A stretch of DNA of 64,000 nucleotides from Solitalea canadensis DSM 3403. GTDB taxonomy: Bacteria; Bacteroidota; Bacteroidia; Sphingobacteriales; Sphingobacteriaceae. Position 1 is the first letter of the stretch. Each line of letters begins with the position of its first letter. Location: assembly GCF_000242635.2 (NCBI RefSeq), contig NC_017770.1, forward strand, positions 1,686,669 to 1,750,668, given 5' to 3'. Below, in pieces: positions 1-64,000 of the stretch. The notes below the pieces were generated by a model, which was not told where the DNA came from, searched no databases, and saw nothing but the letters and a program-made list of their open reading frames with translations. The position numbers were made by a program, and so were the translations under genes.

Positions 1-2
1 AA

Positions 3-197
3 AAAGAATTAGATGCATCGGGTGCTTTTCAGAATCCAATTGTGACTGAGATTAGTCCTATTTCTACCTTCTACAAAGCTGAAAATTATCACCAAAATTA
101 TTACAATCAGAATAGTGAGGAACCTTATTGTCAGATTGTAATTGCTCCTAAATTGGAGAAGTTTAAGAAAGTGTTTCAGGATAAGTTGAAGCAGTAG
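3..197 (+). CDS. msrA: Peptide methionine sulfoxide reductase MsrA, C-terminal part
   Basis: The window opens inside this gene; 64 codons remain, ending at TAG. The visible protein contains [18 protein letters not shown] and [12 protein letters not shown]. These match the C-terminal region of MsrA, which reduces methionine-S-sulfoxide in proteins and free amino acids using thioredoxin. The catalytic GCFWC motif would lie upstream of the window and cannot be checked. Identity rests on the tail motif only, which is distinctive for the family. The gene ends 52 bases before the convergent phytase-like gene. Confidence 0.85.
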
Positions 198-200
198 TAT

Positions 201-248
201 AGTTGATGGTTCATAGTGCTATACCATGAACTATGATCTATGATCCAT
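201..248. repeat. Inverted word repeat (GGTTCATAG / CTATGATCC)
   Basis: Positions 206-216 (ATGGTTCATAG) pair with 238-248 (CTATGATCCAT) with one mismatch; the loop also contains CCATGAACTATGAT. The element fills the space between the convergent ends of msrA and the phytase-like gene, so it may act as a shared terminator. It uses the same words as the larger element at 34060-34225. Confidence 0.55.
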
Positions 249-249
249 T

Positions 250-1428
250 TCACTTCACCAACTCAAAAACAAGAAATTGCGTTTTTTGATAGGTGGCAAA
301 GTTGTTATCAGATACCAATACAATAGTTTTGTGTCCGTTTGGAAGTTTAGGGCCAAAGGTGATGCCTTCTACATTATCGATGCTTGTGGGTAATGAGGCC
401 AGATCATATGTTAGCTTCTTGGTTACTGGGGTAAATTGTTTGTTCGTTAACGCATTTATGTCTTTTACATTTGTTGCATTGTTTAAATCTACCTCATAAA
501 TACGCACTGAATTTGAAGGGATTGCACCAACTGCAAACGAGCGTTCCATCACATACAACTTAGTTTCACTGATTGCTAAAATCTCGTCAACGCCATTTAC
601 CTTAAAATCAGTAGATATTAATGGAGCCGCATGTACTTTGTCAAGTTTATAAGCATATTGTGCCACAACCTCTTTTGTAGCCCTGTTGATTTTAGTAATT
701 CGGATCCATGACTGAGTTTCTTTTACATCAGCTCTTGGCCCATCCTGGTATAAAGGCTCTTCATTAGTTATGAAAATGAATTTTTCGTCCTGACTTAAAG
801 TTACTCCCTCTAATGAACCATTTTGGCGCATTCCATAATCTGTTTTATACATTTTATAGATGGTTGGGATCGGATAATCTTTAATAAAAGACCCATCTTT
901 ATTCATTTCCATTAAGAATGGATCAATATAAATAGAATCACCTTTAGCAGTAACTTTTCGCTCACCTTCGCTTGTCCAAAGTAATGTTTGGGTTGAATTA
1001 ACATAACGAATAGCTTCCGGATCAGGAACCTTCGTTTCATCCTGGGTTTTATTTGGGAACAATGTGCCGTCTTCCTGTTTTAAATAATTAACAGCATTAA
1101 TACGGACACTATCAAATGAATTTGGTTGAAAATAAAGTTTAGCTGAATAAAATCGAGCAGGTTCTTTATCAGAACGATCGTCACAAATAATATAATACAG
1201 ATCATTTGTGGCATCGTAATCAATACCGGATAAGCCACCAACAGTTGTGTTATTAAACTCCAGATCATTAGGGAGAATATATTCACCAATAAACCGCCAA
1301 CTTTTTGCCAATGTAGTGTCCTTAAGAGTCTGATCGTTAACGTACATACTTTTGCGGCAAGAAACGATTATAAAAGATAGAGTGATCAGAACAAAGGATA
1401 GAACGTTAGTTTTGGATATTTTCATCAC
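250..1428 (-). CDS. Esterase-like activity of phytase family lipoprotein
   Basis: A 392-residue exported protein. The N-terminus has a hydrophobic segment ending in IIVSC, a lipobox that predicts lipidation at Cys24. The body has blocks typical of the phytase-like beta-propeller family (PF13449): GGLSGIDYD near residue 64, PDPEAIRY near 135, SLEGVTLS near 206 and VEGITFG near 353. The family is named for esterase-like phytase activity, but biochemical function is mostly untested. It stands alone on the minus strand, divergent from the thioesterase. A TAnnTTTG-type element lies upstream at 1458-1465. A lipoprotein near 56.1-57.0 kb also has a beta-propeller-like fold but belongs to another family. 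Confidence 0.8.
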   Translation of the reverse strand: MMKISKTNVLSFVLITLSFIIVSCRKSMYVNDQTLKDTTLAKSWRFIGEYILPNDLEFNNTTVGGLSGIDYDATNDLYYIICDDRSDKEPARFYSAKLYFQPNSFDSVRINAVNYLKQEDGTLFPNKTQDETKVPDPEAIRYVNSTQTLLWTSEGERKVTAKGDSIYIDPFLMEMNKDGSFIKDYPIPTIYKMYKTDYGMRQNGSLEGVTLSQDEKFIFITNEEPLYQDGPRADVKETQSWIRITKINRATKEVVAQYAYKLDKVHAAPLISTDFKVNGVDEILAISETKLYVMERSFAVGAIPSNSVRIYEVDLNNATNVKDINALTNKQFTPVTKKLTYDLASLPTSIDNVEGITFGPKLPNGHKTIVLVSDNNFATYQKTQFLVFELVK

Positions 1429-1457
1429 AAGAAAAATGTAGCACTAATAATTGGAAT

Positions 1458-1465
1458 CAAAGGTA
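1458..1465 (-). promoter_or_regulatory. Possible -7 element (TACCTTTG)
   Basis: Read on the minus strand this is TACCTTTG, matching the Bacteroidota -7 consensus TAnnTTTG, 30 bases upstream of the phytase-like gene. I do not see a well-spaced TTTG -33 element, so the call is weak. Confidence 0.35.
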
Positions 1466-1520
1466 CAAAGAGGAACTGATTACTTTAGTTATTGAAGTAA
1501 TAAAACAAAAAAGCTATTAA

Positions 1521-1538
1521 AATGAACAACGGTTCATT
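1521..1538. promoter_or_regulatory. Operator-like palindrome AATGAAC-N4-GTTCATT
   Basis: A perfect 18-base palindrome with 7-base arms lies about 50 bases before the likely start of the thioesterase gene. Size and placement suit a dimeric repressor of the TetR kind. No regulator gene lies nearby, so the binding protein is unknown. Confidence 0.35.
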
Positions 1539-1585
1539 TGTTGAAAAGAAACATTATTTTAGCTGTCACTAATGAAGCAATATTT

Positions 1586-2020
1586 ATGACAGAATATTCA
1601 AAACCGATAACAATCCGCTGGGCTGATCTAGATCCTAATTTCCACGTTCGACATTCAGTTTATTATGATTTTGGGGCACAGATCCGTGTCGATTTTTTGG
1701 CCGATAATGGTGTGACTCCAAAATTGATGATTGAAAAACATTTCGGACCTGTTTTATTTAGGGAAGAAGCTGTTTTTAGGAAGGAAATAAGATCAGGTGA
1801 TAAGCTTACTATTAACGTAAAACTACAAAAACTTAGGGAAGACCATTCTCGGTTTACAATGATCCATGAGATAAAGAGAGAAGATGGAACCTTGTGTGCT
1901 AAAATTACTGTAGACGGTGCCTGGATGGATACCCATCTTCGCAAGTTAACTGCACCTCCTGAAGAAGTTGTTCAAATGACGGATGCCATGCCTAAGGCAG
2001 AGGATTTTGAGTGGATGTAA
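1586..2020 (+). CDS. Acyl-CoA thioesterase (hotdog fold)
   Basis: A 144-residue protein from the ATG at 1586. The open frame extends upstream to a TTG at 1538, but the family's N-terminal motif starts at IRWADLDPNFHVRHSVYYDF, so the ATG is preferred. The WADLDPNFHVRHSVYY block corresponds to the active-site helix of the YbgC/FatB-type 4-hydroxybenzoyl-CoA thioesterase-like family, in which the conserved Asp acts on the thioester. It probably hydrolyses an acyl-CoA; the substrate cannot be told. A strong hairpin terminator follows immediately. Confidence 0.8.
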   Translation: MTEYSKPITIRWADLDPNFHVRHSVYYDFGAQIRVDFLADNGVTPKLMIEKHFGPVLFREEAVFRKEIRSGDKLTINVKLQKLREDHSRFTMIHEIKREDGTLCAKITVDGAWMDTHLRKLTAPPEEVVQMTDAMPKAEDFEWM

Positions 2021-2026
2021 CGATTC

Positions 2027-2068
2027 AAAAAATCCAGCCTCGGCTCAGCCCGAGACTGGATTTTTCTT
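2027..2068. terminator. Bidirectional intrinsic terminator
   Basis: A stem of AAAATCCAGCCTCGG with CCGAGACTGGATTTTT (one mismatch) is followed by T-rich sequence. It sits between the convergent thioesterase and amidase genes and has A and T tracts on both sides, so it can serve both. Confidence 0.85.
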
Positions 2069-2070
2069 TT

Positions 2071-2853
2071 TTATTGAATCTTAAATGAATCCTGATCTTT
2101 TAAGAAAGGGAATGCTCTTCTCACAAACTCTAACGTTTCACCAGATAATTCAATTGTGAAAATATCTTCATCATGAGCCTTATGATATAGTATTGCACCG
2201 TCCGGAGCAATGATCATACTATCTCCGCTATGATATATTTCATTGCCATCATTTCCTACGCGATTTAAACCAACTACAAAGCATTGGTTTTCAATTGCAC
2301 GGGCAGGCAATAATGTTTTCCAATGCAAAGATCTGCGTTCAGGCCAATTGGCCACATTGATATATAGATCATAAGGCCTATCTTTTTCATTCCTTGCCCA
2401 AACTGGGAAACGCAAATCATAACAAACCATCGGGCAGATTGTCCAACCGTTCAATTCAACCATTAATCGACTGCTTCCAGCAGCATAAGTATCATCCTCC
2501 TTTCCAAGTCCAAACAAGTGGCGTTTGTCATAGGTTTCAAAACTACCATCAGGACGCATCCAAATCAAGCGGTTATAAAAGCGGTTTTGATCTTCCACTA
2601 TAATACTTCCGGTAATAACAGCATTCATATGTCCAGCCATTTCAGCCATCCAGCGGACCGTTTTTCCTTTCGTCTGTTCAGCGAGCATAGCCGCATTCAT
2701 GGTAAACCCAGTACTGAACATCTCAGGCAGAACAATCAAATCTGTTTCTTCCTTAATGGATAACATTTTCTGCCCAAGCATTGAAAGATTAGCATCAATG
2801 TTTTCCCAATAAAGAACTGTTTGTATAATAGTGATGGTAAGGTTATTTTTCAT
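2071..2853 (-). CDS. Omega-amidase, nitrilase family (YafV-like)
   Basis: A 260-residue carbon-nitrogen hydrolase. The nitrilase triad is visible: Glu44 in VLPEMFSTGF, Lys110 in YDKRHLF and Cys144 in CYDLRFP. The motif set and length match YafV/Nit2-type omega-amidases, which hydrolyse 2-oxoglutaramate or 2-oxosuccinamate to the oxo-acid and ammonia. The next gene on the same strand, at 3021-4166, encodes a transaminase of the type that makes such oxo-acid amides from glutamine, which supports the call. The two are separated by a repeat-bearing gap of 167 bases, so co-transcription is not certain. Confidence 0.85.
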   Translation of the reverse strand: MKNNLTITIIQTVLYWENIDANLSMLGQKMLSIKEETDLIVLPEMFSTGFTMNAAMLAEQTKGKTVRWMAEMAGHMNAVITGSIIVEDQNRFYNRLIWMRPDGSFETYDKRHLFGLGKEDDTYAAGSSRLMVELNGWTICPMVCYDLRFPVWARNEKDRPYDLYINVANWPERRSLHWKTLLPARAIENQCFVVGLNRVGNDGNEIYHSGDSMIIAPDGAILYHKAHDEDIFTIELSGETLEFVRRAFPFLKDQDSFKIQ

Positions 2854-2858
2854 TTTTT

Positions 2859-3018
2859 TTGATGATTACACTGATTATTGGGATGATTACACCGATTTCT
2901 TTTTTGTTGCTTGGATTACACTGATTGATTTGATGATTACACCGATTCAATTAATAAGAAATCCATCAATTTAATTCAATGATCTGTGTAATCATTAAAT
3001 ATTGGTGTAATCCCAAAA
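2859..3018. repeat. Inverted word-repeat element, word GATTACACYGAT
   Basis: The left arm repeats GATTACACTGAT and GATTACACCGAT four times between 2862 and 2956, separated by short T- or G-rich linkers. The right arm (about 2977-3018) carries the reverse complement, TGTGTAATCATT and GGTGTAATCCC. The element lies between two minus-strand genes, just after the transaminase start region's partner and directly downstream of the transaminase-amidase gap. It is one of at least seven loci in the window with mirrored word arms. Confidence 0.75.
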
Positions 3019-3020
3019 AA

Positions 3021-4166
3021 TCATATTTTAATTAATCGTTCGATAGCTCTGTCTAATGTTTCTTCTTTTTTAGCAAAGCAGAAACGAATAACTTTATTAT
3101 CCGTTCCGCTGGTATAGAATACGGAGGTTGGAATAGTTGCTACTCCAAACTCTTTGGTAATGCGCACTGCAAAATCGTAGTCGCCCTCATTCGAGATTTT
3201 ATTGTAATGAGCTGTTTGAAAATAGGAGCCACCGACTGTCAATAAATTAAATCTTGTCGCCTTCATTAAGCTTGCGAAATAATTACGTTTTTGTTGATAC
3301 ATTTCTTTTACTTCAAGATAGTTATTAGGATTGGCCATAAAATCAGCAATGGCATACTGAATAGGAGTGATGCAAGTGTAAATTGCAAACTGCTGTAATT
3401 TCCTTATTTCTGCCATTAAATAAGCCGGACCCAATAGATAGCCTAATCGCCAACCAGTTGTATGAAACGTTTTTCCAAAAGAAGATACGATCAAACTGCG
3501 TTCGGCTAGCTCAGGATATTTGGCCATGCTATGATGTTCTTTTCCATCAAAAACAATGTGTTCATACACCTCATCACTTAAAATAAGAATATCAGTATCT
3601 TTAGTAATGTTGATCAGTTCATCAATATCATCCTTACTTAAAATAGTTCCGGTAGGATTGTGAGGTGTGTTGATCATGATCATACGCGTTTTGTGCGAGA
3701 TCAGTTTTTTAACATTATCCCAATTGATCTTATAATCTGGTGGCGTTAATTCTATCGGACGAGGAATACCCCCATGAACGCGAATATTTGGCGAATAACA
3801 ATCGTAAGCAGGTTCAAAAATGATGACCTCATCACCATCTCTGATCAATGCTTCTATTGCAGCATAAATGGCTTGTGTGCCTCCTGCGGTAATTGTGATT
3901 TCTGTATCCGGACTATAAGTTCGCCCAGTTAATGAAGCAGTCATTTCAGCAATGCGCTCACGCAGTGGCAATATACCAGCAGTTGGTGCATATTGATTCA
4001 TTCCTTTCTTCATGTATTCGTTTACCAAACTGATAAGCTGCGGTGACGTAGGGAAATCAGGAAAGCCCTGAGCAAGATTTATCGCGTTGTATTCATTGGC
4101 TAAACCCGTCATAACCGGGAAAATAGAAGTGCCGGCATTGGGTAATTTAGAGTTAACAGCTATCAT
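3021..4166 (-). CDS. PLP aminotransferase (methionine/glutamine transaminase, YbdL-like)
   Basis: A 381-residue fold-type I aminotransferase. Visible features are the N-terminal NLAQGFPDFP, the cofactor-binding AGGTQAIY, NTPHNPTG with Asn170, SDEVYE with Asp198 and Tyr201, and the Schiff-base lysine Lys232 in SSFGKTFHTTGWRLGY. NLAQGFPDFP is typical of the methionine/kynurenine aminotransferase group (YbdL, glutamine transaminase K). Likely donors are methionine, glutamine or aromatic amino acids. Pairing with the omega-amidase suggests the glutamine transaminase/omega-amidase route, which pulls 2-oxo-4-methylthiobutyrate back to methionine. Confidence 0.88.
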   Translation of the reverse strand: MIAVNSKLPNAGTSIFPVMTGLANEYNAINLAQGFPDFPTSPQLISLVNEYMKKGMNQYAPTAGILPLRERIAEMTASLTGRTYSPDTEITITAGGTQAIYAAIEALIRDGDEVIIFEPAYDCYSPNIRVHGGIPRPIELTPPDYKINWDNVKKLISHKTRMIMINTPHNPTGTILSKDDIDELINITKDTDILILSDEVYEHIVFDGKEHHSMAKYPELAERSLIVSSFGKTFHTTGWRLGYLLGPAYLMAEIRKLQQFAIYTCITPIQYAIADFMANPNNYLEVKEMYQQKRNYFASLMKATRFNLLTVGGSYFQTAHYNKISNEGDYDFAVRITKEFGVATIPTSVFYTSGTDNKVIRFCFAKKEETLDRAIERLIKI

Positions 4167-4309
4167 AAATTGGCAATGGTTAGGAATAAATTATTTCCAA
4201 AAACTATATTTACAGTTTGGTATTGTAGCTATGGGTTATAAATAATCAATAAAGAGTTGTGTTACTTAACTTGCTACAATAAACAAGGCCCTAAAACTAT
4301 AATTTTAGT

Positions 4310-5266
4310 ATGAAAAAAGGTATTCTTTTAATTATTTGTGCTGTATTTTTACTTGGATGCGATTCAAGTTCCAATAAATCAGGCAAAAGAAAAATTGCAT
4401 TTATTGATGCATTTGAAGATGCAACACTAGCCCAGGCAAAACAGGGGTTTTATGATGCATTAAAACAAGGTGGGTTTGAAGACAAAAAGAATATTGAAAT
4501 CATCTATAGCAATGCGCAAAACAATATTCCGACATTAATTCAAAGCATAAATTATGCTGTTAGTCAGAAAGTTGAGTTAATGGCAACCAATGCAACGCTG
4601 CCAACTATCACCGCTGCACAACGTCAAAAGAATGTGCCAATTTTTATGATGGTTTCATCAAGTCCAAAAATGGCAGGTTTAACAGATTCAAGAGGCTTAC
4701 CTCCGTCAAACTTGTTCGGAATTTATGAAGAGTTGAATTACATAGACACCTCTGTAGCCATCATTAAAACATTAAAGCCATCTGTAAAAAGACTAGCAGC
4801 CATTTATAGTCAGTCCGAACCACAATCAGTTGATGCATATAACCGTATTGTAGCACAGGCAAAAGCATCGGGCATGGAATTGATCGCTTTACCTGTTAGC
4901 AGCTCGGCCGAAACACAATTGGTTGTTGAATCATTGCTGACTAAAAAAGTGGATGCATTTTTTGCGTTGCCGGATAACAGTGTATTTGCTTCGTTTGAGA
5001 CAATAGTTAGGAGCTGTGATAAAGCTGGAGTGCCAATTTTTACAAGCGAAGCAGGACTGGTAAAACGCGGCGCAGTTGCGGCTTTTGGCGCTGATCTTTA
5101 CCAATGGGGATTTCAAGCTGGTGAACAAGCTGTTAAGTATTTAAAAGATCCACACACTAAATCTTTAAAGCCCGAAATTGTTAAAGTGCGTAAAAGAGTT
5201 TATAATCCGCAGGTTGCTGCAAAATATGGAATTAAAGTAGGAGAGGGATTTGAAGTAGTTAAATAA
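4310..5266 (+). CDS. ABC transporter substrate-binding lipoprotein
   Basis: A 318-residue protein with a signal peptide ending in FLLGC (lipid anchor at Cys17). KRKIAFIDAFEDATLAQAKQ begins a periplasmic-binding fold of the ABC_sub_bind family (PF04392), known for TrpX-like importers of aromatic or other small metabolites. Blocks AAIYSQSEPQSVDAYN and AAFGADLYQWGFQAGEQA fit this family. Its expected partners, a permease and an ATPase of matching type, are found at 7164 and 8030. They are separated from it by 1.9 kb holding a DoxX gene, an SRPBCC gene, a repeat-like block and a pseudogene. The ligand is unknown. Confidence 0.85.
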   Translation: MKKGILLIICAVFLLGCDSSSNKSGKRKIAFIDAFEDATLAQAKQGFYDALKQGGFEDKKNIEIIYSNAQNNIPTLIQSINYAVSQKVELMATNATLPTITAAQRQKNVPIFMMVSSSPKMAGLTDSRGLPPSNLFGIYEELNYIDTSVAIIKTLKPSVKRLAAIYSQSEPQSVDAYNRIVAQAKASGMELIALPVSSSAETQLVVESLLTKKVDAFFALPDNSVFASFETIVRSCDKAGVPIFTSEAGLVKRGAVAAFGADLYQWGFQAGEQAVKYLKDPHTKSLKPEIVKVRKRVYNPQVAAKYGIKVGEGFEVVK

Positions 5267-5452
5267 CATTAATTCATGTACTAGACATTAACCTAATTGC
5301 CGTTTGTTAAAGCAAGCGGCAATTCTTTTGAAAACCATAACAGATAATTCGCAATTCCCCCTTTACTTTGCCGTTTTAACACCCCTCGAAATAGTTCCTT
5401 TCTTAACAATTTAGCCTTAACAAATTTTAGTTAACAATTTAAAATAAACGCT

Positions 5453-5845
5453 ATGAAAAAGGACAAATTAATTTTCTGGATCGCAACTGGTTTCATCTTT
5501 TTATTCGATGCTTTAATGCCAGCTCTTACTTCTCACACGGAGATCGCAAAAGAAGGAATTAGACATTTAGGTTACCCAGATTACTTCCGAATTCAATTAA
5601 CAGTTTTTAAAGTTATGGGTGGATTGTTGTTGGTATTACCATCAATTCCTTCAAGGGTTAAAGAATGGGTTTATGCCGGCTTTGGCATTTCATTAATTTC
5701 TGCATGTGTTGGACATTGGGTGGTTGATGGATTCGGTTTTCAAACAGTTTTCCCAATAATTGTATTAGGTGTTTTAGCTGTTTCTTACATTTACTATCAT
5801 AAACTCAATGAAAAACAAATTCATCCATCTTTTCAGTATAAATAA
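5453..5845 (+). CDS. DoxX-like family membrane protein
   Basis: A 130-residue protein with four predicted membrane segments (about residues 8-24, 50-66, 72-92 and 97-114). The pattern FDALMPALTSH then LGYPDYFRIQLTVFKVMGGLLL matches the DoxX_2 family (PF13564), small inner-membrane proteins of uncertain role often linked with redox enzymes or SRPBCC proteins. The SRPBCC gene starts 31 bases downstream, so they are probably an operon. Their position inside an ABC-transporter gene set suggests insertion. Confidence 0.8.
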   Translation: MKKDKLIFWIATGFIFLFDALMPALTSHTEIAKEGIRHLGYPDYFRIQLTVFKVMGGLLLVLPSIPSRVKEWVYAGFGISLISACVGHWVVDGFGFQTVFPIIVLGVLAVSYIYYHKLNEKQIHPSFQYK

Positions 5846-5876
5846 AAACCTTTAATTCAATCTAAAACAAAATTAA

Positions 5877-6413
5877 ATGAATATTTTACTAAGTATTTTG
5901 GGTGTTCTTGCTGCAGTAATTGTTTTGCTGCTGATTATAGCTTTGTTTTCAAAGAAAAGCTATACTGTAGAACGAGAAATCATTATAAACCGACCCAATG
6001 AAGAGGTTTTCAGTTACATTAAACACCTAAAGAATCAGGATAATTATAGTAAATGGGTAATGACAGACCCTGACATGAAAAAGACATTTACCGGTAATGA
6101 CGGTAGCATAGGCTTTGTTTATGCCTGGGAAGAGAATAAAAAGGCAGGGAAAGGTGAGCAGGAAATTATGGGTATAAAGCCCAACGAACGCATTGATGTA
6201 GAAGTACGTTTTGAAAAGCCTTTTGCAGGTATTGCAAGTGTGCCATTTAGTACTGAAAGAGTTTCTGAGTACCAAACCAGACTTCGTTGGGGCATGACAA
6301 GCCAAATGAATTACCCGATGAACCTCATGTTATTATTGATGAATGTAGATAAAATGCTTGGTAACGATATGCAGCAGAGTTTGGTAAAATTGAAGGGTAT
6401 TTTAGAAGCCTAG
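5877..6413 (+). CDS. SRPBCC family protein (polyketide cyclase-like) with membrane anchor
   Basis: A 178-residue protein. Residues 1-25 are a hydrophobic anchor. Residues 30-175 form a START/SRPBCC domain, beginning YTVEREIIINRPNEEVFSYI and ending MLGNDMQQSLVKLKGIL. Such domains bind hydrophobic ligands in a helix-grip fold; no specific ligand can be inferred. It follows the DoxX-like gene closely, a common pairing in Bacteroidota. A broken second SRPBCC gene lies about 0.45 kb downstream, so this locus has gathered two members of the superfamily. Confidence 0.82.
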   Translation: MNILLSILGVLAAVIVLLLIIALFSKKSYTVEREIIINRPNEEVFSYIKHLKNQDNYSKWVMTDPDMKKTFTGNDGSIGFVYAWEENKKAGKGEQEIMGIKPNERIDVEVRFEKPFAGIASVPFSTERVSEYQTRLRWGMTSQMNYPMNLMLLLMNVDKMLGNDMQQSLVKLKGILEA

Positions 6414-6473
6414 TCGCTTTTTATTATTAATGAACAATTTTTTTGCTCCCTAGAAACAAAACTTTTAGATTGT

Positions 6474-6519
6474 GTTTAGCCCTTAATAGGGCTATTTCAC
6501 AATGTAAACAATACATTGT
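6474..6519. terminator. Two adjacent palindromes after the SRPBCC gene
   Basis: TAGCCCT-TAAT-AGGGCTA is followed by TTT and resembles a short terminator. Just after it, ACAATGTA and TACATTGT form an 8-base inverted repeat with a five-base loop. Together they probably end the DoxX/SRPBCC transcript. Confidence 0.5.
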
Positions 6520-6620
6520 ACTAACTTGAATTAATGAGTTATTATGGTATTAGTAGCGAGTTATACGATAAAATAAATCAAAAAAAGCCTAATAGTGCAA
6601 TAAATGCAGTTTGATGAATT

Positions 6621-6760
6621 ATTTTCTCCCGCCGCTGTCAGCGGGACTCACTTTTTTTCTTCAGCAAAAAAAAGTAAGCAAAAAATGCCGTCGCTGCGTA
6701 CAGTTCTCCGACAGTTAGTGCGAGTATTTAAATCATCTCTTCCGAACTGTACGAGGCGAT
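6621..6760. repeat. Dispersed-repeat-like block with three inverted repeats
   Basis: The block is more GC-rich and structured than its surroundings. It holds a CCGCTG-T-CAGCGG hairpin (6632-6644), then an ACTTTTTTT/AAAAAAAGT inverted repeat around 6649-6674, then CGTACAGTTC (6697-6706) facing GAACTGTACG (6744-6753), a perfect 10-base inverted repeat. No open frame covers it. It resembles non-coding repetitive blocks I recall from Bacteroidota genomes, but no second copy is present in this window, so its mobile nature is an inference. Confidence 0.4.
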
Positions 6761-6862
6761 TTTGACTTATATGATAATTTATGCTTTAAATTCACATATG
6801 TGAAATCAAATCGCACAACGGGTATTAGTAATACTACAATTTTACCAAGCACAGCATTTATT

Positions 6863-7094
6863 AACCCTCCAACAGATTGTGTAATAGCATCAAATAGAGT
6901 GTTTAATGTTCCAAGAGAACAGACCAGAATTTCAGTTGGTGGTAACATTTGATGAAGTAGGGGATAAAACAAAAGTAGTTTTCCAAATGATTTTTAATAC
7001 TCCAAATGAATGCAATAAAGTAAAGGTTATTGCTATTGATGCCAATGAAGAAAACTTCGATAAATTAGAAGAGGAATTAAAGAAAATGGTTTAA
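6863..7094 (+). pseudogene. SRPBCC (AHSA1-like) gene with internal deletion and frameshift
   Basis: Two remnants of one gene lie in different frames. From 6863 the frame reads NPPTDCVIASNRVFNVPREQ, typical of the first strand of an AHSA1-type SRPBCC protein. From about 6918 the frame starting at the ATG at 6906 reads RPEFQLVVTFDEVGDKTKVV and ends FDKLEEELKKMV, the last third of the same domain. About 80 middle residues are missing and the frame changes at the junction. An ATG-only annotation would report a 62-residue protein at 6906-7094; that is better seen as a relic. The structured block just upstream may have been involved in the damage. Confidence 0.65.
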
Positions 7095-7163
7095 CATTCA
7101 ACGATGAGTTTTAATTTCGCATAAGTTGGAGTATATTCCGGTTTAGCAATTACCATTTTATAA

Positions 7164-8030
7164 ATGACATTTTACATAACTGCCTTATTATTGGGTTTAA
7201 GTCTCTCTGCCATCGCCATGGGGATTTTTATTTCCATGAAGATCTTTAACATACCTGACATTACAACCGATGGAAGTTATACACTTGGGGCTGTTATTAC
7301 AGCAATTTGCTTGAGTAACGGCTATTCGATTATTGTTACTTATTTATTGGCCGTTGCCGGAGGTGCATTGGCCGGAAGCATTTCAGGGTTTATTCATACC
7401 CGTTTAAAAGTAAATGCTTTATTAGCTGGAATATTAGTTATGACAGCTTTATATTCTATCAACCTTAGCATATTAGGCCGCTCTAACTTACCATTATTAT
7501 CTGTTAGCAACATTTTTCAGGTTTTTTCATTTAGTGCTGATATGGATATCAACAGTTTTATAGTGCTATTGATCATCATTGGTATTTTATGGTGTGGATT
7601 ATCATTATTGCTGAAAACTGATTTTGGATTAGCCATGCGAGCAACAGGAAATAGTGAGGCAATGATCCGGGCGTTAGGCGTAAATACTAACCGAATGAAA
7701 ATTATTGGCTTAGCGATTTCCAATGGATTAGTGGCAACGGCAGGTTTCTTGGTAGCTCAATACCAGGGTTTTGCCGATATTAATATGGGAATAGGTATTG
7801 TAATTGTGGGCCTAGGCTCTGTAATGATAGGTGAAACGTTAAACAATTGGCTAGCTATCCGGAGTGTATGGTTGCAAGTTTTATTGGTTGTTATGGGAGC
7901 AGTGGTATTTCAACTGGTATTAGCCTTTACGTTATCGTTGGGTGTTGATCCAAACTTGCTAAAATTGTTTACAGCAGTTTTTGTATTGATAATTGTAAGT
8001 ATTCCTCAACTCCGACTCCGCAAAGAATAA
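7164..8030 (+). CDS. ABC transporter permease (LivH/TrpY-like)
   Basis: A 288-residue integral membrane protein with about nine hydrophobic segments. The motif NIPDITTDGSYTLGA near the N-terminus, followed by the ALRATGN-like LAMRATGNSEAMIRALGVN near residues 154-172, is typical of the BPD_transp_2 permeases that work with ABC_sub_bind proteins. The EAA-type loop of residues 155-175 would contact the ATPase. The stop codon overlaps the ATPase start by one base (TAATG), indicating translational coupling. The matching binding protein is at 4310-5266. Confidence 0.87.
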   Translation: MTFYITALLLGLSLSAIAMGIFISMKIFNIPDITTDGSYTLGAVITAICLSNGYSIIVTYLLAVAGGALAGSISGFIHTRLKVNALLAGILVMTALYSINLSILGRSNLPLLSVSNIFQVFSFSADMDINSFIVLLIIIGILWCGLSLLLKTDFGLAMRATGNSEAMIRALGVNTNRMKIIGLAISNGLVATAGFLVAQYQGFADINMGIGIVIVGLGSVMIGETLNNWLAIRSVWLQVLLVVMGAVVFQLVLAFTLSLGVDPNLLKLFTAVFVLIIVSIPQLRLRKE

Positions 8031-8779
8031 TGATAAACGTAAATAATGTTTCCAAGAGCTTTAATAAAGGTAACGCAAATGAAGTTAAAGCGTTAACGAA
8101 TGTTGATTTAGCTATAAACGCTGGAGAGTATGTGGTAGTAGTTGGCGCCAATGGTTCAGGTAAATCTACCTTTTTGAATTTAATTGCAGGGAGTACTTTA
8201 CCTACAGAAGGGAAAATTATACTGCAAAATAATGATGTGACTAACCTTAAGGAATACGAGCGGAGTAAATGGATTTCCCGCGTGTTTCAAAATCCATTAA
8301 TAGGTACAGCTCCTGATCTGACTATTCTAACAAATTTCAGGTTGGCCTCACTGCGAACTCAGTCGAAGAAGCTGATAATAGGAACGGATAAGCAATTTGC
8401 AGAAAGGGTTAAGGAAAAGATTTCAATATTGAAAATGGGCTTGGAAAACAAGTTAGACCAGCCTATGGGAAGTCTTTCCGGCGGACAACGTCAGGCTTTA
8501 ACATTGTTAATGAGTGTGATGGATGAAGCTAAAATATTGCTTTTAGATGAACCTACTGCTGCGCTCGATCCCAGATCGGCCAATTTAATAATGACTACTG
8601 CCGACAAGCTCATCAAAGAATACGGTCTTACGGCTTTGTTGGTAACACATAATCTGAAAGATGCTCATACTTACGGAAACCGGATTTTACAATTTGCAGA
8701 AGGGAGAATTATCAGAGATGTTCCAACTCAGGAAAAACAGCAATTGGAACTGAATGATTTATTTAACTGGTTTGAGTAG
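8030..8779 (+). CDS. ABC transporter ATP-binding protein
   Basis: A 249-residue ATPase with all motifs: Walker A GANGSGKST near residue 39, a Q-loop in RVFQNP, signature LSGGQRQ near 148, Walker B ILLLDEP near 170 and the switch histidine in VTHNLKDA near 205. It energises the permease encoded one base upstream. With the lipoprotein at 4310 it would complete a three-part importer for an unknown small metabolite. A long hairpin ends the unit. Confidence 0.9.
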   Translation: MINVNNVSKSFNKGNANEVKALTNVDLAINAGEYVVVVGANGSGKSTFLNLIAGSTLPTEGKIILQNNDVTNLKEYERSKWISRVFQNPLIGTAPDLTILTNFRLASLRTQSKKLIIGTDKQFAERVKEKISILKMGLENKLDQPMGSLSGGQRQALTLLMSVMDEAKILLLDEPTAALDPRSANLIMTTADKLIKEYGLTALLVTHNLKDAHTYGNRILQFAEGRIIRDVPTQEKQQLELNDLFNWFE

Positions 8780-8780
8780 A

Positions 8781-8826
8781 CCTCATCCCCGGCCCTTCTC
8801 CTCAAGGAGAAGGGTTGGGGATGAGG
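8781..8826. terminator. Long hairpin, bidirectional terminator
   Basis: CCTCATCCCC and GGCCCTTCTCC pair with GGAGAAGGGTT and GGGGATGAGG around a TCAA loop, an almost perfect 46-base palindrome. It separates convergent genes. The element at 60366-60406 has the same make-up, with CCCC/GGGG outer and CTCC inner blocks, and may be a relative. Confidence 0.8.
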
Positions 8827-8830
8827 TAAA

Positions 8831-10084
8831 TTATTTCTTATAATCAAACTTAAACTTGCTTAAATCAGGTAATTGTTTCTTCGTACGGTTTACTTCATAA
8901 TCATAGATCAGTCGCCCCAAATTACCCATAAAAGGATAGCAAATAGTTTCATATTCATATTTGCTATCATTAAAAATGCCGTCAGCATTGCTGAAAACTA
9001 CTGCCGAAAGCATAAACTCAACCTTTTTATCAAAATCTACGATATAAGCATTGTCGATCAGATAGCCATAGGAATCACCAATCTTATTAAAGATACGGAT
9101 ATTAGCAGGTATATTATCAGTTTTATCACCAAACATCAAAAATTTAACAATAGAAGGTTTGTATTCCTTAGCATTGCTATAATCAGGATGTTTGCTTTCC
9201 GCAGGCAGCATTGACATGTATTTGTACAGAAAGTTATAATCGTCATTCGTAAGGTTAAAACGCTGTGATGAGGGAACCGTTTCAGGAAACATTAGTGTGC
9301 GAAGCAATTTTTGTTGCTCTTCTAACGGATAACAATTTTTTAGTCCGAAGTTAAACGGTTTATAGATAATCGAATCTTTTGAATTCATATAGCCAATTCC
9401 CCTCATGATCGGCTTCAAACCCTTGAAATAATCCGTTTCATTATAAATCTGCGGCTGGCTATAAACGATTTTTTTTTCATTATAAAACTGAATGGGATTG
9501 GTATAGCGAGCGGTAATGGTATCGTCACCAACAATGTACCTGGTTAATATTCTTACATCATTAAACCCTTTTTGCTTTAAGGTTTCGTTAATGTACTGCT
9601 GACCTAAAAACTCATATAAGCGGTTATATCCATCATTGTCGCTTACCAACAAAATCTTCTTAATATACTGTCCAATTGAAGGCAAGGAATTTACAGCAGA
9701 AGTATCAGTGCTCACGGCAATTTGTTTACGAGATGCACTATCAATCTTTAATGGAGTTTCCTTTGTTAATCCTTTAATATTAAGATTGTTTATTTTCTCT
9801 AGTGAAAGTAATGATAAAGGTAGTTTTACAGTACTTGCAGGGAAAAAGTAACGGTTCCGATCTACATTATAAGTATAAGTGGTAAATGAAGGTTTATTAT
9901 TCTTATCTCGGTCTATCTGAGTATAAACAATCTGAACCTCATGTTTAGTTGAGTCATTTAAAATTATATTAAACAATTCCGGTTTTGACTTTAACAGTTC
10001 CTCTATTAAATTTTCTTTTTGTTGTGCATTTGCATAATTGAGACAGCATAAAGTGATAATAGTTAACCAAATAAGTTTTTTCAT
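8831..10084 (-). CDS. Serine hydrolase, class A beta-lactamase-like fold
   Basis: A 417-residue exported protein with a cleavable signal peptide (residues 1-20, ending NYANA). An SxxK motif occurs as Ser84-Thr-Val-Lys87 in FFPASTVKLP. The second motif SDN is at 148-150 in LLVSDNDGYNRLYEFLG. The third box may be NKIGDSYGY near residue 330, where KIG would replace KTG. This is the arrangement of the Beta-lactamase2 family (PF13354). A long N-terminal extension and the poor third box argue against a true antibiotic-hydrolysing enzyme; a periplasmic peptidase or esterase role is as likely. It diverges from the B12 riboswitch. Confidence 0.75.
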   Translation of the reverse strand: MKKLIWLTIITLCCLNYANAQQKENLIEELLKSKPELFNIILNDSTKHEVQIVYTQIDRDKNNKPSFTTYTYNVDRNRYFFPASTVKLPLSLLSLEKINNLNIKGLTKETPLKIDSASRKQIAVSTDTSAVNSLPSIGQYIKKILLVSDNDGYNRLYEFLGQQYINETLKQKGFNDVRILTRYIVGDDTITARYTNPIQFYNEKKIVYSQPQIYNETDYFKGLKPIMRGIGYMNSKDSIIYKPFNFGLKNCYPLEEQQKLLRTLMFPETVPSSQRFNLTNDDYNFLYKYMSMLPAESKHPDYSNAKEYKPSIVKFLMFGDKTDNIPANIRIFNKIGDSYGYLIDNAYIVDFDKKVEFMLSAVVFSNADGIFNDSKYEYETICYPFMGNLGRLIYDYEVNRTKKQLPDLSKFKFDYKK

Positions 10085-10116
10085 ATAATGGGTTTAAGCA
10101 AACCTCAATTTCAATT

Positions 10117-10147
10117 TTTGCAATTAATAAATCAAGTCCTAATTTTA
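10117..10147 (+). promoter_or_regulatory. Promoter of the btuB riboswitch transcript
   Basis: TTTG at 10117-10120, a 19-base spacer, then TAATTTTA at 10140-10147. This matches the Bacteroidota consensus TTTG-N19-TAnnTTTG with one mismatch. The predicted start, near 10155, falls right at the riboswitch 5' end. Confidence 0.6.
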
Positions 10148-10149
10148 CA

Positions 10150-10345
10150 TCGCATTTGGTCTCCGGTTTTTGTCCGGAGTTAAAAGGGAATCAGGTGAAA
10201 ATCCTGAACAGGCCCGCTGCTGTAAGCTCAGTTAAGCATTCTATGTTTAGCTATGTCCGTCAACCTAACGCCACTGTTGCAGAGATAACTCTTAAAAATG
10301 GGAAGGCGACGGAAAAGAGTAAGTCAGAAGACCTGCCAAAGCATT
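10150..10345 (+). ncRNA. Cobalamin riboswitch
   Basis: The region shows the conserved B12-box layout: GGGAATCAGGTGAAAATCCT at 10186-10205, CAGGCCCGCTGCTGTAA after it, GCCACTG near 10270, GGGAAGGCG near 10300 and AGTCAGAAGACCTGCC at 10322-10337. A P1 helix can form between TTTGG at 10155 and CCAAA at 10336. Adenosylcobalamin binding to such RNAs normally shuts off expression of the gene behind it, here btuB. A 74-codon open frame inside is a coincidence of the RNA sequence, not a gene. Confidence 0.92.
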
Positions 10346-10398
10346 CAATTTATTCATGGCTTTCGGGGACCAAAGCTTGAATGTGAATACTCTTTTTT
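10346..10398 (+). terminator. Candidate expression platform of the riboswitch
   Basis: ATTCATGGCTTT at 10352-10363 can pair with AAAGCTTGAAT at 10372-10382 around a CGGGGACC loop, followed by a run of six or more T at 10391-10397. This looks like a transcription terminator controlled by the aptamer. CATTCAA at 10341 may offer the alternative pairing with TTGAATG at 10378. Confidence 0.5.
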
Positions 10399-10464
10399 GA
10401 CGTATTTTCATTTGTCTTCCTTGTTGGTTATGAGTTTTTTATTAACCTCATAAACTATCAAAAA

Positions 10465-12393
10465 TTGAAAAAAACCTTTACACTTTTTGCCTTAACGGTT
10501 ACAACCTCATTAGTAGCCTATTCACAAGAGAAAAAATTAGCTCTTGATGAAGTTACTGTAACGGCTACGAAATTTGCGAAGAAGCAATCAGAAACAGGAA
10601 AAGTAGTTTCTGTTATTAGCCGTGAAGAATTAGAACGAAGCTCAGGGAAAAGTATTTTGGATATCCTGAACATTCAGCCTTCATTAAATTTTAACAATGC
10701 TAACGGAAACAGAGGTGGCAATATTTCTACTTATCTACGTGGTTCGCAAACTGGTAATACGCTTATCCTTATTGACGGAATTCCCGTAAATGACCCTTCA
10801 CAAATCACCAATGATTATGATTTGAATTTGATTGCTGTAGATATGATTGATCATATTGAAATATTAAAAGGAGGTCATTCAACATTATATGGTTCTGATG
10901 CAGTTGCGGGAGTAATCAACATCATCACAAAAAAAGGCGGTGCTAAGCCTTTTAATATAAACGCATTAGTTACAGCAGGTAGTTATAAGGATTTTAAAGA
11001 AAGTCTGGGCATATCCGGTTCTTTATCCCGCGTCGATTATAATTTTTCGGTAACTCATGAATATTTAAAAGGCTTTTCGGCGGCGAAAGACACGGTGAAG
11101 AAACACCTATCAGACGAACAAAAGTTTGATGATGATCATTTCAAATTGCAATCATTAAATTTCAATATGGGTATTAAGGCCACTGAAAATTTGATGATCA
11201 GACCATTTGTGCGTTATAGCAAAACAAATATGGCTGTTGACTATGGTGCTTTTACAGATGATAGAGATTATACAGGTGAATCATCAGATCTTAGTGCAGG
11301 TTTTAGCAGTAATCTGAAAATAAAGTCATCAGATCTGTTCTTGAATTATAATTACAGTGATGTTAAACGATCATTTTTAAATGATTCAATCGCAGGCCCC
11401 AAAGAATACAGCTCTAATGATACCAAAGGACTGGCCCATAATGTTGATCTTTATGGAAGATTCCTTTTAGTAGACCATTTGGAGTTGCTAACTGGAGGCA
11501 GTTTTCGATACGCTAACACAAATCAGGCAAATAATAGTATAAGTCAGTACGGTGTTTATAAGACTGAATTAAATAGTGATTCAGCCAAAAATTCATTAAG
11601 CAGCCTTTATGCCTCGGTATTTCTAAAAGATATCAAAGGTTTTAACCTTGAGTTAGGGGGGCGTTTTAACTATCACAGTATTTATGGTAATAATTTTACC
11701 TATACAATTAATCCATCGTTAATTATTGAAGAGAATACAAAAGTTTTTGTCAACATTTCTTCAGCATTTAAAATTCCAACATTATACCAATTATACGCAC
11801 CGGTATATGGTAATCCGAATTTGAATCCGGAAAAAGTACAAACATTTGAAGCCGGGTTTCAAACTGTTTTCGCTGACGGCAAAGCGAAACTAGGTTTAAA
11901 TGCATTTAAACGTAAGGGTAAGGATGTAATAGCATTCACAACTAAATACGTAAATTATAATAAGCAGGACGATCAAGGAATGGAAGTTGAAGGTGAGGTT
12001 GAAGTAATCAAGGATTTGAGCGTCAAAGCTTCTTATGCACTGGTTTATGGCAAAGTAACTACGGCAACCAGTTCTTTTAATAACCTTTACCGAATGCCAA
12101 GAAACTCCTTCATTTTTAATGCAGGCTATAAGGTAACCGATAATTTATTTATCTCGACCAATCTGAAAGTTGTTGGTCAACGAGTGGATCCATATTTTGA
12201 TACCAATACTTTTCAGTCGGTTAATTTAACATTGGATAAGTACTTCTTATTGGATGCTTATGCAGAATATAAATTCAAGATGTTTAAGGTATTTGTTGAC
12301 TTTAGAAACATCACAAACGAACAATACACGGAAATTACAGGCTATAATACCCGTGGATTTAATCTGAATGGAGGTCTTTCTTTTACGTTGTAA
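10465..12393 (+). CDS. btuB: TonB-dependent cobalamin receptor
   Basis: A 642-residue outer-membrane receptor. The signal peptide is residues 1-20 (KKTFTLFALTVTTSLVAYSQ). The TonB box region is DEVTVTATKF, then a plug domain with LILIDGIPVNDP and IEILKGGHSTLYGSDAVAGV (about 40-170), then a 22-strand-type barrel ending in LNGGLSFTL with a terminal hydrophobic residue. Specificity for cobalamin is taken from the B12 riboswitch directly upstream. The start codon is TTG: no in-frame ATG precedes the plug domain, so it is required. The next gene, a PP-loop ATPase, follows after a repeat element of 183 bases. Confidence 0.9.
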   Translation: MKKTFTLFALTVTTSLVAYSQEKKLALDEVTVTATKFAKKQSETGKVVSVISREELERSSGKSILDILNIQPSLNFNNANGNRGGNISTYLRGSQTGNTLILIDGIPVNDPSQITNDYDLNLIAVDMIDHIEILKGGHSTLYGSDAVAGVINIITKKGGAKPFNINALVTAGSYKDFKESLGISGSLSRVDYNFSVTHEYLKGFSAAKDTVKKHLSDEQKFDDDHFKLQSLNFNMGIKATENLMIRPFVRYSKTNMAVDYGAFTDDRDYTGESSDLSAGFSSNLKIKSSDLFLNYNYSDVKRSFLNDSIAGPKEYSSNDTKGLAHNVDLYGRFLLVDHLELLTGGSFRYANTNQANNSISQYGVYKTELNSDSAKNSLSSLYASVFLKDIKGFNLELGGRFNYHSIYGNNFTYTINPSLIIEENTKVFVNISSAFKIPTLYQLYAPVYGNPNLNPEKVQTFEAGFQTVFADGKAKLGLNAFKRKGKDVIAFTTKYVNYNKQDDQGMEVEGEVEVIKDLSVKASYALVYGKVTTATSSFNNLYRMPRNSFIFNAGYKVTDNLFISTNLKVVGQRVDPYFDTNTFQSVNLTLDKYFLLDAYAEYKFKMFKVFVDFRNITNEQYTEITGYNTRGFNLNGGLSFTL

Positions 12394-12395
12394 TT

Positions 12396-12576
12396 TAGAT
12401 GGGAGATATGAGATTTGAGATTCGAGACTTTTTGAATTTAATAAGTAACGTCTTAGAAATTGATGAGATTCTGAAGATAGGATTGAGATGTAAGACTTTC
12501 AAATCGTTAAGCAGGTCCAAAATCTCAAATCCCATATCTCAAATCTAACATCTCACATCTCAAATCTAACTCAAAT
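12396..12576. repeat. Inverted word-repeat element, word GAGATATGAGATTT
   Basis: The left arm, 12400-12431, reads GGGAGATATGAGATTTGAGA. The right arm, 12520-12575, repeats the reverse complement: AAATCTCAAATCCCATATCT and then three further ATCTCAAATCTAAC-like words. About 85 bases of unrelated sequence lie between. The same word set recurs at 20880-21055. It lies between two plus-strand genes, downstream of btuB, and its right arm ends at the start codon of the next gene. Confidence 0.8.
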
Positions 12577-13275
12577 ATGAAAGCAGCAATGTTTTGGAGT
12601 GGAGGCAAAGACTCTTCATTTGCTTTGTACAAAGTTTTAAAGGAGACTGAAACGGAGGTTGCTTTCCTGGTCACTACCATTAATGAGGAGTATAGGCGAA
12701 TATCAATGCATGGAATTCGTGAAAATCTTCTGGATGCCCAGGTTGCAAGCATTGGTATTCCTTTAAAGAAAATGCTTGTACCTAAGGAATGTACCAATGA
12801 GCTTTATGAAGAGAATCTGCTACAGGTATTTGCCGAATTAAAAAAAGAAGGTGTTGAGGCAATTATTTATGGAGATATTTTCCTCGAAGATTTAAAAGTA
12901 TACCGTGAAAAGTTACTGGAAAAAGCCGGATTGACAGGCTTGTTTCCACTCTGGAAAGAAGATACTGCGTTATTGGTTAATGAATTTATTGCGCTTGGTT
13001 TTAAATCCATTTTATGTTGTGTGAAATCTGATTTGCTGGCAAAAGAGTTCGCCGGAAAATTGATAACGGAAGAGCTGATTAATCAACTGCCTGCTGATGT
13101 AGACTCTTGTGGCGAAAATGGAGAATTTCATAGTTTTTGTTATGCCGGACCTATATTTAAACAGGAGATTAAGGTAGAAATCGGTGAAACGGTTTTTAAA
13201 CCTTATGAGGTAAAAACGGCACAAGATTTATTTCAGCATGGATTTTGGTTTACAGATTTATTGGTACATCAGTAA
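12577..13275 (+). CDS. PP-loop ATPase, diphthine-ammonia ligase-like family
   Basis: A 232-residue protein of the ATP_bind_4 family (PF01902). The PP-loop SGGKDSSFALYK is at residues 8-19, and VEAIIYGDIFLED near 94 and PLWKEDT near 127 are further family blocks. In eukaryotes and archaea this family amidates diphthine on elongation factor 2; bacteria lack diphthamide, so the bacterial substrate differs and is unknown. Its position behind the B12-controlled btuB gene suggests, but does not prove, a link to cobalamin amide chemistry or salvage. It probably continues into the sirtuin gene 37 bases downstream. Confidence 0.82.
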   Translation: MKAAMFWSGGKDSSFALYKVLKETETEVAFLVTTINEEYRRISMHGIRENLLDAQVASIGIPLKKMLVPKECTNELYEENLLQVFAELKKEGVEAIIYGDIFLEDLKVYREKLLEKAGLTGLFPLWKEDTALLVNEFIALGFKSILCCVKSDLLAKEFAGKLITEELINQLPADVDSCGENGEFHSFCYAGPIFKQEIKVEIGETVFKPYEVKTAQDLFQHGFWFTDLLVHQ

Positions 13276-13312
13276 TCAATATCTTAAATTGCTGAAGATT
13301 TAAAAGATATCG

Positions 13313-13999
13313 ATGAAAAAGCTAGTCATACTTACAGGAGCTGGAATTAGTGCAGAAAGTGGTTTGAAAACCTTCAGAGATAGTGATGGACTATGGGAAG
13401 GGTATGATATAAACGAAGTTGCTACGCCTGAAGGCTGGCGTCGTAATCCTGAATTAGTGCAGGATTTTTATAATATGCGACGTAAGGCTGTTGTTGAAGC
13501 TCAACCCAATGCCGCACATTATGCTTTAGCCGATCTTGAGAAATATTTTGAGGTAGTTATAATAACGCAAAATATTGATAACCTGCATGAAAAAGCCGGA
13601 TCGACCAATGTATTGCATTTGCATGGTATCATTACTAAATCACAGAGTAGTTTAGATCCAAACCTTACCTATGATATTCAGGGTTATGAAATCAAGATGG
13701 GGGAGAAGTGCGAAAAAGGTTCTCAGCTTCGTCCACATGTAGTTTGGTTTGGTGAAGCTGTTCCAATGATTGATCCGGCTGCAAAACATTGTTCAAAAGC
13801 CGATTATTTTGCAGTTATCGGAACATCATTACAAGTTTACCCGGCTGCTGGCTTAATGAATTTTGTCCCTTTTAAAATACCAAAGTTCTTGGTTGATCCC
13901 AATGCTCCCGATGTGAAAAATGGAGTAACCATAATTAATGAGAAAGCCAGTATAGGAGTTCCATTAATGGCGGAGCAGTTATTGAGTTTACTTAAGTAG
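13313..13999 (+). CDS. cobB: NAD-dependent protein deacylase, Sir2 family
   Basis: A 228-residue sirtuin. NAD-binding motifs GAGISAESG (9-17) and TQNIDN (85-90), the catalytic His104 in LHLHGI, and GTSLQVYPAAG near 180 are all present. Tyr53 and Arg56 in FYNMRR are the YxxR pair that binds succinyl or malonyl lysine in SIRT5/CobB-type deacylases. The module between 110 and 150 has a single cysteine (about 133), so the usual four-cysteine zinc site is missing. It could still be active, as the catalytic core is complete. Confidence 0.88.
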   Translation: MKKLVILTGAGISAESGLKTFRDSDGLWEGYDINEVATPEGWRRNPELVQDFYNMRRKAVVEAQPNAAHYALADLEKYFEVVIITQNIDNLHEKAGSTNVLHLHGIITKSQSSLDPNLTYDIQGYEIKMGEKCEKGSQLRPHVVWFGEAVPMIDPAAKHCSKADYFAVIGTSLQVYPAAGLMNFVPFKIPKFLVDPNAPDVKNGVTIINEKASIGVPLMAEQLLSLLK

Positions 14000-14010
14000 A
14001 AAAGCAAACT

Positions 14011-14045
14011 CAAAGGTGCATTTAAAAAACGTACCTTTGTATTTT
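14011..14045. terminator. Hairpin overlapping a TACCTTTG -7 element
   Basis: AAAGGTGC at 14013 pairs with GTACCTTT at 14031-14038, followed by TGTATTTTT. The right arm contains TACCTTTG at 14032-14039, a perfect TAnnTTTG element 20 bases upstream of the methyltransferase gene. One sequence may therefore end the sirtuin transcript and start the next. Confidence 0.45.
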
Positions 14046-14059
14046 TACAGGAGAGACAA

Positions 14060-15247
14060 ATGGAGAATAATACAGAGGTTTACGAGTTGTTTTTTGACCG
14101 TTTGAGAGCAAGTTTAGAAAAAGATTCCTTCTCAAAATTAACCTTAGCCAAAACAATTGGCAATACAGATTTACTCAATATTTATGTAAAACCTGTACAA
14201 TTAAAGCAGGGACTTAAGCTTTCTCTTACCTATCACTATAAAACTCAGGATAAGGTGGAGAATTTAGATATTGAAAATGCAATTTCTGTTCTTGAAACCT
14301 ATATAAATAATCCCTTTTTATCTGCGATCTTATTTACTACGGAAGCCGATATTGCTTTGAAACTGAATAAAAAGCGTATTCCTTCAATCATAGAAACGAA
14401 ACCAACTTTTAAGCAATCGGCAAGTCAAATGCATGATGAAGCTAAAGTTCGTCTGGTTGATGCAAAGGATGCTAAGTATTTGTTTTATTTAGGAGTAACG
14501 GATGAAAAAGGAGAAGTGATTAAATCAATGGCGGATAAATACCGTCAGATCAATAAATATATTGAGATCATTGAGAGCCTTGTTAAAAATGCGAAAGTTT
14601 CAACAGATAATTTTTTAGCAATCGATATGGGGTCAGGCAAAGGCTATCTGACTTTTGCTCTTTATGATTATTTGGTAAACAAACTGGGTATTAAAGCTAA
14701 AGTGACTGGAATTGAATTGCGGGAAGATTTAGTGACACTTTGTAATTCAATCGCTAAACAATGTGGTTTTGATGGGTTAACATTTGTTTCTGAACGCATT
14801 GAGAATGTAAAAATAGATCATATTGATTTGTTGATAGCATTGCATGCGTGTGATACAGCAACAGATGATGCATTATTTAAGGGAATCAGTGCCGGTGCTC
14901 AACTTATCGTTTGTGCTCCTTGTTGTCACAAACAAATTCGCAAGCAAATTAATTGCTCAACTGAATTAAGTGCTGTATTAAAACATGGTATTTTTGAAGA
15001 GCGTCAGGCAGAGATGATTACCGATGGCTTACGTTCATTATTATTGGAGAGTCAGGGTTATAAATCAAAGGTTTTTGAATTTATTTCAAATGAGCACACC
15101 CGTAAAAACGTCATGATCGTTGGAACAAAAACGAAAGAAAAGAATGAACGGGAGACAATAAAGCAGCAGATTGATCAGCTTAAAGCCGCGTACGGAATTA
15201 AGGAGCAGCAATTAGAGCAACTATTGTCGGCAAATGGGGTTTTATAA
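14060..15247 (+). CDS. SAM-dependent methyltransferase (Methyltransf_32 type)
   Basis: A 395-residue protein. Motif I, AIDMGSGKGYLTFALYDYL, lies near residue 190, with the acidic strand end VTGIELREDL near 215. LLIALHACDTATDDALF near 255 and CAPCCHKQ near 287 are typical of the PF13679 family, shared with eukaryotic METTL25 and TRM44-like proteins. The target may be RNA or protein and is not known. The first 130 residues form an extra N-terminal domain I do not recognise. GAGAGAC before the ATG may aid initiation. Confidence 0.8.
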   Translation: MENNTEVYELFFDRLRASLEKDSFSKLTLAKTIGNTDLLNIYVKPVQLKQGLKLSLTYHYKTQDKVENLDIENAISVLETYINNPFLSAILFTTEADIALKLNKKRIPSIIETKPTFKQSASQMHDEAKVRLVDAKDAKYLFYLGVTDEKGEVIKSMADKYRQINKYIEIIESLVKNAKVSTDNFLAIDMGSGKGYLTFALYDYLVNKLGIKAKVTGIELREDLVTLCNSIAKQCGFDGLTFVSERIENVKIDHIDLLIALHACDTATDDALFKGISAGAQLIVCAPCCHKQIRKQINCSTELSAVLKHGIFEERQAEMITDGLRSLLLESQGYKSKVFEFISNEHTRKNVMIVGTKTKEKNERETIKQQIDQLKAAYGIKEQQLEQLLSANGVL

Positions 15248-15265
15248 TTAAAGAGTTTCAATAAA

Positions 15266-15309
15266 ATAAAAAAGGTCATCTTGGTTAAAACCGAGATGAC
15301 CTTTTTTAT
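15266..15309. terminator. Bidirectional intrinsic terminator
   Basis: AAAAAGGTCATCTTGG and CCGAGATGACCTTTTTT form a stem around a TTAAAA loop between convergent genes. Confidence 0.92.
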
Positions 15310-15328
15310 TCAGTTCTTTTTATAAAGA

Positions 15329-15856
15329 TTATCTTGTTGCTAAAACAGGATATTTTCTTTCTAATAAATAATATCCACCGAAGAAAACAACGTTGAAAAA
15401 TGCAGTTCCTGCTAATGTATTCCAGAAGAAAGGAATAGCAGCTACATAACATTCTATTAAACCAGCACCGCTTTTAGGGTATAAGGTCGTTCCATACCAT
15501 ACAAAGAAGTTACTCACAACAAAGAATAACACAGATGCCGCAACAGTTGCAACGGCAACACTTTTAATACCTACGTTATTACGCATTAAAAATCCGATGA
15601 TCACAATACCAACAAAGCTGATGTAAACAGAAGGAATAAATCCATATGGAATGAATAGATCGCTGATAAACATGGCAACCAACGGTAAAACGATTGCTAA
15701 ACGTTTATCACTGTACATAGCACCTCCAAACAATGCTAATGAACCAATTGCTGTAAAGTTAGGCGGATGAGGTAAAAAGCGGGTTATTGCTGCTGCAATT
15801 ATAATAAGAGTTACCACCGCAAAGCGTGGGTTAATTAGTTTATTTTCCATATTCAA
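15329..15856 (-). CDS. DUF6580 family membrane protein
   Basis: A 175-residue protein with five or six membrane segments. PHPPNFTAIGSLALFGGAMY and ISDLFIPYG are hallmarks of DUF6580, a family related in shape to ECF-transporter S components. Such proteins could capture a vitamin. A possible cobalamin link is hinted only by the nearby btuB locus on the opposite strand. No ECF ATPase or T component is in the window. Confidence 0.75.
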   Translation of the reverse strand: MNMENKLINPRFAVVTLIIIAAAITRFLPHPPNFTAIGSLALFGGAMYSDKRLAIVLPLVAMFISDLFIPYGFIPSVYISFVGIVIIGFLMRNNVGIKSVAVATVAASVLFFVVSNFFVWYGTTLYPKSGAGLIECYVAAIPFFWNTLAGTAFFNVVFFGGYYLLERKYPVLATR

Positions 15857-15940
15857 AAATAAAAAAATATATAAATAGTTGTGACTTATCTGTTAAGATT
15901 AAACGATTGATTCTTTATAATTATTTAAATTTATAGTCTT

Positions 15941-16183
15941 CTATAGTTGTTCTAGTTGATCTGCAAAATCATTATTCATTTGTTTGAATCTTTCCATTAC
16001 TGTGGTTAGAAAAGTTTCATTTAGCATTTTCTTAACATCTTCCAGTCCGAAGATAAGATCCATTTCGGCCACCTTATAAGTTTGTTCCAGGTTTCCCTTT
16101 TCAAATTTTAGTATGAATTTCTGGTTCATAGCTAAAATACTGAGTTTAAAGCCCGGGAAGCTTATTTCTTCAATTACTCTCAT
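15941..16183 (-). CDS. Small conserved protein, function unknown
   Basis: An 80-residue protein from the ATG at 16183. The open frame reaches a GTG at 16240, but that extension lies inside the terminator hairpin of the upstream gene, so the internal ATG is more likely. The protein starts MRVIEEISFPGFKLSILAMN and is rich in aromatic and charged residues, with no signal peptide, membrane segment or known motif. I recall similar small proteins in Sphingobacteriia but no function. It probably has its own promoter. Confidence 0.65.
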   Translation of the reverse strand: MRVIEEISFPGFKLSILAMNQKFILKFEKGNLEQTYKVAEMDLIFGLEDVKKMLNETFLTTVMERFKQMNNDFADQLEQL

Positions 16184-16204
16184 GTCGTCAAAGCTATAAA
16201 ATAA

Positions 16205-16259
16205 AAAAGAATCAAAAGGATAAAGGCTGACATAAATCACCTTTCCCTTTTGATTCTCT
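16205..16259 (-). terminator. Terminator of the nucleotidyltransferase gene
   Basis: Read on the minus strand, AGAATCAAAAGG (16257-16246) pairs perfectly with CCTTTTGATTCT (16218-16207), followed by TTTTTTAT. It lies 25 bases after the stop codon of the nucleotidyltransferase gene. Confidence 0.8.
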
Positions 16260-16281
16260 TATGTTTTAATCTACAGAAATG

Positions 16282-17187
16282 TTATTTCCAAAGTTTTTCA
16301 GGATAAACACCCTGAGCAATCAGTTTTTTAAGTTCATTGCTAACAAACTCTTTATCTTCTGTATAAGTAACACCAAACCAGGTTCCATCATTTTCGAATA
16401 CTTTAACAACTGCCGATTTATCATCGATCATTTGTTGTACAGGAAGAGGGATAAAGTATTCTGATTTAGGATCTTGAGCATTTTCATTCAAGAAATCCAC
16501 GAAACGATCTTTAAAACGTTTGAATACATCAGGAGTAAAGCCCCAGAAATTCATGGATACAACTGTATTATCAGGTAATATCCCTTTACCGGTTTTATCA
16601 TCGTACTCAACTTCTCCGCTACCATTGCGCTGAATTTTTGTACGCTCAATAACTTCAGATAAGTTTCCGTTTGCATCTACCTGGCAGCAGCCTCGAGATA
16701 CCGAACCAAAGTCTGATAACGTATTTCCTAATACGTAACCAACCATTGAATATTGACCTTCTTTTAGATCTGTAGAAAGGTAATCACCTAAAATTTTATA
16801 GGCCTCAGGTCCATAATAATCATCAGCATTAATTACAGCGAAAGGAGTTTGAATATTAGCAGCCGCAGCAATAACGGCATGACCGGTACCCCAAGGTTTA
16901 GCACGCTCAATACCTGCAGGAATTACATCCGAAGGCTCTTCTAAACGCTGAATGGCATACTCAACTTCAACACCTGCATTTTTTAGCTTCTGATCAAAAA
17001 GATCACGAACATCTTTTTCAATTTCTTCGCGAACGATAAAAACAACTTTTCCAAAGCCTGCTTTAACAGCATCATATAAAGAATAGTCCATTAAGCATTC
17101 TCCGTTAGGACCAAATTTGTCAATCTGTTTTACACCTCCGTAACGGCTGCCCATACCAGCTGCTAAAACTAATAATGTAGGTTTCAT
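16282..17187 (-). CDS. Sugar-phosphate nucleotidyltransferase family protein
   Basis: A 301-residue protein with the nucleotide-binding signature LAAGMGSRYGGVKQ at residues 8-21, VINADDYYG near 118 (metal-binding Asp), and GRCCQV-like SRGCCQVDANG near 163. This is the NTP_transferase fold (PF00483), which joins a nucleoside triphosphate and a sugar phosphate. It is not a close match to GalU or RmlA and the sugar is unknown. No sugar-modifying genes are adjacent; the divergent neighbour is a sugar transporter. Confidence 0.8.
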   Translation of the reverse strand: MKPTLLVLAAGMGSRYGGVKQIDKFGPNGECLMDYSLYDAVKAGFGKVVFIVREEIEKDVRDLFDQKLKNAGVEVEYAIQRLEEPSDVIPAGIERAKPWGTGHAVIAAAANIQTPFAVINADDYYGPEAYKILGDYLSTDLKEGQYSMVGYVLGNTLSDFGSVSRGCCQVDANGNLSEVIERTKIQRNGSGEVEYDDKTGKGILPDNTVVSMNFWGFTPDVFKRFKDRFVDFLNENAQDPKSEYFIPLPVQQMIDDKSAVVKVFENDGTWFGVTYTEDKEFVSNELKKLIAQGVYPEKLWK

Positions 17188-17471
17188 TTGATAAATATTG
17201 TTTCTTTAATGTTAAAAGTTAGATAGAGATAAATTTAAATAATTCAGTTAATAGCCATTTTTAAGCCAAAACGCCGTAAATATCAACATTTAAATTTAAA
17301 ATTATTATAAAATAATTGATTGTTAATTTAATGGACAAATGCAATAATTGTGCTATTGGTTATATTGTAGATTAAGTATTTTTTAAATTTTGTTAAATAA
17401 ATTGTTTTAAATATGAAAAATCTTAATTACGTTAGCTTACTTAATAACAAAAACCAATAGATATTTTCAAA
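17188..17471. promoter_or_regulatory. Divergent promoter region
   Basis: 284 bases of very AT-rich sequence separate the nucleotidyltransferase (minus) from the sugar transporter (plus). I see no open frame, hairpin or convincing TTTG/TAnnTTTG pair, although promoters for both genes must be here. Confidence 0.4.
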
Positions 17472-18800
17472 ATGTCAGACTCTTCAACCTCAACCTTAGC
17501 ACCTCAACGTGATACACAACCAGTATCTCGTGGCCTATTTTCCCCGATTGTCATAATTGGTGTTCTGTTCTTTATGTTCGGCTTTGTAACATGGCTTAAC
17601 GGAACACTTATCCAATTTTTTGACTTAGTAGGAGAACAAGCCTTATTAATTCCGTTTGCTTTTTTCATTGCTTATTTTGTTTTAGCATTACCATCCTCTT
17701 ACATTTTGAAGGTAACAGGCTATAAAAATGGAATGGCTTTAGGATTGTTCATTATGGCAATTGGGTGTTCCTTATTTATTCCGGCTGCAACTACACGCAC
17801 GTTTGGATTATTCTTAACAGGATTATTTATTCAAGCCTCAGGAATGGCGTTATTACAAACAGCCTGTAATCCATACGTAAGTATTTTAGGTCCCATTGAA
17901 AGCGCGGCTAATCGCATTAGCATTATGGGTATTTGCAATAAGTTAGCAGGTATTTTTACTATTTTTCTGGGAGCAGTTATTCTTAAAAATGCTACAAAAA
18001 TTGAGGAACAATTAAAAGTAACAACAGATGCTGTATTGAAAAATACCATGTTACAAGAACTGGCATCACGTCTAATCATTACATACATCGTTCTAACTAT
18101 CGTGTTGGTGGTACTGGCCATTGCAATCAAAATGTCTTCACTGCCCGAAATAACGATGGAAGAAGATGAAGCAGATAACAGCACTGTAGCTTCAAGATCG
18201 TCAATATTTCAGTATCCACATGTTTGGTTAGGTTTCATCTGCATTTTTGTATATGTAGGAGCCGAGGTAATGGCAGGCGATGTAATTGGGTTGTATGGCA
18301 AATCCTCTAATATTCCGTTAGAAGTAACTAAATTTTTTACGCCTGCAACTTTGGTAGCGATGTTAGTAGGTTATATTGTAGGTATTATCACAATTCCTAA
18401 ATACATATCTCAAGATAAGGCATTGCGAATTTGTGCGATCTTAGGTGCTGTATTTACGGTAGGTGCCTATTTTGCAAGTGGCTATATGGCTATTGCAATG
18501 ATTGTTTTGCTTGGATTAGCCAATTCATTAATGTGGCCGGCTATATTTCCGCTCGGAATTGATGGTTTAGGGAAGTTTACGAAAGTAGGGGCTGCCATTC
18601 TAATCATGGGTATTGCAGGTGGCGCTATAATTCCATTGATATATGGAGGTTTGTATAATCCTAAAGCTATCTTTAGTTTCCTGTATTCACCTTCAATTGA
18701 CTATAAGCTGGCATTTTTGATTTGTACATTCCCATGTTACCTGTATATTTTATACTATGCGGTTGCGGGACATAAGGTTAAAAATCCAAAATATTTATAA
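17472..18800 (+). CDS. Sugar MFS transporter, FucP/GluP family
   Basis: A 442-residue transporter with 12 predicted membrane segments. The sequence FFMFGFVTWLNGTLIQFF in the first helix and QTACNPYVSILGP in helix 4-5 are typical of the FucP subfamily, which imports L-fucose, glucose or galactose with protons. Here glucose/galactose (GluP-like) is the better guess, from the N-terminal PIVIIGVLFFMFGFVTWLN block. A short hairpin terminator follows. A second member of the family lies about 0.3 kb downstream. Confidence 0.85.
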   Translation: MSDSSTSTLAPQRDTQPVSRGLFSPIVIIGVLFFMFGFVTWLNGTLIQFFDLVGEQALLIPFAFFIAYFVLALPSSYILKVTGYKNGMALGLFIMAIGCSLFIPAATTRTFGLFLTGLFIQASGMALLQTACNPYVSILGPIESAANRISIMGICNKLAGIFTIFLGAVILKNATKIEEQLKVTTDAVLKNTMLQELASRLIITYIVLTIVLVVLAIAIKMSSLPEITMEEDEADNSTVASRSSIFQYPHVWLGFICIFVYVGAEVMAGDVIGLYGKSSNIPLEVTKFFTPATLVAMLVGYIVGIITIPKYISQDKALRICAILGAVFTVGAYFASGYMAIAMIVLLGLANSLMWPAIFPLGIDGLGKFTKVGAAILIMGIAGGAIIPLIYGGLYNPKAIFSFLYSPSIDYKLAFLICTFPCYLYILYYAVAGHKVKNPKYL

Positions 18801-18815
18801 TAAATATCATAATTT

Positions 18816-18840
18816 ATAGGGCTTTAACGCCCTATTTTTA
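18816..18840 (+). terminator. Intrinsic terminator of the first sugar transporter
   Basis: ATAGGGC and GCCCTAT form a stem around TTTAAC, followed by TTTTTA. Confidence 0.75.
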
Positions 18841-18845
18841 CCCTG

Positions 18846-18872
18846 CATTTAGTGTATAAAATACACTAAATG
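18846..18872. promoter_or_regulatory. Perfect 12-base palindrome between the sugar transporters
   Basis: CATTTAGTGTAT and ATACACTAAATG flank AAA. The arms are perfect and the size suits a dimeric repressor, but it lies almost 0.3 kb before the second transporter. A role as operator or as an RNA hairpin is equally possible. Confidence 0.4.
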
Positions 18873-18963
18873 AAAAATTAAACTTCCTACTATTCAAGCG
18901 TGTAACAGAGGGAAGTATAATTATCTTTTGAAATTTGAAAATAGTAATTAGATTAGCCAACTG

Positions 18964-19024
18964 AACTTTTGAAAACAATAGTATCGGCGAAATTTTTAAT
19001 TAACTTGACGCTGTTTCAAAAGTT
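18964..19024. repeat. Inverted repeat AACTTTTGAAAACA / TGTTTCAAAAGTT
   Basis: Arms at 18964-18977 and 19012-19024 differ by one base and enclose 34 bases of unrelated sequence. They lie upstream of the second sugar transporter. They could be a regulator site or the remains of a very small inserted element; no open frame is inside. Confidence 0.4.
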
Positions 19025-19129
19025 TAAAGCTCCCATTAAAATGCTGAAATCAACCAACTGCTTACATGGGAATTTTACGACCAATTGCACAAACACAAAA
19101 ATTCAATAAACTTGATTGACTTATAACAT

Positions 19130-19327
19130 TATAGTACAGAAAATTCAAAAACCAATTGGGGGCAATTCATCCCCTTAGCTAGCGTTTTCTTCTTTTGGGG
19201 ATTTGTAGCCGCAAGTAATGATATCTTAATCCCTGTTTTCAAAAAAGCATTTGATTTAACACAAGGAGAAAGCCAATTAGTAGCTTTCGCTTTCTATGTA
19301 GCCTATACCGTTGGTTCTCTAATTTAT
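19130..19327 (+). other. N-terminal coding part of the second sugar transporter without a start codon
   Basis: After a stop codon at 19124-19126 the frame of the downstream transporter stays open and encodes the family's missing first helix: STENSKTNWGQFIPLAS, then FFFWGFVAASNDILIPVF. None of its codons is ATG, GTG or TTG. The normal start would fall at TAT (19130-19132), just before AGT ACA GAA. This suggests a mutated or misread start codon, or use of a rare one. Confidence 0.7.
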
Positions 19328-20569
19328 ATGGGAATTTCAGTTTTAATAAAAGAAGACTTAGTAAACAAAATAGGGTACAAGAATGGATTGTCGGTTGGAT
19401 TAGTTATTTCAGCTTTGGGTACACTGTTATTTTATCCGGCTGCGAATACAGGATCATTTGCCTTGATGTTGTCAGGACTTTTTATAGTAGGGCTGGGATT
19501 TTCGCTACAACAAACAGTAGCAAATCCACTAGCAATTGCTTTAGGGCCAATTAAAACTGGTTCACAACGTTTAACACTGGCTGGTGGTATCAACAATTTC
19601 GGAACCACAATTGGTCCGTTAATTGTAAGTTTTGCCATTTTTGGTTCCAATGCCAATGAGAACACTACTGCCAGTATTGAAAGTGTAAAAATCCCTTATC
19701 TTGTGTTAGGACTTGCATTTTTAGTAGTGGGGATTTTATTAAAATTCTCATCATTACCTGAGAGACCAGAACTGGTTGAAGAAGATGATTCTCATGATAA
19801 AATAATTGTAAAAAAATCGGCTTTACAATACCCTCAATTAGTTATGGGAATGATTGCCATATTTTTATATGTTGGAGTTGAAGTGTCTACAGCTAGTAAT
19901 TTACCTGCTTATATGGAAACGGAATTAGGGTTTTTGACCAAAGATGTAGCTCCCTACATTTCTTTATATTGGGCAAGTTTAATGATTGGTCGATGGACTG
20001 GGGCAGTTGAAGCCTTTACTGAGAATATGAGCCTCTTAAAAATATTGCGTTTTGTTGCCCCTTACTTTGCTTTTGCAGTGTTTTTGGCCGTAAATGCTAT
20101 AGCTAAGCATGACTTAACTCCTTTTTATATATATGCATTAGTGATTTTGGTATTAATTGGAGCAGATATGGCAAGTAAAGGAAATCCTTCTAGAATGTTA
20201 TTAATTTTTTCTTGTTTAGGTATTTTAGCTATTGGCATTGGTATGGTAACTACTGGAATGGTCAGTGTTTATGCATTTACTAGCGTTGGTTTATTTTGCA
20301 GTACTCTTTGGCCTTGTATCTTTACCTTGGCAGTAAGTGGACTAGGTAAACACACAAGTCAAGGAAGTAGTTTCCTTATCATGATGATTATGGGAGGTGG
20401 TTTTGTTAGTGTATTCCAAGGTAAAATCGCCGAAATTATCGGAATCCAAAGCAGTTACATTGTTGGTGTTATTTGCTTTTCTTATTTAGCGTTTTATGCT
20501 TGGAAAGTAAGCAAAATTTTAAAAGCACACGGTATTAATTTCGAATCTAAAGCTGCTGCAGCTCACTAA
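19328..20569 (+). CDS. Sugar MFS transporter, FucP family, second copy
   Basis: From the first ATG the frame gives 413 residues with about 11 membrane segments. IGYKNGLSVGLVISALG and LQQTVANPLAIALGP are FucP-family motifs shared with the transporter at 17472. The first membrane helix is encoded upstream, at 19130-19327, where no start codon exists, so a protein starting here would lack about 66 residues including helix 1. It may be a recent pseudogene, may start at an unusual codon, or may reflect a sequencing error. Codon use and reading frame are otherwise intact, which argues for recent function. Confidence 0.75.
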   Translation: MGISVLIKEDLVNKIGYKNGLSVGLVISALGTLLFYPAANTGSFALMLSGLFIVGLGFSLQQTVANPLAIALGPIKTGSQRLTLAGGINNFGTTIGPLIVSFAIFGSNANENTTASIESVKIPYLVLGLAFLVVGILLKFSSLPERPELVEEDDSHDKIIVKKSALQYPQLVMGMIAIFLYVGVEVSTASNLPAYMETELGFLTKDVAPYISLYWASLMIGRWTGAVEAFTENMSLLKILRFVAPYFAFAVFLAVNAIAKHDLTPFYIYALVILVLIGADMASKGNPSRMLLIFSCLGILAIGIGMVTTGMVSVYAFTSVGLFCSTLWPCIFTLAVSGLGKHTSQGSSFLIMMIMGGGFVSVFQGKIAEIIGIQSSYIVGVICFSYLAFYAWKVSKILKAHGINFESKAAAAH

Positions 20570-20585
20570 TTAGGTATTATAACAT

Positions 20586-20637
20586 AAAAAAACAGAGAAG
20601 GCTGATCAAAATTGATCAGCCTTCTCTGTTTTTTATG
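20586..20637. terminator. Bidirectional intrinsic terminator
   Basis: AAAAACAGAGAAGGCTGATCAA and its exact reverse complement surround AA, giving a perfect long stem with A and T tracts, between convergent genes. Confidence 0.95.
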
Positions 20638-20648
20638 TTTCTTGTTAA

Positions 20649-20873
20649 TTAAAACAAACGCTTAATGATTTGAACAATTAATGAAAGTACAATACTAACA
20701 AGGATCATTGTAGTTATTGGAAAATAAAACCTCACATTTCCTTTTTCAAAACGAATATCACCTGGTAAATTACCTATCCAATGAAGTTTATCATAAAAGA
20801 AATAGATAATTATACCGATCAATAGGATGATTAAACCAATTCCAATTATAATCTTTCCGGTCTCACTGTTCAT
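20649..20873 (-). CDS. DUF2905 family small membrane protein
   Basis: A 74-residue protein with two membrane helices (about 8-27 and 52-71). The intervening block KLHWIGNLPGDIRFEKGNVR is the DUF2905 hallmark. The function is unknown. The gene stands on the minus strand between a terminator and a word-repeat element. Confidence 0.85.
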   Translation of the reverse strand: MNSETGKIIIGIGLIILLIGIIIYFFYDKLHWIGNLPGDIRFEKGNVRFYFPITTMILVSIVLSLIVQIIKRLF

Positions 20874-20879
20874 TGTTAG

Positions 20880-21055
20880 TTTTGATTTGAGATGTGAGAT
20901 ATGGGATATGAGATATGAGATAAAACTAATAGGCTAATCTAAATCCTTCCATCTTGTTATCTCGAATCTTATATTTCGATGAGAGATTACTAATAGTTTA
21001 TTTTCCATTTAATTATCTCAAATCTCAAATCTAAATATCTCAAATCTATTTAACA
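20880..21055. repeat. Inverted word-repeat element, second copy of the GAGATATGAGAT word
   Basis: The left arm, 20884-20922, repeats GAGATGTGAGATATGGGATA and GAGATATGAGATAA. The right arm, 21013-21050, has TATCTCAAATCTCAAATCTA and ATATCTCAAATCTATT. About 90 bases lie between, one part of which reads ATCTCGAATCTTATATTTC. Words and mirrored layout match 12396-12576. It lies between two minus-strand genes, just after the S46 peptidase stop codon. Confidence 0.8.
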
Positions 21056-23220
21056 CCTAATTCAGTTAAAATGAAATCGGCTTTATCCACTTTCTGGGCA
21101 ACCCATAATACATAACGAATATCAACACCAATTGAACGGCTATAACTTTCGTTCCAAGCAAAGTCGTTAATTGTTGCACTGTATGCACGATCAAAGTTTA
21201 CACCGATAAGATTACCGTTTGCATCCATGATCGGACTACCTGAGTTACCTCCGGTGGTATCCATGTTATATAATAAGGCAACCGGTACGTCATCAGCTTT
21301 AGGATTCTTGAACATTCCAAAATCTTTTTTCTGATATAGTTCACGAATTACATCCGGATATTTAAACTCCGGATTTCCGGTAGCTCCTTTTTCAATTATT
21401 CCTTTAATACCTGTAAAAGGTGAATAATAAGTTGCATCAACAGGGGTGTAACCACGTACATAACCGTAGGTTAAGCGTAATGTACTATTGGCATCAGGAA
21501 TAAAATCCTTTTTCTTATACAATTCTTTAACAGTAACATAATCGCCCATGAGCTTATTAAGTGTTCCTTCACGTTTTTGCTTGATTGGATCAAGAACAGC
21601 CGTTTGTTCGTTAACTTGATTAACGAAACTCATAATAGGTTCATCAAAGGCTAATAATTCTTTTTCAGTACTGCTGTTTAAAAGTTTTGCAGTGAACTCA
21701 GAATCTTTTAATGATGTGGTTAAAATGTGGTTAGTTGCTTCTTTGGCACTGGTTTCAATTCCTGTGTCCATTAATAGTAAACGTTGAACAGCATCAACTC
21801 TTTGTTCTTGAGGGAGCTTAAATCCATCTAACATCATTCTGTTAAATATCTTTTTATCTGACTCCAATACAAAGCTGTCGTATAAGCCATCAACAACTTT
21901 TTTAAAGCGCTCTTTATTTTGCTGGAAATATAGCGTCTTATTTGGAGCAGCTTCAGTTTGTTTTTTTAGAATACTTAATGCATTTGCAATTCCTAACAAG
22001 TTAGTACTGCTATAAAGCTCAGATAACCATAAGTCGCGCTGTGCATCTGCAAACACATCTTTGTACAGATTGTCAATGTTTTGTAATAGAGATCCGTATT
22101 GTTGGCTTAACTTAGGATCTCCGTTGATGAACTTTTGCATGTCATCATCTTCCGCACGTTTTTGCTCCACCAAACCAATTGAACGTAACCCTTGAAGTTT
22201 ACCCTGATAATTTTTCAAGCGGTTTGCATTTCTTTTGATACGCGTAGCTTGTTTTAGTTGCAAACCAACATTTCCTGTGCTGGCTTCTTCCATCGACTGG
22301 TTTTCAAAAGTATACAGATCAGAAATGTAGGGTAGAAGGTATTTTTCCTGGTATTCAAGATACTGAGCCGGACGGTGACGGAATGTTCGTCCTGGGTATC
22401 CTAAAATGAAAACAAAGTCGTTTTCGTTTACACCTTTGGGATTTACTTTTAAGAACTTCTTAGGTTTATATGGTACGTTATCTTTTGAATAAGCAGCAGA
22501 TGAACCATCTTTTCCAACATAAGCTCTTACAAACGAGAAATCGCCGGTGTGGCGTGGCCATACCCAGTTATCTGTTTCACCACCAAACTCACCAACCGAA
22601 CGTTGAGGAATATATACAAGACGAATGTCTTTTATGGTTTTATACTTGAATAATACATATGATTTACCCATGAACATTTCTGAAACCTGGGCTTTTATTG
22701 TTTTATCCTGAGCTTCAGCTTCACGCTCTAATTCGGTACTTTTATTCTGTATGATACGAATACGTTCTGCAGGATCGTTGGTTGCAGCTGCAGCGTTTAA
22801 TATCTTCGTAGAAACATCTTCATAAGAATCAGTAATTCTTACTGTTAAACCTTTTGCTTCAATTTCCTGCTCACGTGTTTTAGCAACAAAACCGTTTTCA
22901 AGGTAATTATGTTCAGGGGTACTGGCTAATTGTACTGCACTGAAGGCACAATGGTGATTAGTTATGATTAAACCTTCGTTTGAAACAAATGAACCGCTAC
23001 AACCGCTTATTTGTACCAAAGCATCAATAAGGCTAAGACCGTTGGGGTTATAAATGTCGGATTGGTTGATCTTCAGACCTGCTTTTTTAAGGTCGAGTTT
23101 TTTAATCTCACTCAATGGATACATCCCTTCATCAGGCGGATTTACACTTACTGGCGGAGTAAATGCCGATGAAATAACAAGACTTACTCCCAAAGGAATG
23201 CTTAATAAATATTTCTTCAT
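21046..23220 (-). CDS. S46 family dipeptidyl peptidase, DPP11-like
   Basis: A 724-residue exported peptidase from the ATG at 23220; the longer open frame to 23316 has only a TTG and runs through a hairpin. The signal peptide is MKKYLLSIPLGVSLVISSA. The S46 triad shows as His89/90 in NHHC, an Asp in the GGETDNWVWPRHTGDF block and Ser660 in GGNSGSP. Eighteen residues after the serine is an Arg (NFDR), the position of Arg673 in P. gingivalis DPP11, which selects Asp or Glu at P1; DPP7 has Gly there. So it likely releases dipeptides with acidic P1 residues in the periplasm. A C-terminal sorting domain is absent. Confidence 0.88.
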   Translation of the reverse strand: MKKYLLSIPLGVSLVISSAFTPPVSVNPPDEGMYPLSEIKKLDLKKAGLKINQSDIYNPNGLSLIDALVQISGCSGSFVSNEGLIITNHHCAFSAVQLASTPEHNYLENGFVAKTREQEIEAKGLTVRITDSYEDVSTKILNAAAATNDPAERIRIIQNKSTELEREAEAQDKTIKAQVSEMFMGKSYVLFKYKTIKDIRLVYIPQRSVGEFGGETDNWVWPRHTGDFSFVRAYVGKDGSSAAYSKDNVPYKPKKFLKVNPKGVNENDFVFILGYPGRTFRHRPAQYLEYQEKYLLPYISDLYTFENQSMEEASTGNVGLQLKQATRIKRNANRLKNYQGKLQGLRSIGLVEQKRAEDDDMQKFINGDPKLSQQYGSLLQNIDNLYKDVFADAQRDLWLSELYSSTNLLGIANALSILKKQTEAAPNKTLYFQQNKERFKKVVDGLYDSFVLESDKKIFNRMMLDGFKLPQEQRVDAVQRLLLMDTGIETSAKEATNHILTTSLKDSEFTAKLLNSSTEKELLAFDEPIMSFVNQVNEQTAVLDPIKQKREGTLNKLMGDYVTVKELYKKKDFIPDANSTLRLTYGYVRGYTPVDATYYSPFTGIKGIIEKGATGNPEFKYPDVIRELYQKKDFGMFKNPKADDVPVALLYNMDTTGGNSGSPIMDANGNLIGVNFDRAYSATINDFAWNESYSRSIGVDIRYVLWVAQKVDKADFILTELGVK

Positions 23221-23262
23221 GTGCTTACTGAAAATTATAACGGGACTAAGGTACACATAAAA

Positions 23263-23297
23263 TGAAAAAGCCCCACCGGGGTGGCGGGTGCTTTTCC
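23263..23297 (-). promoter_or_regulatory. Terminator-like hairpin in the S46 peptidase leader
   Basis: On the minus strand AAAAGCACCCG, CCACCCCGGTGG and GGCTTTTTC form a GC-rich stem ending in T residues, 43 bases before the start codon. It looks like an attenuator in the 5' leader. I found no leader peptide and no known riboswitch upstream. Confidence 0.45.
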
Positions 23298-23526
23298 AAC
23301 AATTAAACCAAACCAAAAACCAAAAAAATCTTTATTTACATAACATTACGTACCACATACTTGTTGTACAGTAAGCGCTTTTTTACAAAGTTTCTTATAG
23401 TTATTATACATTCTATAAAAACTATGCCAACAATTAAATAGCTATTAAGAATAATTTTATATTCGCAATGTGTACGAAAAACTGCACGATTTCTGTTTAC
23501 TATTTTAAACGTAAGATCTAAAAAAA
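23298..23526. other. Intergenic divergent region
   Basis: The space between the S46 leader hairpin and the fRMsr gene is AT-rich, with no open frame or hairpin that I can support. It should hold the promoters of both genes. Confidence 0.3.
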
Positions 23527-24003
23527 ATGGCTGAAGACCTCAAAATCATCGATTCTACCGACAAAAAGCAACAATATGAATCTCTGGTACCGCAGCTTAA
23601 AGGACTGTTAAGTGGCGAAGATGATCTTATTGCGAACCTGGCTAATGTCGCTGCGGCGTTAAAACAGGCGTTTAATTTTTTCTGGGTCGGATTTTACCTT
23701 GTTAAAGATAATGAATTGGTATTAGGGCCTTTTCAGGGTCCAATTGCTTGTACCAGAATTGGTTTCGGAAAAGGAGTGTGTGGTACATCATGGAAACAAC
23801 AAGAAATTATTATTGTTGATAATGTTGAAGAATTTCCGGGTCACATCGCTTGTAGTTCACTTTCTAAGTCAGAAATTGTTGTTCCTGTACTGAAAAATGG
23901 AATTGTTGTAGCGGTTTTAGACATTGATAGTGATGAGCTGGCTCAGTTCGATGAAACCGATGCTACTTATCTTGAACAGATCGTTAGCTTGCTGAAGTTT
24001 TAA
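23527..24003 (+). CDS. msrC: Free methionine-(R)-sulfoxide reductase, GAF type
   Basis: A 158-residue single GAF-domain protein. The three family cysteines are visible: in GPIACTRIGFGKGVCGTSW (two) and in GHIACSSLSKSEIVVPV. The aromatic NFFWVGFYLV and DIDSDELAQFDE blocks also match fRMsr, which reduces free methionine-R-sulfoxide with thioredoxin. It complements MsrA at the window's left edge. The glycosylase gene begins 24 bases later, so the two are probably co-transcribed, as a small oxidative and alkylation repair pair. Confidence 0.88.
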   Translation: MAEDLKIIDSTDKKQQYESLVPQLKGLLSGEDDLIANLANVAAALKQAFNFFWVGFYLVKDNELVLGPFQGPIACTRIGFGKGVCGTSWKQQEIIIVDNVEEFPGHIACSSLSKSEIVVPVLKNGIVVAVLDIDSDELAQFDETDATYLEQIVSLLKF

Positions 24004-24027
24004 CTTCTTTACTAAGAATTTGTTGCC

Positions 24028-24666
24028 TTGGAATTAGTAAACGGAATACGAAAAAAACTCGCTGAAGATTTTTATTTGCGTGATGATGTAGTACAAATCA
24101 GTCGCGACCTCTTAGGAAAATACTTGTATACAAAAATAAACGGTGTTGTAACAGGAGGGATGATTACTGAAACGGAGGCCTACCGTGCACCGCTTGACAG
24201 AGCTAGTCATGCTTATAATCTCCGACGTACTGCACGTACAGAAACAATGTTCATGCACGGCGGTACTTCGTATGTTTACCTGTGCTATGGAATCCATTCG
24301 CTTTTTAATGTGGTTACCAATTACAAGGATATACCTCATGCAGTGCTTATACGATCTATTGAGCCTACTGATGGTATTAACGTTCAGCTCGAAAGAAGAA
24401 AATTGAAAAAAGTGGAACCTCGTCTATCTTCGGGACCCGGAGCATTAGCGCAGGCTCTTGATATCACCAGAAAACAAAATGCATTAAGTCTCGATTCAGA
24501 CGAAATATGGATCGAAAACAATGATGTTTTAATTGATCCGGGAAATATTACGGCAACAACAAGGATAGGAGTGGATTATGCTGGAGAAGATGCAAAATTA
24601 CCTTGGCGTTTTTACATTACTGATAATATATTTGTCAGTAAGAAAATAAAAGCTGCTAAATTGTAG
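24028..24666 (+). CDS. DNA-3-methyladenine glycosylase (AAG/MPG type)
   Basis: A 212-residue protein of the AAG family, which excises 3-methyladenine, hypoxanthine and similar bases. GKYLYTKINGVVTGGMITETEAY (partly shown by GMITETEAY at residues 46-54) holds the catalytic Glu, followed by SHAYNLRRTARTETMF and YVYLCYGIHSLFNVVT, where the tyrosine that inserts into DNA lies. RLSSGPGALAQAL near 130 is also typical. The start codon is TTG, as no ATG lies before the conserved N-terminal part. A terminator follows. Confidence 0.9.
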   Translation: MELVNGIRKKLAEDFYLRDDVVQISRDLLGKYLYTKINGVVTGGMITETEAYRAPLDRASHAYNLRRTARTETMFMHGGTSYVYLCYGIHSLFNVVTNYKDIPHAVLIRSIEPTDGINVQLERRKLKKVEPRLSSGPGALAQALDITRKQNALSLDSDEIWIENNDVLIDPGNITATTRIGVDYAGEDAKLPWRFYITDNIFVSKKIKAAKL

Positions 24667-24677
24667 TGATAATATAG

Positions 24678-24708
24678 AAAACGCTTTACCAAGGCGTTTT
24701 TGATTTTT
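24678..24708 (+). terminator. Intrinsic terminator
   Basis: AAAACGC and GCGTTTT enclose TTTACCAAG, followed by TGATTTTT. It ends the fRMsr/glycosylase unit. Confidence 0.75.
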
Positions 24709-24731
24709 AAATACCAATCATAACCTAAACG

Positions 24732-26003
24732 ATGAATTTTGAAAACACATTGAGTTTTGCCCAAAATTTGGATCAGCTAGATACATTACATTCATTTCGC
24801 AACGAATTCTTAATTCCAAAACATAACGGAAAAGATATTATCTACCTGTGTGGTAATTCTTTAGGTCTTCAACCTAAATCAACCAAAACGCAAATTGAAT
24901 CCCTATTGAATCAATGGGAGAATTTTGCAGTAGAAGGTTGGTTTACTAAAGGAGTTGAGTGGTTGCATTTTCATGAAGAAATGCAGCAATCTCTAGCTAA
25001 AATCTGTGGCGCTAAACCTGTTGAGGTTACTCCAATGAATAACCTTACAGTTAACCTTCATTTAATGATGGTTAGTTTTTACCGTCCGACAAAGCAACGA
25101 TATAAAATTCTGATGGAAGCCAGGGCTTTCCCTTCTGATCAGTATGCAATTGATAGTCAGGTTCAGTTTCACGGGTTTAATCCTGAGGACGCAATTATTG
25201 AAATGGAGCCTCGTGCTGGCGAATCGCTTTTAAGAACGGAAGATATTTTAGCTACAATTGATCAACATAAGGGTGAACTGGCTTTGGTATTAATGGGTGG
25301 TATTAATTACCTGACAGGACAGTTGTTTGATATGGAAGTAATCACCAAGCATGCAAAACAATATTCTATTACAGTAGGGTTTGATTTGGCACATGCAATG
25401 GGTAATGTTCCTTTAAAACTGCATGACTGGGGTGTTGATTTTGCCATGTGGTGTTCTTACAAGTATATGAATTCGAGTCCGGGAGGAATTAGCGGCATTT
25501 TTGTTCACGAAAATAATTTCAATAATAAAGAACTGCATCGTTTTGCCGGTTGGTGGGGTTATGAAAAGGATACCCGCTTTTTAATGACACGAAAGTTTAA
25601 ACCGGAGAGTGGGGCAGAAGGGTGGCAGGTTAGTACCTCGCAAATGTTATTGCTTGCTGCTCACAAGGCGTCTTTAGCTCTATTTGATCGTGCAGGTTTT
25701 GACAACTTACGTGCTAAAAGCGAATTGTTAACGGCTTACCTTGAATTTATTATTGACCAGGTTAATGCTAAGGCTGGTAAAATTCTGTATGAAATTGTAA
25801 CTCCTCGCGATAAGAAACAACGCGGGTGTCAGCTATCGATCATTGCTCATCATCCTGTGCCTAAAAAGGTTTTCGAAAAGTTAGTTGAAAATGGTGTTAT
25901 TGGCGACTGGCGTGAACCAAATGTGATGCGTTTTGCTCCGGTGCCGCTGTACAATACTTTTGAAGATGTGTATCGCTTCGGAGAGCTACTGCTTACTGTA
26001 TAA
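24732..26003 (+). CDS. kynU: Kynureninase
   Basis: A 423-residue PLP enzyme that converts kynurenine to anthranilate and alanine (or 3-hydroxykynurenine to 3-hydroxyanthranilate). YLCGNSLGLQPKS at 38-50, FDLAHAMGN at 217-225 and the PLP lysine Lys244 in CSYKYMNSSPGG are diagnostic. No other gene of the tryptophan-to-NAD pathway is in the window. The gene stands alone between a terminator and the large tandem array downstream, which begins about 10 bases after the stop codon. Confidence 0.93.
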   Translation: MNFENTLSFAQNLDQLDTLHSFRNEFLIPKHNGKDIIYLCGNSLGLQPKSTKTQIESLLNQWENFAVEGWFTKGVEWLHFHEEMQQSLAKICGAKPVEVTPMNNLTVNLHLMMVSFYRPTKQRYKILMEARAFPSDQYAIDSQVQFHGFNPEDAIIEMEPRAGESLLRTEDILATIDQHKGELALVLMGGINYLTGQLFDMEVITKHAKQYSITVGFDLAHAMGNVPLKLHDWGVDFAMWCSYKYMNSSPGGISGIFVHENNFNNKELHRFAGWWGYEKDTRFLMTRKFKPESGAEGWQVSTSQMLLLAAHKASLALFDRAGFDNLRAKSELLTAYLEFIIDQVNAKAGKILYEIVTPRDKKQRGCQLSIIAHHPVPKKVFEKLVENGVIGDWREPNVMRFAPVPLYNTFEDVYRFGELLLTV

Positions 26004-26012
26004 GATTTAGAT

Positions 26013-26364
26013 TAAACCATATAAGGCATATAAGGAATATATAAGGCTATTTCGCTTAGCTTTCGTGATATTTTATTAAACCATATAAGACATATAAGGA
26101 ATATATAAGGCTATTTCGCTTAGCGTTCGTGATATTTTATTTAACTATATAAGACATATAAGAAACATATAAGGCTATTTCGCTTAGCGTTCGTGATATT
26201 TTATTTAACCATATAAGACATATAAGAAACATATAAGACTATTTCGCTTAGCGTTCGTGATATTTTATTTAACCATATAAGACATATAAGGATATATAAG
26301 GCTATTTCGCTTAGCGTTCGTGATATTTTATTTAAACCATATAAGACATATGAGAAAATATAAG
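26013..26364. repeat. Tandem array of five 64-bp units
   Basis: Units begin with AACCATATAAGACATATAAG at 26015, 26079, 26143, 26207, 26271 and (partial sixth) 26335; each step is exactly 64 bases. Every full unit continues with a GGCTATTTCGCTTAGCGTTC block and then GTGATATTTTATTT. Units differ by a few substitutions; the fifth has one base fewer in one part and one more in another. The array runs straight off the end of kynU. 64 is not a multiple of three and there is no open frame, so it is non-coding. Confidence 0.95.
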
Positions 26365-26700
26365 ATAAACGACACGATACTTAAATGACCTTATATGTCT
26401 TATATGGTTTTAATAGATAAGATAAACGACGCGATACTTAAATGACCTTATATGCCTTATATGGTTTAAATAGATAAGTTAAACGATGCGATACTTAAAT
26501 GACCTTATATGTCTTATATGGTTTAAATAGATAAGATAAACGACGCGATACTTAAATGACCTTATATGTCCTTATATGGTTTAAATAGATAAGTTAAACG
26601 ATGCGATACTTAAATGACCTTATATGTCTTATATGGTTTAAATAGATAAGATAAACGACGCGATACTTAAATGACCTTAAATGTCTTATATGGTTTAAAA
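26365..26700. repeat. Tandem array of six 57-bp units, inverted to the 64-bp array
   Basis: The phrase GACCTTATATGTCTTATATG occurs at 26387, 26444, 26501, 26558, 26616 and 26673, with spacing of 57 bases (58 once, from one extra C). It is the reverse complement of the first 20-odd bases of the 64-bp unit. The remaining part, ATAGATAAGATAAACGACGC followed by GATACTTAAAT, is unrelated to the 64-bp unit. Units alternate between AAGATAAACGACGCG and AAGTTAAACGATGCG, so a two-unit block was duplicated. On the strand of queD, this array follows the queD stop codon just as the other follows kynU. Confidence 0.95.
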
Positions 26701-26707
26701 TAAAAAA

Positions 26708-27169
26708 TTATACGGTTATTCCATTGTCACTTGCAAACCACTCAGCAAACGATGTTGGAGTTTCGTGAAGCTTTAATGAATAGAGTTTAACATTATCCGG
26801 CAATCTCTTCATGATCCGGTTGGCAAAATCGGCAAGCATATTTTCGCAGGTAGGTTGGTAATCTGTTAAAAGAACACGTTCCATATGCTCCATAAGCTGA
26901 CCCGCCAATTTAATATGAGGTGAATTTTTGTTAAGCACAGTCGCATGATCAAAAATATCAACAATCTCAGTTTTAACGATCTTTTTCAGATCACCGAAAT
27001 CCATCACCATCCCGTTTTTTACATGCGTTGCATCATTAATTGCATCTCCAACCACTGTTACATATAATTCATAACTATGGCCATGCACGTTTCTGCATTT
27101 ACCGTCGTACCCGTATAAAGCATGAGCGGTTTCAAAGTTGAAATATTTGGTAATTCTTATTCTCGCCAT
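26708..27169 (-). CDS. queD: 6-carboxytetrahydropterin synthase / 6-pyruvoyl-tetrahydropterin synthase family
   Basis: A 153-residue protein. Zinc ligands His16, His29 and His31 (FETAHAL and NVHGHSYELYV) and the catalytic Cys25 in GKCRNVHGH are present, and the C-terminal LHETPTSFAEW holds the substrate-binding Glu. This is the QueD family, the second step of queuosine/7-deazaguanine synthesis from dihydroneopterin triphosphate. No other queuosine genes are near. It starts close to a divergent small gene. Confidence 0.9.
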   Translation of the reverse strand: MARIRITKYFNFETAHALYGYDGKCRNVHGHSYELYVTVVGDAINDATHVKNGMVMDFGDLKKIVKTEIVDIFDHATVLNKNSPHIKLAGQLMEHMERVLLTDYQPTCENMLADFANRIMKRLPDNVKLYSLKLHETPTSFAEWFASDNGITV

Positions 27170-27296
27170 TCTTTTTTAATAATTCGCAAAGATAAGCATT
27201 TTAAAAAAGGGGTGGCATGACAATAGTTATTTGAAATTAAGTAGGCCGTTATTTCTCAAGTAATATTGATTATATTTAAGAAAAACAAATTTCCAT

Positions 27297-27599
27297 ATGT
27301 ATACCTACGATACCATGGTTGAAGCCCTAAACGGTTTGAAAACAAGAGGCTACACACTCAATTTCAATATCAGACAGGATCACTTAGCATGTGAGGATCA
27401 CGATTTATACTGGCACCCTGAAGAATTTGAAATCGTTGAAGTACACAGGTTTGAAGGAATGACCAATCCTGATGACCAATCGATACTTTATGCAATTGAA
27501 TCAACCGACGGACAAAAAGGTGTATTTGTAAGTGCTTATGGTGTATACTCAGATCCTGTTTCTGATGAACTTATGAAAAAAATACATCTTAGTCATTAA
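27297..27599 (+). CDS. Conserved small cytoplasmic protein, function unknown
   Basis: A 100-residue acidic protein with no signal peptide or membrane segment. Recognisable blocks are TYDTMVEALNGLKTRGYT at the N-terminus, EEFEIVEVHRFEG near 42 and GVFVSAYGVYSDPVSDE near 77. I recall similar Bacteroidota proteins that databases often call phosphoribosylpyrophosphate synthetase, but it has none of that enzyme's motifs and is far too short, so that name should be avoided. It is followed by the deacetylase-like gene. Confidence 0.75.
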   Translation: MYTYDTMVEALNGLKTRGYTLNFNIRQDHLACEDHDLYWHPEEFEIVEVHRFEGMTNPDDQSILYAIESTDGQKGVFVSAYGVYSDPVSDELMKKIHLSH

Positions 27600-27661
27600 T
27601 TGTTGGTTTCAAATTATTCATGCTAATATTGTATTGTTTAAGCAAGAACAATAATTAGTAA

Positions 27662-28561
27662 ATGAAAATCGCTTTCCATCCGATCTATGCACATCCATTA
27701 CCCGAAGGGCATAGATTTCCAATGATTAAATACGAGTTAATACCTGAACAGTTATTACATGAAGGAACTATCACACATGAAAATCTGTTTAGTCCAGCAT
27801 TTGTGCCTGAAGAAATTATTCTTTTGACCCATAAGCATGAATATTGGAACAAGCTTAAAACCCTAACCCTTTCGCCCCAGGAAGAACGCCGGACCGGGTT
27901 TCCTTTGTCGCAACAGCTGATTGATAGGGAAATAACTATAGCGCAGGGAACAATCGACTGTTGTTATTATGCGCTGAATGACGGAGTTGCGTTAAATGTA
28001 GCAGGAGGAACTCATCATGCATTTACTGATAAAGGAGAAGGTTTTTGTTTGTTAAACGATATTGCAATAGCAGCCAACTACTTATTGAAAAAGAAGATCG
28101 CATCGAAAATATTGGTCGTAGATCTTGATGTACACCAAGGGAACGGAACAGCAGAAATATTTCAGGATAATAAAGCGGTTTTTACTTTTTCAATGCACGG
28201 GAAAACTAATTGGCCTTATAAAAAGGAACGTTCAGACCTGGATATTGAATTGCCCGATAATACCGATGATCAGCTTTATCTTGGATTACTGAAAGAAACT
28301 TTAACTCATTTGATCAAAAAGGAAAAACCTGATTTTATATTTTACCAATCAGGAGTAGATATTCTCGAATCTGATAAATTAGGAAAACTTTCTGTTAGCA
28401 AGACAGGTTGTAAAGAACGTGATCGTTTTGTTTTTGAACAGTGCAAACAGAATACGATTCCGGTTACAGTTAGCATGGGAGGTGGTTATTCTCCGCGAGT
28501 AGCGGATATTGTGGATGCCCATTGCAATACTTTCCGACTGGTGAAGGATATGTTTTTTTAG
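27662..28561 (+). CDS. Histone deacetylase family protein
   Basis: A 299-residue arginase-deacetylase-fold protein. The catalytic His pair His118/His119 lies in GGTHHAF, followed by GEGFCLLNDIAIAA; zinc ligands Asp156 and His158 are in VVDLDVHQGNGT, and the C-terminal SMGGGYS block closes the site. Bacterial members act on acetylated polyamines, sugars or other amides; the substrate is unknown. It sits 62 bases after the small conserved gene. Confidence 0.87.
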   Translation: MKIAFHPIYAHPLPEGHRFPMIKYELIPEQLLHEGTITHENLFSPAFVPEEIILLTHKHEYWNKLKTLTLSPQEERRTGFPLSQQLIDREITIAQGTIDCCYYALNDGVALNVAGGTHHAFTDKGEGFCLLNDIAIAANYLLKKKIASKILVVDLDVHQGNGTAEIFQDNKAVFTFSMHGKTNWPYKKERSDLDIELPDNTDDQLYLGLLKETLTHLIKKEKPDFIFYQSGVDILESDKLGKLSVSKTGCKERDRFVFEQCKQNTIPVTVSMGGGYSPRVADIVDAHCNTFRLVKDMFF

Positions 28562-28606
28562 CTATTAGCTACTAGCATTTGGCCATTAGCTTTTAATAGT
28601 TAACTG
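28561..28606. repeat. Short word repeat (GCTATTAGC, CATTAGC)
   Basis: Variants of the word ATTAGCT recur: GCTATTAGCTACTAGC, GGCCATTAGC, then TTTTAATAGTTAAC. It starts at the deacetylase stop codon and precedes a terminator. It is a simpler, one-armed relative of the mirrored word repeats elsewhere. Confidence 0.45.
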
Positions 28607-28610
28607 CTAA

Positions 28611-28652
28611 AGTAAAATGGCTGTTGTTTGTTTGGAACGGCCGTTTTATTTT
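28611..28652. terminator. Bidirectional intrinsic terminator
   Basis: AAAATGGCTGTT and AACGGCCGTTTT pair with two G-U wobbles around TGTTTGG, between convergent genes. Confidence 0.7.
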
Positions 28653-28654
28653 GC

Positions 28655-30058
28655 TTAATGAGGCATAAAATGACTTTCTTTTGTATCTGCAGGTATTGAT
28701 GAAGGGTTATTTTCCAGTTTTCTGGTTAAGTAATTGAAACGCAGAAACAATAAGATAGCAGCTATTCCCAATCCAATTAATAAAGCCCACCAAACACCGC
28801 TAACACCTACATTTAATTTAAAACCTAATACATAACCAACAGGTAAGCCAATTACCCAATAGGCCATCAAGGTAATGGCTGTAGGAATTTTTACGTCACC
28901 CATTCCTCTTAATATACCTAACCCAACAACTTGAGCTCCATCAAATAACTGGAACAAGCCAGCTATAATTAATAGTCCGGCAGCTGTGTTGATCACATGC
29001 TGATCTTTAATGTATAACGACGGCAAGAAATGGTTGAAAAGTGTAAATACAATTCCGCAAAAGATCATAAAAGCAATGATCATGTGGTAGCTTGCAATTG
29101 CAGAAAAACGCAACTGTTTATAATCTCTTTGTCCGAAGTAATTTCCGGTTTTAATTGCTGCAGCAGAGGATATACCACTTGCCATCATAAACGTTAACGA
29201 CGCCATACTCAAAGCAATTTGGTGTGCCGCTAATTCTTCGGCCCCCAACCAACCAATCATAATTGCAGCACCGCTAAAGGCACCCACTTCAAATATGTAT
29301 TGCATGGATACAGGAATTCCAATACCAAGGATCTTTTTGCTGATACTTTTTGTGATGTCTCCAAATTTAAATCCTTTCAAATATTCTTTGAACCTTGGAG
29401 AACGAAAAACATAAAAACTCATGGCAATGGCCATTAATACACGATCTGTTAATGTTGCAATACCAACCCCAACAACACCCATTGGTTTAATTCCAAATAA
29501 ACCAAAAACAAGTACAATTCCGACAATGATGTTTACCAGGTTACCCCAAATGGTAATACTCATCGCTTGTTTGGTAAAGCCCAAGCCCTCCGTAAATTGC
29601 TTAAAAGTAAGGAATATCATTAATGGGATGATCGAAAAGCCAAGCAGACCCAAAAATGGTTTAGCTTGTGTAACAACATCAACAGGTTGATTCAGGTGCT
29701 GAATCATAAATAATCCGAAAAAGATAATTCCGAATAGCAGTAAGCCTGCTATAATGTTGATGATAAAACTACTTGAAAGTAATTTACCACAAGCGGCAAA
29801 GTTTTTTCTGCCGTTTTCCTGGGCAATTAAGGGCGTTAATCCGTATGAAATACCAATTCCGGTAACCATAAACAAGGTAAATAAGCTATTCCCTAAAGCT
29901 ACTGCAGCTAAAGAAACATCACTTCCTGTTTTTTGTCCGATAATAATACTGTCGGCAATGGCAACGGCAACATGGCCCAATTGTGATATTACAACAGGGT
30001 AGGCAAGTAAGAAATTACTTTTATATTGATCTCTATATTTTGAGTAAAGTTGTTTCAT
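28655..30058 (-). CDS. MATE family efflux transporter
   Basis: A 467-residue membrane protein with 12 predicted helices in two halves. LLAYPVVISQLGHVAVAIAD at the N-terminus, and the repeat-half GIPVSMQYIFEVGAFSGAAI with FGQRDYKQLR, match MATE exporters of the NorM type, which expel cations such as drugs or metabolites by H+ or Na+ antiport. The gene is monocistronic on the minus strand, with a possible TATATTTG -7 element about 120 bases upstream. Confidence 0.88.
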   Translation of the reverse strand: MKQLYSKYRDQYKSNFLLAYPVVISQLGHVAVAIADSIIIGQKTGSDVSLAAVALGNSLFTLFMVTGIGISYGLTPLIAQENGRKNFAACGKLLSSSFIINIIAGLLLFGIIFFGLFMIQHLNQPVDVVTQAKPFLGLLGFSIIPLMIFLTFKQFTEGLGFTKQAMSITIWGNLVNIIVGIVLVFGLFGIKPMGVVGVGIATLTDRVLMAIAMSFYVFRSPRFKEYLKGFKFGDITKSISKKILGIGIPVSMQYIFEVGAFSGAAIMIGWLGAEELAAHQIALSMASLTFMMASGISSAAAIKTGNYFGQRDYKQLRFSAIASYHMIIAFMIFCGIVFTLFNHFLPSLYIKDQHVINTAAGLLIIAGLFQLFDGAQVVGLGILRGMGDVKIPTAITLMAYWVIGLPVGYVLGFKLNVGVSGVWWALLIGLGIAAILLFLRFNYLTRKLENNPSSIPADTKESHFMPH

Positions 30059-30178
30059 ATCAGAAAATAAGATATTAGAGCAAAGAATAAACTTCTCAGT
30101 TATTGAATTATTAGCAAAGACTAAGATTGATTGTTCCCGCGAATGGGACAGGAATCGATAGCTAAGGCGAACTGGTTA

Positions 30179-30186
30179 CAAATATA
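30179..30186 (-). promoter_or_regulatory. Possible -7 element of the MATE gene (TATATTTG)
   Basis: The minus strand reads TATATTTG, a perfect TAnnTTTG. A TTTTC 20 bases upstream could be a weak -33. It implies a 5' leader of about 115 bases. Confidence 0.35.
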
Positions 30187-30211
30187 AGCAACAGATTTTA
30201 CTTAATGAAAA

Positions 30212-30835
30212 TCAGCTAGCTGTATAGAATTCGGTTTTTTCTGTTGTATGTACCCTGATAACGCCCATCAATACCAGGTTTACTAATATTCGCGAAGCAG
30301 ATCGCTTGGAGATATTGAGCATTTTTCGATATTCCGGCAAGGTGATCCGATCATTTTGAGATAAGTATTCTAGTAACGCTTTTTCTTTTGGAGAATACTC
30401 CAGTAACACATTTTCACCTTTGGCTTCTTTGCGCAAAACATCAACAACAATCTTGCTGGCTAACACACTGTGATCTTTAACTCTGATGTAGACCCACCAT
30501 TTATTATCTTCACCTAAGGCATAATGAGGTTTGATGTCACTTTCTTCAATTTCAACAGTCAATACGATTTTACCATCAAAAAAAATCTCTTCAAAGATGG
30601 GATCTAATTGAGGACGGCAATAAAATTGAGCCGCCTTGGTGATCATGTAACGTTCTTCGTCTTCAGACTTAACTCCTTTGATTGTGCCGTCGTCAGCTAC
30701 ACCAATTAATAATTTGCCGCCTCGATTGTTTGCAAATGAAACCATCGTTTTAGCAATTTTTTCACAGCTTGTAATAGTCTTTTTAAAATCTAACGTAACA
30801 CTTTCTCCCTCAAGGATCAGTCTTTTAAGGTTCAT
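30212..30835 (-). CDS. AlbA_2 (Schlafen AAA_4-like) domain protein with winged helix
   Basis: A 207-residue protein. Residues 1-120 form an AlbA_2 domain: EGESVTLDFKKTI, then VSFANNRGGKLLIGVADDGTIKG, the conserved glycine-rich loop. Residues 145-205 look like a winged helix (ITLPEYRKMLNISKRSASRI). Such proteins bind DNA or RNA and often ATP; many are regulators and a few act in defence. It begins 14 bases after the DUF4442 gene, so they probably form an operon. Confidence 0.78.
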   Translation of the reverse strand: MNLKRLILEGESVTLDFKKTITSCEKIAKTMVSFANNRGGKLLIGVADDGTIKGVKSEDEERYMITKAAQFYCRPQLDPIFEEIFFDGKIVLTVEIEESDIKPHYALGEDNKWWVYIRVKDHSVLASKIVVDVLRKEAKGENVLLEYSPKEKALLEYLSQNDRITLPEYRKMLNISKRSASRILVNLVLMGVIRVHTTEKTEFYTAS

Positions 30836-30849
30836 GGCGATAAACGGTA

Positions 30850-31335
30850 TTAAAAACCTGCTTTCGAATGCTCATCCGGCTGAATTCTCCGCATCCACAC
30901 ATTGGTATAGATCATTGCACAAAGTTCACCTTTTTTGTTTCTGGCCTCTACAGGATAAGCCTTTTCAAATTTACCAATGGTGGTAAGAGCGTCTTCAGCC
31001 TCTCTTACATCTTCTTCAGTTAAGCTAAATATAAGAGTTAGATCTGTACTTCCCGGTTTTTTGTATTGAATTTCTGCACTTTTTAACCAACCGATTACTT
31101 TAAAGCTTTTATGTCGAAATAATTGCCAAAACATAATTGAATAAAAAGGATCGGCTGCGCTAAAAATGGTGCCTCCAAATATGGTTCCGTTATAGTTTTT
31201 ATTCAGAAGGCTCTTGTTGATCTTAACTTCAATTGATTTGAAATCTTTAGAAATATGTTTTACCCAAATACGCTGAAAAAATAATGGAGGGTAAAAGCGC
31301 ATTAACCACTTTAGCGAATTGTTTGATAGTTTCAT
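30850..31335 (-). CDS. DUF4442 hotdog-fold thioesterase-like protein
   Basis: A 161-residue protein from the ATG at 31335; a TTG at 31350 would add five residues. GTIFGGTIFSAADPFYSIMF near residues 51-70 and YPVEARNKKGELCAMIYTNVW near 128 fit DUF4442 (PF14539), a hotdog family near YiiD and PaaI thioesterases. It probably acts on an acyl-thioester. The AlbA_2 gene follows on the same transcript. Confidence 0.8.
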   Translation of the reverse strand: MKLSNNSLKWLMRFYPPLFFQRIWVKHISKDFKSIEVKINKSLLNKNYNGTIFGGTIFSAADPFYSIMFWQLFRHKSFKVIGWLKSAEIQYKKPGSTDLTLIFSLTEEDVREAEDALTTIGKFEKAYPVEARNKKGELCAMIYTNVWMRRIQPDEHSKAGF

Positions 31336-31363
31336 TGAAAGGTTTAGCAATTAGTTAACATAA

Positions 31364-31420
31364 CCGGTAAATACAAACTATTTCAATTAATTAGCTGAAA
31401 AGAAATAAAGTATTTACCGG
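31364..31420. repeat. Perfect 11-base inverted repeat CCGGTAAATAC / GTATTTACCGG
   Basis: Arms at 31364-31374 and 31410-31420 enclose 35 AT-rich bases, between the alcohol dehydrogenase stop and the DUF4442 start on the minus strand. It may serve as a long-loop terminator or as a regulator site for DUF4442. Confidence 0.5.
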
Positions 31421-31483
31421 CTATCAGTTTAATCCCTAAACTACAATTTTGAACCAGTTAAACAATTAGTCCATGAAAAAATA

Positions 31484-32650
31484 TTATGCATACATTAGAT
31501 CTACTATTTTTTCGCGGGCAGTTTCATCTAACTTAATATGTAAACCATTGGCTTTATATCTGTTAAGATTATCTACGATTTTATCTTTTTGCAGTTCATC
31601 TATTTGTGCTTCTTGCAGTCGAATTGGTGTTCCGATGCTTGTAAAGAATTCTTCCAGTTTATGTATGAACTCATAAGCTGCCAATGCTTCATTTTCTTCA
31701 TTAACATCAAACACATATTTTGCAAGGAATGCCAAGCGCGACTGTAAGTATCTTTGGTTATATTTCATCCACGCAGGGAACACAATCGATAATCCGGCTC
31801 CATGGGCAATATCAAATAATGCGCTTAAAGAGTGTTCAATTGCATGACATGCCCAATCTCCATTTTGTTTTCCTAAGGCAAGTGTCCCATTAAGAGCATT
31901 GGTTGCCAGCCACATAATGTTTCCACGGCTGTCATAGTCGGTCGGGTCATTGTAAACAATTTTGCCGTATTTTATGGCTAGCCTGATGATCGAAGCTATA
32001 GTATGATCTGAAAGCGGAGCATCACCTTGTCCGAAAAATGTTTCCAGGCAATGCGCAATTAAATCGGCCACGCCATAACTTGTGTAGGATTGAGGTACAG
32101 AAAAGGTGAGAACAGGATCCAGAAACGAAACTTTAGGGTATAGCAATTCATGGCCGAATCCACGTTTCGACTCTTCTGCATTATTTTGTAAAACGGTAAA
32201 AGGATTCATTTCTGTACCTGTTGCCGCCAATGTTAAAACAGCAATAATTGGTAGTGCTTTTTCTGGTTTTGTTTTATGAAGGTAAAAATCCCAAACTGAG
32301 TGGTTTACATAATAGCCCATTGCCACAGCTTTAGCACTGTCAATGACAGAACCACCTCCAACTGCAATGATCATTTCTGCCTGAAATTCTTTTGCAAGAG
32401 AAACAGCTTCATCTGCGTTATTATACAATGGATTAGATTTAATTCCTTCATACGTTACATAGGATATTCCGGCGGCATCAAGATGGGTACTAATTCTGTC
32501 GTATAAACCACTCGACTTTACTGATCCTTTTCCGATAAGAATTAACGCTTTTTTTCCATAGTGAATACTTTCTTTTCCAACCTGATCAACAACATCTTTT
32601 CCGAAAACTAATTTGGTTGGGTTTTGATAAGTGAAATTTTCCATGTTCAT
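31484..32650 (-). CDS. Iron-containing alcohol dehydrogenase (YqhD/BdhA-like)
   Basis: A 388-residue enzyme of iron-dependent ADH family III. The NAD(P)-binding GGGSVIDSAKAVA is near residue 96, TGTEMNPFTV near 145, and metal ligands lie in DLIAHCLETFF, HAIEHSLSALFDIAHGAG. The layout matches NADPH-dependent aldehyde reductase YqhD and butanol dehydrogenase BdhA, which reduce aldehydes. The start may be at 32650 or at a second ATG two codons later. Divergent to the MFS gene. Confidence 0.88.
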   Translation of the reverse strand: MNMENFTYQNPTKLVFGKDVVDQVGKESIHYGKKALILIGKGSVKSSGLYDRISTHLDAAGISYVTYEGIKSNPLYNNADEAVSLAKEFQAEMIIAVGGGSVIDSAKAVAMGYYVNHSVWDFYLHKTKPEKALPIIAVLTLAATGTEMNPFTVLQNNAEESKRGFGHELLYPKVSFLDPVLTFSVPQSYTSYGVADLIAHCLETFFGQGDAPLSDHTIASIIRLAIKYGKIVYNDPTDYDSRGNIMWLATNALNGTLALGKQNGDWACHAIEHSLSALFDIAHGAGLSIVFPAWMKYNQRYLQSRLAFLAKYVFDVNEENEALAAYEFIHKLEEFFTSIGTPIRLQEAQIDELQKDKIVDNLNRYKANGLHIKLDETAREKIVDLMYA

Positions 32651-32793
32651 TTATATTTTGTTATTCTACTACAATTTAAATTTTAGTATTGTTTGTATTT
32701 TTATTTAAAATATTTTTAATATGTATTTCCTACTTTTAAAAATATTTTATTAATTAGCTCTTGTTAACAATCAACCAACAACTAATTTTATAT

Positions 32794-34056
32794 ATGCAAG
32801 CAAGTGAACCAATTTATCAAATGGAAGAAAAGAAGCCAGCTCTAAGTCGAAACGTTGTACTGCTGATCATTGTTGCAGCATTAGGGTATTTCGTCGACAT
32901 TTATGACCTCATTTTATTCTCCGTTATCCGTATTAAAAGTTTAAATGGATTAGGTATTACCGATCCTGATCAGTTGTCCTCAATTGGATCGTTTCTTATT
33001 AATTGCCAGATGATTGGCATGTTAACAGGAGGTATTTTGTGGGGGATTTTGGGTGATAAAAAAGGTCGCCTATGGGTGTTATTTGGTTCAATTATTACAT
33101 ATTCAATTGCCAATATCGCTAACGGATTTGTTACCAATGTAGATCAGTATGCGATACTTCGTTTTATTGCCGGAGTAGGTTTAGCAGGAGAGTTAGGAGC
33201 AGGAGTTACCCTGATTACTGAAACTATGAGCAAGGAAAATCGTGGCTATGGCACCATGCTGATTGCCGGAATCGGTTTATTTGGGGCCGTTGTGGCAGCA
33301 CAGGTTGGCGATCATTTTTCATGGCAAACATCCTACATTGTGGGAGGAGTGATGGGACTTGTCTTGTTATTGATGCGTGTGGGCGTTGTGGAATCAGGAA
33401 TGTTCCACAAAGTGAAGAATGAAGAAGTGGCAAGAGGGAACTTTTTTATGCTGTTTACTTCTTGGGGCAGGTTTAAGCGATTTATCAACTCCATACTCAT
33501 TGCAGTTCCGGTATGGTTTGTAATTGGTGTGGTAGTAACGTTCGCCAACGATTTTGGAGTACAGATGGGTGCCACCGAAACGTTGAGCCCTGGTAAGGGT
33601 ATTATGTATGCATATACAGGTATTGCTATCGGCGATTTATTGTGCGGCTCATTAAGTCAGGTATTTAAAACACGCAAAAAGATTGTTTTTATCTTTTTAA
33701 CAGCCACTTTAGCAGCTGTATTAACCTTCTTATTCTCACGTAATTTCGATGCTCAGTATTTCCACATTATGTGTTTTATAATGGGTCTGGCTACCGGTTA
33801 TTGGGTGGTATTCGTAACAATGGGAGCAGAGCAGTTCGGAACCAATATCAGAGCCACTGTGGCAACCACCATTCCCAATTTTGTTAGAGGATCACTTGTA
33901 CCAGTACTTATCTTCTTCAATTTCCTAAAACCTCATTTTGGTATCATTAACAGTGGATTAATTGTTGGTATTTCAACCATTACTTTAGCTTATATCGCTT
34001 TGTATAATCTTGATGAAACCTATGGTAAGGATTTGGATTATATAGAGGAAAAATAG
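32794..34056 (+). CDS. MFS transporter
   Basis: About 420 residues with 12 membrane helices. The frame opens at a TTG at 32761; ATG codons at 32794 and 32821 precede the first helix, and I use 32794. GDKKGRLWVLFGSIITYS (loop 2-3) and FIAGVGLAGELGAGVTLITE (helix 4) place it in the sugar/aromatic-acid porter group of MFS. The substrate is unknown. No catabolic genes adjoin except the divergent aldehyde reductase. Confidence 0.82.
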   Translation: MQASEPIYQMEEKKPALSRNVVLLIIVAALGYFVDIYDLILFSVIRIKSLNGLGITDPDQLSSIGSFLINCQMIGMLTGGILWGILGDKKGRLWVLFGSIITYSIANIANGFVTNVDQYAILRFIAGVGLAGELGAGVTLITETMSKENRGYGTMLIAGIGLFGAVVAAQVGDHFSWQTSYIVGGVMGLVLLLMRVGVVESGMFHKVKNEEVARGNFFMLFTSWGRFKRFINSILIAVPVWFVIGVVVTFANDFGVQMGATETLSPGKGIMYAYTGIAIGDLLCGSLSQVFKTRKKIVFIFLTATLAAVLTFLFSRNFDAQYFHIMCFIMGLATGYWVVFVTMGAEQFGTNIRATVATTIPNFVRGSLVPVLIFFNFLKPHFGIINSGLIVGISTITLAYIALYNLDETYGKDLDYIEEK

Positions 34057-34059
34057 TTT

Positions 34060-34225
34060 TTTGGTTCATGGTTCATAGATCATTGTTCATAGGGAGAATC
34101 AAGTCATTATTCTAAAACTATGATCCTTAATTAATGAACCATGAACTTTTATTAATGTTTATAGGTCTAAATTATGGTAAATTATTCATGAACTATGAAC
34201 CATGAACTATCAACTATGGATTAAA
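34060..34225. repeat. Inverted word-repeat element, words GGTTCATAG and CATGAACTATGAACC
   Basis: The left arm, 34062-34095, reads GGTTCATGGTTCATAGATCA and TTGTTCATAGGG. The right arm has ATGAACCATGAAC at 34135 and CATGAACTATGAACCATGAA at 34187 followed by CTATCAACTATGG. About 50 unrelated bases lie between, plus a spacer within the right arm. The element lies between two plus-strand genes. It shares words with 201-248. Confidence 0.8.
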
Positions 34226-34228
34226 GAC

Positions 34229-34258
34229 TCAGTACTCCCGACTCCCGACTCCAGACTA
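34229..34258. repeat. Short direct word repeat (ACTCCCGACTCCCGACTCC)
   Basis: GACTCAGTACTCCCGACTCC and CGACTCCAGACT repeat the word GACTCCC four times, just after the GAACTATG element and directly before hemF. It is a second word type in the same gap and lacks a mirrored arm. Confidence 0.5.
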
Positions 34259-34277
34259 TTTTTCCTATTTTTACCCC

Positions 34278-35174
34278 ATGATCACAAAAGAGCTTATTGC
34301 CGATTGGTTTAAAGGTTTGCAGGATGATATTTGTCAGAAATTAGAAGCTGCAGATGGAACAGGGAAATTTCAGGAAGAAAATTGGGTAAGAGAAGAAGGC
34401 GGCGGCGGAAGAAGCCGGGTTTTACAGAACGGAACTGTTTTGGAAAAAGGTGGCGTTATGTTTTCTGCTGTTCATGGTGATTTGCCTGAAGCTATCCAGC
34501 GTTCTTTCAAGGTAGAAAAAACCACTTTTTTTGCTACTGGTGTTTCGATCGTTATTCATCCTAATCATCCTTTGGTACCGATCATTCATATGAATGTAAG
34601 GTATTTTGAAACTCCTGAGGCTGGATTAAAATGGTTTGGAGGAGGAATCGATCTTACTCCACACTATGTAAATGAAAATGATGCCCGTTTCTTTCATCAA
34701 GCATTAAAAGGCACGTGTGATCAGTTTCATCATGATTATTACACCCAATTTAAACATTGGGCCGATGATTATTTCTTTATCAAACATCGAAATGAAACAA
34801 GAGGCGTTGGTGGAATATTTTTTGACCGTTTAGGCGAATCAGAGCATTTTACCCTGGCTGATCGTTGGGAATTCGTTAAATCGGTTGGTGAAACATTCGC
34901 TAAAGTTTATGTTCCATTAATTGAAAGAAATAAAGATCGTCCATTTACTGAAGAACAGAAAAACTGGCAGTTACTACGCAGAAGCCGTTATGTTGAATTT
35001 AATCTGGTTTATGATGCGGGAACAAAGTTTGGTTTAGAAACTAACGGACGCATTGAATCTATTTTAATGAGCATGCCGCCACAAGCAAACTGGGCGTATA
35101 ATTATCAACCTGTTGCAAACAGTGATGAAGCTCAAACTTTAAGTTTACTGAAAAAAGGTATTAACTGGGTATAA
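34278..35174 (+). CDS. hemF: Oxygen-dependent coproporphyrinogen III oxidase
   Basis: A 298-residue enzyme that converts coproporphyrinogen III to protoporphyrinogen IX in haem synthesis, using O2. Motifs HPLVPIIHMNVRYFET, WFGGGIDLTPHYV and EFNLVYDAGTKFGLETNGR are typical of the HemF family and include the substrate-contacting Arg and Asp. Length is normal. A terminator follows. An aerobic lifestyle is implied. Confidence 0.95.
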   Translation: MITKELIADWFKGLQDDICQKLEAADGTGKFQEENWVREEGGGGRSRVLQNGTVLEKGGVMFSAVHGDLPEAIQRSFKVEKTTFFATGVSIVIHPNHPLVPIIHMNVRYFETPEAGLKWFGGGIDLTPHYVNENDARFFHQALKGTCDQFHHDYYTQFKHWADDYFFIKHRNETRGVGGIFFDRLGESEHFTLADRWEFVKSVGETFAKVYVPLIERNKDRPFTEEQKNWQLLRRSRYVEFNLVYDAGTKFGLETNGRIESILMSMPPQANWAYNYQPVANSDEAQTLSLLKKGINWV

Positions 35175-35182
35175 AATATGTT

Positions 35183-35216
35183 TTAAGTCCTCCTTTCCGG
35201 GGGACTTATTTTTTGC
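35183..35216 (+). terminator. Intrinsic terminator of hemF
   Basis: AAGTCCTCC and GGGGGACTT pair around TTTCC, followed by ATTTTTTG. Confidence 0.8.
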
Positions 35217-35490
35217 TCTTTTTTTGGGAATTCTGTTCAAAATTATCGTAAAAGGCGAATGTGAATGCCTTACTGTCTAAATCCTTTACCAATTTTTCAA
35301 TTTCTCCCCTAAATGTATACTTAGCAAGCTATAGGCAAGATATTGCTTACTGATTTACTTTGATCATTTCCGCTGACAAAATAACCTCTTGTTCTTTTCA
35401 GTGTTTCAAAAAGCCATTTCTTTTCATGAACATAAGATTGTTTTTATGTGCAATTGACTTTAAATCCAAATCTGTTTGTATTTGGCTTGG
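35206..35490 (-). pseudogene. Degraded open-frame remnant, family not recognised
   Basis: On the minus strand one frame reads SYVHEKKWLFETLKRTRG and then YFVSGNDQSKSVSNILPIAC before a stop. A second frame takes over with LAKYTFRGEIEKLVKDLDSK and AFTFAFYDNFEQNSQKKSKK, ending at 35206. Further upstream, KPNTNRFGFKVNCT precedes an in-frame stop. This composition looks protein-like, and the breaks look like a stop and a frameshift in an old gene. I cannot name the family. Confidence 0.35.
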
Positions 35491-35739
35491 GAGAAAACCA
35501 CTGAAAATGTGGATAAAATAAATAACAGATAATCAGCGTTTTTATAATAGTTTATTTAGATTGATAAGTATAATTATTTTATTTACAGGTAGTTATATTT
35601 ATTGTTTTTTTGCAGCTGGTTTTTTGTTGCTTTTTGAAAATGAGAAACTGTTCATTTTCAGGAATTGACTTAACATTTACCCCAAATTTTGTTAAATTCG
35701 CAAGCATTCTAAATTTTTCGAATCATCAACCATCAATAA
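35491..35739. other. gyrA upstream region
   Basis: About 250 AT-rich bases with no open frame. TAAATTCG at 35692-35699, 41 bases before the gyrA start, could be a variant -7 element, but a well-spaced TTTG is not evident. Confidence 0.3.
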
Positions 35740-38280
35740 ATGGCAGAAGAGAATAACGAACAGACGAACGGAAGTAAAATCATTCCAATTAATATTGAAG
35801 AGGAAATGAAGTCTGCCTACATCGATTATTCGATGTCGGTAATTGTTTCCAGAGCATTACCTGATGTTCGTGACGGATTAAAACCAGTTCACAGACGTGT
35901 TTTATACGGTATGCTCGATTTAGGAGTTGGTAGCAACAAAGCTCACAAAAAATCAGCTCGTATTGTAGGAGAGGTGTTAGGTAAGTATCACCCGCATGGT
36001 GACGGATCTGTGTACGATGCGATGGTACGTATGGCTCAGGATTGGTCACTACGCTATCCATTTGTTGACGGACAAGGAAACTTTGGTTCGGTTGACGGTG
36101 ATGATCCGGCGGCAATGCGTTATACAGAGGTTCGTATGCGCCGAATTGCGGAGGAAATGCTTGCCGATATCAATAAAGATACAATTGATTTCCAACTAAA
36201 CTTCGATGACTCATTGGAAGAACCAACTGTTCTTCCTGCAAAAATCCCTAATCTTTTAGTAAACGGAGCTTCAGGTATTGCTGTTGGTATGGCAACCAAT
36301 ATGGCTCCTCATAATCTTTCGGAAGTAATTGACGCAACTATTGCCTATATCGATAACCGCGACATTACAATTGATGAGATGATGAAATTTGTTAAAGGCC
36401 CAGATTTTCCTACCGGAGCAACCATTTATGGTTTTGAAGGTATCAGAGATGCTTTTAACACTGGAAGAGGCAGGGTGGTAATGCGTGCCAATGCGGAAAT
36501 TGAGACACTTGACAATGGCCGTGAGCGTATCATTGTAAGTGCAATTCCTTATCAGATCAATAAAGCGATGATGATCGAACGCACCGCTGAATTGGTTAAC
36601 GAAAAGAAAATTGAAGGTATTTCCGAGATCAGAGATGAGTCTGATCGTCAGGGTATGCGCATTGTTTACGAAGTTAAACGTGATGCAAATGCCAATATCG
36701 TACTGAATAATCTTTACAAATATACTGCGCTGCAAACTTCATTTAGTATCAACAACATCGCTCTTGTAAAAGGCCGTCCGATGATGTTGAATCTTAAAGA
36801 CCTGATCCACTATTTTGTGGAACATCGTCATGAAGTAATTATCCGCCGTACCAAATTTGAATTATCAGAAGCTGAAAAACGAGCTCATATTCTGGAAGGT
36901 TTATTGATCGCCTTAGATCATTTAGACGAAGTAATCTCATTGATCCGTAACTCTCCGACTCCTGAAGAGGCTCGTGTTGGATTGATGGAGAAATTCGGCT
37001 TAAGTGATATTCAGGCTCGTGCAATCCTTGATATGACGCTTCGTCGTTTAACAGGTCTGGAGCGTGATAAAATCAAAGATGAATATGCTGAATTAATGCA
37101 AACAATCGAACGCTTAAAAGCAATTTTAGCTGATGAAGGTTTACGTATGGGCATCATCAAAGATGAACTGACAGAGATGAAGGACAAGTACGGTGATGAG
37201 CGTAAAACTCAGATCGTACATGCCGAAGGTGAAATTGATATTGAATCATTAATTGAGAATGAAGATGTAGTTATTACTATTTCTCATGCCGGTTATATCA
37301 AACGCACTAAACTGACCGAATACCGTAAACAGGCTAGAGGTGGTAGAGGTTCAATGGGTGGAAGTACCCGTGAAGAGGACTTTATAGAGCACTTGTTCAT
37401 CGCTCAAACACATAATTATATGTTGTTCTTTACTGAAAAAGGACGTTGTTTCTGGCTGAAAGTTTATGGAATTCCTGAGGGAAGCCGTACATCCAAAGGC
37501 AGGGCAATGCAAAATCTGATTCAGATTGAGAGTGATGATAAGGTTAAAGCATTTATCACGGTTAAAACGCTTAATGATCCTGCTTACCTGGAAAGCAATT
37601 ACATCATGATGTGTACCAAACAGGGAACCATCAAGAAAACTACGCTGGAAGCTTATTCTCGTCCGCGTGTAACAGGTATTAACGCCATTACAGTGAACGA
37701 AGGTGATCAATTATTAGAAGCTCGTTTAACTACGGGTAACTCTGAAATATTGATGGCATTAAAATCAGGAAGAGCTATTCGTTTCAACGAAAGTACTGTT
37801 CGTCCAATGGGTCGTACAGCGGCAGGTGTAAGAGGTGTTACTTTATCAGGTGTAGATGATGAGGTGGTTGGCATGATTGCTGTTGAAGATAGTGAAACGA
37901 ATATTTTAGTGGTTTCTGAGAAAGGTTATGGTAAACGCTCTGATATTGAAGAGTATCGTGTTACTAACCGCGGTGGTAAAGGTGTGAAAACCATAAATGT
38001 TACCGAAAAAACCGGTCAGTTGATCGCTATTAAAGATGTAAAAGAATCTGATGATTTGATGATTATCAACAAATCGGGGATTACTATACGCATTGGTGTG
38101 GATGAGTTACGTGTTATGGGACGTGCAACGCAGGGTGTGCGCCTAATAAAACTTAACGAGGATGATGAGATCGCTTCAGTAGCAAAAATTGAAGATGCAG
38201 GTGAGGATGCAGAAATTGATGAAACAGGAAATGCAACCGATAGTGCAAATGAATCGTCATCAGAAGAAAAGGAAAATTAA
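35740..38280 (+). CDS. gyrA: DNA gyrase subunit A
   Basis: An 846-residue type II topoisomerase subunit. The catalytic tyrosine Tyr128 is in [10 protein letters not shown]. The winged-helix domain, tower, coiled coil and C-terminal pinwheel follow, with the GyrA box near residue 530 seen as [12 protein letters not shown]. The length and acidic tail (from about 820) are normal. The quinolone-binding loop reads [12 protein letters not shown]: the residue equal to E. coli Ser83 is Gly89, while Asp87 is kept as Asp93. A TPR gene follows after 28 bases, a common arrangement in this phylum. Confidence 0.97.
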
Positions 38281-38308
38281 TTATTACGATAAATAGTAAA
38301 ATTCTGAA

Positions 38309-39442
38309 ATGAAAAAAATCTTGTTATCAGGATTGTTTTTAGCAGCCGCTGTCGTTGCTAAAGCACAAAATGCAGAAGTTGATAATGCCGAGAAGATGGT
38401 AATGATCGGTCAATATGCGAAAGCGAAAGAATCAATCGATAAGGCTGCTGCAAATCCTAAAACTGCTAACCAGGCTAAAACTTTATTCTTAAAAGGTAAA
38501 ATTTACGGTGCAATTGCATTAGATACAGCTCAAAAGAACCTTGATTATGATCCGGTAGCTATTGCTTATGAGTCTTTGAATAAAGCAAAAGAACTGGACG
38601 TTAAAAAGCAATTGGATGAGAATGAAATGAAGAATGCATACTTCAATATTTATGCTGCGAGCTATAACAAAGGTATCGCTGCAAACAATAAAGAAGATTA
38701 TCAAACTGCATTAAAAGAGTTCAAATTCGCTTCACAGGTTAATCCTCAGGATACTTCATTGTACTTAAATATTGGTATCATGGCTGAAAAGCTAAAGGAT
38801 AACAATGAGGCTAAAGCTGCTTATCAAAAGTTAGCGGATATGGACTACAATAAAGAGCCATACATCTATCACCAGTTAGCAGAAATCTATAAAGCTGCCG
38901 GCGACAAAAATGCTGTTGTAGCTACATTGGATAAAGGACGTAAGATTTTCCCTACTGATAATACATTAATGATTGACGAAATCAACTTTTATTTAGGTGA
39001 AGGTAAATCAGATGTTATCGTAGATAAGTTAAATAAAGCTATTGCTAGTGACCCAACGAATAAAACGTTATACTTTACGTTAGGCGTAACTTACGAAAAT
39101 GCTAAGAAAATGGATGAAGCAACAGCTGCTTACAAAAAAGCTTTAGAAATTGATCCTAACTATTTTGACGCTAACTATAACTTAGGTGCTTTATATTACA
39201 ATGAAGCTGCTGAGATCATCAAAAAAGCAAATCAATTACCTGCTAGCAAAGTTAAAGAATACGATGCTGAGCGTGCTAAATTCCAGAAAAAAGCTACAGA
39301 GGCTCTTCCTTATTTAGAGAAAGCTTACGAAATCAATCCTAAAGATCGTAACGTAATCATTTCTTTAAAAGAGGTTTACGCTCGTACTAACCAAAAAGAA
39401 AAATATGCTAAAGTTGATGCTGCATTAAAGGCATTAGAATAA
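38309..39442 (+). CDS. Exported tetratricopeptide repeat protein
   Basis: A 377-residue protein with signal peptide (residues 1-19, ending AKAQ). Several TPR motifs are visible, clearest at YQTALKEFKFASQVNPQDTS near 130 and EATAAYKKALEIDPNYFDAN near 270, then YLEKAYEINPKDRNV near 340. TPR proteins are protein-protein scaffolds; the specific partner is unknown. It probably shares the gyrA transcript and ends at a strong terminator. Confidence 0.85.
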   Translation: MKKILLSGLFLAAAVVAKAQNAEVDNAEKMVMIGQYAKAKESIDKAAANPKTANQAKTLFLKGKIYGAIALDTAQKNLDYDPVAIAYESLNKAKELDVKKQLDENEMKNAYFNIYAASYNKGIAANNKEDYQTALKEFKFASQVNPQDTSLYLNIGIMAEKLKDNNEAKAAYQKLADMDYNKEPYIYHQLAEIYKAAGDKNAVVATLDKGRKIFPTDNTLMIDEINFYLGEGKSDVIVDKLNKAIASDPTNKTLYFTLGVTYENAKKMDEATAAYKKALEIDPNYFDANYNLGALYYNEAAEIIKKANQLPASKVKEYDAERAKFQKKATEALPYLEKAYEINPKDRNVIISLKEVYARTNQKEKYAKVDAALKALE

Positions 39443-39459
39443 GCATAAACGCATAAAAC

Positions 39460-39497
39460 AAAAAACGCACGGTGTTTAACATCGTGCGTTTTTTTAT
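39460..39497 (+). terminator. Intrinsic terminator
   Basis: AAAAAACGCACGGTGTT and AACATCGTGCGTTTTTTT form a stem with one G-U pair; it ends the gyrA/TPR unit. Confidence 0.9.
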
Positions 39498-39506
39498 ATG
39501 TTTAGT

Positions 39507-39728
39507 GCCAGTGGACCATAGACCATAGTCCATGGTACTTGTAAAACTTATTAGAGTTTTTAATCTTCAGTTCTGAGAACTAAAATTGATAGTCAATAAT
39601 CTAAGACTTTACAAATCAGATAAACAGCAAAGTAGTTAAAAATAACTTCGCATCTTTGCAACTTTGCATGCCTTACCTTCTAGTCTTAAACTTTACAAAT
39701 AACCATGGTCTATGGACTATGGACCAAA
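39507..39728. repeat. Inverted word-repeat element, word GGACCATAGACCATAG
   Basis: The left arm, 39512-39537, reads GGACCATAGACCATAGTCCA followed by TGGTAC. The right arm, 39701-39725, reads AACCATGGTCTATGGACTAT followed by GGACC, a word-for-word mirror in shuffled order. Near the centre, CATCTTTGCAACTTTGCATG is another short word repeat. The element lies between convergent genes (TPR and mgtE). Confidence 0.75.
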
Positions 39729-39747
39729 ATAAAGTCAAAACTGGCAA

Positions 39748-41130
39748 CTATAACAATATCCCTTTTAAAATAGCTGATGCAACTGTAAAGTAAATTACCA
39801 AACCCGTAACATCAACTAATGTGGCCACAAATGGGGCAGAAGATGTTGCGGGGTCAAAGCCAAGTCGGCGAAGCATAAATGGAAGCATTGAGCCTGATAG
39901 GCTTCCCCACAGTACAACTCCGATCAGTGATAATCCTACAACCAACCCAATGAGGAGAAAATGGTCGCCATATAAACCCGGAATAATCAATTCGGCAACG
40001 CCGATTCTGATAAAGCCAATCACTCCTAAAATTGATCCCAATAAAATACCGGAAATGATCTCCTTGCGCATTACTTTCCACCATTGGCTTAATGTTACTT
40101 CTCCAAGTGCCAGGGAGCGGATAATAAGAGTTGCTGCTTGCGAGCCAGAATTACCGCCACTCGAAATAATCAGAGGAACGAACAAGGCTAAAACTACTGC
40201 TTTCTCAATTTCATGTTCAAAATAACTCATAGCAGTTGCTGTTAGCATTTCACCCACAAATAGGATGACAAGCCAACCTGCCCGTTTTTTTATCATCTCC
40301 CATAAAGGAGTATCAAGGTAAGGCGCTTCAAGAGCCTCCAAACCACCAAATTTCTGAATATCTTCGGTATCTTCTTCCTCAACAATATCCAGCATATCAT
40401 CAACCGTTACAATACCGATCAATATATTATCTGAATTAACAACAGGTAGTGATACACGGTCATATTGTTTAAATACTTCAATAGCTGCTTCTTTATCATC
40501 ATTTGCATGTAGATAAACAAAGTTGCCATCCATTAGCTCATTTACTTTTGTATCTAACGGAGCAAGCAAAATATCATTGATGCGTATTTCATCGATTAAC
40601 CTGCCGGTACCATCGATAACATATAATATACCTAATGATTCGGTTAAATGCCCGTAGCGGCGAATATGATCCAAAACTCGTTCTACCGTCCAATACTCCT
40701 TAACGGAAATATAGTTTGGAAGCATCAATCTACCAACTGTGTTTTCGGGGTACCCTAATAGCGTACTTGCAACACGGCGTTCTTCAGGACTTAAAAGTTC
40801 GAGTAATTGTTTTACTACCGGACCTGGTAATTCTTCGAAAAGGGCAGTACGATCATCAGCCCACATTTCATTTAAAATGTCGGCAACACGTTCCTGGCCT
40901 AAGCCTTTCATTAAATCCTTTTGGATTTTAATGTCGAGGTATTCGAATGTATTGGATGCTAAATCGCGGGGAAGTACTCTGAAAACAATAGCACGATCAT
41001 CAAGCGGAATATCTTCAAACAACTCAGCTAGCTCACTCGGGTGCCAGTCTTTGATAATTTTTCGTAATGCAAAAAACTTTTTTTGCTCAATCAGTTCTAA
41101 AATTTCCTGGATTTGAGTTGTCTCGATCAT
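39748..41130 (-). CDS. mgtE: Magnesium transporter MgtE
   Basis: A 460-residue transporter. Residues 1-130 form the MgtE N domain (helical superhelix), 135-255 a CBS pair with VVNSDNILIGIVTVDDMLD, and 280-460 five membrane helices with LFVPLIISSGGNSGSQAATL and SAPFVATLVDVTGLVIYF, which holds the Mg2+-binding Asp. CBS and N domains close the channel at high Mg2+. Length is typical. The promoter is at 41181-41213. Confidence 0.93.
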   Translation of the reverse strand: MIETTQIQEILELIEQKKFFALRKIIKDWHPSELAELFEDIPLDDRAIVFRVLPRDLASNTFEYLDIKIQKDLMKGLGQERVADILNEMWADDRTALFEELPGPVVKQLLELLSPEERRVASTLLGYPENTVGRLMLPNYISVKEYWTVERVLDHIRRYGHLTESLGILYVIDGTGRLIDEIRINDILLAPLDTKVNELMDGNFVYLHANDDKEAAIEVFKQYDRVSLPVVNSDNILIGIVTVDDMLDIVEEEDTEDIQKFGGLEALEAPYLDTPLWEMIKKRAGWLVILFVGEMLTATAMSYFEHEIEKAVVLALFVPLIISSGGNSGSQAATLIIRSLALGEVTLSQWWKVMRKEIISGILLGSILGVIGFIRIGVAELIIPGLYGDHFLLIGLVVGLSLIGVVLWGSLSGSMLPFMLRRLGFDPATSSAPFVATLVDVTGLVIYFTVASAILKGILL

Positions 41131-41180
41131 GTTTTCCGTTGATGAATTATTCTACATTGGTGTTAATTTTTTTATTGACG

Positions 41181-41213
41181 CAAAAGTAGATTTTTCTACG
41201 AAAGAAACAGCAA
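41181..41213 (-). promoter_or_regulatory. Promoter of mgtE (TTG-N22-TACTTTTG)
   Basis: On the minus strand TTG at 41213-41211 is followed after 22 bases by TACTTTTG at 41188-41181, a perfect TAnnTTTG. A GTAGA-TTTT-TCTAC hairpin lies inside the spacer. The transcript would start about 45 bases before the ATG. Confidence 0.5.
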
Positions 41214-41294
41214 TAAAACGCAAAAAAGAGACCATTTTTGCGTATTTATTTTACTTCGGAAATGCAAGGAAATGTTAATAAATGCAAAGAGAAT

Positions 41295-42029
41295 TTATAC
41301 AGCTTGAGGATACTTTCGAAACCAACTCAGAACCTTCATCTGTATTACCCCTAAGATGGCTTCCCTGAATATTTTGGGGCTCATTTTAGATGTTCCAGCT
41401 GTTCGATCGGTAAAAATAATTGGAACTTCAACCAATTTGAATCCATGTTTAACAGCAGTAAACTTCATCTCAATCTGGAACGCGTACCCAATGAACTTGA
41501 TTTTTTCCAAGTCAATCGTTTCAAGAACCTTTCTGTGATAACATTTAAAACCTGCAGTATAATCATGAATTTCTACACCTGTAATGTACCTGCAATAACG
41601 TGATGCAAAATACGACATTAATACTCTGCCCATTGGCCAGTTGACCACATTAACACCAGTAATGTATCTTGATCCAACTGCCAGGTCAGCACCATCAACA
41701 CAAGCCTGACGCAAGCGAATCAAGTCTTCAGGATTATGTGAGAAATCACAATCCATTTCAAATATAAACTCATAATGGCGTTGCAACGACCATTTAAAAC
41801 CATGAATGTAGGCAGTACCTAAACCTAATTTTCCTTTTCTTTCTTGTAAGAAAAGTTGCGTGGGAAATTCTTTTTGTAATTCTTTTACAATAGTAGCAGT
41901 TCCGTCTGGTGAACCATCGTCGATAATTAATACATGAAATGCGTAATTTAATGAGAAAACTTTTCTGATCATTTTCTCAACATTTTCTTTCTCGTTGTAT
42001 GTCGGTATTATGACGATGCTATCTGACAC
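41295..42029 (-). CDS. Polyprenol monophosphomannose synthase (GT2)
   Basis: A 244-residue glycosyltransferase. VIIPTYNEKENVEKMIRKVF at the N-terminus, DDGSPDGTATIV, the metal-binding DCDFSHNP and the C-terminal VPIIFTDRTAGTSKMS match dolichyl/polyprenyl-phosphate mannose synthases, which move mannose from GDP-mannose to polyprenyl phosphate for envelope glycans. Membrane segments are absent, as in single-domain DPM1 enzymes. Sugar donor is inferred from the family. Confidence 0.87.
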   Translation of the reverse strand: MSDSIVIIPTYNEKENVEKMIRKVFSLNYAFHVLIIDDGSPDGTATIVKELQKEFPTQLFLQERKGKLGLGTAYIHGFKWSLQRHYEFIFEMDCDFSHNPEDLIRLRQACVDGADLAVGSRYITGVNVVNWPMGRVLMSYFASRYCRYITGVEIHDYTAGFKCYHRKVLETIDLEKIKFIGYAFQIEMKFTAVKHGFKLVEVPIIFTDRTAGTSKMSPKIFREAILGVIQMKVLSWFRKYPQAV

Positions 42030-42109
42030 TGTTATTTTATTTGGAATGCGAATATAGCTTAAGAAACGCTAATAAATGAAGTTGAACTAATATTTTACGA
42101 ATTCCTCAA

Positions 42110-42147
42110 AAAAGAAAAGCTTCCTGATTTCAGGAAACTTTTCTTAA
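42110..42147 (-). terminator. Intrinsic terminator of the downstream POT gene
   Basis: AAGAAAAGCTTCCTGA and TCAGGAAACTTTTCTT pair with one mismatch; on the minus strand it lies 25 bases after the first POT stop codon. Confidence 0.75.
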
Positions 42148-42171
42148 ATAGTATGAAAAATAGCAGGATAA

Positions 42172-43878
42172 TTATCTTATTCCGTGCATCATTTTTTTCA
42201 GTTTTGGAGTTAATGCAAATAATAATACAGAAGCAACACCACAAAGAATAACGAATACCATAAAGAATTCGAATAAGTTATGGATTTCAAAACCTGCAAA
42301 AACAGGATTTACATGGTTAATGTTATTTGCAGTTAAAAATTTCAATTGTTCAGCCGTTGGTGTTACTGTTTTATCCAAAACGGCTTGCAAATCAATACCA
42401 GCTTCTTTAGCCTTTAAAAATTTATCACCAGTAGCCGGTAAGATAGAACCTAATGTTCCTGCTAGAGCATAACCCGAAGCATTAGATAAGAAGAATACAC
42501 CAAATAATAAAGAAGCGAAACGTTTTGGCGCTAATTTACCTACTAAAGATAAACCGATAGGCGATAAACAAAGCTCTCCAAAGGTTTGAATCAGGTATAA
42601 AAGGATTAACCATTTAATAGCTAACAAACCAGAGTATCCTAAATCTTTAACATTAAAGGCAATGATAAAATAACTTAGGGCAATTAAGAATAGACCAATT
42701 GCTTGTTTAAAAGGAGAGATTGGCTCTTTTCCAGCAGTTCTTAATTTATCCCAAAGCATACTGAATGGAACAGCAAATGCAACAACAAAAATTCCGTTGA
42801 AAATCTGAACCATTGATGGAGGCATCGACCATCCAAAAAAGTTACGGTCTGTTTGGTTATTGGCAATAAATGTTAATGATGAACCAGCCTGTTCAAAGGC
42901 TGCCCAGAAGAAAATAACAAAGAAAGAAACGATGTAGATAACCAAAACACGGTCTCTCTCGATTTTTGTTAATGATTTGTCGGATAAAATTAAGCCAGCA
43001 AGAGTTAAACCACTTCCATAAATGATTGAATAAATTATGTTCTGACCAAATAATTTATGGAAAATAAAGGATAATGCAATGAAAGCAATTACTGAAACAG
43101 TTAAAGCGGTAGAAGTAAAGTGAGCTTTTTGGGCTTCGCCTTCAGCAAAGTCTGAGGCTGTGTTGTGTTTAGGTAAGCCACCGATAGGTCTTCCTTCAGG
43201 AGTTTTTACATATTTATCTTTCAAGAAGTAGAAAGAAACAGTACCAATCACCATAGCCGCTGAAGCCGCTAAGAAGCCCCATTTGAATGCAAAAATATCA
43301 CGATTACCAGCTGCATCAACAACGTCGCCTAACATAGGGCAGATAAACTGACCTAAGAAAGCACCCACATTGATACCCATATAGAAAATGGTAAATGCAG
43401 TATCTAATTTATTTTTCTCTTGAGCAGGGTATAAGCTACCAACCATTGAAGAGATATTTGGTTTGAAGAAACCATTACCGAAAATAATGACACCTAAAGC
43501 AACATATAATAAGATTTTTGCCAGGCCTAAATTTGTATCAAAAGTACTTGCACTAAAGAATAATAAGAGCTGCCCGATAGCCATCAAGCTTCCTCCAAGC
43601 ATAATACAGTACCTGTTTCCCAGGAATCTGTCAGAAATAAAGCCCCCTAGCATTGGAGTCAGGTAACACAAGCCTAAGAATCCCCCATAAATTAATGATG
43701 AAGTTTCCTCACTCATCATCAAAGAATGAACGATAAATAAGGTTAAAAGGGTTCTCATTCCGTAGAAGTTGAAGCGCTCCCACATCTCGGTCCCGAATAA
43801 TACCCAAAGACCTTTTGGATGTTTAGAGCTTGCTTTTAGAGCATCCTGCTCTTGTGCAAGTGTTTGATTTTGATTCAT
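42172..43878 (-). CDS. POT family peptide:H+ symporter
   Basis: A 568-residue transporter with 12-14 helices. The first-helix signature EMWERFNFYGMRTLLTLF and the PTR2 motif FYMGINVGAFLGQF identify the proton-dependent oligopeptide family (DtpT-like), which imports di- and tripeptides. The long hydrophilic stretch near 480-510 is a periplasmic loop. A second member starts 75 bases upstream, and DPP4 lies beyond it. The three are on the same strand but separated by gaps, suggesting a loose regulon rather than a tight operon. Confidence 0.92.
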   Translation of the reverse strand: MNQNQTLAQEQDALKASSKHPKGLWVLFGTEMWERFNFYGMRTLLTLFIVHSLMMSEETSSLIYGGFLGLCYLTPMLGGFISDRFLGNRYCIMLGGSLMAIGQLLLFFSASTFDTNLGLAKILLYVALGVIIFGNGFFKPNISSMVGSLYPAQEKNKLDTAFTIFYMGINVGAFLGQFICPMLGDVVDAAGNRDIFAFKWGFLAASAAMVIGTVSFYFLKDKYVKTPEGRPIGGLPKHNTASDFAEGEAQKAHFTSTALTVSVIAFIALSFIFHKLFGQNIIYSIIYGSGLTLAGLILSDKSLTKIERDRVLVIYIVSFFVIFFWAAFEQAGSSLTFIANNQTDRNFFGWSMPPSMVQIFNGIFVVAFAVPFSMLWDKLRTAGKEPISPFKQAIGLFLIALSYFIIAFNVKDLGYSGLLAIKWLILLYLIQTFGELCLSPIGLSLVGKLAPKRFASLLFGVFFLSNASGYALAGTLGSILPATGDKFLKAKEAGIDLQAVLDKTVTPTAEQLKFLTANNINHVNPVFAGFEIHNLFEFFMVFVILCGVASVLLFALTPKLKKMMHGIR

Positions 43879-43953
43879 TTTGTGTGTAAAAATGTGCTAC
43901 TATTATAATGATTGCTATATAGTTAACTTGTTAGTAATTAGCAAGTTTATTAC

Positions 43954-45612
43954 TTATTTAATTCCTCTTTCTTTCATAATAGTGTTAAGCCATTTTAACA
44001 GCGCGAAACCAATAAGTGCCGATACCATTAATAAGGCGAAATTAACCCAGAAGAAATTAGCTTTATGATCATATGTATCCCACATAGAAGCTAATACACC
44101 TGATAATTTATTACCAATTGAGGTTGATAAGAACCAACCGCCCATCATTAATGAGGTAATCCGGGTAGGACTTAATTTTGATACTAGAGAAAGTCCCATC
44201 GGACTTAAGAAAAGTTCTCCAATTGTAATGATTCCATAACCACCCATTAACCATAAAACAGACACTTTCTCAGCCCCATTATTTCCGGCGTATACAGCAG
44301 CAACCATGGCTAATACCGAAAGAGCTGAAATGAACATACCAAACATAATTTTAGTTGCTGTTGAAGGTTCTTGATTGCGTTTACGTAACCAGGTGAAAAA
44401 AGCAACCACCAATGGCGTTAAAATAATAACCCATCCAGGGTTGATTGATTGACTAAGGTTTGTAGCCCAAAGTTCAACTGTAGTTCCTTCAGAAGGAAGT
44501 TGATTTGGTGTTACGTTTCTGAAGTATAATGGGTAATTAAATTCTTTTATAGGTTGACCATTTACTTTTTGTAAACGGAATGCTTCATCGTATAAGGCAA
44601 CTGAATCTTTTTTGTAGGTAACTGTTTGTGATAAACTTAAGGAAGTAAAAGCTTTTTCAGCGATAGGAGTGGAAACGTGTCGGTCGGTATATCTGTCGGC
44701 CCAGGTATTTAATGCGCTACCATTTTGTTTGAAAACGGCCCAAAATAGAATTACTACTGCAAAAACCGTTAATAATGCTGCTATCGGTCGTCGTTCTTCC
44801 TTAGAAGCTTGCATGAATAAAGATCCATAGAAATAAACGACCGGAATACAAGCGAAAATAAAAGCGTCTGTACTGTTAGTGCCAATTAATGGATGTCCTA
44901 ATAATGCTTGCGGTACAATCCAGCCAATAACTCCAGCTACAATTGACGGTAAAAGAATCAAGTAAATAATTTTCGAAAAAGGCATATCGCCATCCTGAAC
45001 TCCTTTTTTAACATCAAATGCTTTGTAATGACGTAATCCTGATATGAACACCAATACACCTATGAACATACCAATACCGGCTGCAATAAATGCATATTCC
45101 CAGCCTAGCATAATATATAATGCAGCACCGAAGAAGTTACAGATAAAGGCACCAATGTTGATACCCATGTAAAAGATATTGTAACCCTCATCTTTTCTGG
45201 TTTCAAATTGCGGAGTTGAGTAGATATTTCCTAATAAGGTTGAGATATTGGGCTTAAAAAATCCGTTACCCACAATTACCAATGTCATTGATACATAAAG
45301 CATGGTAAGATCATGAATAGCCATTGTACAATAGCCTATTCCCATTAAAATACCACCAATAATGATTGATTTTGCATAACCTAAGTAACGATCGGCAATC
45401 AAACCTCCAAGAAAAGGAGTTAGAAAGACTAATGCGATAAAGGTTCCGTATAAATCAGCAGATTCTGCTTCTGTCATTGCGAAACCGGCTTTTACATCTT
45501 TAAGGTAGAGGGTGAAAATTCCTATCATTAAATAGTATCCGAATCGTTCCCACATTTCCGATAAAAAAAGAAAAGGAAGTCCTTTAGGGTGTTTCGCCTT
45601 GGTTGTTGACAT
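43954..45612 (-). CDS. POT family peptide:H+ symporter, second copy
   Basis: A 552-residue transporter with EMWERFGYYLMIGIFTLYLK at helix 1 and FYMGINIGAFICNFFGAALY near residue 145, both PTR2-family marks. It differs enough from its neighbour to be an old duplication. It has a large loop between residues 310 and 380 (DRYTDRHVSTPIAEKAFTSL region) not present in the other, which may face the periplasm. Likely takes up the dipeptides released by the DPP4 encoded upstream. Confidence 0.92.
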   Translation of the reverse strand: MSTTKAKHPKGLPFLFLSEMWERFGYYLMIGIFTLYLKDVKAGFAMTEAESADLYGTFIALVFLTPFLGGLIADRYLGYAKSIIIGGILMGIGYCTMAIHDLTMLYVSMTLVIVGNGFFKPNISTLLGNIYSTPQFETRKDEGYNIFYMGINIGAFICNFFGAALYIMLGWEYAFIAAGIGMFIGVLVFISGLRHYKAFDVKKGVQDGDMPFSKIIYLILLPSIVAGVIGWIVPQALLGHPLIGTNSTDAFIFACIPVVYFYGSLFMQASKEERRPIAALLTVFAVVILFWAVFKQNGSALNTWADRYTDRHVSTPIAEKAFTSLSLSQTVTYKKDSVALYDEAFRLQKVNGQPIKEFNYPLYFRNVTPNQLPSEGTTVELWATNLSQSINPGWVIILTPLVVAFFTWLRKRNQEPSTATKIMFGMFISALSVLAMVAAVYAGNNGAEKVSVLWLMGGYGIITIGELFLSPMGLSLVSKLSPTRITSLMMGGWFLSTSIGNKLSGVLASMWDTYDHKANFFWVNFALLMVSALIGFALLKWLNTIMKERGIK

Positions 45613-45857
45613 TATGAGGTTTTAATTTTGGTTTTAAATAGCCTTTATTTTATTCGTTTATTTGATTGGTTTAGGGGACAAAGATTTTCCCAAAGCCGCT
45701 AAAGTAAAAATATTTTTCTGTTATGGAAACGTTTGCAAGCTAATTAATATGGTTTAACCTAAATAAGCTAATGTTAACTATTGATAATCAAATTGTTGTT
45801 AAGTTTATTCAACGCCACTTAAATCTATTTTGAAAGGTAAAAATGTCGTTAGAAATG

Positions 45858-45890
45858 AGAAAAGCCTGCAATATTGCAGGCTTTTTTTTG
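45858..45890. terminator. Intrinsic terminator of the DPP4 gene
   Basis: AAAAGCCTGCAA and TTGCAGGCTTTT flank TA, a perfect stem with T tract; it follows DPP4 on the minus strand. Confidence 0.9.
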
Positions 45891-45907
45891 TTAGATCGAT
45901 TCATAGC

Positions 45908-48082
45908 TTATAAATTCTTAAGAATAAAGTCCATCATCATGGTTTGTAACTGTAAGCGATATCTTACCCCGTGATGCTCATTCGGATAATAGAAGCTATC
46001 AAACTGCTTATTTTTTTTGATCAGGCTAAGTGCCATTTCAGCCGAGTTTTGGAAATGCACATTGTCATCAAACGTTCCATGAATGAGCAGAAATTTACCT
46101 TTTAAATTTTCTGCATAATGAATAGGAGAGTTATCATCATAACCCGAAGCGTTTTCTTGTGGTGTACGTAAGAAACGTTCGGTATAAATACTGTCATAAT
46201 ACCTCCATGAAGTAACCGGAGCACCGGCAATCGCCATTTTGAATACATCAGCACCACGAGTAATAGCTAAAGAGGCCATATATCCTCCAAAACTCCAACC
46301 ATAGTATCCAATGCGAGAAGCATCCACATAAGATTGAGTTCTTAACCACTTTGCAGCATCAATCTGATCTTGTATTTCGTATTTTCCTAATTGTAAATAA
46401 GTTACCTTCTTAAAATCAGCACCGCGACCTCCAGTACCTCTGTTATCCATACAGAAAACGATGTAACCTTTATCAGCTAATGTTTGGAACCAGATATCAC
46501 CGCCATTCCAAGAATCTAAAACTTGCTGACTACCTGGACCGCCATAAGCGTACATAAACACAGGATATTTCTTCGTTGCATCAAAATTTGAAGGTTTGAT
46601 GATCCATGCATTCAATTTTAAACCATCAGGCATTGGTACTTCAATAAATTCTTTAGGTTGATAAACAAAGCCAGAAAGTTTCTCTTTTAACTTTTTATTT
46701 TCTTCCAACACCCTTAGTTGTTTTCCGTTTTTGTCATTTAAACTAAATACGGCAGGGGTGTTTGCATTACTATACGAATTGATAAAATAAGAGAAATCAG
46801 TACTAAAAGTGGCATTATTTGTACCTTCAATTGAGGTGATTTTTTTCTTTCCTGTACCGTCTATTTTGATTGCATAGATATCACGCTTAGCCGGAGCTGT
46901 TTCTGTCGACTGGTAATAAATGGTTTTTGATTGCTCATCTATACCATATAATGAAATAACCTCCCAGTTCCCTTTAGTGACCTGTCGAATTAGTTTTCCG
47001 GTCATGTCATACAAATAAATATGACGGAAACCATCTTGTTCGCTAGTTAATAGGAATGATTTATTGTCGGCCAAAAACGTCAAATCATCATTTACATCAA
47101 TATAACGTTTGTCATTGTCAGTTAAAACAACCTTTGTTGCACCTGTTTGCGCATTCGCAAATAAGTACTCTAATTTATCTTGATGACGATTCATGCGGAA
47201 CACACACAAGGTGTTTGCATCGTTTGTCCATTTAATACGTGGGATGTATTGATCTTTTTCTGCACCAACATCAACAGTGGTTGTTGAACCGGTGGTAAGA
47301 TCATAAACATGAATACTTACGATCGAATTCTTTTCTCCCGCTTTGGGATATTTGTAACGATATTCTTCAGGGTACAAGCCATTATAAACAGGAATGCTTA
47401 TTTCAGGAACCTCCGTCTCATCAAATTTGTAATAAGCTATTTTTTTGCCATCAGGTGACCAAAAAAAGGCTCTGGCAAATTCGAATTCCTCTTCATAAAC
47501 CCAATCAGTACCCCCGTTAATGATTTTGTTTTTTACACCATCCGTTGTGATTTTTTTCTCCTCACCACTGTTAAGGTCTTTGATGAAAATATTGTTGTCT
47601 CTAACAAAAGCGATTTTTGAAGCATCGGGAGCAAAGTCAGCATATTTCTGCTTACCAGTTTCAGATACAGCAGTTAGTGACTTTGATTTACGATCATAAA
47701 CAAAATTGTTGACAAGGAAAGAACGACGGTATACTTGCTCCGTTTCAGTTGCAACCAACACTTTGCTTTCATCATTACTGAACGCATAATCGTCCATTTT
47801 AAGACTCTTTCCTTTAAAAAGTAGGCTACTATTTTTTAGAATAGTGTCTTTTACCGATCCGCTTAAATAATCATACTTAAGCACATACACATCTTCCTTA
47901 CTCTTATCAGCTAACTGCGACGAATAATGTTTACCATCATTCATGGATTTTAAGCCAAATACACCTCCGGCAATAAAACTGCGTTTGGTATATATGTCAT
48001 CTAACGTAATCGGCTTCTTTTGTCCTATCGCCAATGCAGGCAATAGCAACAAAACAATGGGTAATAAATTTTTCTTCATCAA
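45908..48082 (-). CDS. Dipeptidyl peptidase IV, S9 family
   Basis: A 724-residue exported peptidase (signal peptide to about residue 21). The N-terminal beta-propeller includes the DPP4 double glutamate in WVYEEEFEFARAFFWSPDGK, which binds the substrate amino end. The C-terminal alpha/beta hydrolase has the nucleophile Ser597 in GWSFGGYMAS, the Asp in HGTFDDNVH and the His in YPNEHHGV. It cleaves X-Pro or X-Ala dipeptides from peptides in the periplasm. Eight bases separate it from the upstream hypothetical gene, so they form an operon. Confidence 0.93.
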   Translation of the reverse strand: MMKKNLLPIVLLLLPALAIGQKKPITLDDIYTKRSFIAGGVFGLKSMNDGKHYSSQLADKSKEDVYVLKYDYLSGSVKDTILKNSSLLFKGKSLKMDDYAFSNDESKVLVATETEQVYRRSFLVNNFVYDRKSKSLTAVSETGKQKYADFAPDASKIAFVRDNNIFIKDLNSGEEKKITTDGVKNKIINGGTDWVYEEEFEFARAFFWSPDGKKIAYYKFDETEVPEISIPVYNGLYPEEYRYKYPKAGEKNSIVSIHVYDLTTGSTTTVDVGAEKDQYIPRIKWTNDANTLCVFRMNRHQDKLEYLFANAQTGATKVVLTDNDKRYIDVNDDLTFLADNKSFLLTSEQDGFRHIYLYDMTGKLIRQVTKGNWEVISLYGIDEQSKTIYYQSTETAPAKRDIYAIKIDGTGKKKITSIEGTNNATFSTDFSYFINSYSNANTPAVFSLNDKNGKQLRVLEENKKLKEKLSGFVYQPKEFIEVPMPDGLKLNAWIIKPSNFDATKKYPVFMYAYGGPGSQQVLDSWNGGDIWFQTLADKGYIVFCMDNRGTGGRGADFKKVTYLQLGKYEIQDQIDAAKWLRTQSYVDASRIGYYGWSFGGYMASLAITRGADVFKMAIAGAPVTSWRYYDSIYTERFLRTPQENASGYDDNSPIHYAENLKGKFLLIHGTFDDNVHFQNSAEMALSLIKKNKQFDSFYYPNEHHGVRYRLQLQTMMMDFILKNL

Positions 48083-48090
48083 TTTATGGA

Positions 48091-49002
48091 TTAGTATTTT
48101 TTATCTTTTTTCGCTGGCTGATTTTGAGGTAATGCCAGTTTTTTAGGATCGTTAAATAACTCGTCGCTGATAGACGGATCGTTTGTGAGGTTTAGATTCG
48201 ACATAAATACCCAACTTCCATTTTCATATTTTAAACCATCGTAGGAAAGATCAGGTCCATAAAATTCATAGAAACCTTCTTTCGCAGGCTGACTTGGTAT
48301 CAGGTGATCAAATACGATCCATTTTTTTGATGGAAGATACTTAAGCATCATTGATAAACTTCTCCCATATTCAAACACCATCCGGTTGGCAATTTTACCT
48401 TTTTCTAATTTAAAAACAGGAGCACCCATCTTTACTTTATCATTTTCGAAAGTAATAGGTTCAATAATGCGCATGCTGGTTTTAGGATCATTCGCTTTCC
48501 ATCCCAATAATAAATAAGGATCGGTTGGTTTTACCGGTGGAATAATTTCATAATACTGTGCACCTACCCAGTATTCATTAGTAGTTATCGTATCGCGAAT
48601 ATTTTTTATGGCAGGCGAATAATCTTTTAGCGGAAACAACTCCAATTTTTGAGGATTATTCATTTGAATTGCTCCATAAAAACGAGATGTGCCATCTTCT
48701 TCAGCAAAGGCCCAGCTAAAAATTCTGAACTTATTTAAAGGATCTTTTACAATTGAGATTGTTTTCAGCGAATCGAAAGGATAATTATATGAACCTGGAA
48801 GTTTGAGTGCCTGAACGAGTGTTTTAATAAATGTATAGGTCGAGTTTCTTCGTTCTACATCACTTTCACCGTTAATAACTTGTGCATCAATCTTTTTCAG
48901 TGTCGCTTCGTATTGCTTTAACTGAACTTCGGTTTTGTTTTGAGCTACTGCCGTGGAGAAAGCTAAAACTAATCCGAGCAAAATGATTTGGGCCTTTTTC
49001 AT
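48091..49002 (-). CDS. Exported protein of unknown function, co-transcribed with DPP4
   Basis: A 303-residue protein from the ATG at 49002 (a TTG at 49026 would give eight extra residues). It has a signal peptide (MKKAQIILLGLVLAFSTAVAQ). The body contains no motif I can name; noticeable are FYGAIQMNNPQKLELFPLKD and WKANDPKTSMRIIEPITF. Bacteroidota genomes often carry such a protein, with no known function. Coupling to DPP4 suggests a role in peptide use or in the envelope. Confidence 0.72.
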   Translation of the reverse strand: MKKAQIILLGLVLAFSTAVAQNKTEVQLKQYEATLKKIDAQVINGESDVERRNSTYTFIKTLVQALKLPGSYNYPFDSLKTISIVKDPLNKFRIFSWAFAEEDGTSRFYGAIQMNNPQKLELFPLKDYSPAIKNIRDTITTNEYWVGAQYYEIIPPVKPTDPYLLLGWKANDPKTSMRIIEPITFENDKVKMGAPVFKLEKGKIANRMVFEYGRSLSMMLKYLPSKKWIVFDHLIPSQPAKEGFYEFYGPDLSYDGLKYENGSWVFMSNLNLTNDPSISDELFNDPKKLALPQNQPAKKDKKY

Positions 49003-49083
49003 TTTTCTGATCAAAATAAGCTTCAAATATAATTATTGAAAGAAATTATGCTTTTGAAGTTTGATTTGTCACAAAAATGATAG

Positions 49084-49124
49084 AATAATAAGAGCCGGTA
49101 AATTACCAGCTCTTATTATTTTAA
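49084..49124. terminator. Intrinsic terminator
   Basis: AATAATAAGAGC and GCTCTTATTATT with inner GGT/ACC pairs flank AAATT; it follows the 226-residue lipoprotein gene on the minus strand. Confidence 0.9.
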
Positions 49125-49131
49125 TTGGATG

Positions 49132-49812
49132 TTATTTCTTAGCAGGTGAGGCCGACGAGTGTATCACCCCATCGGATACCATTTTTGTTACGATAATGTT
49201 TGCAAATTCGGTAGCTGCTTTGTCAATATTATCCGGATTTAATGTTTCCGATTGACCTGACCAAACTAATTTTTCAGTATTTACATCATATAAATTAGTT
49301 TCTAGATAATAGGTTTTGTCGGTTGTATAATAGCCTGGATCATACATAGCAGGACCCATTCCTCCATAATATCCCCAGAAATTACCATAATAACCTCCTG
49401 GAGCATAAGCTGTTGTTCCTGGTACATAACGGGTTTCTGAATCCTTGTTTACCAAAGCCACTGAAATAATAGCGTCGCAACCAGCTTCTTTGAATTTCTG
49501 AAGTAATTGTTCCCTGTCCAACGCTTTATCTTTTGTCATATCAGGAGGGAATACGTTAGTGCTTTCGGTTACTTTGGCTCCTGTATTCGTTAATGAGGTA
49601 GCCATTTTATCTTCAATGGTTTTTTTGTAAGCAAGATTTTTTCCTAAAGCTACAATGAAAAGATTCTTGTAAGTTTTAGCTTCTGCATCCTTATCTTTCC
49701 ATGTTGCGGTAACTTTTGTGGCGGGAGAACAAGCTGAAAACAATAATGCGGTAGAGATGAATAGCGTCAAACACCTTGTGCCAACACTTGAGAGAACGTA
49801 ATTTTTAATCAT
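49132..49812 (-). CDS. Lipoprotein of unknown function (DUF4136-like)
   Basis: A 226-residue protein with a lipobox, LLFSAC (Cys28). Residues 35-110 contain KNLFIVALGKNLAYKKTIED and CDAIISVALVNKD, and the C-terminal half KLVWSGQSETLNPDN resembles the DUF4136 lipoproteins. Between about 130 and 160 lies a Gly/Tyr-rich segment (PGGYYGNFWGYYGGMG), likely a flexible linker. Function unknown; it probably sits on the periplasmic face of a membrane. Confidence 0.75.
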   Translation of the reverse strand: MIKNYVLSSVGTRCLTLFISTALLFSACSPATKVTATWKDKDAEAKTYKNLFIVALGKNLAYKKTIEDKMATSLTNTGAKVTESTNVFPPDMTKDKALDREQLLQKFKEAGCDAIISVALVNKDSETRYVPGTTAYAPGGYYGNFWGYYGGMGPAMYDPGYYTTDKTYYLETNLYDVNTEKLVWSGQSETLNPDNIDKAATEFANIIVTKMVSDGVIHSSASPAKK

Positions 49813-50153
49813 AATCAGTTAAAAATAGACAAGAGACATTTTTGTGATTTTTTTCGTCGAATTGTTTGAAATACAGGCGAATTGCAAGCCTTAATTAAAT
49901 ATATAGAAAATACTTTAAAGATTAATATTAGTTTATAATTTAATTCCAGAGTTTGAAAAACTACTTTTTGAAAGATTGACCGCTATTCTGTATTAAAATT
50001 AGCCTTGTTAAGTTGCTGATAATTAATAGAAAGTTATATTTAGTAATAAATTATTTTGAGGAGGTCTCCTAATTCAATTCTAAATTTTTGACCTGAACAT
50101 TTTTGACCCTCTGCTGTTATTAATAATTCAGATATTATTTATATTAATAAACT
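49813..50153. other. Divergent intergenic region, 341 bases
   Basis: Between the lipoprotein (minus) and the GAF protein (plus). It is AT-rich with no open frame. I see only a short direct repeat of TTTTTGACC (about 50086-50109) before the GAF gene; its role is unclear. Confidence 0.3.
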
Positions 50154-52481
50154 ATGAAACTTGTTGAACTTAGTTTACCACAACCCGATACTTTTCCAAT
50201 AAAAGGCAAGCTTACATTTGCGCCATTCCTGGAGTTTCTTAAAGAAAAGGTGGCGACTGTTAGTTCTATTGAAAGAAAAGTTTATAGTGAAATTATTGAT
50301 AGAATTGAATCTTGTCCGGATTTATTAGATACCTCAATTGACTCTTTAAAAGATAAAGAAGAGTTGATTAGCTTAATTAAACTGTCATTAATGCCGCTTG
50401 CAGCAAACGAAGAGACGCAATTGATGGCATTAAGTTCTCCTTTTCCACCTACGCTTTTCTATTATACTGACGCATTTGAGAAAACTTTTTTGAATGCGGA
50501 TGGACATTTAAAAGATTTAACAGTTGATCCTTTCGGAAGCCCGGAAAGAGATCTTCGATTTGTTTATAAGATCATTTTTGATAAATGCTATAACCTTCGT
50601 GTTGGAATAGGGGGTATGTTTATGCAAAAATGGGTTGAAGGGGAACAAAACAGTATCAAGTATTTAAAGGTAAACCTCGATAATAGGTTTATTAAAGTTG
50701 ACGTAGATGGAGAACTCCCTGATATCAGTGCTTACTTGGTCGACCTACAAAATACCGGTTTTTCTAATTTCGATTTACTTAAAACCATATTGCCCCTGGA
50801 GAAATTTACGTTGTCGGGCTTTACCATATTAACGGTTGAAGATGCGACTTCAGAAGAAGCATTATCTATCATCAAAAATGCCGTATTGAATATGCATACC
50901 CAGGAATCGGAATTGACCATGTCGCAGGTGGAAGATGGCCTAAAGACATTGTTAGGTAACCGTAAGTTATGCATTGGTATCATGCCTTTTTTAAAGGTGA
51001 ATGACCAGGTAATTATTGATGAGGAAATTAAATCTGAGCATATTTTGATAAATACAATGGAGGTATGTCCTAATCATATAAGCTACAGGGATTCAGCAAG
51101 GTTCTTTGAAGAAAAAAAAGAACCCTTATTTATCCCGGTTGTTGATGAGCAGGCCGTTGCTCAGTACCCTTATCTTAAAACGTTGCTTGATAAAAGAATT
51201 CATAGTTACCTGGCGATTCCCATCTATAATAATGGCAAACCTTTAGGCGTGTTAGAAATTGGTGCTCCAGATGCCGGCTTTCTGACTACAGAAGTGATGC
51301 ATTCTGTAAAACAGGCTACACCAATTATTAAAGAGTTGTTTTTCTATATGGTGGAGCGTTTTAAAGCCAGGATGGATAAGTTAATTAAGAAGAAATTTAC
51401 CTCTTTGCAGCCGGCTGTTGAATGGAAATTCAATGAAGTGGCATGGGAATATCTTAAAAACAAATCTGCAATTGAAGCTCCCGTTCCTGATATTATTTTT
51501 GATAATGTTTACCCATTGTATGGGGCGATAGATGTCAGAAACTCGTCTATAGAACGAAACATTGCCATTCGTAAAGATATTTTGAACCAAATTGCCGAAA
51601 CGGAAGATTTACTGGACCTGTTTAGCTTAAAAGTTAAATTGCCATTATTGGAGAAGTTGCTGTTTAAATGTAATCAATTTCGGGAGTTAACGGCCAGGCA
51701 ACTCAGTACTGAGGATGAAGTGCGGATCAATGATTTCTTTAGAGCAGACATAGCTGATTTTTTTGAGTACATTTTAAAGGTAGATACTACTTACTTACCT
51801 CATATTGAAGAATACGAAGAAGCAACGGATGAACTAACAGGAAAATTCCACTTGCATCAGCGAGAATATGAGGCAGGACTTGCAAAGATTAATGGAGTGA
51901 TCAATACCTATCTGGATAAAGAGAAAGAAGAAGTACAGCAGATCTATCCGCATTATTTTGAAAAATACAGAACCGATGGGGTTGAATATAACATCTATAT
52001 CGGCCAATCGATTGTACCTAAAAAGCCATTTGATTCAGTTTATCTGAAGAATCTTCAGTTATGGCAATTAACTTCGATGGTTGAGATTGCCCGGTTAACT
52101 AAAAATATTTTGCCTGATTTGGATATTCCACTGCAGACAACGCATTTGATCCTTGCCTATCGACAACCTATATCAATTAGCTTTAGAAAAGATGAAAGAA
52201 GATTTGATGTAGAAGGTTCTTATAACATCAGGTATGAGATCATGAAAAAGCGAATTGATAAAGCATTGATCAAAGATACCAAGGAACGTTTTACCAAGGA
52301 GGATCATATTTCGATTGTCTACTCTAATGCAAAGCAAGCGGATGAATACCTGCAGTATATTGAATTCCTCCAGAACAAAGGCATGTTAGCGCCTGAGGTT
52401 GAAAATGTTGAACTGGAGGAACTACAAGGTGTTAGCGGTTTAAATGGTTTGCGCGTAAGGGTTCTTTATAATCAAGACTAA
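50154..52481 (+). CDS. Large GAF-domain protein, function unknown
   Basis: A 775-residue soluble protein with no signal peptide. A single GAF domain covers roughly residues 255-400, with KRIHSYLAIPIYNNGKPLGV near 350 as its core strands. The N-terminal 250 residues and C-terminal 370 residues do not match a domain I know, and no histidine kinase, cyclase or HTH motif follows. It probably senses a small ligand and signals through protein contacts. It is widespread in Bacteroidota. Its last four bases overlap the end of the convergent fusion gene. Confidence 0.75.
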   Translation: MKLVELSLPQPDTFPIKGKLTFAPFLEFLKEKVATVSSIERKVYSEIIDRIESCPDLLDTSIDSLKDKEELISLIKLSLMPLAANEETQLMALSSPFPPTLFYYTDAFEKTFLNADGHLKDLTVDPFGSPERDLRFVYKIIFDKCYNLRVGIGGMFMQKWVEGEQNSIKYLKVNLDNRFIKVDVDGELPDISAYLVDLQNTGFSNFDLLKTILPLEKFTLSGFTILTVEDATSEEALSIIKNAVLNMHTQESELTMSQVEDGLKTLLGNRKLCIGIMPFLKVNDQVIIDEEIKSEHILINTMEVCPNHISYRDSARFFEEKKEPLFIPVVDEQAVAQYPYLKTLLDKRIHSYLAIPIYNNGKPLGVLEIGAPDAGFLTTEVMHSVKQATPIIKELFFYMVERFKARMDKLIKKKFTSLQPAVEWKFNEVAWEYLKNKSAIEAPVPDIIFDNVYPLYGAIDVRNSSIERNIAIRKDILNQIAETEDLLDLFSLKVKLPLLEKLLFKCNQFRELTARQLSTEDEVRINDFFRADIADFFEYILKVDTTYLPHIEEYEEATDELTGKFHLHQREYEAGLAKINGVINTYLDKEKEEVQQIYPHYFEKYRTDGVEYNIYIGQSIVPKKPFDSVYLKNLQLWQLTSMVEIARLTKNILPDLDIPLQTTHLILAYRQPISISFRKDERRFDVEGSYNIRYEIMKKRIDKALIKDTKERFTKEDHISIVYSNAKQADEYLQYIEFLQNKGMLAPEVENVELEELQGVSGLNGLRVRVLYNQD

Positions 52482-55400
52482 AATCTGAAACCCAGGGTTA
52501 CATAAGGAAGGTTTTCTTCCCTTGAATGCCCGAAAATAGCAGTTACCACCAGCATGTTAACCGGCGAGAGGTAAATGCCTCCGCCAATACCGTTATGCCA
52601 TTTCGATGAGTTTTCGCCTTCTATCCATACACGTCCAATATCTTTATAACCTATAATGCCAAGACTACCGGGAAATAGGTAGGTCCTAAAATCCAAAAGT
52701 TTATACCTGAATTCGAAATTGTTATATAAAAAGCTGGTGCCAGCAAACCGATTTTTACGGAATCCCATTAAATGGGTTCCTCCAATATAGTGATGCTGGA
52801 AAAAGGATGGATTTCCTCCTGTAAAGCCACCTCCAACTCGGTCGGCAATTACCAAACGTGCTGGTAGATGAAAGCTCATAAACAAACTCAAATCACTTCT
52901 TAATTGTGTGAAATCATTGCTCTCCTTATTTAAGCCATAGATAGATTTAAAGCTGGTTTTCCAGTAAATACCACGGCTCGGTAAAACTATATGGTCTCTG
53001 GTATCTATAATCGCATCCATTTGAATGCCTGTATAAAATTTGGTACTGAAAAGATTGGGTTCGTCCAGTTTGTTTAACGCAGGATCAGCAATAAAACGCC
53101 CTTCGTTATCGCTTTCATCCATTTTAAAATATTGAAAAGATGGGCCGATATCGAACTTTATTTTACTTCCTAATTTGAATTGGAATGCGGGATTTAAGTT
53201 AAATACATTATATCTACTTCGATAAAATGTAATCGTTTCATTTGCTGAATCATAAATGGTTTCATTTCCTAAACCAAAGAAGTTTTCAGTATTTTTCGGA
53301 CCGAGTGTTTCTGCATCGATCACTAAACCCGTTTTTCCGAATACCTCATTAAACTGAGCATGGTATTTAAAGTAAAATGCTTTGGTAGATAAGGAATGCC
53401 CTAAAACGATACGTTGACGTGATGCCTCCGGTTTCTTCAAATAAGCATAGTTAACCAATGTTAATGCGGCTCCGATAATAACACCATCATCAAGGTTGTA
53501 ACCGGCTATTAAAGAGGGTATTTGCTGATTGTATTTAAAATCCCGACTCACATAAGTGTTTCCTTCATCTTTTGACGATAACTTAAGCTTGACATTACTT
53601 TCAACTTCCAGGTTATTTTTTTCCTGTTGATGATCGTATATAAAGATTTTTCCGGGTGATCCCGTATTGGAAGCAACCTTAAACGTATCTATATCTCCTC
53701 CGCCAATTACCTTTATTTTTATAGGGGATGAATTATCTCCACTAATGTCAAAAACATCTGAGCCTTTTTCTCCAAATAATCGAATTTCTTTAGTTACCGA
53801 TGGATTAAACTCCCGCTGATAAATCTCTTTTTTGATTTGCTGATCTTTAGCAATTTTGTGAATACTTACCGCTACCTTGCCACTATCTAATCGTTTAATA
53901 GCGAATAATTCCTGATTATTAGAGGTTGACACATCTACTTGATTGGAAAGGTATTTATAGAAAATAAGTGCGTTTTGCACTAATATATCCCGTCGGCTTT
54001 TTAAGCTTGAGGCGATGGTGTTAACCGTTTCGCGAGGGAGTTCAGGAGGGAAGCCTTTCATTGCGGCATCAATAACACTATCTGTAAGCGATTCTGCTAC
54101 TTCCATTGAAATTTTCTTCCAGTCTTTTTCTTCCAGTTCGTTTAAGAAATCTCGATCGAAAAATTTAGCTCCCATCATAAATCCATTCACATTTTTGATT
54201 TTTGGCCCAAAACCCTGGAACATCGGTAACAACCACGGAGCAGAAACCATTTTGGGTAAAACACCCTGATTTACAAAGAAAGCCTGATCTCTGTCGCGCG
54301 GAATGGGGTAGAACCTTTTTCCTTTCCCTTTTTCTACATAAGCCCAACGCCACTGGTCTTCATGACGGTCCCAATCACCAATTACAAGATCAAATAACCG
54401 AGCCCGCAAAACAGCTTTCTGGTCAACTGAATTATCGTTATCCTTTTTCAACGCCTTTACCATTTTAGGTGTTGTTAGTGTTTTACCTGGCATTACAGGT
54501 TCGCGTTGTTCTAGCAGACACAACGTATTGGCAAAGTCTTTCCGGTATTGGCCTAAAAAAGGATCGTCGGGAACAAAAACAATTTGAGGTTTTGCATGCG
54601 GTATGTTTAAGGCAGTTGCCATTGTGCTGATCACCAATGGAGCGTAAGGCATAGCTGCAGAAATTTGATCTTGTAAAACTTCACGGGCAACCGTTTCTCT
54701 TAATTCTGCGGGTAAAGCCATTTCGGGTGATTTTCTGATGGTTCTTAATGCCCACTCTAAACCAGCCGTATCCGCCAATCGCAACGATTTAGTTTGATGT
54801 CCGCCACCTTGTTCCAATATTTTAAAACCTCCACCTTCTTTCCGGAGGTTTATAATTTTAGTGTTAACAGGGAGATTCCAGATCTTACGATAATTTTCAC
54901 CTAGAATAAATCGTTTAAAACTGCCGGCTTCTTCATAACGACTATCCGCTACTACAACAGTACTATCTGGATAATTAACAATAGAGTCGGTTGTAACGGT
55001 TGATTGTATTACGTCTTTTAATTGATAAACATTCGACGCAAAAGCTTGCTTATCTTCCGCTTTATCATTTACCGTATAATACTGAACATTCAATTCACCG
55101 TTTGCGGTTTGCTCCAAAACGGCATAACCATGCCCCGGATTAACAAACAGTGCATTCCTGCCTTCACGAACCCTGCTTTCATTATAACCTGAACCACTAA
55201 CAATGTAAGTTTTAGCGTCTTCCTTTATCAATTGCAAGTCATGGTCGTGCCCTGAAACAAATACCAATTGCTTATAATCCTTCAGTGTTTCCTCTACACT
55301 AGTTACCATTTTTTTGTATTTCGGATGTGGCAAGTCTTGAATATTGCCAAAAACAGAACGAGAAATAGGGTAGATAGAGCCAATAATAGGCAAGGGTATG

Positions 55401-56131
55401 TACAGGTTTTTGTTGAGATCTGTAAAAGGAAAAATGTGTTGCTTGATGGTATAGTAGCCGCCATGAATCCCATTACTTCTGAAAGGGTGATGCATGGCAA
55501 TGATAATCGCTTTGTCGCGGTTTTTATAAGCCAGTTCACTTAGTTTGGCGAGTACTTCGTCGGCTGTTTTACAGATACAATCAGAGGTTAAACCGGGTTT
55601 GTCATACGGATGAAGCCACCATTGTGTATCCAACACTAACATCACCAGTTTGTCACTTAAAATAACCTCTTCGGGACCCGGACAACCATCTTTGGGTAAT
55701 AGTCTTATGTTAGGTGATTTTAAACTATCCAACCATTCCTGTTGATTTAAAATGCGTTGGTAACCAGGAGGCCTTCCTTGCGCCCAGTCGTGATTTCCGG
55801 GAATGAAAATTACTTTCGACTGCTTATGAAGTCCAACCACCGATTGATATTTTAATATTTCTACAGCTTCGTGATAATTTGGATGATCTTCATCATACAT
55901 TCCTCTTTCATAAACGTTATCACCCAGATAAACCAAAGTGGTAGTAGAGTCGCTCAGTGAAAAACGTTTTGTTGCAGCATCAACCACCGGATTTCGTCCG
56001 TTAATTAATCCACCTGCATCACCAATTAATATCACACGGTGAACAACTTGCTGGGCACTTGCCGCTGCCGACAGCAAAAGAAAGCCTAAGAGAAATATAG
56101 ATTTTAAAAGTTTGCAATGAGTTGATCTCAT
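52478..56131 (-). CDS. Metallophosphoesterase / kinase-like / Omp85-type barrel fusion protein
   Basis: A 1217-residue exported protein. After a signal peptide (to about 26), residues 30-340 form a calcineurin-like phosphoesterase with Asp38 (LIGDAG), GDN at 70-72, GNHD at 112-115 and GHDHD at 294-298. Residues 405-680 have kinase-like marks: a glycine-rich GGGHQTKSLRL with Lys448, a DRH-type loop GDWDRHEDQW at 585-594 and an acidic DRDQ at 613-616. The final 350 residues form a beta-barrel with GGTHLMGFRKNRFAG, resembling Omp85 surface antigens. The partner lipoprotein is encoded three bases upstream. Phosphatase and barrel domains are firm; the kinase-like reading is inference. Confidence 0.82.
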   Translation of the reverse strand: MRSTHCKLLKSIFLLGFLLLSAAASAQQVVHRVILIGDAGGLINGRNPVVDAATKRFSLSDSTTTLVYLGDNVYERGMYDEDHPNYHEAVEILKYQSVVGLHKQSKVIFIPGNHDWAQGRPPGYQRILNQQEWLDSLKSPNIRLLPKDGCPGPEEVILSDKLVMLVLDTQWWLHPYDKPGLTSDCICKTADEVLAKLSELAYKNRDKAIIIAMHHPFRSNGIHGGYYTIKQHIFPFTDLNKNLYIPLPIIGSIYPISRSVFGNIQDLPHPKYKKMVTSVEETLKDYKQLVFVSGHDHDLQLIKEDAKTYIVSGSGYNESRVREGRNALFVNPGHGYAVLEQTANGELNVQYYTVNDKAEDKQAFASNVYQLKDVIQSTVTTDSIVNYPDSTVVVADSRYEEAGSFKRFILGENYRKIWNLPVNTKIINLRKEGGGFKILEQGGGHQTKSLRLADTAGLEWALRTIRKSPEMALPAELRETVAREVLQDQISAAMPYAPLVISTMATALNIPHAKPQIVFVPDDPFLGQYRKDFANTLCLLEQREPVMPGKTLTTPKMVKALKKDNDNSVDQKAVLRARLFDLVIGDWDRHEDQWRWAYVEKGKGKRFYPIPRDRDQAFFVNQGVLPKMVSAPWLLPMFQGFGPKIKNVNGFMMGAKFFDRDFLNELEEKDWKKISMEVAESLTDSVIDAAMKGFPPELPRETVNTIASSLKSRRDILVQNALIFYKYLSNQVDVSTSNNQELFAIKRLDSGKVAVSIHKIAKDQQIKKEIYQREFNPSVTKEIRLFGEKGSDVFDISGDNSSPIKIKVIGGGDIDTFKVASNTGSPGKIFIYDHQQEKNNLEVESNVKLKLSSKDEGNTYVSRDFKYNQQIPSLIAGYNLDDGVIIGAALTLVNYAYLKKPEASRQRIVLGHSLSTKAFYFKYHAQFNEVFGKTGLVIDAETLGPKNTENFFGLGNETIYDSANETITFYRSRYNVFNLNPAFQFKLGSKIKFDIGPSFQYFKMDESDNEGRFIADPALNKLDEPNLFSTKFYTGIQMDAIIDTRDHIVLPSRGIYWKTSFKSIYGLNKESNDFTQLRSDLSLFMSFHLPARLVIADRVGGGFTGGNPSFFQHHYIGGTHLMGFRKNRFAGTSFLYNNFEFRYKLLDFRTYLFPGSLGIIGYKDIGRVWIEGENSSKWHNGIGGGIYLSPVNMLVVTAIFGHSREENLPYVTLGFRF

Positions 56132-56134
56132 AAA

Positions 56135-56998
56135 TTAAGGCTTGTAGGAAAACTTGTAAATATTGGCAAAACTGTTCTTCGCTTCGTTAGAAATGTAGAG
56201 ATCTCCGTTACTGCTAAACGCAATTCCTTCAGGCTGCTTAAACAGCTTTGGATCGAGTTTGTACACCGATTCGATTTTGCCTTTTAAATCCGTGATGATT
56301 AATCGTTTTTGTTGATGAGAGAGGATATAGAGTTGGCCGGTTACCGGATGAATCTCAGCTGCTGAAGGTTGGAACTGTGCCCCTTTTTTTTCTTTCTTTT
56401 TTCCCGTGGGTTCACTTAAATCATCCGTAATTGTAATTTGAAAAACGGGAGACCTGTTAAATTGATGAGTAGCAAGGTCGAAGCTAAAGGCAGATACCAC
56501 ACCGTCATCATTACTACATTTTTTACAGATAATGACAAGGTTGTTGGACGATTTATCATGATACAAGCTTTCAAATTCATAGCCTGTTTTTTCAGGAAAA
56601 TCATATTCTGTATGTGTGAATTTATGGTCGCTGGTATCTCTTAGCTGGTAAATTGCTCCATTGCTCTTTAACACATACCAAACACCATTAACATTGCAGA
56701 TATCTTCATAATCGCCCGATTTACCAAACTTAACACCTTCGTCTGCTTTTTTGGTTTGAAGATCAATAGTGAAAAGATAACCTTCTTCATCATTAATGGC
56801 TGCCAGTTTCTTTCCGTCAGGGTAAAATGCGATACCTGATATTTCATCTAACAATTCGTTAAATGTTATTTTATCATCAGGCTGTACAAGATTATAACCT
56901 TTGGGCGAAGCGTTTTTTTGTGCTTTAGAGTCTGGATTACAGGCAAATGTTAAGACTGTTATTGCCAGTCCGGTGATTAAAAAGTAAAATTTTATCAT
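56135..56998 (-). CDS. SdiA-regulated family lipoprotein
   Basis: A 287-residue protein with lipobox VLTFAC (Cys20). The rest is a six-bladed propeller-like SdiA-regulated domain (PF06977): ELLDEISGIAFYPDGKKLAA near 48, YEFESLYHDKSSNNLVIIC near 140, and QPEGIAFSSNGDLYISNEAK near 262. These proteins sit in the envelope with unknown ligands. It precedes the phosphoesterase-barrel gene by three bases, so both are translated from one message and may work together at the cell surface. Confidence 0.85.
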   Translation of the reverse strand: MIKFYFLITGLAITVLTFACNPDSKAQKNASPKGYNLVQPDDKITFNELLDEISGIAFYPDGKKLAAINDEEGYLFTIDLQTKKADEGVKFGKSGDYEDICNVNGVWYVLKSNGAIYQLRDTSDHKFTHTEYDFPEKTGYEFESLYHDKSSNNLVIICKKCSNDDGVVSAFSFDLATHQFNRSPVFQITITDDLSEPTGKKKEKKGAQFQPSAAEIHPVTGQLYILSHQQKRLIITDLKGKIESVYKLDPKLFKQPEGIAFSSNGDLYISNEAKNSFANIYKFSYKP

Positions 56999-57065
56999 AT
57001 TTTAATATAAGATAAAAACACGAAATTTAGTTTAACTTGTTATAGTAGAAAATAACCAATAATTT

Positions 57066-58295
57066 ATGACTACATATCCGGAATTACTTACCGAAATAGA
57101 AAAGTACGTGAGATCACTTTACGCTTCTCATGATAGTGAACAACTTACTTACCACAATTTGCAACATACACTTGATGTAGTAAAAGCATCTGAGCAAATA
57201 GGTGCCCATTACCAACTAAACCTTCACGACCTGTTTATTGTTTTATCGGCGGCATGGTTACATGATATTGGTTATTTATACACAACACCTGCTTTACATG
57301 TTCCTGAAAGTGCTGTACAGGCAGAAAAATACCTTAAAAATCTACATGTTGAAGATGATATTATTGAACAAATAAAAGGTTGTATTCTGGCTACACAATT
57401 ACCTCAAAAACCGAAAAATTTATTAGAAGAAATCGTTTGCGACGCCGATCTTTTTCATCTGGGTACAGCTGATTATGATGAAAAAAGTAAAAGCCTGCGA
57501 GCAGAGTTGGAGTTAATCACCAACAAAAAGCTCAAGGGCAGTCAATGGCGTGAGAATTCCATTTTTTTTCTCGAATCACACCAATATAATACAGATTTCG
57601 CCCGCACACTTTTAGCACAAGGCTTGAAAGGAAATGTTAATAAGCTGAAAGAAAAACAAAAGGAAAAGGAAGCTGAAAAAATGAATGAGTCGTTTGTTCA
57701 GGAAACATTACCGCTTGCTGAAGGAAAGAAAGAAAAGAAACAAAAAGATAAAGAGGAGGATAAGCCGGGTAGGGGAATTGAAACAATGTTTAGAACCACC
57801 TCTACAAATCACTTGCGATTGAGCGAGATGGCCGATAGTAAAGCAAATATTATGATTTCTGTCAACTCAATTATTGTTTCCATTGTCATTTCAGTTTTAT
57901 TAAGACGCTTGGAAGATAACCCTCATTTTATTCTTCCGACCATTTTATTTGTTGCTTCGAGTTTGTTTACCATTGTGTTTGCCATTTTAGCCACGCGCCC
58001 GACAGTAACCTCTGGAATGTTTTCGAAAGACGATATTGAAAACAAACGCGCCAACTTATTGTATTTTGGTAATTTCTATAGAATGAGCTTAAAAGATTAC
58101 GAATGGGGAATACAGGAAGTAATGAAAGATAAAGACTTTTTATATGGAAGTATGACCCGTGATATTTATAACCTTGGATTGGTATTAGGTCGTAAATATA
58201 AAATGCTACGGATAGCCTATAATATATTCATGTTTGGTTTTGTGATCTCAGTTCTTTCATTTGCTATTGCGGCATTTTTCTTTGCAAAAGACTAA
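57066..58295 (+). CDS. HD phosphohydrolase fused to a Pycsar-type membrane effector (PycTM)
   Basis: A 409-residue protein. Residues 25-180 are an HD domain with His34, His66-Asp67 (AAWLHDIG) and Asp126 (CDADLFHLG), so the metal site is complete. A charged linker (190-235) follows. Residues 236-406 match the PycTM/DUF5706 domain: GIETMFRTTSTNHLRLSEMA at 238-257, then three membrane helices (about 262-280, 288-310, 383-406) and MTRDIYNLGLVLGRKYKMLR before the last. In Pycsar systems PycTM acts on the membrane after sensing cCMP or cUMP. No cyclase lies nearby. The ppk1 gene starts six bases downstream. Confidence 0.85.
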   Translation: MTTYPELLTEIEKYVRSLYASHDSEQLTYHNLQHTLDVVKASEQIGAHYQLNLHDLFIVLSAAWLHDIGYLYTTPALHVPESAVQAEKYLKNLHVEDDIIEQIKGCILATQLPQKPKNLLEEIVCDADLFHLGTADYDEKSKSLRAELELITNKKLKGSQWRENSIFFLESHQYNTDFARTLLAQGLKGNVNKLKEKQKEKEAEKMNESFVQETLPLAEGKKEKKQKDKEEDKPGRGIETMFRTTSTNHLRLSEMADSKANIMISVNSIIVSIVISVLLRRLEDNPHFILPTILFVASSLFTIVFAILATRPTVTSGMFSKDDIENKRANLLYFGNFYRMSLKDYEWGIQEVMKDKDFLYGSMTRDIYNLGLVLGRKYKMLRIAYNIFMFGFVISVLSFAIAAFFFAKD

Positions 58296-58301
58296 ATAGT
58301 T

Positions 58302-60362
58302 ATGACGCCTGTTTTTTTCGACAGAGATTTAAGTTGGTTATTATTTAATTACAGGGTTTTGCAAGAAGCCCAGGCAACAGAGGTTCCGGTTTACGAACGG
58401 ATAAAATTCCTTTCCATCTATTCTTCCAACCTTGATGAGTTTTTTAGGGTTAGAATGCCGGTTTTATTGGCTACAGCCAATATTGAATTACCGGATGTTG
58501 TTGATCAAATCGTTACGAATGACCTGCTAAAGCAAGTTCAGTTAACAGTAAGCAAACAACAGCAGGAGTTTGGGGCCACATTGATCCACTCAATTATTCC
58601 CGAATTAAAAAAACATCATGTGTTTTTTAATTATGGAAAGAATATTCCTGATGAATATCGTGATTACACAAGGGATTATTTCTTTACCCGTATCCTGTCA
58701 TTTTTGCATCCCGTTTTTTTGAACGGAAAAAGTGATTTTTTACTGGAAAATAATTGCATTTACTTCGCTCTGCTATTAAAATCGAAAGGAGTAGAAAACT
58801 CCGGTAATCAATATGCGTTAGTAAACATACCGTCTACTCATTTACCCCGGTTCGTTTCGGTTAGATCTTCGGTCGATTTTCAGTTGTTCTTTATAGATGA
58901 TATCATCCGGGATAACTTCCAGGTAATTTTTCCGGATCATGAGGTGTTGGAATGTTGCAGTATTAAGATTACCCGAAATGCCGAGCTGAATATCATTGAT
59001 GAATTTAGTCCGGATATAGCTGAGTTACTCCAAAACGAAATTGAAAAGCGTGACTTTGGAGTTCCTACACGTTTTCTGTATGAAGAAGGCATATCGGAAA
59101 CCTTGCTAAATTACCTTCAGCACTTTTGTGCATTATCGCCTAATGAAATGTTTGCGGGAGGGCGATATCATAATCTGAAAGACCTTGCGAACTTACCCAA
59201 CCCTATAGGGAAACAGCTGGAATATGAGACGTGGCCTGCTCAGCATCATCCCGAACTTAAAAACATTGACTCTATTTTTACAGCCATTGATAAAGCGGAT
59301 CAACTTATTCATCTTCCTTATCAATCCTACGATTACATTTTACGCTTTTTTAATGAAGCTGCAATTGATCCGAGTACCGAAGAACTATTTGTGACGCTTT
59401 ATCGTATTGCAGCTGATTCCTATATCGCCAATGCATTGATAGGCGCAGCTAAAAACGGAAAAAAAGTAACAGTTTTTGTGGAGTTGAAGGCTCGTTTTGA
59501 TGAAGCGAATAATATTCGTTGGGCCAAGAAAATGAAAGCTGCAGGCGTTAAGATTGTCTATAGCATTCCGGGTTTAAAAGTACATGCAAAAATTGCTTTG
59601 GTACATAAAAAGTCTGGGTTGAAACATAGTTACTATGGATTATTGGCTACTGGAAATTTTAATGAAGCTACTGCTCGCTTTTATTGCGATCAGGTACTAA
59701 TGACGACAAATAAGGACATCACTAAGGAACTTGATTTATTGTTTGCCTACCTGCAATCGAGAGAGCAGCCATCATCCTATAACTTTTTAAAATTTGAGCA
59801 TTTGTTGGTGGCTCAGTTTAATTTACAACAACGTTTTGAGCTTTTGATCGATCGCGAAATTGAGCATGTGAAGCAAGGACGAAAGGGACGGATTGTCATC
59901 AAACTGAACAACCTGCAAGAGCGAAATATGATCGTAAAGTTGTATGAAGCCAGCTGTGCAGGGGTGAAGATCGACCTAATCATCAGAAGTATTTGTTGCC
60001 TTGTTCCGGGTATAACTGATCTAAGTGAAAATATTAGCATCACAAGAATTGTAGATCGTTACCTGGAACACTCGCGAATATTTTATTTTGCTAATAATGG
60101 AGAAGATGAATTGTTTATGGGATCAGCCGATTGGATGAACCGTAACCTGCATAGTAGGATAGAGGTGTGTTTTCCTGTACTGGCAGTAAATCCAAAAGAG
60201 CAGGTAAAACAGGTACTAAAGCTGCAGCTGAAAGGTAATAGTAAGGCTGTGGTGTTGGGAGAAGATAATACAACAGAACGGTTGCATCACAAAGCAGAAG
60301 AACGTCATCAATCGCAAGCGGAAATATATGATTATGTAAAGCTATTAAAGAAAAGTTCTTAA
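58302..60362 (+). CDS. ppk1: Polyphosphate kinase 1
   Basis: A 686-residue enzyme that reversibly makes polyphosphate from ATP. The N-terminal block FFDRDLSWLLFNYRVLQEA and YSSNLDEFFRVRMPV are typical. The autophosphorylated histidine is His428 in IPGLKVHAKIALV, followed by YYGLLATGNFNEATARFY, and the second catalytic His region IVDRYLEHSRIFYF and SADWMNRNLHSRIEV. Length is normal. It is translationally close to the HD-PycTM gene, so polyphosphate and the putative nucleotide signal may be co-regulated. Confidence 0.95.
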   Translation: MTPVFFDRDLSWLLFNYRVLQEAQATEVPVYERIKFLSIYSSNLDEFFRVRMPVLLATANIELPDVVDQIVTNDLLKQVQLTVSKQQQEFGATLIHSIIPELKKHHVFFNYGKNIPDEYRDYTRDYFFTRILSFLHPVFLNGKSDFLLENNCIYFALLLKSKGVENSGNQYALVNIPSTHLPRFVSVRSSVDFQLFFIDDIIRDNFQVIFPDHEVLECCSIKITRNAELNIIDEFSPDIAELLQNEIEKRDFGVPTRFLYEEGISETLLNYLQHFCALSPNEMFAGGRYHNLKDLANLPNPIGKQLEYETWPAQHHPELKNIDSIFTAIDKADQLIHLPYQSYDYILRFFNEAAIDPSTEELFVTLYRIAADSYIANALIGAAKNGKKVTVFVELKARFDEANNIRWAKKMKAAGVKIVYSIPGLKVHAKIALVHKKSGLKHSYYGLLATGNFNEATARFYCDQVLMTTNKDITKELDLLFAYLQSREQPSSYNFLKFEHLLVAQFNLQQRFELLIDREIEHVKQGRKGRIVIKLNNLQERNMIVKLYEASCAGVKIDLIIRSICCLVPGITDLSENISITRIVDRYLEHSRIFYFANNGEDELFMGSADWMNRNLHSRIEVCFPVLAVNPKEQVKQVLKLQLKGNSKAVVLGEDNTTERLHHKAEERHQSQAEIYDYVKLLKKSS

Positions 60363-60365
60363 AGA

Positions 60366-60406
60366 ACACACCCCTTGCTCCTCATGAGAGAGGTTAGGGG
60401 GTGTGT
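60366..60406. terminator. Long hairpin between convergent ppk1 and thiolase genes
   Basis: ACACACCCC and GGGGTGTGT form the outer stem; CTCCTC and GAGAGG-like inner parts add to it. It resembles 8781-8826 in make-up. Confidence 0.65.
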
Positions 60407-60420
60407 AATTATTAATTTAG

Positions 60421-61596
60421 TTACGCTAAGTTTTCAATAACGATAGCAGATGCACCTCCACCGCCATTACAAATACCAGCTACACCAATTTTACCTTTTT
60501 GTTGTTGTAAAACCGACATTAATGTAACAACAATACGTGCACCAGACATGCCAATAGGGTGACCCAAGGCAACGGCACCACCGTTTACGTTTACTTTCGA
60601 AGGATCGATCGCTAATTCGCGGTTGTTTGCCACTGAAACCACTGCAAAAGCTTCGTTGATCTCAAAAGCATCCACAGACTTAATGTCAATATTAGCTTTT
60701 GCTAAAGCACGAGGAATCGCTTTTGCCGGAGCAGTTGTAAACCATTCAGGCGCTTGTTGAGCATCTGCAAAAGAAATAATGCGTGCCAATGGTTTTATGC
60801 CTAACTCTTTTGCTTTATCAGCACTCATTAATACAACAGCAGCAGCGCCATCGTTAATGCTTGAAGCGTTAGCAGCTGTAACGGTACCTTCTTTTTTGAA
60901 AACAGGACGTAAGCCTGGAATCTTGTCGAATTTAACGGCTTTAGGCTCCTCATCTTCACTGATTACAACAACTCCGCCTTTTCCCTCAATTTCCACAGGA
61001 ACGATTTCCTCTTTAAATAAACCTTTTTCTTGTGCAGCTAATGCACGTTTATAAGATTCGATGGCAAAATTATCTTGATCTTCACGGGTAATATTACAGT
61101 CTGTCGCACAAAGTTCGGCAGCGCTACCCATATGATAATCATTATATACATCCCATAATCCGTCTTTAATTAAGCCATCAACTACTTGTTGATTTCCTAA
61201 ACGGTAGCCCTGACGAGCTTTATCTAAGTAATAAGGAGCATTACTCATGCTTTCCATACCACCGGCAACCACAATGTCATTATCACCGTTCATGATCGAT
61301 TGTGCAGCAAGCATAATTGCTTTTGTCCCTGATGCACAAACTTTGTTCACAGAAGTAGCCGGAATAAATGGTAAACCTGCAAATTTTACAGCTTGGGTAG
61401 CAGGAGCTTGCCCTACGTTTGCAGATAATACATTGCCCATAAATACTTCCTGAATAAGTTCAGGTTTAACGCCTGAGCGTTCAACGGCAGCTTTTACGGC
61501 AATGGCACCTAATTTGGTGGCAGATAATGAAGATAAACTGCCTCCCATACTGCCTATCGGGGTACGAGCGACAGAAACAATTACAACTTCTTTCAT
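60421..61596 (-). CDS. Acetyl-CoA C-acyltransferase (thiolase)
   Basis: A 391-residue thiolase. The acylated Cys87 lies in NKVCASGTKA, the catalytic His in ALGHPIGMSGARIV near 349 and the second Cys in GICNGGGGASA near 378. The sequence looks like biosynthetic acetoacetyl-CoA thiolase (AtoB/PhaA), but a beta-oxidation role is also possible. No hydroxyacyl-CoA dehydrogenase gene lies beside it. Confidence 0.92.
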   Translation of the reverse strand: MKEVVIVSVARTPIGSMGGSLSSLSATKLGAIAVKAAVERSGVKPELIQEVFMGNVLSANVGQAPATQAVKFAGLPFIPATSVNKVCASGTKAIMLAAQSIMNGDNDIVVAGGMESMSNAPYYLDKARQGYRLGNQQVVDGLIKDGLWDVYNDYHMGSAAELCATDCNITREDQDNFAIESYKRALAAQEKGLFKEEIVPVEIEGKGGVVVISEDEEPKAVKFDKIPGLRPVFKKEGTVTAANASSINDGAAAVVLMSADKAKELGIKPLARIISFADAQQAPEWFTTAPAKAIPRALAKANIDIKSVDAFEINEAFAVVSVANNRELAIDPSKVNVNGGAVALGHPIGMSGARIVVTLMSVLQQQKGKIGVAGICNGGGGASAIVIENLA

Positions 61597-61844
61597 GCTA
61601 AATATATAAGGTTTTATTGATTGCTATTGGCTTGCAATTTAGGCAATTTTATATTATGTATAATGAAAACACTTGGGTGCCTAATGCTGTTTTTTCAAAA
61701 GGCAGAATTTTATTTTTATTGAAGTTAAGATTAGGCTGATAGGGAGGGTTAATTAAATTCTGTTGCTGGTAGCCGGTTTATAAGGTAAATGTTTACATTA
61801 TTGTATTAATTTGTATTTTGATCAACATCATATAGATATACAGC

Positions 61845-63959
61845 GTGATTATTAACAGTAAAATATTAAGGTTCTTTAGAGTAAAGTATGCTGATACTTA
61901 CCATATTATTATGTTGCTTTCGTGCATAATGGTGGTGGTGCTGATACTTCCAAAGGAAAAACGTTTTAAATACGAGTATGAAAAAGGTAAGGTTTGGATG
62001 CACTCAGATTTGGTTTCGCCTTTCAATTTTGCCATTGAGAAAACACCTAAAGAAATAACTGCTGATAAAAAGGACGCAATAGATGCTGTTTTGCCTGTTT
62101 ATAAGTTTGCCGACAGGATAACTGCCATTGAGCAGGAGGCTTTTAAGATTGATTTTGACACCAAATGGAAAGCTAAGTTTCAGGGAAATAACAGTCGTTC
62201 GAAAAATTTTAAAGCAGGTATTGATTTAATTGATGAATTCTATAAAAAAGGGATCATCGAACTGAATAATCATTATCAAAAGAAGAAAAATGCAGATTAT
62301 TACCTCACCATTGTACAGAATAATGTAGCAACCAATGTTAATTCATCTGCATTATATACTCCTTCACGCGCATTGGATTATGCGAAGGCCAAGTTAAACA
62401 AAGCGAATGATGATATTGAACAGGGCTTCCTGTTGGATATTATACAGGATCATGTGCAACCTAATGTGATCTTCGACGAAAATCTTACCCAAAAATTGGA
62501 GCGTGAATCAGAGGAAAGTGTGTCTTTGTATAAAGGGATGGTACAAAAAGGGGAGCTTATTGTTGCGAAAAACGATGTGGTAACGGATGATGTTTATAAG
62601 AAGATCGAATCGCTGCGAAAAGAATATGAACAAACCGGTTTGTTTTCCGGAAAAAGAGAGATCGTTGCCTTGGGACAAGTAATTGTAGTAGGTATTTCAC
62701 TTTCCCTGTTGATCATTTTCCTTTATTTATTCCGTAAAGATATTTACAACGATTACCGTCAGCTTTCGCTGATACTGATCATTGTTACAGGAATGCTTGT
62801 AGCTTTATCATGGGCCATAAAAATTGAATTACCAAGCATCTATTATATACCTTATTGTATTGTACCGATTATTATCAGGTTGTTGTTTGATGCGCGCCTT
62901 GCATTAAATATTCACATTTTGGTGGTATTAATAGCAGGCTTCTTCGTCCCGAATGGATTTGAGTTTACTTTTTTCCAAATCACTGCAGGTATGACGGCCA
63001 TTTACAGTATTCAAAACCTGTTACGGAGATCACAATATCTTGTATCAGCTTTCTTAATCTTGTTAACCTACCTGGTTTGTTTTGCTGGGGTTTCATTTAT
63101 TCATGAGGGGAATTTTTCTAAAGTTGAATGGATACATGTGGCGCCATTTGTGTTGAGCGTACTGCTTTCATTGCTGGCCTATCCAATGATCTATTTGTTT
63201 GAAAAGCTATTCGGTGTTACCTCAGATATTACGTTGATGGAGCTTTCGAATACGAACAATCCTTTATTACGCGAATTAGCATTTAAAGCACCTGGAACCT
63301 TCCAGCACTCGATGCAGGTGGCTAATCTGGCAGAAGCGGCTATTTATAAGATAGGAGGCAACGCATTGTTAGTGAGGACAGGTGCATTGTATCACGATAT
63401 TGGTAAAATGCGTGCACCTAACTATTTTATAGAGAACCAGAAAAAAACTGGAAATCCACATGATGAGCTTACTTATGAAGAAAGTGCCCGTATCATTATC
63501 CGACATGTTACCGATGGGGTAGAGATAGCCCAAAAGAACCGCATACCCGACGCTGTGATTGATTTTATTCGTACTCACCATGGTAATACAAGAGTCGATT
63601 ATTTTTATCAGTCGTTTCTTAAGAATTTCCCTGACCGCATTTTTGATGAGCAGGTATTCCGTTATCCCGGTCCGATTCCATTTTCAAAGGAAACCGGAGT
63701 GTTGATGCTGGCTGATTCGGTGGAGGCCGCCTCAAGAACACTTAAAGATCCGGATGCCCGCAGTATTGATATATTGGTAGAGAAAATTATTAACTACAAA
63801 CTGGAGCAACAACAGCTAATAAATACTGATATTACCCTAAAAGATATTGAAACAATTAAGCAAATCTTCAAACAAATGCTCATGAGTATCTATCACGTGA
63901 GGGTAGAATACCAGTCGGCAGGCATAAAATTGCCCGAAAAAGAGGCATTAGAATCATAA
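61845..63959 (+). CDS. PgpH family 7TM-HD cyclic-di-AMP phosphodiesterase
   Basis: A 704-residue protein. One N-terminal helix (about 20-37) leads to a periplasmic 7TMR-HDED domain (40-270), then seven helices (about 275-465), then a cytoplasmic HD domain with His about 488 (FQHSMQVANL), the HDIGKM motif about 515 and further His residues in IIRHVTDGVE and IRTHHGNTRVDY. This architecture is that of PgpH, which degrades c-di-AMP to pApA. The start is GTG, the only good start before the first helix. No c-di-AMP synthase is in the window. Confidence 0.9.
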   Translation: MIINSKILRFFRVKYADTYHIIMLLSCIMVVVLILPKEKRFKYEYEKGKVWMHSDLVSPFNFAIEKTPKEITADKKDAIDAVLPVYKFADRITAIEQEAFKIDFDTKWKAKFQGNNSRSKNFKAGIDLIDEFYKKGIIELNNHYQKKKNADYYLTIVQNNVATNVNSSALYTPSRALDYAKAKLNKANDDIEQGFLLDIIQDHVQPNVIFDENLTQKLERESEESVSLYKGMVQKGELIVAKNDVVTDDVYKKIESLRKEYEQTGLFSGKREIVALGQVIVVGISLSLLIIFLYLFRKDIYNDYRQLSLILIIVTGMLVALSWAIKIELPSIYYIPYCIVPIIIRLLFDARLALNIHILVVLIAGFFVPNGFEFTFFQITAGMTAIYSIQNLLRRSQYLVSAFLILLTYLVCFAGVSFIHEGNFSKVEWIHVAPFVLSVLLSLLAYPMIYLFEKLFGVTSDITLMELSNTNNPLLRELAFKAPGTFQHSMQVANLAEAAIYKIGGNALLVRTGALYHDIGKMRAPNYFIENQKKTGNPHDELTYEESARIIIRHVTDGVEIAQKNRIPDAVIDFIRTHHGNTRVDYFYQSFLKNFPDRIFDEQVFRYPGPIPFSKETGVLMLADSVEAASRTLKDPDARSIDILVEKIINYKLEQQQLINTDITLKDIETIKQIFKQMLMSIYHVRVEYQSAGIKLPEKEALES

Positions 63960-64000
63960 ATTGAAAAATAATGAAAAAATAATTGGCTGAAAGTGAGGCT

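Follow-up and report, generated by a model that had tools for sequence, protein, structure and literature searches.

Facing tandem arrays between kynU and queD of Solitalea canadensis: possible members of a dispersed family of 3′-end palindromic repeats in Bacteroidota

Dispersed intergenic palindromes that favour convergent and tandem gaps are already known from the REP sequences (PMC3733652). REPs and the related BIMEs and REPINs are repeats mobilised by RAYT tyrosine transposases (PMC3733652, PMC2817692, PMC3116915). In the Bacteroidota, the BrickBuilt MITE of Porphyromonas gingivalis is composed of a 23-nt unit repeated without spacers, with an inverted-repeat leader and tail (PMC4596501). 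Short tandem words have also been described as heptamers: TAACTGA in Beggiatoaceae, Cyanobacteria and five Bacteroidetes, with a patchy distribution and no evident mechanism of spreading (PMC4679880), and GGGAATC-type heptamers in Xanthomonas and Nostoc (PMC4692102).

The family analysed here is recognised by the word CATATAAG. It resembles REPs and REPINs in consisting of dispersed intergenic palindromes, often opposed, in tandem and convergent gaps downstream of coding regions (PMC3733652), and it is likewise a many-copy intergenic palindrome biased to 3′ ends. In contrast to these repeats, which measure 20-40 nt and carry a GTAG or CGTC tag, its elements are 41-211 nt across and end in AACC...GGTT, no such tag being seen by eye; moreover, tandem AT-rich words form its arms, no RAYT link was found, and different hairpin families occupy one orthologous gap. 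With BrickBuilt the family shares the phylum, the intergenic position, the tandem units and the multiple copies, and the finding of its hairpin within MITE-like repeats recalls that element; compared by description, its arrays are, unlike BrickBuilt, mutually inverted and predicted to fold together (PMC4596501). Like the heptamers, it places short tandem words in intergenic gaps (S. canadensis contains period-7 arrays too), but its words follow one another in steps of 9-11 bp, within arms that are inverted and lie at gene 3′ ends, and its array periods are 64 and 57; TAACTGA in the Guaymas Maribeggiatoa genome forms direct repeats instead, most of which immediately precede a start codon (PMC4679880). 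As in intrinsic terminators, a hairpin directly follows the stop codon, and in one gap (AmpP, see below) an array occupies the place of the terminator-like sites of congeners; unlike them, the elements mostly lack a U-tract, have A+U-rich stems and form arrays. The CATATAAG family was not found in the open-access PMC literature by longer sequence strings or by topic; short 9-base strings recur in open-access papers, of which those judged by title look unrelated. What distinguishes the family from known repeats is that its arms consist of tandem words, that its arrays are inverted, and that unlike families are exchanged at one site.

The locus was studied in a 64,000-nt stretch of the S. canadensis DSM 3403 genome (contig NC_017770.1, positions 1,686,669 to 1,750,668), hereafter the window, whose numbering is used in Table 1. 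Inspection of this DNA had predicted two tandem arrays facing each other between convergent genes for kynureninase and a QueD-type PTPS. Both parts of the prediction were confirmed, the genes by their domains (PF22580/PF00266 and PF01242, respectively) and the arrays by TRF, core positions and shuffles. TRF identified two arrays, one of period 64 bp at 26011-26364 with 5.5 copies and 93% matches, the other of period 57 bp at 26360-26699 with 5.9 copies and 94% matches. The forward cores, which read AACCATATAAG-N-CATATAAG apart from single changes, start at 26015, 26079, 26143, 26207, 26271 and 26335, each step being exactly 64, and the reverse cores end at 26409, 26466, 26523, 26581, 26638 and 26695, in steps of 57, 57, 58, 57 and 57. 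The two periods therefore stand as predicted, but there are six cores on each side instead of five and six, and the exact spacing holds throughout the left array only, one right unit being one base longer. The shared inverted core is present and somewhat longer than had been stated, about 30 nt with a third degenerate word (by eye). When up to 2 mismatches are allowed, its 17-base form occurs 11 times in the window (100 shuffles: mean 0.03, largest 1); this count leaves out the core with the extra base. The array begins 9 bp past the kynU stop codon and ends 4 bp short of that of queD (limits by eye).

Table 1. Features of the kynU-queD locus (window numbering)
Feature	Position	Strand	Evidence and remarks
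kynU (kynureninase)	24732..26003	+	ORF; KYNU_C 5.8e-26, Aminotran_5 8.4e-12; ends ~9 bp before array
Left array of five units of 64 bp, with AACCATATAAG-N-CATATAAG (AACTATATAAG in one of them), third word and unrelated spacer	26015..26334	+	
Central 75-bp hairpin: sixth forward and first reverse core, AACCATATAAG...CTTATATGGTT	26335..26409	.	Fold of 26329-26415, z -9.3
Right array of the other five reverse cores, in 57-bp steps (one of 58), with two alternating unit variants	26410..26695	-	
kynU-queD gap, predicted single giant imperfect hairpin	26004..26707	.	Predicted fold
queD-type 6-pyruvoyl tetrahydropterin synthase gene, convergent with kynU	26708..27169	-	ORF; PTPS 1.7e-29

The right array alternates between two unit variants, as had been noticed: units 3 and 5 are identical, and units 2, 4 and 6 are 95-97% alike. 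The spacers are repeated together with the cores (whole units are 91-97% identical on the left and 93-100% on the right), and a CRISPR array was rejected on this ground. The claim that the remainder of the 64- and 57-bp units is unrelated also held, since their spacers show no likeness, direct or inverted (three scores, reached by 510, 368 and 609 of 1000 shuffles); homology of the whole units was consequently rejected, and the 69% match over 308 bases that BLAST reports between the arrays is put down to the arms. Each arm contains 2-3 words at steps of 9-11 bp (by eye). Words placed about one helical turn apart might recruit a nucleoid or regulatory protein, and the number and spacing of the words would suit such an array of binding sites. 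The second linker, however, varies between 2 and 3 nt. A core binding protein is also unlikely because neither three congeners nor 383 of 395 genomes of the phylum contain the exact word; we regard this explanation as highly improbable.

Folded as single-stranded RNA, the kynU-queD gap is predicted to form one continuous imperfect stem with an MFE of -235.6 kcal/mol (mean of 20 shuffles -125.5, z -22); the DNA fold has a z of -15. Because dinucleotide shuffles destroy the repeats, one array was turned round as an extra control, and the MFE was then -106.0 or -102.3 kcal/mol, depending on the array. This drop indicates that the opposed orientation itself makes the predicted structure, in which the facing arrays are the two arms of one giant DNA or RNA hairpin. 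A source of structured RNA, one of the roles offered in the original prediction, appears to be the best-fitting of them: the predicted fold pairs the arrays over nearly their full length, and several stem positions show covariation among related elements (see below). No terminator-like site was found within 25900-26800. No Rfam family exceeded its gathering threshold at the locus (MIR7993 reached 30.8 versus 100 bits), and in 13 further loci the only hit was MIR7993, again below threshold, in one of them (L201, 38.4 and 36.7 bits); a known RNA family was therefore rejected.

Whether units occur elsewhere in the genome had been named beforehand as a point on which the prediction might weaken; they were found at ten loci here and at many across the phylum. 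In the 5.2-Mb genome the exact 19-base pattern was counted 63 times; its reversed control and the three congeners gave none. Seven of the ten loci are convergent, two tandem and one, a single arm, divergent; in a comparison sample of 464 kb of the genome, 40 of 228 gaps are convergent. One of the seven convergent loci has a tRNA-Thr gene on its left, and in the six protein-coding ones the array edges lie no more than 11 bp from both stop codons (limits by eye). All nine multi-unit loci begin with a forward and end with a reverse core (at most 3 mismatches). The cores between them mostly alternate; the order FFRR was found in one locus and F6R6 in the window only. Forward and reverse cores are equal in number in four of the nine (the window, L019b, L022 and L024) and unequal in five.

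Three arrays of the genome (contig positions 969277-970090, 979790-980590 and 1331552-1332770) share a near-identical unit of about 79 bp including the spacer (by eye), which suggests that whole units, and not words alone, moved between loci. Word arrays of period 7 occupy other gaps of the window (12394-12576, 20884-21047 and 34057-34277; words AAATCTC, GATATGA, ATGAACT and GACTCCC) and have inverted partners (by eye). In the 464-kb sample, short-word arrays were present in 14 of 228 gaps (13 of period 7, one of period 6), and in none after one letter-shuffle per gap.

A further rival explanation is that replication slippage and unequal recombination worked locally on a hairpin that was old and ordinary, and that the resemblance to other loci is due to convergence on AT-rich words. 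The near-exact periods of 64 and 57 bp and the two-variant alternation on the right are what such a process would produce, and the variants of the left array do not mirror those of the right (by eye), as independent growth on each side would give. Chance is nevertheless ruled out by the frequency of the 19-base word relative to its reversed control (63 to 0) and by its recurrence across families of one phylum. Slippage thus accounts for growth, not for spread; it remains part of the growth, and as a full account it is improbable and largely refuted.

We compared five of the ten gaps with those of three congeners. In the AmpP gap all three have a terminator-like site; none is present in 946 bases of S. 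canadensis, which has an FR array there. The HSP70 gap of all three congeners is 60-62 nt long, with strong hairpins (z -5.4, -7.3 and -6.3) that are mutually unlike by eye. Between kynU and queD, hairpins of heptamer words were found in two congeners (z -4.3 and -3.5), and no kynU was seen in the 1.5 kb inspected by eye in the third. The epimerase gap contains other repeats in two congeners; in the third it lies between tandem genes, and no repeats were noticed there. The gap of L199 (1968-2880) and of L197 is packed with other repeats, including GTCTAGTATAC units and the TGAGCGGAGTCGAAGG type (by eye). In the PhnP gap only 1, 7 and 3 nt separate the convergent stop codons of the congeners, versus an array of about 800 bp in S. 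canadensis. Because the orthologous congener gaps that were seen have no arrays of this word, the earlier suggestion of a mutable locus appears plausible.

The PhnP gap, together with the absence of the exact word from the three congeners, favours the main rival explanation, namely a selfish, non-autonomous mobile palindrome (MITE- or REPIN-like) without host function, which would land anywhere and survive between convergent genes, where its insertion does least harm. We consider it a serious, if somewhat doubtful, possibility. It is weakened by those gaps in which the array takes the place that terminator-like sites or other hairpins have in relatives.

A pattern scan of 84,980 species genomes yielded at least 120 stretches, several of them from one genome, and 117 of 120 among the matches listed bear Bacteroidota names. 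The named carriers include Flavobacterium, Pedobacter, Paludibacter, Saprospiraceae, Runella and Cyclobacterium. The three exceptions among the matches listed (L057, L080 and L123) are metagenome bins with other labels; in L057 and L123 the exact word lies in bins labelled Kuenenia and Nitrotoga, which may be due to wrong binning of Bacteroidota contigs or to transfer. In an even sample of the phylum, the exact word was found in 12 of 395 genomes. S. canadensis has 63 copies and the next highest 8, an extreme copy number that also fits a selfish element; the other 11 carriers belong to one genus, which appears to be Flavobacterium, with 1-8 copies each. The distribution is thus patchy, with S. 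canadensis as the extreme of the sample, and the spread of the word over genome and phylum is well supported. A plasmid or phage vehicle was rejected, since blastn (E 0.01, low-complexity filter on) matched none of 72,556 plasmid records and none of 50,697 phage records. Viral contigs gave one exact match (L037), which lies within a 172-aa open reading frame and looks like chance.

The hairpin itself has inverted ends, and the PhnP empty site is without a clear target duplication (by eye). Some copies sit within other terminal repeats (L040/L130 and L044/L058). A MITE-like repeat of about 165 bp, whose terminal repeats read TTATACTTTAGAC...GTCTAAAGTATAA or nearly so, encloses the hairpin in L044, L058, L066, L144 and L009, and occurs in a Bacteroidia bin and in G037. 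A second, unrelated MITE-like repeat, from a Draconibacterium bin, contains the full hairpin in L040 and one arm in L048, L050, L065, L089 and L130. Its ends recall those of IS256, and in L065 and L130 it appears to be flanked by 8-bp target duplications (by eye). Copies within two unrelated MITE-like repeats, one of them with apparent target duplications, are in keeping with a selfish palindrome, but a search for transposases of the Y1_Tnp type (PF01797) tied none to the family. The genome has two such genes, and neither CATATAAG nor CTTATATG occurs within their 3.3-kb loci, so that a RAYT/REP origin was rejected. These two Y1_Tnp (RAYT-type) genes, L178 and L179, have their own, different palindromes alongside (by eye).

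Pairing of the arms was analysed in 74 elements. Ten MITE copies were set aside from 138 loci; among the 128 loci left, which have the exact word, 54 lacked a partner arm (within 220 bp, at most 2 mismatches); at least one place was counted twice (L157 and L208). Positions of the word pair by selection, and free positions do not. Free position 9 forms a Watson-Crick pair in 59 of 74 elements, with four pair types, against 30.5 in shuffles (reached in 0 of 500), and at positions 21, 22, 24 and 27 pairing exceeds all 500 shuffles; kinship among the sequences can inflate the results of these shuffles. Positions 18-20, 23, 25 and 28 showed no clear excess (30-214 of 500 shuffles), nor was there any from position -4 outward in the 74 elements. 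All 74 fold at z < -2 (median -8.4, dinucleotide shuffles), which is partly owed to the selection of two arms. Within the S. canadensis arrays the covariation test failed: position 9 was Watson-Crick in 11 of 42 cases, with 12 wobble pairs, below the shuffle mean of 21.3, because an asymmetric A/C type dominates there.

Orthologous gaps in Flavobacterium were examined in the best 30 of 60 and the best 30 of 81 genomes by protein match. The gap upstream of sufT, whose upstream neighbour varies, is only 1-8 nt long in 6 of the best 30 species. At least one exact CATATAAG word is present in 12 (both arms in 2, a single exact arm in 10), and the rest of the best 30 have CATTAAG pairs (4), ACGAATT pairs (2), a lone ACGAATT (2) or none of these (4). 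The gap upstream of the DUF6265 gene contains, among its best 30, pairs of CATATAAG (5), GCAGATT (12), ACGAATT (9), GGATTAAA (6) and GCAAAG (1), and none in 9, several word families being found together in some gaps. In three orthologues of this gap the arms match at 35-36 of 36 positions, the loops at 18-25 of 34-44 and the promoter side at 132-145 of 161-162; a fourth retains 32-33 of 36 in the arms and 78-86 of 161-162 in the adjoining sequence. The arms of L252 and L253 do not align (20-27 of 36-46), being located at another place in the gap. Arms that are kept while the loops drift argue against an element without host function.

Where unlike hairpin pairs share the DUF6265 gap, they are nested in 15 of 17 comparisons, crossing in one and separate in one (11 loci; as orthologous gaps of one genus, the comparisons are not independent). 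In L259-L275, the 400 nt upstream of the DUF6265 start display concentric nests; in L264 and L265, ACGAATT surrounds GGATTAAA, which surrounds GCAGATT. A bolder proposal, which we think unlikely, is that Bacteroidota actively write interchangeable tandem-word hairpins at gene 3′ ends, the new ones into the loops of the old, and that the six-plus-six array of the window arose by repeated nesting of one family. Such nesting would yield equal numbers of forward and reverse cores. Simple concentric nesting, which predicts mirror-image unit variants, was rejected, as none were seen in the window (by eye).

The position of the elements relative to genes was determined for 98 of 124 clusters, contig-edge (14), intra-ORF (4) and MITE-copy (8) clusters being left out. 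Of these, 23 were convergent, 68 tandem and 7 divergent, against 14.5, 58.1 and 25.3 expected by gap length (chi-square p 5e-5; genes were called by a simple ORF rule, and clusters of one genome are not independent). Under a laxer ORF rule, used in an earlier pass, 24 clusters were convergent, 69 tandem and 11 divergent, with 11 inside ORFs and 9 at edges. Most tandem clusters (49 of 68) lie closer to the upstream stop than to the downstream start, and 52 of the 91 tandem or convergent clusters are located within 25 bp of a stop codon, whereas placing them at random within their gaps gave 37.5 (the highest of 200 placements being 47). The elements are therefore enriched near gene 3′ ends and depleted in divergent gaps. 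At least five T in the 8 nt after the stem were counted in only 8 of 74 elements (14 of 74 on the other strand), and at least five A in 44 of 74. Since most elements have no U-tract, they are not canonical terminators, and an intrinsic terminator was also rejected for the locus, with 0 sites.

The 3′-end position of the elements, their kept pairing and the replacement of terminators or other hairpins at the same sites suggest a role at 3′ ends. We rate it as roughly an even chance that the kynU-queD locus is one array of a dispersed family of Bacteroidota palindromic repeats that serve as, or replace, 3′-end hairpins. The repeat unit would be a hairpin with arms of 2-3 tandem CATATAAG words, bounded by AACC...GGTT, that reaches new sites by copying; where congeners have none in the same gap, it was most likely copied in, and the MITE-like repeats that carry it in other Bacteroidota are one possible vehicle. 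After its arrival it would have multiplied locally, since local duplication is evident from the regular periods and the alternating variants; in the window, both halves of the central hairpin would have multiplied to six cores each, giving a very long stem. Transcribed from either side, the hairpin could form the 3′-end structure of both convergent genes and block 3′ exonucleases, transcription that runs on into the opposite gene, or both. Any stable hairpin could perform this task, so that families would be replaceable at one site. As a U-tract is missing in most elements, they may protect ends left by another termination route, or be tolerated there.

If this is true, the ends of genes in a large bacterial phylum are equipped with modular hairpins that often persist as such, although close relatives differ wholesale in the sequence used, and sequence conservation would overlook a class of 3′-end elements. 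The natural swaps, from a terminator to an array or from a near-zero gap to an array, would allow the effect of a hairpin on convergent transcription to be measured. It would also raise the question of what copies these words.
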